From assembly GCA_020722945.1 (NCBI GenBank), contig DYJV01000029.1, forward strand, positions 1 to 26,856: 26,856 nucleotides of DNA, given 5' to 3'. A program made the position numbers and the translations under genes. Of this stretch, positions 1 through 26,856 are shown piece by piece. Under the pieces are notes generated by a model. That model did not search any database. It had not been told where the DNA came from and saw only the letters and a list, made by a program, of their open reading frames with translations. The DNA comes from Candidatus Methylomirabilis sp. (GTDB lineage Bacteria; DYJV01). How positions within the stretch are numbered: position 1 is the stretch's first letter; the number at the start of each line of letters is the position of its first letter.

Positions 1-57
1 TAATAAAGTTTTACTCTGTTACCTTGGTTCCTACCTTTGAATTTGAAATCACACAAC

Positions 58-87
58 TTGATTTTTTAGTTGACTTTAAAGTATAAT
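58..87 (+). promoter_or_regulatory. Sigma70-like promoter of the efp-accBC operon
   Basis: A TTGATT box (58-63), an 18-bp spacer and a consensus TATAAT box (82-87) stand ahead of efp. Predicted initiation near 94 gives a leader of about 35 nt with an AAGGA ribosome site (116-120). A closer TTGACT (70-75) lies only 6 bp from the -10 box and cannot pair with it. Bases 1-57 show nothing else recognisable. Confidence 0.6.
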
Positions 88-129
88 ACGATTAAATTTA
101 TTCACACTTTTAAAAAGGATTAATGTTGT

Positions 130-687
130 ATGATAGATGGTAATGACTTAAAATATGGAACTGTAATTAAAGTTGACGGCAAACTTTATATTGTGCTTGA
201 GACTCAGCATGTAAAACCAGGCAAGGGTCCTGCATATATAAAGGCTAAACTAAAAAATTTCTTTGAAGGGAATGTGCTTGAAAAGACTTTTCGTTCAAGT
301 GAAAAAGTTGAGGATGTTTATATTGATAGAAGACATATGCAGTTTCTATATAAAAGTGATGGCGAGTATGTTTTTATGGACTCTGAAAATTATGAGCAGA
401 TATCACTTAATAATGAACTGATTGGTGATTCTGAAAATTTTATGAAAGATGGTATGGAACTTGAGGTTCAATTTTATGAGGATAAACCTATATCTGTTAT
501 TTTGCCGACTTTTGTTGAATTGAAGGTGATAAAAACAGAACCTGGACTTAAAGGTGATACTGTTTCATCGCCATTAAAACCAGCGACTCTTGAAACTGGT
601 GCTGAGGTAATGGTTCCACTTTTTGTTAATGAAGGAGATGTTATAAAAATAGATACAAGAAATAATGCGTATGTAGAAAGGGTATAA
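130..687 (+). CDS. efp: Elongation factor P
   Basis: EF-P binds between the ribosomal P and E sites and rescues ribosomes stalled at consecutive prolines. The 185-aa product has the usual family length and three-domain order: KOW-like N-terminal barrel (about 1-62), central OB fold (about 65-125) and C-terminal OB fold ending in the family-typical GDVIKIDTR segment. The tip loop reads PGKGP with the functional lysine at K32; Pro34 after it is less common than the PGKGQ or PGKGS forms. Start chosen at ATG 130 because AAGGA stands about 9 nt upstream and the protein aligns from its first residue. It is the first gene of a tight operon, 2 nt ahead of accB. No lysine-modification gene (epmA/epmB or ymfI type) is present here, so modification state is unknown. 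Confidence 0.97.
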   Translation: MIDGNDLKYGTVIKVDGKLYIVLETQHVKPGKGPAYIKAKLKNFFEGNVLEKTFRSSEKVEDVYIDRRHMQFLYKSDGEYVFMDSENYEQISLNNELIGDSENFMKDGMELEVQFYEDKPISVILPTFVELKVIKTEPGLKGDTVSSPLKPATLETGAEVMVPLFVNEGDVIKIDTRNNAYVERV

Positions 688-689
688 TT

Positions 690-1118
690 ATGAATATGAC
701 TATTTTGGAATATTTAAATGAGTTATTAAAGAAAACCAGAATTAGGGAATTAACAATTGAACATGGTGGAACTAAAATTTATATAAACAGAACGCCAAAG
801 AAGATTGAAGATAAACCAAAGGAGAAAAAAACAGCAGAAGTTCCAAAAGAGAGCAAACCAGTTCAACCAGAAGAGAAAAGATATATATTAAAGTCTAATT
901 CTGTAGGTATATTTTACAGGGGAAAGACAAAACTGGCTCCCCCATTGGTTAAATTGAATAGTATGGTAAAAGAAGGTGAACAGGTGGGTATGATAGATTG
1001 TATGGGAATGGTTGAGAAAGTTGTTTCCCCTGTTGCGGGAAAAATTGTTGAAGTTTTGATAGACAATCATAAACCCGTGGAATATGGACAGCCATTATTT
1101 GTCATAGAGAAGGAGTGA
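690..1118 (+). CDS. accB: Biotin carboxyl carrier protein-like (AccB) lacking the biotinyl lysine
   Basis: This has the full AccB layout: an N-terminal helix-strand segment (residues 1-35), a Pro/Lys/Glu-rich linker (about 36-65) and a C-terminal biotinyl domain (about 68-142) with the characteristic GIFYR start and [11 protein letters not shown] end. In functional BCCPs biotin is attached to the lysine of an EAMKM-like motif. Here the matching residues are D-C-M-G-M, so Gly106 (codon GGA, 1005-1007) occupies the biotinylation site. Its distance from the C terminus (36 residues) matches the family (about 34-35), so it is not a misalignment; the nearby Lys111 is off the hairpin tip. The gene starts 2 nt after efp and ends 4 nt before accC. 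It may be a non-biotinylated structural or regulatory carrier-like subunit, or a true BCCP may lie elsewhere. The fold call is firm, activity as carrier is doubtful. Confidence 0.9.
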
Positions 1119-1122
1119 CATA

Positions 1123-2466
1123 ATGATAAAAAAGATACTTATAGCAAATCGAGGAGAGATAGCACTGAGGATTAGCCGTGCATGTAAAGAGTTGGGTATA
1201 AAGAGTGTAAGCATCCATTCAGAGGCTGATAAATTTAGTCTTCACAGAAAGTTTGCTGATGAAGATATATGCATTGGTGCTTCTTCTGCAAAAGATACTT
1301 ATCTAAATATTCCTAAGATTATTGCTGCTGCATTAATCACGGGTGCGGATGCGATTCATCCGGGATATGGTTTTTTGGCGGAGAATGGACAATTTGCTGA
1401 AATTTGTGAAAAGAATAAGATAAAGTTTATTGGACCAACTCGAAAGATGATTGAACTTATGGGGGACAAAGCTATGGCACGTAAAACTATGATAGAAATT
1501 GGCGTGCCTGTTGTTCCCGGCACTGAGGGGATTGTTGATGATATTGCTACTGCAAAAAAAGAGGCAAAAAGGATAAAGTATCCAGTTATTATGAAAGCAA
1601 CTGCTGGCGGTGGTGGTAAGGGAATGAGAATTGCACAAAATGAAAAAGAACTTGAAGAATTATTCCCAATTGCACAAGCGGAAGCTAAAGCTAATTTTGG
1701 GAATCCAGGTATTTATATAGAAAAGTATATTGAGCATCCACATCATATAGAATTTCAGATTCTTGCAGATAAATTTGGTAATGCTATCCATCTTGGAGAG
1801 AGAGACTGTTCAATCCAGAGAAGGCATCAGAAATTGATTGAAGAGACCCCTTCCCCTTTTATGACTCCGCAACTTAGGGAGAAAATGGGAGAGATAGCTG
1901 TTAAGGCTGTTAAGCATATTAATTATGAAGGTGTTGGAACTGTAGAGTTTCTTGTGGATAAGGATAGAAATTTCTATTTTATGGAGATGAATACAAGAAT
2001 ACAAGTTGAACATACAATTACCGAGGAAGTTACAAGGATAAACCTTATTAAAAAACAAATACTTGCTGCTATGGGGGAGAAACTGAGTTATAAGCAGTCT
2101 GACATTAATTTTATGGGACACGCCTTTGAGTGCAGAATTAATGCAGAAGACCCGTATTCAGATTTTGCACCTTCTCCTGGAAAAATAGAGTCATTGCATT
2201 TCCCAGCAGGACTTGGCGTTAGAGTAGATTCACATATTTATGCAGGGTATGATATTCCACCATTTTATGATTCACTTATTGCTAAATTGGTGGTTTGGGC
2301 ATATGATAGGGACGAGGCTATAAAGAGAATGCAAAGATGCCTTGATGAGATTGTTATTGAGGGAATTAAAACTACTGTTCCCTTCCATAAACAGGTATTT
2401 AAGGATAAACGATTCATCGCAGGTACTTTTGATACTCATTTCCTTAATGATTTTAAAATGAAATAA
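1123..2466 (+). CDS. accC: Biotin carboxylase subunit of acetyl-CoA carboxylase
   Basis: Catalyses ATP- and bicarbonate-dependent carboxylation of biotin on BCCP, the first half-reaction of fatty-acid synthesis. The 447-aa protein aligns end to end with the E. coli enzyme (449 aa): N-terminal Rossmann-like domain (1-113), ATP-grasp with the glycine-rich loop [10 protein letters not shown] (158-167), and C-terminal domain. Residues matching active-site positions are present: Lys116, Lys158, Lys237, Glu288, Arg292, Glu296 and Arg338. One segment departs from the family: the normally near-invariant EHPVTE..TG.DL reads [13 protein letters not shown] (296-308). The gene follows the lysine-less accB by 4 nt and was probably transcribed with it. 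No carboxyltransferase genes (accA/accD) are in the window. The enzyme looks catalytically competent. Confidence 0.96.
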
Positions 2467-2477
2467 GTATAATAATT

Positions 2478-3629
2478 ATGAAGTTTCAAAAACATTTTGA
2501 TGAAGGATTAAAATCTTTAAAAAAAGGTGATTTTCTTAATGCAATCACAAATTTTGAGGAATGTCTTACCTATGATAAAAATGATTATCTGATATATTAT
2601 TATCTTGGAATAACATACATATTTAGAGAGAATTATGAGAATGCCTATAAATATCTTCTACAAGCATACAAATTGAATGCAGAGGATACGAGCGTTCTTA
2701 ATGCCATAGCATTTATTAATTTAAAAGAGGGGAATGTCCAAGAAGCAATAAATTATTGGTTGGATGGACTTGATATTGAGCCTAAAAATATAATAATTAA
2801 ACGTAATCTTGAAAGAATAAAAAAAGCAAAAAATGTTGATAAACTTGTTGAAACAGTTGTTCCTGAAGATTTTATTGGGTTTAGAGTAAGAATGAGAGTA
2901 TCCTGGAAATTTTTTAATTTAGAATTTTTGAAGCAGAAAAAAAAATTATATATTATATTATCTATCATCATTTTTATTATAATTTTGACTGTTATTCCAT
3001 TGGTTTTTGATAATAGGAAAGAAGATAACATCCGTTATAAGGAAGTGAAAGTAAAAATTCAAAATAAAAAGAATATAGATGATATAAAATTGCCTGATAT
3101 AAAGGAAGATTATATTGAAGATAAGAGTATAAAGAAAAGCCTTTTTAAATTTTCTAAAAGTGATGTAATATATTTATTTGAAAGATGTAAAAGATATATT
3201 GAAAGTAAGGAGTATAACTCTGCTATAATTATAATCAATAAAATACTTCATTCAACCTTAAGTTTTCCTATTAAAGAGAGGTTTAAGATTTTATTAGGTT
3301 TTATTCCGCAAATAAAAGAGTTCAAGGTGAAGGATAATATACAATATAGCGAAATAATGAACTTGCCTACAATATATGAAGGTGTAAATATTTTATGGCA
3401 GGGTAAAGTTGATGATATTGAAATATTAGAGAATAAAAATGAGTCATATTTTAATTTTATTGTGAGAGAGAATGGAGATACTGCTGGTGTTGTTATTGCA
3501 TATATGAAGCAAATTATGCCTTCGCTAAAAAACGGCGATAGTATTGAACTTTTAGGTAAGTTTGTTGGCATAAAAGAGGGAACGAGGATGCCATTTATTT
3601 CTGTAAATTCAATAAAAGTTATGGAATAA
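2478..3629 (+). CDS. TPR-repeat, single-pass membrane protein with OB-like C terminus
   Basis: A 383-aa protein without a gene name I can assign. Residues 1-115 hold about three tetratricopeptide repeats (for example the G-x-x-Y/F-x-x-A helices at 16-30, 50-64 and 84-98). A single strongly hydrophobic segment (about 157-177) follows a basic stretch (Lys152-156), so the TPRs are predicted cytoplasmic and the remainder outside. A charged linker leads to a C-terminal region (about 300-383) with alternating hydrophobic strands (WQGKVDDIEI, SIELLGKFVG, PFISVNSIKV) that looks like a small OB-fold; this is inference. It sits 11 nt after accC and 3 nt before dtd, so it belongs to the same operon, but nothing links it biochemically to its neighbours. 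A TATAAT at 2468-2473 is too close to the start codon to be a convincing promoter. Confidence 0.85.
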   Translation: MKFQKHFDEGLKSLKKGDFLNAITNFEECLTYDKNDYLIYYYLGITYIFRENYENAYKYLLQAYKLNAEDTSVLNAIAFINLKEGNVQEAINYWLDGLDIEPKNIIIKRNLERIKKAKNVDKLVETVVPEDFIGFRVRMRVSWKFFNLEFLKQKKKLYIILSIIIFIIILTVIPLVFDNRKEDNIRYKEVKVKIQNKKNIDDIKLPDIKEDYIEDKSIKKSLFKFSKSDVIYLFERCKRYIESKEYNSAIIIINKILHSTLSFPIKERFKILLGFIPQIKEFKVKDNIQYSEIMNLPTIYEGVNILWQGKVDDIEILENKNESYFNFIVRENGDTAGVVIAYMKQIMPSLKNGDSIELLGKFVGIKEGTRMPFISVNSIKVME

Positions 3630-3632
3630 AAT

Positions 3633-4070
3633 ATGAGGGTTATTATACAGAGAGTAAAATCAGCATCTGTCTTTGTTGATGGAAAATCCGTTGGCAAGAT
3701 TGGCAAGGGACTTTTACTTTTTATTGCCATAAAAAGAGGTGATACAATTGAGGACTGTGATTATATCATAAATAAAATAATAAATTTGCGAATATTTGAA
3801 GATGCAAATGGGAAAATGAATATATCGTTAAAAGAGAAGGGGTATGATGTTCTGATTGTATCTGAATTTACATTATATGGGGACAGCAGAAAAGGGAATC
3901 GTCCTAATTTTCAGGAATCTGCGCCCTTTGAATATGCAGAAAAGATTTATAATCTATTTGTAGATAAGATGAAAAAAAGCGGAATTAACACTGAGGCAGG
4001 TAAATTTGGTGCTATGATGGATGTTGAACTTATAAATGATGGCCCTGTAACTTTGATTACGGATTCCTAA
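3633..4070 (+). CDS. dtd: D-aminoacyl-tRNA deacylase
   Basis: Hydrolyses D-amino acids (and glycine mischarged on tRNA-Ala) from tRNA, protecting translation. The product is 145 aa, the family length, beginning MRVIIQRV as most members do. The two active-site signatures are present: SEFTL at 77-81 (usually SQFTL, so Gln is Glu here) and the cross-subunit Gly-cis-Pro motif in NDGPVT (135-140). It is the last gene of the efp operon, starting 3 nt after the TPR gene without a clear Shine-Dalgarno, which suggests translational coupling. Downstream is a repeat-filled gap with no obvious terminator. Confidence 0.96.
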   Translation: MRVIIQRVKSASVFVDGKSVGKIGKGLLLFIAIKRGDTIEDCDYIINKIINLRIFEDANGKMNISLKEKGYDVLIVSEFTLYGDSRKGNRPNFQESAPFEYAEKIYNLFVDKMKKSGINTEAGKFGAMMDVELINDGPVTLITDS

Positions 4071-4128
4071 GGTAAGCGGTAAGTATAAAGTAGTAAGAAT
4101 GAGGAGAGGTAAGATGAGAGAGAAGAAA

Positions 4129-4161
4129 GGTTTCAAGGGTTCAAGGGGTCGAGGGGTCAAG
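4129..4161 (+). repeat. Degenerate 8-9-bp tandem repeat (GGTTCAAG-like)
   Basis: Four adjacent units read GGTTTCAAG, GGTTCAAG, GGGTCGAG and GGGTCAAG. They lie in a purine-rich, low-complexity part of the gap between the convergent genes dtd and nadA. The first unit has one extra T. They are too few and too degenerate to be a CRISPR or a phage site. Confidence 0.6.
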
Positions 4162-4169
4162 GTGCTGAG

Positions 4170-4345
4170 GTGAAAGATGGAAAAGTGGAAGTTATAGGGA
4201 ATATTGTGAGTGACTGGCAAGGTGCACAATATTTTAGCCTGAGAAGGATTATGAGATGGAGAAACAGAAGGTGGATAAGGACAAGGGAAAAGTCATAATA
4301 AAGTTTAAGGATGGTAGGAAGTTGGAAAGAGAAGGGATATATTGA
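4170..4345 (+). pseudogene. Possible frameshifted ORF relic
   Basis: From 4170 an open frame encodes a protein-like stretch that includes NIVSDWQGAQYFSL. About two-thirds along, the protein-like signal moves to another frame, which runs KGKVIIKFKDGRKLEREG and stops at TGA 4343-4345. Neither frame alone is long enough for a gene and no start site is convincing, so this looks like the decayed tail of a lost gene. The family is not recognised. It could also be chance open frame in purine-rich sequence, hence the low confidence. Confidence 0.25.
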
Positions 4346-4367
4346 AAAATAATGATTTTATATAATT

Positions 4368-5270
4368 TTACGAATACTCTAACATCCGATTTAATGCTAT
4401 CTGTGCTTTTTCTATAATATTGTCATCAAGTGTGATTTCATATTGCTCATATTTTAATGCTTTAAGGACATCCGCTATTCTTGTTTTTTTCATATCAACA
4501 CAGACTGCAGTTGTGCCTGTATTATAAAACTTTTTGTCTGGATTTTCTTTGCTTAGACGATAAATCAACCCTTCTTCAGTTCCTATTATAAACTCTTTAG
4601 ATTGGGACTTTTTTACAAAATTTATCATTCCATTAGTGCTTAATACTTCATCAGCAAGTTCTACAATTTCTGGTTCACATTCGGGGTGAACAATGATGAT
4701 GGCGTCAGAATGGAGTTTTTTTGTTTCCATTAGTTTTTCAATATTTATTCTTCTATGAACTTCACAGAACCCGTTCCATAGTACTATATTTTTTTCAGGG
4801 ACGTTTATTTTTACATAATTTCCAAGATTTTTATCAGGAACAAATAGTATATTTTTTGCAGGTATATTTTTAACAATATTAACTGCATTGGCAGATGTGC
4901 AGCATATATCACTTACTGCCTTGACTTCTGCAGAAGTATTTACATAAGCGACGACCCAATAATCGGGATGTCCCTTTTTAAATTTAAGTATATCATCAGG
5001 GCTTATCATATCTGCCATAGGACAGCCCGCTTCAAAAACAGGTAGAAGAACCTTTTTGTCAGGAGATAATATTTTTGCAGTTTCTGCCATAAATCGGACA
5101 CCGCAGAAGATTATGGTATCAGCATCAGTCTCTTTTGCCTTTCTACTTAAATCAAGTGAATCCCCAATTATATCACCGATATCTTGAATTTCAGGCAATT
5201 GATAATTGTGCACAAGTATAATGCCATTTTTCTCTTCTTTTAACTTTTTAATCTCTTTTGATATTTCCAT
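4368..5270 (-). CDS. nadA: Quinolinate synthase
   Basis: Condenses iminoaspartate with dihydroxyacetone phosphate to quinolinate in de novo NAD synthesis, using an oxygen-sensitive [4Fe-4S] cluster. The 300-aa protein matches the short (Thermotoga-like) class. The three cluster cysteines are visible as Cys83 (AGCPMADM), Cys169 (NGFCEVH) and Cys257 (AVCVDMKK). Other family marks are HNYQ at 21-24, GDSLDLSRKA at 36-45, CTSANAV at 124-130 and HPEC at 195-198. It lies 30 nt downstream of the thiE stop on the same strand, a probable two-gene cofactor operon. No nadB or nadC is in the window. No clear Shine-Dalgarno precedes the ATG. Confidence 0.97.
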   Translation of the reverse strand: MEISKEIKKLKEEKNGIILVHNYQLPEIQDIGDIIGDSLDLSRKAKETDADTIIFCGVRFMAETAKILSPDKKVLLPVFEAGCPMADMISPDDILKFKKGHPDYWVVAYVNTSAEVKAVSDICCTSANAVNIVKNIPAKNILFVPDKNLGNYVKINVPEKNIVLWNGFCEVHRRINIEKLMETKKLHSDAIIIVHPECEPEIVELADEVLSTNGMINFVKKSQSKEFIIGTEEGLIYRLSKENPDKKFYNTGTTAVCVDMKKTRIADVLKALKYEQYEITLDDNIIEKAQIALNRMLEYS

Positions 5271-5300
5271 ACCGTTAATCTAACAATTTTTAACATAGAA

Positions 5301-5960
5301 TCAAGTCAATTGGCTATAAATAGATACAATTTTTTTCTTTATAGCAAGGGTTTTTGAGGTTATATCTTTTGCTTTAACTATATCACTTACAATAGCAACA
5401 CAATCAATACCTGTTGATATCACTTTATCCAGATTCTCGTAATTTATGCCACCTATTCCAACTACCTTTTTATTTTTAAATTTGATAATTTCATTAACTT
5501 TCTCAATGCCAATAAATGGGGCCGGGTTATCTTTAGTTGATGTTGGGAATATTGGACCTATTGCAACATAATCTATATTATTATCATTCTGAACGCTCTT
5601 GAACTGTTCCATATTGTGTGTTGATATTCCTATTATTTGTTCTTTTTTTAATATTTTCCTTGCATAAGATACAGGGATATCATCTTGCCCCAGATGGACA
5701 CCATCAGCGTTTGATAAAAAGGCAATATCAACATCATCATTAACGATGAATAATACTTTACTAATGTTGGTTAATTTTCGTAAGGCTATGGCAAGTTGGA
5801 GTTTTTCTCTATCACTAATATTTTTTTCACGCAATTGAATTATATCAGCACCACCTGCTATTTCTTGTTTAACTATTTGGAGTATATCTCTATCATTTGC
5901 ATATTTATCAGGTGTAAAAGTGTATAATCTTGCTTGTTCTAATCTTTTTCTTATATTCAT
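5301..5960 (-). CDS. thiE: Thiamine phosphate synthase
   Basis: Joins HMP pyrophosphate and thiazole phosphate to give thiamine phosphate. Family motifs along the TIM barrel: IQLREK for the pyrophosphate site, FIVNDDVDIA, DGVHLGQDD and GPIFPTSTK, ending with the phosphate-binding GIGGI segment. The open frame extends to a GTG at 5981 (226 aa), but I prefer the ATG at 5958-5960 (219 aa): the longer version adds residues the family does not need, neither start has a Shine-Dalgarno, and a TATAAA box lies exactly 6 nt upstream of the ATG, as at other apparently leaderless genes here. I see no THI (TPP) riboswitch upstream. The gene leads into nadA. Confidence 0.93.
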   Translation of the reverse strand: MNIRKRLEQARLYTFTPDKYANDRDILQIVKQEIAGGADIIQLREKNISDREKLQLAIALRKLTNISKVLFIVNDDVDIAFLSNADGVHLGQDDIPVSYARKILKKEQIIGISTHNMEQFKSVQNDNNIDYVAIGPIFPTSTKDNPAPFIGIEKVNEIIKFKNKKVVGIGGINYENLDKVISTGIDCVAIVSDIVKAKDITSKTLAIKKKIVSIYSQLT

Positions 5961-5966
5961 TATTGT

Positions 5967-5972
5967 TTTATA
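5967..5972 (-). promoter_or_regulatory. Putative -10 box of thiE (leaderless arrangement)
   Basis: On the minus strand TATAAA is followed by six bases and the preferred thiE ATG, placing the expected start of transcription at or next to the start codon. No good -35 element is visible; the region upstream is T-rich. This is part of a pattern shared with hypC, moaC, fumarase alpha and rnhA. Confidence 0.35.
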
Positions 5973-6033
5973 ATCAGGCACGTAATTTAAAAAATTTTCA
6001 TAAATTCCTAAAGTTATTTAATTCATTATCCGA

Positions 6034-6163
6034 TATAAATATTAGATATAGAAAATAGAACATTGGTAGGTAATCGTTAATCCCTCCCGTTACTTACCAA
6101 TGATGATATGTTAAAAGTTAGTATATGCGAAAAGGTTTGATCCCGCCTTTTCGCATTTTTTTT
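6034..6163 (+). ncRNA. Candidate small RNA with two hairpins and intrinsic terminator
   Basis: The gap between two minus-strand units holds, on the plus strand, a 13-bp hairpin with one G-U pair (arms 6061-6073 and 6090-6102) and then a 10-bp hairpin followed by eight T (6126-6163). No plus-strand gene lies upstream that would need this terminator. TATAAA at 6034-6039 and TATAGA at 6047-6052 could be -10 boxes, but no matching -35 is obvious. The sequence fits a short independent transcript, but it could simply block antisense transcription. No known RNA family is recognised. Confidence 0.35.
6126..6163 (+). terminator. Rho-independent terminator, plus strand
   Basis: Arms TGCGAAAAGG (6126-6135) and CCTTTTCGCA (6146-6155) pair perfectly over 10 bp around a 10-nt loop, followed by TTTTTTTT (6156-6163). 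On the opposite strand the hairpin is followed by a mixed sequence, so it works best for plus-strand transcription although the flanking genes run the other way. Confidence 0.8.
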
Positions 6164-6172
6164 GCTTTATGG

Positions 6173-6547
6173 TTATTTGAAAATTTTTCCGTATATATAA
6201 TCCTGGATGATTTCAACATTTTTTTTATTTGGCCCTATAAATTTTCCACCAACATCTTTACCATGGGTTCTTGTTATTTGAAGGTCTTCTTTTATTATAT
6301 TGCCGTCTAAAGCAAATATAACGGTTATAATATCACCTTTTAGAAGAACAGCATTTGCTTCAATACCCAATCCGCCTGTAGATAGACTTGTTATAAGGCA
6401 TTTATCAGTAAATTGATTATTAGCATCTATATAAGTAAAAGAGGCGTTTATTTCAACAGGTATTCTTGCATGTTTACGTCTCTGATTTCCTTTACTAAAT
6501 TCGCCTGAAAATGAAAACCTCTTTTTATCATTGTTAACAATTTCCAT
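6173..6547 (-). CDS. PilZ-domain protein (putative c-di-GMP receptor)
   Basis: A 124-aa cytoplasmic protein consisting of one PilZ domain after a 20-residue polar N terminus. PilZ domains bind cyclic di-GMP through an RxxxR motif and a (D/N)xSxxG motif. Here Arg24-Lys-His-Ala-Arg28 supplies the first; the second reads S54-L-S-T-G-G59, so the usual Asp/Asn is Ser and binding could be weakened. The domain ends with a GGKFIG strand and a C-terminal helix as in other members. It begins 3 nt after the stop of the coiled-coil gene, so the two are co-transcribed and may act together. No diguanylate cyclase or flagellar/pilus gene is nearby. Confidence 0.82.
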   Translation of the reverse strand: MEIVNNDKKRFSFSGEFSKGNQRRKHARIPVEINASFTYIDANNQFTDKCLITSLSTGGLGIEANAVLLKGDIITVIFALDGNIIKEDLQITRTHGKDVGGKFIGPNKKNVEIIQDYIYGKIFK

Positions 6548-6550
6548 ATT

Positions 6551-7354
6551 TTATTTCTTTCTGTCATTTTTTTTATTTGAGTTGTGTATTTTATTTAACA
6601 TCTTTTCGATTACCTCTTTTTTTTCTTTCATTACTTCTTGAAGTTTATCATAAGCATTTTTTAATTCTCCTCTTCCAAGTTCCATTGTTTTTTCCCATGC
6701 ACTAATAATAGTTTCTGCTAATACCCGCTCCTGGCGAGAAAGTTCGAGGACCTTGTCCAAAGCCTCAAATTCACTCATTTTTTCTATGGTCTCTTTACGA
6801 GAGAATTCTGAGACTGTTTCCCATGCTTTTAAACTTTTTTGTGATTCTATAAGTTCTTTTCTGCTAAGTTCTGAAACCTTTTCCTGTGCCTGCAAATCTT
6901 CGTATGCTTCCATCAGTTCTTGTCTGCTAAATTCACTTGTCTTTTCAAAGGCTTGAATTATATTTTCGGAATCGGATATTTCTTTTTGCATCAGTTCAAT
7001 TTTGAAAAGAAGTTCAATAAATTGTGACAGTTCTTCTATATTTGCTGGATTTGATATGTAAATCATCTTTTCATTTTGATGTTTTTTAAAGTTAAATTTT
7101 CTCGCTTCATTGTTTGACATTATGATAAGAGAGTAGAATTGCTTGTTTGAGAATTTTTCCATAAAGGATAGGAACTCATCCCGGTTTTTTTTATCATAAA
7201 CAACTACAATATTCTTTTTTTCATTTATATATTTTTTTAATTCACTCTTTTGGTGCACAATATAGATTTTTTGAGAATCGGATATCAATCTTTGTGGAAG
7301 ATTTGAATTTAGACGAGACTTACATCTGAATAGGATGATACTTTTTTCTATCAT
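6551..7354 (-). CDS. Receiver-like domain protein with five 21-residue coiled-coil repeats
   Basis: A 267-aa protein of unknown function. Residues 1-118 look like a degenerate response-regulator receiver: alternating strands with Asp54 (VVVYDKKN) at the phospho-acceptor place and Ser80 (IIMSN), but the conserved Lys-Pro is Asn102-Pro103. Residues 135-239 are five exactly 21-residue repeats with consensus A-x-E-K-[TV]-x-E-[FL]-S-R-x-E, i.e. three heptads each, giving a long coiled coil; a Lys-rich tail follows. Start at 7354 has AGGAG 7 nt upstream. It is the first gene of a unit with the PilZ gene, which suggests a signalling or scaffold role (inference). Confidence 0.8.
   Translation of the reverse strand: MIEKSIILFRCKSRLNSNLPQRLISDSQKIYIVHQKSELKKYINEKKNIVVVYDKKNRDEFLSFMEKFSNKQFYSLIIMSNNEARKFNFKKHQNEKMIYISNPANIEELSQFIELLFKIELMQKEISDSENIIQAFEKTSEFSRQELMEAYEDLQAQEKVSELSRKELIESQKSLKAWETVSEFSRKETIEKMSEFEALDKVLELSRQERVLAETIISAWEKTMELGRGELKNAYDKLQEVMKEKKEVIEKMLNKIHNSNKKNDRKK
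6638..6952 (-). repeat. Five in-frame 63-bp repeats coding 21-residue heptad units
   Basis: The coding DNA for residues 135-239 of the receiver-like protein is five consecutive 63-bp units without any insertion or deletion. The best-kept part codes for E-[FL]-S-R-[QK]-E. DNA identity between units is only moderate, so the array is old or constrained at protein level. Confidence 0.8.
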
Positions 7355-7388
7355 AATAGTGCTCCTATAAATTTATTACTAACTTTAT

Positions 7389-7416
7389 AATTTACATAAA
7401 ATAATTATATTGTCAA
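7389..7416 (-). promoter_or_regulatory. Putative promoter of the coiled-coil/PilZ operon
   Basis: On the minus strand a consensus TTGACA (7411-7416) is followed by 16 bp and TAAATT (7389-7394). It is back to back with the plus-strand promoter at 7454-7481. The -10 match is poor, so the exact box is uncertain. Confidence 0.4.
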
Positions 7417-7453
7417 GTCCTTAGTAAAATTTTTGGTGGTTGTGGAAAAATAT

Positions 7454-7481
7454 TTGACAAATAATCTAAAGGATTTATATT
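7454..7481 (+). promoter_or_regulatory. Promoter of the DUF134-mrp operon
   Basis: Consensus TTGACA (7454-7459), a 16-bp spacer and TATATT (7476-7481) stand 28 nt ahead of the start codon. Expected initiation is near 7488, inside the palindrome at 7483-7494, so a protein bound there could block transcription. Confidence 0.6.
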
Positions 7482-7482
7482 A

Positions 7483-7494
7483 GAACTATAGTTC
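7483..7494 (+). promoter_or_regulatory. 12-bp palindrome, possible operator
   Basis: GAACTATAGTTC is a perfect 12-bp palindrome starting 1 bp downstream of the -10 box and spanning the predicted start site. The first gene encodes a helix-turn-helix protein, so autoregulation is a reasonable guess, not shown by the sequence. Confidence 0.35.
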
Positions 7495-7509
7495 AGTTGG
7501 TATTTTAAT

Positions 7510-7974
7510 ATGTCAAAACCGAAAAAAAACAGGTATGTAAAGTATCCACCATTTGTTGCATATTTTAAACCGCAGGGTGTTCCTATGTATAGTCTTGAGC
7601 AGGTCTCGCTTCATGTTGAGGAATACGAAGCCTTGAGATTGTCAGATTTTCAGGGAATGAGACATAATGAAGCGGCAAGCGAGATGAAAGTATCAAGGCC
7701 AACTTTTACAAGAATTATAAACAGTGCGCATAAAAAATTAGCAGACGCAATAACAAATGGAAAGGCTATAAGAGTTGAAGGAGGCAACTTTATATTAATG
7801 GACATGAGATTTTTTTGTGAAGATTGCAGAAATATATGGGAAATTGGAAATACTGATGCAATACCTGAGAATTGTCCGAAATGCGGTTCACAAAATATAG
7901 TTGATTTAAGCCATCGATTTATGCATGGTGGACATAATAGAGGCGGTTTTGGCCGCAGGCATAGAGGAGGTTAG
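7510..7974 (+). CDS. DUF134/UPF0251 family DNA-binding protein
   Basis: Predicted DNA-binding regulator of the DUF134 family, 154 aa. The N-terminal part shows the family pattern YFKPQGVP (18-25), then L-x-x-x-E-Y-E-A-L-R-L-x-D (about 34-46) and a helix-turn-helix around 49-78 with VSRPTFTRII as recognition helix. The C-terminal part has two cysteine pairs, Cys103-x2-Cys106 and Cys122-x2-Cys125, likely a zinc ribbon, followed by a Gly/His/Arg-rich tail (137-154) that could bind metal. It starts an operon with an Mrp ATPase 2 nt downstream; DUF134 proteins are often found near Mrp-like or nitrogenase-cofactor-like genes, so a role in sensing metal or Fe-S state is plausible. Confidence 0.88.
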   Translation: MSKPKKNRYVKYPPFVAYFKPQGVPMYSLEQVSLHVEEYEALRLSDFQGMRHNEAASEMKVSRPTFTRIINSAHKKLADAITNGKAIRVEGGNFILMDMRFFCEDCRNIWEIGNTDAIPENCPKCGSQNIVDLSHRFMHGGHNRGGFGRRHRGG

Positions 7975-7976
7975 AT

Positions 7977-8801
7977 ATGGCTGAAAATTTAAATTTTAAA
8001 ATGAATAATGAAAGAGAGAAGCAGGATAAAGCAATAAATGAGACTCTGAGGCAGATTAAGAACAAATTGATTGTTATGAGTGGGAAAGGTGGCGTGGGCA
8101 AAAGCACGCTGGCTGTTAATCTGGCAGTTGCTCTATCCGAACGAGGTTTAAAAGTGGGATTGATGGATATAGATTTTCATGGCCCAAATACTTTAAAAAT
8201 GTTAAATCTTGAAAATAAACATATACTTGCGGAAGGTGAAAATATTTTGCCATTGGAATATTCTAAAAATTTAGGAGTAGTTTCAATAGCATCAATGCTT
8301 GAAAATCCTGATACAGCAGTTATATGGCGAGGTCCTTTAAAAATTAGTGTTATAAAACAGTTTATTGCTAATGTTAAATGGAATGAGTTGGATTGGCTTA
8401 TAATAGATTCCCCGCCAGGGACAGGAGATGAGCCTTTGACTGTTGCACAGCTAATAAAAGATGCACAAGCATTAATAGTTACTACCCCCCAGGAAGTGTC
8501 ATTAATGGATATACGTAAATCAGTGGACTTTTGTAAAAAAATAAATATGAAAATTGTAGGAATTGTTGAAAATATGAGTTATCTTATTTGTCCCAAATGT
8601 GGGGAACGGATAGAAATTTTCAAAACAGGTGGTGGCAAGAAAACAGCAGAGAAATTGAACCTTAAATTTTTAGGTGCTATCCCTATGGAACCAGAAATAG
8701 TTGAAAATTCAGATAAAGGGGTTCCATATTTTTCAAAATTTAAGGATTCCGAGGCTGCAAAGATATTTAATAAAGCGGTAGATGTTATTTTAAATGGATA
8801 A
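7977..8801 (+). CDS. Mrp/NBP35-family ATPase, Fe-S cluster carrier
   Basis: P-loop ATPase of the Mrp/ApbC/NBP35 group that holds and transfers Fe-S clusters as a homodimer. The 274-aa protein has the deviant Walker A SGKGGVGKST (35-44), Walker B-like DIDFHGPN (64-71), the DSPPGTGDE switch (144-152) and the ENMSYLICPKCG segment whose Cys205 and Cys208 form the shared cluster site at the dimer interface. A short charged N-terminal extension (1-28) replaces the MIP18-like domain of many Mrp proteins. The gene is 2 nt after the DUF134 gene and overlaps the following 67-aa gene by 8 nt, a tight three-gene unit. Confidence 0.94.
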   Translation: MAENLNFKMNNEREKQDKAINETLRQIKNKLIVMSGKGGVGKSTLAVNLAVALSERGLKVGLMDIDFHGPNTLKMLNLENKHILAEGENILPLEYSKNLGVVSIASMLENPDTAVIWRGPLKISVIKQFIANVKWNELDWLIIDSPPGTGDEPLTVAQLIKDAQALIVTTPQEVSLMDIRKSVDFCKKINMKIVGIVENMSYLICPKCGERIEIFKTGGGKKTAEKLNLKFLGAIPMEPEIVENSDKGVPYFSKFKDSEAAKIFNKAVDVILNG

Positions 8802-8997
8802 AGAAAAAGTCTGCTTTTGGTATGAAGTATGTCCTATGAAACGATTTTATGAGCAAGGAAAGATTGACAAAAAGTGGGTTGCAAATTATTGTTTTGGAGA
8901 AAATAAAAAATGTGTAAGGTTTCAAATGGAGGAGAATGGTGAATACCATCCTGATAATATGCTCCCAGATGGAACGATAGATAAAACACTGGTATAA
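8794..8997 (+). CDS. Small four-cysteine protein, putative metal or Fe-S binding
   Basis: A 67-aa cytoplasmic protein with four cysteines at 7, 13, 33 and 40 (C-x5-C-x19-C-x6-C) and a strongly hydrophilic tail with HPDNMLPDGTI (52-62). I recall similar small proteins in anaerobes, sometimes mislabelled uracil-DNA glycosylase; there is no glycosylase domain here. The start codon lies inside the 3' end of mrp (8-nt overlap), so translation is probably coupled. The cysteine spacing and the Mrp partner suggest an Fe-S client or adaptor, which is inference. Confidence 0.82.
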   Translation: MDKEKVCFWYEVCPMKRFYEQGKIDKKWVANYCFGENKKCVRFQMEENGEYHPDNMLPDGTIDKTLV

Positions 8998-9027
8998 AAT
9001 TTTTTTGAAATCAATTTTGGAGAAGTT

Positions 9028-9054
9028 GTTACATTATAGATGTTGTTTTGTAAC
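9028..9054 (+). promoter_or_regulatory. Inverted repeat upstream of yggS
   Basis: GTTACA (9028-9033) and TGTAAC (9049-9054) form a 6-bp inverted repeat with a 15-bp spacer that contains a TATAGAT -10-like box (9035-9041). It sits in the 92-bp gap before yggS. It could be an operator over a promoter; no good -35 box is at the right distance. Confidence 0.2.
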
Positions 9055-9089
9055 AGAAGGTAAACATATTTAATCAACGGAGATTTCAA

Positions 9090-9743
9090 ATGATAAAGGA
9101 TAACGTGAGAAAAATATTGAGTGAGTTGCCTGATGGTGTAAAGATTGTTGCTGCTGCAAAAACACGAACCGCAGAAGAGGTTTTAGAGGCTATTGAAGCA
9201 GGCATAAAAATTATAGGCGAGAACTATATGCAGGATGCATTGAGTGTATATCCTAAAATAGGAAAAAAGGCAGAATGGCATTTTATTGGTCATCTACAGA
9301 AAAATAAGGTTAAAAAGGCTGTTGAGATTTTTGATATGATTGAGACTGTTGATTCCATTGGACTTGCAGAAGAGATAAACAAAAGGTGCAACAATATTAA
9401 TAAAATTATGCCAGTGTTGGTAGAGATTAACAGTGGAATGGAGGAACAAAAATTCGGGGTGTTGCCTGAAGATGCTGTAGAATTTGTAAAAAAGATTTCT
9501 CAATTTGAGAATATAAAAGTTATGGGACTTATGACTATGGGACCTAGGGTTGGTAACCCGGAAGATTCACGTATTTACTTTTCAGAAACTAAAAAAGTAT
9601 TTGATATGTTGACAGGGTTAAATCTTAAAAATGTAGAGATGAGGTATCTTTCAATGGGGATGACAAATTCATACAAAATTGCAATAGAAGTGGGTGCAAA
9701 TATGGTAAGAATTGGTACTCTTATTTTCGGTGAGAGAAAGTAG
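9090..9743 (+). CDS. yggS: YggS/PROSC-family PLP homeostasis protein
   Basis: Pyridoxal-phosphate-binding TIM-barrel protein that balances free PLP and amino-acid pools and has no known catalytic reaction. The 217-aa product shows the PLP lysine Lys24 in VAAAKTR, then GENYMQDA (59-66), WHFIGHLQKNK (about 72-82), GLMTMGP and the C-terminal phosphate-binding VRIGTLIFG. The SMGM signature is followed by TNS rather than the common S-x-D. An ATG at 9090 is preceded by ACGGAG at 8-13 nt, a usable ribosome site. It has its own gap upstream and repeat-rich sequence downstream, so it is probably transcribed alone. Confidence 0.95.
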   Translation: MIKDNVRKILSELPDGVKIVAAAKTRTAEEVLEAIEAGIKIIGENYMQDALSVYPKIGKKAEWHFIGHLQKNKVKKAVEIFDMIETVDSIGLAEEINKRCNNINKIMPVLVEINSGMEEQKFGVLPEDAVEFVKKISQFENIKVMGLMTMGPRVGNPEDSRIYFSETKKVFDMLTGLNLKNVEMRYLSMGMTNSYKIAIEVGANMVRIGTLIFGERK

Positions 9744-9750
9744 ATTATTA

Positions 9751-9778
9751 GTTTAAAGTTTAAGGTTTAGGGTTTAGA
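9751..9778 (+). repeat. Four tandem heptamers GTTTARR
   Basis: Directly after yggS the sequence reads GTTTAAA, GTTTAAG, GTTTAGG, GTTTAGA without gaps. The same heptamer occurs as GTTTAGA-GTTTAG at 26844-26856, running off the window end, so the unit recurs in this genome. Confidence 0.75.
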
Positions 9779-9793
9779 GTAGTGCGACGCTAA

Positions 9794-9864
9794 AAGTCCC
9801 GAAGGGACTTCACGGTGACCTACTATTTTACTTGTGTGCAACCTACGGCTTAAACCGTAGGTTG
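9794..9864 (+). repeat. Pair of REP-like hairpins
   Basis: Two perfect palindromes lie side by side in the gap after yggS: arms AAGTCCC and GGGACTT around GAA (9794-9810), and arms CAACCTACGG and CCGTAGGTTG around a six-base loop (9839-9864). Such paired short hairpins resemble REP elements spread by IS200/IS605-like tyrosine transposases. No transposase is in the window, and the elements may also stop transcription. Confidence 0.55.
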
Positions 9865-9884
9865 TGTAGGGGGAGGAAGTAAAT

Positions 9885-10028
9885 CATTATCGCAAACTTA
9901 AGGGAAAATTGGGCACATGTCATTCCCGCCCCTGTATGCACAGGGGTAAACTCCTGCGGGAATCTCGTAAAAACTTTGTTAAATTCAAATAACTTTCATT
10001 CGTAGTAGTGCTTTAAGCGCATCGTCAT
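9885..10028 (+). mobile_element. MITE family A, truncated copy 1
   Basis: This begins with the family A end CATTATCGCAAACTTAAG and carries the inner hairpin with arms ATTCCCGC (9922-9929) and GCGGGAAT (9956-9963) enclosing a smaller CCCCTG/CAGGGG stem. It then matches copy 2 (reverse orientation) through the segment ending TAGTGCTTTAA, near 10015. After that only a short ATCGTCA match remains and the far inverted end is missing, so the copy has lost its right part. It abuts the 3' end of the membrane-protein gene at 10040 and may serve as its terminator. Confidence 0.7.
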
Positions 10029-10039
10029 AACGACCAGGA

Positions 10040-10978
10040 TTATTTAATCTGTTTTGCTGAGGGGTCTTTATAGAATATAAATAGAGATATAATCAGCACC
10101 ACAATTATTGTTTCAATCAAAAAGTTTATTCTTGCATTATCAATTACAATATCATGTATTGAATACCATATTTTGAACCCAAGATAATTTAGCACTTTAT
10201 AATCCGTATAGAAATATTTTTGTGGTATAACTTTTGCGGGAGATACATTGTCCCCCAGATGATTAACAACTGTTCTGCCGCTACTGTAAGCATAGATGAC
10301 ATTTTTATCTTCCGCAAGTTTTTGGCTCAAATAAGTTATCCTTTTCATATTATATTGTCTTAGGCTCTTATACCAGTCTCTTGCTATATCAACATATACT
10401 TGTTTTTTTATTTGAACATTGTTATCCATATCATAGAACAGTTTTGGAAATAATGGTGAAACAATTAGAACCATTGTTATTGCAACAATAGAGACTGATA
10501 TAATTCTGCCAAGTTGAGCAATTCTTTTTGCAGACTCATCATCTTCTTTGCTACTCTTAAATATTTTTAATATTCTCAATATTCTTAATACTCTTGCTAC
10601 CCTCAATATTTTGGTTACTTTTAATATATTAAGCATACCAAGAAATGGAAGTGCAATTAATTTACCAGGCCAGAACATACCAATCATAATAGGGCCTGAA
10701 TTAAAAAGTATTAAAGGCACTGAACTTACAAAATCAACCCATCCTTTTTCGTATAGAAAATAGTTTATCCATCCCTTCTCTTTAGGTGCAATAATTGAAC
10801 GTATTGTAAATTCAATAGTAAAAATCAAGTCAAAGAGAAAACCAACAATAAGTAAAGCACCTCTTGCACTTATACTCCATACAAATATTCTACTTAAATC
10901 TTCTACAAATATTTCAACTATGGCTAAAATAATCATTATAACCATAAAACTTTCCCAAAATACTCTTTTTTTTGTCAT
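10040..10978 (-). CDS. Voltage-sensor-like membrane protein with large extracytoplasmic domain, no pore motif
   Basis: A 312-aa membrane protein with an ion-channel-like start. Predicted helices: S1 about 9-28, S2 39-62, S3 79-95, S4 118-141, then 157-176 and 285-303. S4 carries a basic residue at every third position from 120 to 141 (K120, K123, R126, R129, R132, R135, K138, K141), the hallmark of a voltage sensor. Where a channel has a short pore loop and selectivity filter between S5 and S6, this protein has about 108 soluble residues (177-284), predicted outside the membrane, with Cache-like features. I see no filter sequence. AGGAGG precedes the ATG. It follows an exported-protein gene by 28 nt on the same strand. 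Function unknown: voltage-linked sensor or atypical channel. Confidence 0.78.
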   Translation of the reverse strand: MTKKRVFWESFMVIMIILAIVEIFVEDLSRIFVWSISARGALLIVGFLFDLIFTIEFTIRSIIAPKEKGWINYFLYEKGWVDFVSSVPLILFNSGPIMIGMFWPGKLIALPFLGMLNILKVTKILRVARVLRILRILKIFKSSKEDDESAKRIAQLGRIISVSIVAITMVLIVSPLFPKLFYDMDNNVQIKKQVYVDIARDWYKSLRQYNMKRITYLSQKLAEDKNVIYAYSSGRTVVNHLGDNVSPAKVIPQKYFYTDYKVLNYLGFKIWYSIHDIVIDNARINFLIETIIVVLIISLFIFYKDPSAKQIK

Positions 10979-11006
10979 AGCAAACCTCCTTTAATTATTA
11001 CTACTT

Positions 11007-11705
11007 TTATTTTGCAAAATCATCGTTTGACAATGGGATGATAGATTTTGCGATTAAAGAACCTTTAACATTAAGTTGCTCTTTATTTCCTTGAGTCCAT
11101 ACTATTGAAAATTTATCAGGGGAATGAAATTTATCTTGTCCCATTTTTTCTTCCAAACTTTTTATTATTCCCTCGTTATCAATAAACGAACTTAAAAAGT
11201 CTATAACACTTGTTTTACTAAAACTTTTTATTTGTGTATCTTCACTACTTAACACTTCTTTTGAGTAATAAAATTCAATTTTGTATTGCTGTTTTCCGCC
11301 AAAAGTTTCAGGCAGCTCCAAATTTATTGTTACAATTATATTAGATTTTTTTCTCACAATTTTTATATTAATCTTTTTTTTAGATATTAGCGAGTATTCG
11401 TCTTCTAATGATGTTGATATCCAGTCACCTGATTCAGAGGTGAAAATATATTTTTTACCTTTACTAAAATCAATAATTGTATCTTTTTCATCTAAATCTG
11501 GGAATGGATTCCCTGCTTCCTGATAGAACATATTTCCTGTTAATCGTTTTTTTTCTGATGCAAGCATAACTCTTAAATTGCCCTTTAATTTTGTTCCCCC
11601 TACAGAAGTCCCACTGAAACTATAATCGGCAAGATAGCCGGTCTCACAAAAAACAGGAGAAATAGAAAAGAAAATAACAGAGAAAATCATAACTAATATT
11701 TTCAT
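11007..11705 (-). CDS. Exported protein of unknown function
   Basis: A 232-aa protein with a clear N-terminal signal peptide (positive MK, hydrophobic 3-16, cleavage probably around 18-21). The Cys at 20 is preceded by PVF, which is a poor lipobox, so a lipoprotein is unlikely. The mature part is rich in beta-strand-like alternation (LKGNLRVMLASEKKRL, INIKIVRKK, NIIVTINLEL) and resembles periplasmic beta-sandwich or DUF4412-like proteins, but I do not recognise the family. AAGGAGA lies 8 nt before the ATG. It is 28 nt upstream of the voltage-sensor gene, and the outside domain of that protein could be its partner (inference). A MITE ends 27 bp upstream of its start codon. Confidence 0.8.
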   Translation of the reverse strand: MKILVMIFSVIFFSISPVFCETGYLADYSFSGTSVGGTKLKGNLRVMLASEKKRLTGNMFYQEAGNPFPDLDEKDTIIDFSKGKKYIFTSESGDWISTSLEDEYSLISKKKINIKIVRKKSNIIVTINLELPETFGGKQQYKIEFYYSKEVLSSEDTQIKSFSKTSVIDFLSSFIDNEGIIKSLEEKMGQDKFHSPDKFSIVWTQGNKEQLNVKGSLIAKSIIPLSNDDFAK

Positions 11706-11732
11706 AGTTGTCTCCTTAAATGTTTATATAAT

Positions 11733-11917
11733 AGAGTTGTTGCATAATTCATTATTTTGTAAAAATAAGGCCGTTGTCATTCCTGCCCCTGTATGCACAG
11801 GGGGTAAACTCCTGCAGGAATCTCCTCGATTTTTCTCATAAAATCGTAAATTATCAGATATGAGACCCCTGCATTCGCAGGGGTGACATGGTGCCAAATT
11901 AATTATGCAACAACTCT
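11733..11917 (+). mobile_element. MITE family B, 185 bp with 17-bp perfect inverted ends
   Basis: Ends AGAGTTGTTGCATAATT (11733-11749) and AATTATGCAACAACTCT (11901-11917) are perfect inverted repeats, flanked on both sides by AAT (11730-11732, 11918-11920), a possible 3-bp target duplication. Inside are two hairpin modules also found in the family A elements at 9885 and 13591: the TGTCATTCC-type hairpin and the GAGACCCCTG-type hairpin. It has no coding capacity. It lies between the rnfC-like gene and the exported-protein gene, so the latter's promoter is inside or just outside the element (TATATAA at 11725-11731, minus strand, is a -10 candidate). Confidence 0.85.
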
Positions 11918-11961
11918 AATGATAAATATATAACTATTAATTTTAAATTTCAAGTTATTTT

Positions 11962-13293
11962 TTATGATTCTATTAAAATATAATCATCTGCGATTTCTGT
12001 AATAGTCCCTGTGATACTTGAATGCAGATTTGCACTCATTTTTCCTTGAGGTATTTCAGCTATAATATCCCCTTTTGATACTTTATCGCTTTTTTTTACC
12101 CTTAATTCAGGTGCAGCACCTATATTCTGTTTTATACTGATTTTAACTTTTTTGATTGAAGGTTCTGTTTCTGTTAAAGGGGCGGGGTGTTCAAACTTTT
12201 TTACATCTATTCGTCTTACAAGTTTATCAATAGGTGCTCGTCTATATTTATACATTTCATGCACATTTTTTACCTCTTTTTTTGCATAAGGATTTTTTAT
12301 TTTATGTTTTACTAATTGTTCTTTAAGAAAATGGAAAATATCTTTTGGGGATAACAGCATTGGGCAGGCATAATAACTGCATACCCCACACTCGGAGCAG
12401 AGATAGGCTTCAGTATAAGAATTTAAGTTTGTTTCGTTCATATAACTTATTTTTCGCATCATTAGATGAGGTTTTAAATCACTATGGCCGAGAAGATATC
12501 TGGAACAGTATTCAGTGCAGAGTGAACATTGTTCGCATGCACTTCTTGAATGTGCTATACTTACATATATACTCTCTTGCTTTCTTTTTATAAGGGTATG
12601 TTCTTGTGGAAAAATTAGTATGCCGTTTGTTGTTTTTTTTATAGAATCATTTTCAGTAGTCAATTTCCCCATCATTGGTCCACCGTCTATTATAATATAA
12701 TCTTTAGCATTAGTGCCACCAGCAAATTTAATTGCGTCACTAATTATAGTCCCTATAGGTAGTTTTATTGTCTGCGGGTATTTTACTGCTCCACCAATTG
12801 TAACCCATCTTTCTGTTACAGGTTTCCCCTCAAGTGCTTCTGATATATGCAGGACTGTTCCAACATTATCAACAATCACACCAACGTCCAGGGGGATACC
12901 ACCTTCTGGAACAATTCTTCCTGTGCAGTTGTAAACGATATCCTGTTCATCTCCTGCTGGATAGACATTTTCTAAAAATTTTATTTCAATGAATGGCTTC
13001 TCTTTTATTAATTTTTGAAGTGATTTTACAGCCTCTGTATATTTTTTTTTAATTGCGATAAAAGATTTTTTTGCATTAACCATATTATGAATGATTTCAA
13101 GGGTAGATACAATTTTATATGAGTATTTGGCTGCTATTTGTTGGTCAACCCTCAAAAGTGGTTCACATTCAGCAATATTAAGGATAAAGTATTCTGCTTG
13201 TGCATTCAATTTTATATGTGTTGGGAATCCCGCCCCACCTGCACCAACTATTCCGGCACTTTTAATTTTTGCTATAAAATCAGATTTTTCCAT
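11962..13293 (-). CDS. PduS/RnfC-like Fe-S flavoprotein (SLBB domain, electron transfer)
   Basis: Respiratory-complex-I-like electron-transfer protein. From memory it aligns along its whole 443 aa with PduS, the corrin reductase of propanediol microcompartments: N-terminal GAGGAGFPTHIKL (17-29) flavin/NADH region, AECEPLLRVD (41-50), YPAGDEQ (111-117), an SLBB segment (about 175-210, with IDGGPMMGK), two [4Fe-4S] motifs (Cys253-256-259-263 and Cys299-302-305-310), APLTETEP and a C-terminal barrel-sandwich. PrdC of proline reductase and RnfC share this fold. Nothing else of a pdu, eut, prd or rnf cluster is in the window; instead hypC ends directly at its start codon (adjacent, no gap). Role: moving electrons from NADH to a redox partner not seen here. 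Confidence 0.88.
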   Translation of the reverse strand: MEKSDFIAKIKSAGIVGAGGAGFPTHIKLNAQAEYFILNIAECEPLLRVDQQIAAKYSYKIVSTLEIIHNMVNAKKSFIAIKKKYTEAVKSLQKLIKEKPFIEIKFLENVYPAGDEQDIVYNCTGRIVPEGGIPLDVGVIVDNVGTVLHISEALEGKPVTERWVTIGGAVKYPQTIKLPIGTIISDAIKFAGGTNAKDYIIIDGGPMMGKLTTENDSIKKTTNGILIFPQEHTLIKRKQESIYVSIAHSRSACEQCSLCTEYCSRYLLGHSDLKPHLMMRKISYMNETNLNSYTEAYLCSECGVCSYYACPMLLSPKDIFHFLKEQLVKHKIKNPYAKKEVKNVHEMYKYRRAPIDKLVRRIDVKKFEHPAPLTETEPSIKKVKISIKQNIGAAPELRVKKSDKVSKGDIIAEIPQGKMSANLHSSITGTITEIADDYILIES

Positions 13294-13509
13294 CTATGAT
13301 TTCATCTCTTTAATTAAATTTATCATATCTTCTGCTTCTTTTAAATCAAGTTTATTAATAGCAAATCCTGTATGAACAATCACATAATCACCGACTTTTA
13401 TATCATCAATCAGAGTAGTCAAAACTTCTCTTTCTACTCCGCCTAATTCAGCAATATATTTTGAGTCATCAATCTTTTTCTTTATTCTCATTGGTACGCC
13501 TAAACACAT
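13294..13509 (-). CDS. hypC: HypC/HupF hydrogenase maturation chaperone
   Basis: Small chaperone that with HypD carries the Fe(CN)2CO unit into [NiFe] hydrogenase. The 71-aa protein begins MCLGVPMRI, with the essential Cys2, and has the family VGDYVIVHTGFAI strand (41-53) and an acidic C-terminal helix. Its stop codon is directly followed by the ATG of the PduS-like gene, so the two are co-translated. No other hyp or hydrogenase structural gene is in the window. A TTGATT-N16-TATATT promoter ends 6 nt before the ATG, giving a leaderless arrangement; there is no Shine-Dalgarno. Confidence 0.95.
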   Translation of the reverse strand: MCLGVPMRIKKKIDDSKYIAELGGVEREVLTTLIDDIKVGDYVIVHTGFAINKLDLKEAEDMINLIKEMKS

Positions 13510-13515
13510 ATATGT

Positions 13516-13543
13516 AATATAACAAAATTTAGTTGAAAATCAA
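13516..13543 (-). promoter_or_regulatory. hypC promoter, start codon at predicted +1
   Basis: On the minus strand TTGATT (13538-13543), a 16-bp spacer, TATATT (13516-13521), then ACATAT and the hypC ATG. Transcription should start at or within one base of the start codon, so the mRNA would have no leader. Confidence 0.6.
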
Positions 13544-13590
13544 ACTATATATAATATATTTGTAAATAGTGGTAGAGGTGAGGTTTAAGT

Positions 13591-13807
13591 CATTATTGTA
13601 AACTTAAGGACTCTCAACTGTCACCCCTGCGAATGCAGGGGTCTCGTTAGACTTAAAATTTGATATTTTTTAGTGTGACGATAGTAGAAAACGAGATTTA
13701 AAGCACTATTACGAATGAAAGTTATTTGAATTTAACAAAGTTCTTACGAGATTCCCGCATTCGCGGGAATGACATGTGCCGAGTTTTCGCTTAAGTTTAC
13801 GATAATG
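13591..13807 (-). mobile_element. MITE family A, complete copy 2 (217 bp)
   Basis: Ends CATTATTGTAAACTTAAG (13591-13608) and CTTAAGTTTACGATAATG (13790-13807) are inverted repeats with one mismatch in 18. The interior holds both hairpin modules (CCCCTGC/GCAGGGG near 13624-13643 and TTCCCGC/GCGGGAA near 13752-13769) plus an AT-rich middle that matches copy 1 at 9885 in reverse orientation. No ORF and no clear target duplication. It fills most of the 335-bp gap between hypC and moaC and ends 25 bp before the moaC -10 box, so it may influence that promoter. Confidence 0.85.
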
Positions 13808-13828
13808 AGATATATCTGTCCCCTGAGT

Positions 13829-13837
13829 TGGTATAAA
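13829..13837 (+). promoter_or_regulatory. Extended -10 promoter of moaC-MOSC
   Basis: TG-G-TATAAA (13829-13837) is an extended -10 element; the ATG at 13845 lies 7 nt after it. No -35 box is evident, as expected for extended -10 promoters, and no ribosome site precedes the ATG, so a leaderless mRNA is likely. Confidence 0.45.
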
Positions 13838-13844
13838 TAGACTT

Positions 13845-14753
13845 ATGAAAGAAAAGAAGTTTTCACATTTGAATGAAAATGGCGAGATTAAAATGGTATC
13901 TGTGACTGATAAAGAATCTACGAAAAGAGTTGCAAGAGCAACAGGTAGAATTTATGTTTCTAAAGAAGTTATTAGAAGAATAAAGGAAAATCGGATAGAG
14001 AAAGGAAATGTTTTAACAACTGCAAAAGTTGCTGGCATAATGGGTGCTAAAAAGACCGATATGCTGATACCTCTGTGTCATACACTTGGAGTTGATTTTA
14101 TTGATTTGGATTTTGAAGTTAGTCCCGAATATATTGACGTTTTTTCTTATGTAGAAGCCACACATAAGACAGGTGTTGAGATGGAATCGTTAGTTGCTGT
14201 TACTAATGCTCTTCTTACAATTTATGATATGTGTAAGGCTATAGATAAGAGTATGGAAATTTCAGATATTAAATTGATTGAGAAGAGAGGAGGAAAAACT
14301 ACTTTTTATAGGAATAAGATTTTAAGTCTCAATATCAGCAAAAAAAGAGGTATACCGAAGACTCCTGTTGATGAGGTTGAGGTTATAAAAGATTGTGGAA
14401 TTAAATCTGATGCACATTGCAAAAAGTCTTCAAAAAGACAAGTGAGTCTTCTCTCAACAGTTAGTATCCAAAAAATAAAGGATAAAGGATTAAATGTGAA
14501 ATATGGTGATTTTGCTGAAAATATTACAGTCAGGGATATTCCGCTATATGAGATACCTGTTGGAACAAAAATCAGATTTGAGAATGGAGTTATAATGGAT
14601 GTTACACAGATTGGAAAAAAATATCATAAAAGGAGTAAGATATCGGAGGTTATAGGTGACAATATCAATATTATGCTAAGGGAGGGTATATTCGCAAAAG
14701 TTTTAAATAATGGAGTGATAAGAGTTGGTGAAGAAATCATTGTAGAATTTTAA
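13845..14753 (+). CDS. moaC: MoaC-MOSC fusion, molybdenum cofactor biosynthesis
   Basis: A 302-aa two-domain protein. Residues 1-156 are MoaC, which converts the MoaA product to cyclic pyranopterin monophosphate; the active-site segments IPLCHTL (75-81, His79), THKTGVEMESL (106-116) and YDMCKA (127-132, Asp128 and Lys131) are intact. Residues about 160-302 are a MOSC domain (GDFAENI 221-227, REGIFAKVL 279-287, GEEIIVEF end). MOSC domains usually carry ECHxxC...GDC cysteines thought to handle sulfur. Here those positions are Tyr260, Ser264 and Asn273, so all three are lost. The gene stands alone ahead of the fumarase genes (49-nt gap), without other moa or mog genes nearby. Confidence 0.92.
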   Translation: MKEKKFSHLNENGEIKMVSVTDKESTKRVARATGRIYVSKEVIRRIKENRIEKGNVLTTAKVAGIMGAKKTDMLIPLCHTLGVDFIDLDFEVSPEYIDVFSYVEATHKTGVEMESLVAVTNALLTIYDMCKAIDKSMEISDIKLIEKRGGKTTFYRNKILSLNISKKRGIPKTPVDEVEVIKDCGIKSDAHCKKSSKRQVSLLSTVSIQKIKDKGLNVKYGDFAENITVRDIPLYEIPVGTKIRFENGVIMDVTQIGKKYHKRSKISEVIGDNINIMLREGIFAKVLNNGVIRVGEEIIVEF

Positions 14754-14766
14754 GATAAAAAAATTC

Positions 14767-14794
14767 TTTACTTTTCAATATTTTTTAGTATATT
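14767..14794 (+). promoter_or_regulatory. Putative promoter of the fumarase-apgM operon
   Basis: TTTACT (14767-14772), 16 bp, TATATT (14789-14794); the fumarase alpha ATG follows 8 nt later with no Shine-Dalgarno. The transcript would start within about two bases of the start codon. Confidence 0.45.
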
Positions 14795-14802
14795 TAAGTA
14801 AA

Positions 14803-15645
14803 ATGAGAAGAGTAAGTAGTAAAGTAATAGAAAATACTATATATGAAGCGTTAATTACTGCCACATATAAACTACCGGAAGATATGAAAAAAGTACTGAA
14901 AAAGGCATATGAAAAAGAGACTTCACCCATTGGAAAAATAGTTTTAAACCAGATAGTCAAAAATTATGAATTGGCATTATCGGAGAAGATACCATTATGC
15001 CAGGATACAGGACAAATAGTTCTGTTTGTTGAAATGGGACAGGAAGTAATATTTTCAGAGGGATTTCTTTTATCTGCCTTTAATAAAGCAGTTACAAGTG
15101 TTACATCTAACGGTTACATGCGTGCTTCATCATTATCAGACCCATTAAAGCGTGGTCATGGTGTAACCAATATTCCACCAATTATTCATATAGATATTGT
15201 CCGAGGGGATAGAGTTAAGATTTATGCTATGTTAAAAGGGGCTGGTGCAGAGAATACTTCAACTGTAATGATGTTATCACCTGACGCTGATGCAGAAGTT
15301 ATACAGAAAAAAGTAATTGATTGGGTGGTTAAAAATGCTTCAAAAGCGTGTCCACCTGTTATTGTTGGAGTAGGGATTGGGGGTGATTTTGAGTATTCAG
15401 CTATTATGTCAAAAAAGGCTTTAATAAGAAAGATTGGCTCGAACAATAAGAATGAGTTATATGCAAAAATGGAGAAGGATATTTTGAAAGAGGTAAACAA
15501 TAGCGGTATTGGTCCTATGGGACTTGGTGGGGATACAACGGCACTGGCAGTAAATATTGAGTATAGTGCTACTCATATAGCATCTTTGCCGGTAGCAATA
15601 AATTTGAATTGTCATTCCTCAAGAATTGTTAAAATTGTGATTTAG
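14803..15645 (+). CDS. Class I fumarate hydratase (or tartrate dehydratase), alpha subunit
   Basis: Large subunit of the oxygen-sensitive [4Fe-4S] hydro-lyase that interconverts fumarate and malate. The 280-aa protein has the three cluster cysteines: Cys66 (PLCQDTG), Cys183 (KACPPVIVGVGIGG) and Cys270 (LNCHSSR). The RGHGVTNIPP (117-126), KGAGAENTS (145-153) and GLGGDTTALAV (240-250) segments are typical. The beta subunit follows 9 nt later, the usual two-subunit arrangement in anaerobes. L-tartrate dehydratase is built the same way and cannot be excluded from sequence alone, but the central metabolic neighbour apgM favours fumarase. Confidence 0.94.
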   Translation: MRRVSSKVIENTIYEALITATYKLPEDMKKVLKKAYEKETSPIGKIVLNQIVKNYELALSEKIPLCQDTGQIVLFVEMGQEVIFSEGFLLSAFNKAVTSVTSNGYMRASSLSDPLKRGHGVTNIPPIIHIDIVRGDRVKIYAMLKGAGAENTSTVMMLSPDADAEVIQKKVIDWVVKNASKACPPVIVGVGIGGDFEYSAIMSKKALIRKIGSNNKNELYAKMEKDILKEVNNSGIGPMGLGGDTTALAVNIEYSATHIASLPVAINLNCHSSRIVKIVI

Positions 15646-15654
15646 GTAATTAAT

Positions 15655-16182
15655 ATGGATGAATTGAATATTGAAATACCAATTAGTGATGCCCAGATTA
15701 AAAAGTTGGAAGTAGGTGATTATGTCAACCTAACTGGAACTTTATATACTGCACGAGATACTACCCATATAAGAATTATATCGGATTTTAAGAGTAAGAA
15801 AAAATTACCGTTTAAAATGAATGGCAGTGTGATATATTATGCAGGCCCTGCACCAGGGCGAGGTGGAAAGATTATATCATCTTGTGGCCCTACGACTTCC
15901 ATTAGGATGGAATCATATTTGGATTTTATATTGAGCAAAGGGGTCAAAGCTATAATTGGAAAAGGACCACTAAGTGCTCAAGGAATAAGTTTATTGAAAA
16001 AGTATAATGCTGTTTATTTTGTAGCAACTGGTGGAGCTGCTGCTTATCTTGGCAGTTTTGTTACTGATGCGAAAATTTTGGAATATAAAGAGTTGGGGCC
16101 AGAGGCAATATTTCAGTTAGAAGTGAAACAATTCCCTTGCTTTGTTGGTTCAGTTAAAGGGAAATCTTTGTTAAAACTATAA
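15655..16182 (+). CDS. Class I fumarate hydratase (or tartrate dehydratase), beta subunit
   Basis: Small subunit of the two-part fumarase, 175 aa. It corresponds to the C-terminal domain of one-chain class I fumarases and supplies substrate-binding residues: TARDTTHIRI (about 32-41, where families usually have ARD-A-AH), YYAGPAP near residue 62-68, SCGPTTSIRMESY (about 77-89) and KGPLS (about 102-106). It begins 9 nt after the alpha subunit with no clear ribosome site, so translation is probably coupled, and is followed by apgM after 25 nt. Confidence 0.93.
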   Translation: MDELNIEIPISDAQIKKLEVGDYVNLTGTLYTARDTTHIRIISDFKSKKKLPFKMNGSVIYYAGPAPGRGGKIISSCGPTTSIRMESYLDFILSKGVKAIIGKGPLSAQGISLLKKYNAVYFVATGGAAAYLGSFVTDAKILEYKELGPEAIFQLEVKQFPCFVGSVKGKSLLKL

Positions 16183-16207
16183 ACAATATAATTAAAGGAG
16201 ATATAGA

Positions 16208-17416
16208 ATGCTTTCAGAACAGATTTTTAAAGAGATGATTGTTAAAAATGAGAAAAAAATCATATTAATGATAATGGATGGAGTTGGTGGACTGCCTATG
16301 AAAGATGGCAAAACAGAATTGGAATATGCAAGTACCCCTAATCTTGATAAATTAGCAAAAAAGTCCTGCATGGGATTAACAAACCCAGTGGCTATTGGAG
16401 TTACGCCTGGTAGTGGTCCGGCACATCTGGCTGTATTTGGTTATGACCCTGTAAAACATGAGATTGGACGCGGTGTTCTTGAAGCACTCGGCATTGGCTT
16501 GCATTTAACTTCTAATGATTTGCCTGCAAGAGCAAATTTTGCAACCAAGGATGATAATGATATTATTCTGGATAGAAGAGCTGGGAGAATCCCAACGGAA
16601 AAGAATATAGAATTATGTAAAAAATTGAGTGAGAAAATAAAAAAGATTGATGATGTAGAAGTTATAATAAAGCCTGGTAGGGAACATAGATTTGTAGTTG
16701 TATTTCGTGGAGAGGGATTAGAGGGTCCATTGGCTGATGCTGACCCACAAAAAGAAGGGTTAAAGATTAAGTATGCAGAAGCAGAGAATCCTAAAGCAAA
16801 GAAATCCGCAAAAATTGTTAATAAATTTATTGATATGGTTAGTGAAGTTTTAAAAGATGAGAAACCTGCAAATACCTGTCTTTTAAGAGGTATCAGTAAA
16901 GTTCCGTCGGTTCCGGTTATGAGCGAATTGTTCGGATTAACTCCTGCTGCTATAGCAACATATCCAATGTATAAAGGTTTGGCAAGACTTGTTGGAATGG
17001 AGGTGTTAGATGCAGGTGAGACAATTGAAGATGAAATAAAAACATTGAAACAGAACTATAAAAAATTTGATTTTTTCTATGTGCATATTAAAAAAACGGA
17101 TTCTTATGGAGAGGATGGAAATTTTGACAACAAGGTTAAGATTATCGAAGAGGTAGATAAATTTATTCCTGATATTTTAGGATTAAGACCGGATGTTTTT
17201 GTAATTACAGGTGACCATTCTACGCCTGCTCTTCTTAGCGGCCACTCATGGCATCCTAATCCTTTTCTTTTAAAGTCAGATTATATAAGACCTGATAAGG
17301 CGGAAAGATTTACTGAGTCCGAATGTTTAAAGGGCAGCCTCGGGCAGTTTTATTCGGTTGATGCAATGCCGCTTATGCTTGCGAATGCATTGAAATTAAA
17401 GAAATTCGGGGCTTAG
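16208..17416 (+). CDS. apgM: 2,3-bisphosphoglycerate-independent phosphoglycerate mutase, archaeal type
   Basis: Interconverts 3- and 2-phosphoglycerate in glycolysis and gluconeogenesis; belongs to the alkaline phosphatase superfamily and uses two metal ions and a serine. The 402-aa protein shows the metal-binding MDGVGG (23-28), the TPNLDKLA segment (43-50) and the catalytic Ser69 in [16 protein letters not shown], with the second metal motif [19 protein letters not shown] near the C terminus. This is the aPGAM class, distinct from GpmI. AAAGGAGA stands 8 nt before the ATG, one of the clearest ribosome sites in the window. It follows the fumarase pair and precedes a membrane-protein gene by 9 nt. 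Confidence 0.95.
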
Positions 17417-17425
17417 TTTCTTAAT

Positions 17426-18592
17426 ATGAAAAAAATTATTAGATTTCTTCTGCTTATTTCACCGATTATTTATTCAATAATAGTACTTAATAAGGATTTA
17501 TATTTCTATTTGATTGCCGGAATATTTTTTTTAATTGTAAGTATTAGATTTACTGTCAAATATAATGATAAGGTAAAAATATGGATACAGATTGGAATAA
17601 CTTATATCTTTCTTGATTTAACCTTTCATAAAATAGACTTTATCCAGTTTATAAAAAATTTTCAATATATCAAAATAGAATTTCTTATCCCTGTTTTCAT
17701 TGTAATATATTTATCACTATTTTTAAGGGCATATAAATGGAAATACCTTATATCCCATATAAAAAAACTATCTACAAAAAATCTTTTTAAAGCAACACTT
17801 CTCGGATTTATGGGCAACGCTATTTTCCCTGCAAGAATAGGTGAAGTTATACGTGCAGTTATGATTTCAAGATATGAGAAGATAAGCAAGATTTCTGCTT
17901 TGAGTAGTATAATCCTGGAAAGAATATTTGATGGATTAATTGTCGGTGGAATGTTTGTATATATTTTGTTGTTTAACCCTATACAGAATAATACTTTAAA
18001 TAGAACTGGGATTATTATTAGTGCTATATATGTTTTTGCAATTATATTTATGTTTCTTATATATTTTAAATATGATTTTATAGCCAATTATTTTAATAAT
18101 CATTTTGAATTTATTGGCAAGAATATGAAAAAGAAAATAATTCATTTTTTCTATTCCTTTTATAATGGATTACATGTATTTAAAAATGGGAAATATCTAT
18201 CATTCTTTATTTTATATACAATATTAGTATGGATTATTAATATTGGCGAGGCTTATTTTTTTTTAAAAAGTATGAATATTATAAATGTTTTTTTAAAGCA
18301 TAGTATGTACTCCCCGCTATTTTTTAGTGTAATATTCACATTTATTATGACTGTTGGAGTAGCAATTCCATCAGGTCCTGGTTCTGCGGGTCCTTTGCAA
18401 GCAAGTATTTTATTTGCCTTTATTTTAGTTATGCCAAATCTTATGAAATTACCAATCAAATATAATTATATAGCAAGTTTTTCAATGTATGTATGGATTA
18501 TTCAGGTTTCTGCGGTTATATTAGGTGGAACAGTTGTTATTATAAAAGACGGTTTGAGTTTTAAAAATATTAGAAAGTTGCAAGAGATTTGA
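17426..18592 (+). CDS. UPF0104 / lysylphosphatidylglycerol-synthase-TM-like membrane protein
   Basis: A 388-aa polytopic membrane protein (about nine or ten helices) of the flippase-like LPG_synthase_TM family. The signature G-x-x-x-N-x-x-x-P-x-R-x-G-E-x-x-R-A is complete at about 128-146 (GFMGNAIFPARIGEVIRA), followed by the S-x-x-x-E-R-x-x-D element (SSIILERIFD) and the PSGPGSAGPLQAS loop near the C terminus. Members lack the soluble synthase domain and their substrates are mostly unknown; lipid or glycolipid handling is likely. Last gene of the fumarase-apgM unit. It converges with the PHP gene over a 25-bp gap without a visible terminator. Confidence 0.9.
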   Translation: MKKIIRFLLLISPIIYSIIVLNKDLYFYLIAGIFFLIVSIRFTVKYNDKVKIWIQIGITYIFLDLTFHKIDFIQFIKNFQYIKIEFLIPVFIVIYLSLFLRAYKWKYLISHIKKLSTKNLFKATLLGFMGNAIFPARIGEVIRAVMISRYEKISKISALSSIILERIFDGLIVGGMFVYILLFNPIQNNTLNRTGIIISAIYVFAIIFMFLIYFKYDFIANYFNNHFEFIGKNMKKKIIHFFYSFYNGLHVFKNGKYLSFFILYTILVWIINIGEAYFFLKSMNIINVFLKHSMYSPLFFSVIFTFIMTVGVAIPSGPGSAGPLQASILFAFILVMPNLMKLPIKYNYIASFSMYVWIIQVSAVILGGTVVIIKDGLSFKNIRKLQEI

Positions 18593-18617
18593 GTGTAGTT
18601 ACAATGGTCTTGTTTGA

Positions 18618-19430
18618 TTATATTCTAAAATATTCCTTTTGATGCTTGCTGAATATTATCAGTTTTTTTATATTTAACTGTTGTAATATATTTTTTAGTT
18701 TGTCGAATTTTCTTCCAACATCTTCAGGAGAATGTGCGTCCGAACCTGCTGTAAATTCAATTCCAAAATTATTTGCTTTTGTTAAAATATCGATTGACGG
18801 ATATAATTCTTTTACAGGTTTGTCCCAGCCCGAAGTATTTATTTCTACTACAAGTTCATTCACTTTTATTAAGTTTAAAATTTCATCAACAAGTGGAAGA
18901 AGAGATTCTGGAATAGTGTCACCAAATTTTTTGGGTAAATCAAAATGTCCTATGATATCAAAATAATTTCTATAGTTTTGAATCGCTTTTTTCATCTCCT
19001 CAAAATATTTGCGCCACACATTTTCTATTCCGATTTTTTTTCTTGCCGCATCAAACTCTTTTTGGTCCATACTTATCTCATCAAAAAAATGGACTGATGT
19101 AATCACATAATCTAATTCATCATATAAGCCATTATTATTTTTAAAAAAACTGTTATCTTTTTCGTAATAATCAACTTCAAATCCCTTTTTTATTTTTATT
19201 GATGATTCTCTTTTTTTAAGATATTCTATTTTAGACAGGTAATATATGATTTCTTCCTGTTTCATATTGAGTTTTTCTATAGGCACAGAATATTTGGGCT
19301 GATATTTTAAAGGATAATGGTCAGCAAATCCCATCTCTGACAACCCGATTTTCTTAGCTGTTTCTATATACTGTTCCATTTCACCTGTTGCATGTCCACA
19401 TAATTTTGTATGTATATGATAATCAATCAT
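18618..19430 (-). CDS. PHP-domain histidinol-phosphatase (HisJ/HisK family)
   Basis: Metal-dependent phosphatase of the PHP superfamily; the family includes the histidinol-phosphate phosphatase of histidine synthesis. The 270-aa protein begins MIDYHIHTKLCGHA with metal ligands His5 and His7, followed by GFADHYP (34-40), TSVHFF (about 92-97), IIGHFDLPKKF (about 161-171) and the C-terminal GSDAHSPEDVG, all at family spacing. AAGGAA lies 8 nt before the ATG. It is downstream of cvpA by 26 nt on the same strand. No his genes are in the window, so the physiological substrate is not fixed. Confidence 0.9.
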   Translation of the reverse strand: MIDYHIHTKLCGHATGEMEQYIETAKKIGLSEMGFADHYPLKYQPKYSVPIEKLNMKQEEIIYYLSKIEYLKKRESSIKIKKGFEVDYYEKDNSFFKNNNGLYDELDYVITSVHFFDEISMDQKEFDAARKKIGIENVWRKYFEEMKKAIQNYRNYFDIIGHFDLPKKFGDTIPESLLPLVDEILNLIKVNELVVEINTSGWDKPVKELYPSIDILTKANNFGIEFTAGSDAHSPEDVGRKFDKLKNILQQLNIKKLIIFSKHQKEYFRI

Positions 19431-19456
19431 TTTTTTATTTCCTTAACCTTGAAAAT

Positions 19457-19933
19457 TTATATTATTGTTCCTTTTAAGAAGGGCAGATTGTTTTGCATTG
19501 TTTTCATAAAAAAATTACATACCACTGATTGATTCACTATATTCTGTATTGGCTGTATATTTATTTGATATATTGTTAAAACGATTATGCCTGCAAATAT
19601 TACACCTTTAACAAAACCTAATATTAAACCAAGTGTTCTGTCCAAACTTGAAAGATGTGAATCTTCAATAAAATCAAACATACCATCGCGGACGAGTTTA
19701 AAAAAAAGATAAATAACTGAAAAGATTATTATACCGGCTATGATTTTAGTTAAATAAATATTGGCAGCAAGAAATTTTAAATGGGGTGATAATATTGGAG
19801 CGAATATATATGCGATTACAAGGCTTATGACTATTGAGACAAGTGCAAGCATCTCTTCCACAAAACCAACCTTATAAGAACTAATTGTGAATATGAGTAT
19901 TACAAATAATATAATGATATCTAATAGGCTCAT
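19457..19933 (-). CDS. CvpA-family membrane protein
   Basis: A 158-aa inner-membrane protein with four predicted helices (about 4-21, 27-47, 61-80, 102-122) and the CvpA signature LDRTLGLILGFVKGVIFAG (about 96-114). CvpA proteins affect colicin V export and envelope robustness, mechanism unknown. It begins a two-gene unit with the PHP phosphatase and is divergent from rnhA, whose -35 box begins 41 bp upstream of this start. Confidence 0.9.
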   Translation of the reverse strand: MSLLDIIILFVILIFTISSYKVGFVEEMLALVSIVISLVIAYIFAPILSPHLKFLAANIYLTKIIAGIIIFSVIYLFFKLVRDGMFDFIEDSHLSSLDRTLGLILGFVKGVIFAGIIVLTIYQINIQPIQNIVNQSVVCNFFMKTMQNNLPFLKGTII

Positions 19934-19974
19934 ATATTAGTTATCGATAAATGAGAAAAAAATTTAAATAAAAT

Positions 19975-20003
19975 TTGACAGATAAGTTATATATGGTTAT
20001 ACT
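19975..20003 (+). promoter_or_regulatory. Strong consensus promoter of rnhA-rnpB
   Basis: TTGACA (19975-19980), exactly 17 bp, TATACT (19998-20003), then 7 nt and the rnhA ATG. This is the best sigma70-like promoter in the window. It argues that the longer rnhA reading frame starting with TTG at 19975 is wrong, because that TTG is part of the -35 box. The transcript would be leaderless and probably continues into rnpB. Confidence 0.75.
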
Positions 20004-20010
20004 ACTCTAT

Positions 20011-20418
20011 ATGGAAAAATATAAGATATATATAGATGGTGCAGCAAAAGGTAATCCCGGTCCTGGTGGCATAGGGATTGTTTGCAGGGATAGCAGTAAT
20101 AATGTAAAATTCAAGATTTCTAAAGGAATAGGAAAAGTTACAAACAATCAAGCGGAATATCTCGCATTGATTGAAGCATTGAAAAAAGCAATTGAAGATG
20201 GATTAGAGGATATAACGATTTTTAGTGATAGTTCTATAATCGTTAATCAGGTTAATGATTTGTATAAAGTGAAGAATCAATTTTTGTATGGATATTATAG
20301 TGAAGCAAAAGAACTTATGACAAAAGTAAAAGAAATAGAGATAAAGTTGATATCACGAACAGAGAATAAAGAGGCTGATGTATTGGCAAGTAATGCTGTA
20401 GTGGGACAACAGTTATAG
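20011..20418 (+). CDS. rnhA: Ribonuclease HI
   Basis: Cuts the RNA strand of RNA-DNA hybrids. With start at ATG 20011 the product is 135 aa and begins directly with the first strand of the fold (MEKYKIYIDGAAKGNPG). The four acidic catalytic residues are present: Asp9, Glu49 (NNQAEY), Asp73 (IFSDSS) and Asp123 (NKEADVLA). The short form lacks the basic handle region of the E. coli enzyme, as in many compact family members. I reject the upstream TTG start at 19975 because it coincides with a consensus -35 box. The stop lies 7 nt before the P1 helix of rnpB, so both may share a transcript. Confidence 0.93.
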   Translation: MEKYKIYIDGAAKGNPGPGGIGIVCRDSSNNVKFKISKGIGKVTNNQAEYLALIEALKKAIEDGLEDITIFSDSSIIVNQVNDLYKVKNQFLYGYYSEAKELMTKVKEIEIKLISRTENKEADVLASNAVVGQQL

Positions 20419-20588
20419 GTATTATATAAGATGAGCAGTTCAGATACTCGGGCTTATAATCTTAGGAGTATAGGTCAGGAAAGTCCGAACACCGACAGGC
20501 AGGGTGCCGGGCAATACCCGGAGGAGGTGACTTCTGGAAAGTGCCACAGAAACCATACCGCCCCCCACTCACTTTGTATAGGATGCCC

Positions 20589-20736
20589 GTAAACTTAAGG
20601 AAAAATTGCGAAAAAAATGTCATTTTGAGGAACGAAGTGACGAGAAATCTTTCACAGGATAAAAAAGTGGAAGATTCCTCACGCTCGCTTCACCTGGTTC
20701 AGAATGACAACATTGCTTCTTAAGTGAACGATAATG
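20589..20736 (+). mobile_element. MITE family A, copy 3 inside rnpB
   Basis: GTAAACTTAAGG (20589-20600) and CTTAAGTGAACGATAATG (20719-20736) match the family A ends (left end eroded, right end with two mismatches). The interior is different from copies 1 and 2: an imperfect palindrome running from TGTCATTTTGAGGAACG to GGTTCAGAATGACA. A further family A end, CCTTAAGTTTACGATAATG, lies at 20839-20857, so copies seem to be nested or tandem. Confidence 0.7.
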
Positions 20737-20857
20737 GGAGAAATCCCCCTCTTATCCCCCTTTTTCAAAGGGGGATGAAGGAAATCCTTTTTTTATCTCC
20801 TCCTTTCATAAAGGGGGGAGGGGGGTATCATAAATTTACCTTAAGTTTACGATAATG
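20737..20857 (+). repeat. C-run/G-run palindromic repeats ending in a family A MITE end, inside rnpB
   Basis: Two hairpin-prone blocks follow copy 3: TCCCCCTTTTTCAAAGGGGGA (21 bp, 20755-20775, written here only as its arms TCCCCC and GGGGGA) and CTCCTCCTTT/AAAGGGGGGAGG around 20798-20823. The block ends with the family A end at 20839-20857. It has no coding capacity. It sits in the P12 loop and would be transcribed with rnpB. Confidence 0.6.
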
Positions 20858-21074
20858 GTTTATAGTAAGCCTATCCAAAGTGAGTGGGGGGTAAGGGTGA
20901 AATTGTGAGGTAAGAGCTCACATATTAATCTGGCAACAGATTGATAGGGCAAACCCCGCCTGGTGCAAGGCTAAGCAGAGGGTGGTTGCCTGTCCAATAC
21001 CCTCGGGTAAGCCGCTAAAGAAGTGCACAGTAATGTGTCACTCAAGATTAATGAGTATCTAAACAGAATTCGGC

Positions 21075-21893
21075 TTATGAACTGCTCATCTTATCTATTT
21101 TTTTTATTAGTTCATAATCAAGATTATGACCGGAACGATAGGCTATAAAATGCCCCTTGATAGGAGCATTTAAGATTGATATGCATCCAATTAAATCTAA
21201 TACTTTATGCCTGATACACTCATTTTTAAACCTTAATTTTTTATTTAAATACCCATCCTTTGTTAAAACCACTGCGTTTTTTAAATTTCCACCTTTAGCA
21301 AGACCTCTGCTTAATAAATCTTTTACTTCTTCATAGAATCCAAAAGTTCGGGCATCTGCTATCTCTTTTTTGAATGTTTGATAGGTTATATTTGTGAAAT
21401 GTATAAATTGATTTTTTAATTTTGGGTGTTCAAAATTTATATGATATGTTATATCAAAAGTTTTAGATGGTAAAACCGCTATATATTTATCTTTTTTCAA
21501 AACATATATAGGTTTTTTTATTATTATTTCATTTTGTGGGGCAGGTTGTTCAACTATTCCCGCGTGTTCAATTAATTTTAAAAACTTCTTTGCGCTTCCA
21601 TCCAACGCCGGGATTTCGGGACCTACTGTCTCTATTAAAATGTTGCTTATCCCCATCATATATAGCGAGGCGATTAAATGTTCAATTGTTATAATACTAT
21701 TATTTTTTTTACCTATTGTTATCGCTCTATTTGTATTAGAGATAGAGGTGATATTCAATTTTATCTTTTTATATCTTTTAAATATAATTCCACTATTTTC
21801 AGGTAATGGTTTCAGTTTTATTTTGCTTATCGCACCTGTATGTATACCTAATCCAGAAAATTCTATACTTTTTTTTATTGTCTTTTGTTTCAT
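21075..21893 (-). CDS. lpxC: UDP-3-O-acyl-N-acetylglucosamine deacetylase, lipid A synthesis
   Basis: Zinc enzyme for the committed step of lipid A synthesis. The 272-aa protein is a little shorter than E. coli LpxC (305 aa) but has both domains: FSGLGIHTG (12-20), TIEHLIAS (69-76, Glu71 and zinc ligand His72), PALDGSA (95-101), DARTFGF (180-186), the zinc ligands His229 and Asp233 in RHKVLDLIG, and the catalytic His256 in YRSGHN. The Asp that normally follows DxIG (Asp246 in E. coli) is Cys237 here (codon TGC). The last codons lie within the rnpB P1 helix on the opposite strand. Divergent from hflX; no Shine-Dalgarno seen. Confidence 0.95.
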   Translation of the reverse strand: MKQKTIKKSIEFSGLGIHTGAISKIKLKPLPENSGIIFKRYKKIKLNITSISNTNRAITIGKKNNSIITIEHLIASLYMMGISNILIETVGPEIPALDGSAKKFLKLIEHAGIVEQPAPQNEIIIKKPIYVLKKDKYIAVLPSKTFDITYHINFEHPKLKNQFIHFTNITYQTFKKEIADARTFGFYEEVKDLLSRGLAKGGNLKNAVVLTKDGYLNKKLRFKNECIRHKVLDLIGCISILNAPIKGHFIAYRSGHNLDYELIKKIDKMSSS

Positions 21894-21937
21894 AATTTTC
21901 TATAATTGAATATAGTAAATATAAATTAAATATCAAT

Positions 21938-23014
21938 ATGAATTATATAAAAGAGAAAGCATATATAATTAACTGTTATTTTCAAAATAGGGAACTTCAA
22001 CAGGCAGAGGAGTCGTTGAAAGAGCTTATAATGCTTGCAGAGACTGCCAATTTGGATATTATTAAAAAAAGCCTTCTATTTTTACCAAAAATTGATAGTG
22101 CTAATTTTATATCAAAAGGCAAATTGGAAAATATTAAAATAGAACGGAGAGAGAATAAGATTGATGTTGTTGTTCTCAATCAGGAATTGAAACCTATACA
22201 GGTAAGAAATTTAGAGGATTATTTGGATTGCAAAGTTATAGGCAGGACAGAATTGATACTTGATATTTTTGCGCGGAACGCAAGGAGTAAAGAGGCAAAA
22301 ATTCAAGTTGAATTGGCACAATTAAAATATCTTCTTCCAAGATTGACTGGTTATGGTCTCTTATTATCCAGGCTTGGTGGCGGTGTGGGCACACGGGGTC
22401 CGGGTGAAACAAAATTAGAATATGATAGACGTTATATAATGAAAAGAATTTCAACTTTACAACGCAAATTAAAGCAAATAGAGAAACACAGGGAGATTCT
22501 TTCCTTCCATAGAAAATATAGGATGGTGAGTCTTGTTGGTTATACTAATGCAGGTAAGACCACACTATTAAATGTTTTGTCAGGAGAAAATTTAAAAACA
22601 GCCAATAGGTTGTTTGTAACACTTGACCCTATAATTAGAAAAGTATATCTCGGTGAAGTTGGAAAGTATGTGCTTATTTCTGATACAGTTGGATTTATAG
22701 ACAATATTCCACATCAGCTTGTGGCATCGTTTAAAGCAACATTGGCTGAAATTAAGAATTCAGATATGATATTGCATATAGTTGATATTAATGATGCAAA
22801 TATTGATAAAAAGATTGAAGTGGTTAATAAAGTGCTCTCAGAAATTGGTGTTGATATTAGCAGAACTGTTCTTATATTTAATAAGATAGATAAGATGACG
22901 AATAATCAAAAAGTTGATAGATGTTCTCAATTATATCCCGGGGCAATATTTATTTCAGCAAAAAATAAATTAAATATTGACAATTTAAAAAAATTTTTGT
23001 TAATTATGAAGTAG
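21938..23014 (+). CDS. hflX: Ribosome-associated GTPase HflX
   Basis: GTPase that splits stalled or stressed ribosomes. The 358-aa protein has the N-terminal HflX domain with the GGGVGTRGPGETKLEYDRR glycine-rich loop (147-165), a helical linker (166-192) and the G domain: G1 GYTNAGKT (201-208), G2 TLDP, G3 DTVGFI, G4 FNKID and G5 SAKN. It starts a unit whose next gene begins 1 nt after its stop. The start lacks a Shine-Dalgarno. The 44-bp gap to lpxC is almost entirely A/T and holds several TATAAT-like boxes on both strands. Confidence 0.96.
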   Translation: MNYIKEKAYIINCYFQNRELQQAEESLKELIMLAETANLDIIKKSLLFLPKIDSANFISKGKLENIKIERRENKIDVVVLNQELKPIQVRNLEDYLDCKVIGRTELILDIFARNARSKEAKIQVELAQLKYLLPRLTGYGLLLSRLGGGVGTRGPGETKLEYDRRYIMKRISTLQRKLKQIEKHREILSFHRKYRMVSLVGYTNAGKTTLLNVLSGENLKTANRLFVTLDPIIRKVYLGEVGKYVLISDTVGFIDNIPHQLVASFKATLAEIKNSDMILHIVDINDANIDKKIEVVNKVLSEIGVDISRTVLIFNKIDKMTNNQKVDRCSQLYPGAIFISAKNKLNIDNLKKFLLIMK

Positions 23015-23015
23015 G

Positions 23016-24806
23016 ATGAGTAGTGAAGTAGATAAAATAAAAGAGAAAATAGGCATTTCAAAACTGGCGGAAGATGAGAGGAAACAGATATTCGATAAAT
23101 TTGTTAAAGCCGGTGGAAAAGTTATTGACGAAAAAAATAGAAGGAGCACCGTCAGCTTTGATAGAGAAAAGCAGAAGGAATTGGTAAAAAAACTTGAAGA
23201 GAAGAAAAAGTCCAGGAAAGATGTAAAAAATATTGATGAGTTAGAAGAGAAAGAAGGAACAAATATTGAGGCGAGGTTATCCTTTTGGGACAAACTTTCA
23301 ATATATTTAAGGGGATTGACTAATAAAACAATAACTATAAGTGGTAAGTATGTTAATAGAAAATTTTTTATCGCAATTGAAAAAGAGATTCTACCTCATA
23401 TACAGAGATTGAATTTTGTTGTGAGAGATATCTTTAGTTCCGATGAGAAAATTTTGGCAGAGATAAAAAAAGTCTTATATGCCAAAGAGAGATATTATTT
23501 TGAATTATTAAAGAGATATGTATATTTTTATAATGAAGAAGAATTTAATGGACTGTTATATTTCTATCATAAAAATCCATTTAAAAAAATAACACCTAAA
23601 CATATAGAGGAACCGTTAAAAAACATTTTTAAAAAGATATATCTGCTAAAAGATTTTGTATCGGGTGCTATGGGGGCATTAAAAAGTGCATTAAGGTTAG
23701 CTTATACAATGCGAAAAGTTAATAATAATGTTTTAACAAGGCGGTCATATTATATAAAGCAGGGTATAAATATTATATTTTACAAACTGCTACCAAAAAT
23801 TTATTCTCTCTCTTTAATAAATATGAAAGCAAATGTTCAATTGAATTCAAGAAGATTTGAAGAATACCTTGATATTAAAGAAGAAGATAAAGTGGGGTTT
23901 AAATCATATAAGGATGTGTTTGATGAAAAAGAGTCGGCAACAAAAATAAATGAAGCACAAATTATAAAATCAAAAGTTGAGTTTATAAAGAAATCGTTTA
24001 AAGATTTAACAAGCGAAGATATGGATGATATGGAACTTGATGAGATGACCAAGTATGGAATAACTCTTATAAATAAAGTTGATTTTCAATATGTTAAGGA
24101 TGGCTGTCCTACAACAATGCATATTGAAGAGTGTGATGAAAATGATAAAGTGCTGGTTACTTATTTGTTGCTAAAAGAGTTTGAAACGGAGTATTCATTT
24201 ATTCTTACTTCTTATAAAATAAGTATAAATCAGGAATTTATTGATGGGAAAAGGGTAGATTATAAAGCGGTTCTTAATTCTATATATCCAAAGCTAACAC
24301 CGATTGAAGATAAGTTTAGAGAATATTTTGAGACTGTGCATGCCTTAAATGAGATAAAAAAAGATACTATGATTAATGAAATTGAAAAGTATAATAGGAT
24401 AAATTCTCTTGAAGGGAAAAGAAGCAAAATTGGATTTGAGGCACGAAAAGATACACTTGAATTTATTCAAGAGGTTAAAAATTATTTTGATAGATTTATA
24501 AATGATTATAATAATGAAAAAAATTTAATAGAAAATCCTGAAGAGGTATTACATTTTGATGCTGAGGTTGAGGGAAATAAGAAGGTTGATGGGAAAAAGG
24601 TTATTGAAGTTCTCATAGATGCGGATTCATTTCTTACAGCAATGATATTTAGGTTGGAAGATGGTGGAGATTTAAGTGGTATCTCAACGGATATAAAGGG
24701 CATTGATGTCCCGAAGGAAATCGAAAGTGAAGAGCAAAAGAGTTATGATGACGATTTCCTTGATGAACTTAGTCAGGTTGTTGAAACGCCTGGAGAAAAT
24801 AAGTGA
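23016..24806 (+). CDS. Large hydrophilic protein of unknown function
   Basis: A 596-aa protein I do not recognise. No signal peptide or membrane helix. N-terminal 1-75 is charged and mostly helical with a KLAEDERKQIFDKFVKAGG segment (16-34) and a Lys/Glu-rich coiled stretch; 76-290 is helical with many Tyr/Phe and a FWDKLSIYLRGLTNK segment; 350-440 looks alpha/beta (GITLINKVDFQYV, KVLVTYLLLKEF, FILTSYKISI); the final 40 residues are acidic. Start chosen at ATG 23016, just after the hflX stop with GTAGG overlapping. It overlaps the radical SAM gene by 4 nt, so the two are probably translated together. Composition suggests a cytoplasmic structural or assembly protein; this is weak inference. 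Confidence 0.75.
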   Translation: MSSEVDKIKEKIGISKLAEDERKQIFDKFVKAGGKVIDEKNRRSTVSFDREKQKELVKKLEEKKKSRKDVKNIDELEEKEGTNIEARLSFWDKLSIYLRGLTNKTITISGKYVNRKFFIAIEKEILPHIQRLNFVVRDIFSSDEKILAEIKKVLYAKERYYFELLKRYVYFYNEEEFNGLLYFYHKNPFKKITPKHIEEPLKNIFKKIYLLKDFVSGAMGALKSALRLAYTMRKVNNNVLTRRSYYIKQGINIIFYKLLPKIYSLSLINMKANVQLNSRRFEEYLDIKEEDKVGFKSYKDVFDEKESATKINEAQIIKSKVEFIKKSFKDLTSEDMDDMELDEMTKYGITLINKVDFQYVKDGCPTTMHIEECDENDKVLVTYLLLKEFETEYSFILTSYKISINQEFIDGKRVDYKAVLNSIYPKLTPIEDKFREYFETVHALNEIKKDTMINEIEKYNRINSLEGKRSKIGFEARKDTLEFIQEVKNYFDRFINDYNNEKNLIENPEEVLHFDAEVEGNKKVDGKKVIEVLIDADSFLTAMIFRLEDGGDLSGISTDIKGIDVPKEIESEEQKSYDDDFLDELSQVVETPGENK

Positions 24807-25792
24807 AAGAGGCTTTATATTATAAAAAGATAGATAACAGTAAACTACAATGTCTTCTCTGTCCGTATAATTGTATTATTTCCAAAGATAATAGTGGTGT
24901 TTGTGGGGTTAGAAAGAATATTGAAAATAAACTTATTGCAACTTCCTATGGAAAAGTTTCCGCTATTGCTGTTGACCCAGTTGAGAAAAAACCGTTATAT
25001 CATTTTTATCCTTCATCCGAAATATTATCTTTTGGAACAATAGGATGTAATTTTAAATGTCCATATTGTCAGAATTGGCATATATCTCAAAATGTTAATT
25101 ATCCGACTGAATATATAGAGCCGAAAGATGCTGTTGATATTGCCAAGAAAAAGAATTTGAAAATGATTGCTTATACATATTCTGAGCCATTAATCTGGTA
25201 TGAATGGGTAAAAGATACATCTGAGATAGCAAAAAAGAATGGAATAAAAAATGTTCTTGTAACCAATGGATATATAAATAGAGAACCACTTGAGTCCCTT
25301 GTTGAATTTGTAGATGCAGCTAATATTGATGTTAAAGCATTTAACCAAAAATTTTATTCTAAATTATGCGGTGGGAAACTTGAGTATGTGCTTAAAAATG
25401 TTGAGTATCTTTACAAAAAGATTCATATAGAATTGACTATGCTGTTGATACCGGGATGGAATGACGATGAAAAAGGGATAGAGAATTTTGTGAAATGGGT
25501 TGCAACTCTTTCAAAAAATATTCCAGTTCACTTTTCAAAATATTTTCCGCAATATAATTTTACAGTTGAGGCAACCCCAATAGAGACTTTGAAAAAAACT
25601 TATGATATTGCTAAAAGATTTTTGAACTTTGTTTATATTGGAAATGCCAGTATTGGTAATAGCGGAAATACATACTGTCCTTATTGTGGTAATCTTTTAA
25701 TTAAGAGGAGAGGATATACTGTTGATATTGTAGGAGTTGATAATGGCGTATGTAAAAAATGTCATAATAAGATTGAAATTATAATGGATTGA
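24803..25792 (+). CDS. AmmeMemoRadiSam-type radical SAM enzyme
   Basis: A 329-aa radical SAM protein of the pyruvate-formate-lyase-activase-like group known from the AmmeMemoRadiSam system. The N-terminal four-cysteine segment (Cys17, 20, 24, 34) and the VDPVEKKPLYHFYP stretch (58-70 region) mark this subgroup. The cluster motif is Cys82-x3-Cys86-x2-Cys89 (CNFKCPYC), followed by QNWHISQ. A C-terminal zinc ribbon-like CPYCG ... CKKCHNK closes the protein. Starts with GTG in a GTGA overlap with the preceding gene. The usual partners AMMECR1 and MEMO1 are not in the window. Substrate unknown for the family. Confidence 0.9.
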   Translation: MKEALYYKKIDNSKLQCLLCPYNCIISKDNSGVCGVRKNIENKLIATSYGKVSAIAVDPVEKKPLYHFYPSSEILSFGTIGCNFKCPYCQNWHISQNVNYPTEYIEPKDAVDIAKKKNLKMIAYTYSEPLIWYEWVKDTSEIAKKNGIKNVLVTNGYINREPLESLVEFVDAANIDVKAFNQKFYSKLCGGKLEYVLKNVEYLYKKIHIELTMLLIPGWNDDEKGIENFVKWVATLSKNIPVHFSKYFPQYNFTVEATPIETLKKTYDIAKRFLNFVYIGNASIGNSGNTYCPYCGNLLIKRRGYTVDIVGVDNGVCKKCHNKIEIIMD

Positions 25793-25795
25793 TAT

Positions 25796-26746
25796 ATGGA
25801 ACTTTTTTTAAAAACTTTCCTTGCGGTAATTGAAATTTTTCTAATAACCACAGCCGGCTACTTTTTTTTTAAGATAAATATTTTTAAAAGAGTTTATAAA
25901 GCCTTGCTATTTTATACTATAAATATTGCTATACCTGTTTTGATTCTTTATCGACTGGCTACAAAATTTTCTGCTTCACTTCTCTCACAGTCAATACTGC
26001 TTCCGTTTTATGGACTTTTCCTTATTCTGTTGGGCTATTTTGTGGGCAAAAAAGCTGCCGATGTTTTAAAAGTTAAAAACTATAAAATGAATATATTTAT
26101 TGCTATGATGATGTTTACCAATTGCGGTTATTTACCATTACCATTATTTGCAGCGCTGTTTAAGGGGTATAATATAGCAATTGCCCAAATATATGTTTTT
26201 TTTATAACTTTTATATATATTTCACTTATATGGTCTATTGGCGTCAATATATTGAGAAATGATAAAAAGGTAAAGCAGGGAAAATTTTCTTTCAAAATAA
26301 CAATGCCATTTTTAGCTGTTATTGTTGGGGTGATTTTGGCACAATTAAATATTAAAAATTATATCTCCATTAATGTTAAACTATTTATGGAGTATGTAGG
26401 TAAAAGCGGTGAGATGTTGATAATGTTTATTATGGGCGGTGGTCTTTCCAGCGTTAGAATTAAAAATATTAAAATAGATAAAACCATACTATTTCTGACA
26501 CTTTTCAGATTGATTATACTGCCGCTAACTATTCTGCCTGTAATAATATTTTTGAAATTGGATTTTATATTAAGGGCAGTTTTACTTGTTGAAGCAGGTG
26601 TGCCACCTGCTGTGAATATTGTAATAATAAATCAACAGTACGGTAAATCTAAAGATTTAGATTTTATTATGTCAAGTATGATTATAAATTATATATTTGC
26701 TATTATTACAATACCGCTGCTTATTTTTATTGCACAAATACTATGA
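25796..26746 (+). CDS. AEC-family permease (auxin efflux carrier-like)
   Basis: A 316-aa inner-membrane transporter with about ten predicted helices and a hydrophilic break near residues 155-165, the layout of the AEC family, which exports or imports small organic acids such as malate. Family marks include NIAIPVLILYRL (about 43-54), TNCGYLPLPLF (about 107-117) and the EAGVPPAVNIVIINQQYG segment (about 266-283). It starts 3 nt after the radical SAM stop with no clear ribosome site and ends the operon. Substrate cannot be predicted. Confidence 0.9.
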   Translation: MELFLKTFLAVIEIFLITTAGYFFFKINIFKRVYKALLFYTINIAIPVLILYRLATKFSASLLSQSILLPFYGLFLILLGYFVGKKAADVLKVKNYKMNIFIAMMMFTNCGYLPLPLFAALFKGYNIAIAQIYVFFITFIYISLIWSIGVNILRNDKKVKQGKFSFKITMPFLAVIVGVILAQLNIKNYISINVKLFMEYVGKSGEMLIMFIMGGGLSSVRIKNIKIDKTILFLTLFRLIILPLTILPVIIFLKLDFILRAVLLVEAGVPPAVNIVIINQQYGKSKDLDFIMSSMIINYIFAIITIPLLIFIAQIL

Positions 26747-26806
26747 AAACCATAGAGGCGACAGAGAAAAAATTTAATAAGCATTATTTGACAAAGAAGA
26801 GAAAAG

Positions 26807-26834
26807 TTGACATTTATAATTATTGTGGTATATT
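26807..26834 (+). promoter_or_regulatory. Promoter leading out of the window
   Basis: TTGACA (26807-26812), 16 bp, TATATT (26829-26834). A second TTGACA at 26788-26793 is too far from a -10 box. The transcript would start near 26841, inside the heptamer repeat that runs off the end. The gene it serves is outside the window. Confidence 0.55.
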
Positions 26835-26843
26835 TTAATAAAA

Positions 26844-26856
26844 GTTTAGAGTTTAG
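26844..26856 (+). repeat. Heptamer repeat GTTTAGA, cut by window end
   Basis: GTTTAGA followed by GTTTAG at the window edge, the same unit as in the array at 9751-9778. The full length is unknown. Confidence 0.5.

Follow-up and report, generated by a model that had tools for sequence, protein, structure and literature searches.

We found that the window (the whole stretch of 26,856 nucleotides that was analyzed, contig C30 of assembly G000) carries rnpB, which encodes a class A RNase P RNA of bacterial type, and that helix P12 of this RNA has a 287-nt insert containing dispersed hairpin repeats. RNase P RNA is essential and trims the 5′ leaders of tRNA precursors. We consider it likely that this is a working RNase P RNA gene of an uncultured bacterium of the G127 lineage, in which the repeats landed in the P12 loop, fold away from the core, and are tolerated. 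In the mechanism that we propose, dispersed hairpin repeats, including the ends of a MITE-like family (family A), would have landed in the loop of P12, a helix at the periphery of the specificity domain. As the repeats are self-complementary, they would fold as a branched extension of P12, pointing away from the core; tRNA processing would thus be left undisturbed, and the insertions would be tolerated. The insert may well have arrived by transposition, the RNA that bears it is presumably active in catalysis, and the insert is probably kept in the mature RNA.

The gene lies at 20432-21092 on the forward strand. Covariance model RF00010 matched this region over its whole length (positions 1-367 of 367) with a score of 232.2 bits (E = 1.4e-74). 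Its gathering score is 100, and we assigned the RNA to class A on the basis of a whole-model match above 100. The core therefore lies where the first-pass annotation had placed it, but the gene measures 661 nt by the boundaries of the model, with the insert counted, instead of the roughly 669 nt given there. About 310 nt within P12 were left unaligned by the model. The score of 232 bits compares with 223 and 240 bits for the rnpB genes of two insert-free relatives, G127 and G151.

Standard pairs are present at 96 of the 97 consensus pairs of the core. When the window core was compared with that of G151, 52 pairs were unchanged, 5 were changed on one side, and 32 were changed on both sides with pairing kept; 232 of the 333 aligned positions were identical, and as the model guides the alignments, the comparison is biased toward structure. 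Given the standard pairs and the 32 double compensatory changes, the core does not look decayed. No terminator-like site was found on the forward strand within the insert. Low-scoring Rfam matches inside the insert, to miRNA and sRNA families, fell far below the cut-offs, and we took them as chance. In a broad sample of 116 genomes, 111 of which had a match, no gene spans more than that of the window; those of 543 and 521 nt, which come next, owe their additional length mostly to helices other than P12. Most RNase P RNAs have been reported to be 250-550 nt long (PMC2996960).

The arms of P12 were located as an inverted repeat and by pair probabilities in a fold of the whole RNA. Both are on the forward strand, the 5′ arm at 20561-20582 and the 3′ arm at 20870-20891. 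They form 16 perfect pairs, one U/C mismatch, and 5 further pairs, with pair probabilities of 0.90-1.00, in keeping with the at least 14 bp and additional 5 bp noted in the first-pass annotation. The loop between them (20583-20869, forward strand), which had been put at about 287 nt, is exactly 287 nt long. We define this loop as the insert, or distal part of P12, because it falls in the region that the covariance model leaves unaligned, folds alone, and is absent from the G127 orthologue. The distal P12 stem (CACTCACTTTG...) is likewise longer than in G127.

The predicted folding of the insert is independent of the core. P12 together with the insert folds at -145.4 kcal/mol, 10.4 standard deviations below shuffled sequences (z = -10.4), and the insert folded alone lies 7.8 standard deviations below shuffles (z = -7.8). 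When the whole RNA is folded, 0.00 pairs are expected to join insert and core, and the 13 pairs between the family A repeat ends within the insert have probabilities of 0.90-1.00. The earlier proposal that the insert folds as an extension of P12 thus agrees with the computed structure. The minimum-energy fold, in which pseudoknots are not represented, recovers 74 of 96 consensus pairs with the loop either present or left out.

Repeat searches and folding resolved the insert into family A ends and two types of hairpin module. The left family A end (CGTAAACTTAAGG; 20588-20600, reverse strand) is a perfect 13-bp complement of 20839-20851, and its outer CATTAT is degenerate. The right end, an exact copy of the 18-nt CTTAAGTTTACGATAATG, lies at 20840-20857 on the forward strand, and a third, internal end with 2 mismatches lies at 20719-20736 on the same strand. 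Between these ends are two modules in forward orientation: GTCATT...AATGAC (20619-20708), which accounts for the insert's long hairpin, and CCCCC...GGGGG (about 20737-20826). The latter matches sequence elsewhere, exactly over 38 bases on contig C168 and at 93% over 30 bases on contig C87. For the GTCATT...AATGAC module, no further copy was seen among the minor contigs that we examined (145 kb). A close variant of its start (TCATTCTGAGSARCGAAGYGACGAARAATC) occurs in 7 contigs of a viral collection, so this type of palindrome seems to be spread beyond the organism of the window.

The loop had been described as holding family A MITE ends plus two other palindromic repeat types, and this inventory stands. 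However, rnpB contains no complete family A element: only the ends match, and the interior consists of the other hairpin modules. No target-site duplication was recognized by eye at the family A copies that we read. Because of this, and because the left end is without its outer CATTAT, the order and nesting of the insertions into the P12 loop are matters that we infer.

Family A is also present outside rnpB. Its end sequence CTTAAGTTTACGATAATG has 5 matches in the window when up to 3 mismatches are allowed, where shuffles predict 0.06. Across all 2.5 Mb of the assembly there are 8 matches with up to 2 mismatches, all of them on C30 and C87. A complete MITE-like element of about 218 bp at 13586-13812 is 94% identical over 212 nt to C87:26224-26438, and a partial element at 9880-10016, detected in the repeat searches, has one end missing. 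We classed the family as MITE-like because the two complete copies, one on C30 and one on C87, have shared terminal inverted repeats and one size (~218 bp). Family A ends were absent from G127, G140, G151, and five other genomes. A second MITE-like element in the window (11732-11918) has different 22-bp ends (TAGAGTTGTTGCATAATTCATT) and interior hairpin modules of the family A kind (GTCATTCC... and GACCCCTGC...).

The genes around rnpB are arranged as in the nearest relative found. Upstream is an RNase HI-like gene (19975-20418, forward strand; NCBIfam RNase HI matches below curated cut-offs), whose product is 52% identical to that of G127. Convergent with rnpB is lpxC (21075-21893, reverse strand; TIGR00325, 262 bits), which is 62% identical to the G127 protein and has the same place and orientation there. 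It is followed on the forward strand by hflX (21938-23014; TIGR03156, 406 bits; 63% to G127) and by a gene for a 596-aa protein (23016-24806; 54% to G127) that we used as a lineage marker. Contig C104 of G127 has the same order: RNase HI, rnpB, lpxC on the opposite strand, hflX, the 596-aa gene, a radical SAM gene, and a permease gene. Identities between proteins of the shared neighborhood are 52-66%.

Within this conserved order, the rnpB of G127 is 371 nt long and has a short P12 with no insert. The first-pass annotation had proposed a comparison with the rnpB of close relatives, and the nearest one thus lacks the insert at the same place. Given this short P12 and the absence of family A ends from the eight genomes checked, the insert appears to be specific to the lineage of the window among the genomes compared, and loss in G127 is possible. 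The window core and G127 rnpB are only 78% identical, so no date for the insertion follows from comparing them.

Several other features of these neighborhoods were recorded. The 596-aa protein has no Pfam or NCBIfam match; among 392 genomes of one phylum, 163 have it (E of 0.001 or better), and it adjoins hflX in G127, G140, and G151. In G140 (contig C57, locus L257), lpxC and hflX are adjacent, yet no rnpB match was found in the whole genome of 540 contigs. Within the window, MoaC and MOSC domains are fused in one reading frame at 13845-14753.

The assembly contains a second, intact rnpB on contig C46 (355 nt, 292 bits), which is the kind of finding that the first-pass annotation had named as evidence against its reading. 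We therefore asked to which organism each copy belongs. The bin has a contamination of 5.8%, and tetranucleotide profiles separate its contigs into two groups, with C30, C87, C168, and C132 in one and the other long contigs sampled in the other. The composition of C46 is nearer to the latter group, although C46 is short and the correlations are low. The 596-aa marker is absent from G001, a relative of the bin from the same order, and only G018 has it among the 115 other genomes of the broad sample; its best match within the phylum of G018 is in G127 (54%). In a tree of rnpB sequences, the window core joins G127 (78%) and G151 (71%), and the C46 copy joins G001 (70.5% identity, support 0.99). 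A search of the genome contigs for HflX gave no match, and a search with AccC returned only matches of 59-66% scattered over Bacteroidota and others, which were uninformative as to lineage.

Judged by composition, the family A repeats, the 596-aa marker, and the rnpB tree, C30 is a stranger in its bin: together with C87, C168, and C132 it is mis-binned, and G000 mixes at least two organisms. Because C30 belongs to another lineage, the C46 copy most likely represents the rnpB of the bin's main organism. A second intact rnpB is thus present in the assembly, as the earlier annotation had allowed for, but it most likely goes with a different organism. As a candidate for the real gene of the organism of the window, the C46 copy was rejected on the grounds of composition and its position in the tree. 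A practical consequence of the mis-binning is that anything said of "the genome" of the window would be in error.

These results bear on four other accounts of the insert. The most substantial holds that the insert is excised from the transcript, so that the mature RNA consists of two pieces held together by P12 and works as a nicked ribozyme. Long duplexes are the sort of RNA that RNase III cuts, and the RNA offers several: P12 is a helix of 22 positions with one mismatch, it is followed by the 13-bp helix of the repeat ends, and there are further long hairpins in the insert. Nothing in the sequence requires cleavage, however, and we regard a two-piece RNA as unlikely. That the rnpB of the window is a duplicate or does not function, with the real gene elsewhere, is suggested by the intact 355-nt gene on C46 in the same bin, but we give this account little credence. 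In composition C46 is closer to the main genome, and the tree pairs its rnpB with that of G001 (0.99), whereas the window copy groups with G127 and G151, has conserved core pairs with many compensatory changes, and sits at the same place in the same gene order as in G127; moreover, the 145 kb of minor contigs that we read contain no other rnpB.

An assembly chimera might be expected from a metagenome-like mixed bin with 5.8% contamination, in which repeats are able to misjoin contigs. The flanks of the insert nevertheless make up one continuous P12 and give one full covariance-model match, and no exact match of the insert to other sequence examined exceeds 38 bases, which is below the usual size of short reads. 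As the insert shares so few consecutive bases with other sequence, a short-read chimera is highly improbable. It is similarly hard to credit that the enlarged P12 has been recruited to some role, for example in protein binding or RNA stabilization: the insert is not conserved in any relative that we saw, and parts of it are dispersed repeats. The expansion of P12 by a different route in G135, described below, can be cited in favor of recruitment; it indicates that growth there has at least been repeatedly tolerated. We favor a working gene with a tolerated P12 insert.

It appears that P12 of an essential ribozyme can take up several hundred bases of repeats while the core shows no visible damage, and P12 would then be a tolerant landing site. 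The rnpB of G135, a genome from the phylum of G127, offers a parallel. This gene (locus L237) is 627 nt long with a core score of 251.6 bits, and its P12 contains a tandem array of 6.5 copies of a 24-bp unit (L237, 1754-1909). Both genes thus combine a repeat-expanded P12 loop with a good core, but the expansion consists of tandem repeats in G135 and of mobile-element ends in the window. Together they suggest that the same arm has grown independently more than once. They also raise a concrete question, namely, whether an expanded RNase P RNA of this kind is kept whole or nicked.

The literature that we could search, in which subscription journals were mostly not covered, yielded no papers on MITEs, Rickettsia palindromic elements, or MITE-like P12 insertions in RNase P RNA. 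Related expansions are known. Heterocyst-forming cyanobacteria have STRR repeats in their RNase P RNA, and P12 is sometimes dispensable in cyanobacteria (Vioque, 1997, as cited in PMC2858038). Repetitive DNA thus lies within the RNase P RNA gene in both cases, but the cyanobacterial STRRs are short tandem repeats, whereas the insert in the window consists of dispersed repeats that are palindromic and MITE-like. The STRRs are reportedly located in P12, and the expansion that they cause is said to be smaller than the insert described here. Metagenome assemblies of CPR bacteria encode class A RNase P RNAs with large extensions of peripheral helices (e.g., P15), and some of these RNAs are without P12 altogether (PMC8172020). 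Large peripheral extensions are common to these RNAs and that of the window, but those of CPR bacteria are in other helices and have not been traced to repeats. Outside RNase P, there is a parallel with bacterial 23S rRNA. This essential RNA tolerates intervening sequences, hairpin inserts in a peripheral helix that are known to be removed by RNase III. The window RNA resembles it in having a hairpin insert in a peripheral helix, for which excision would be a hypothetical step. The repeat-stuffed P12 of the window is thus an unusual, well-supported example of a known mode of peripheral expansion rather than a new system.
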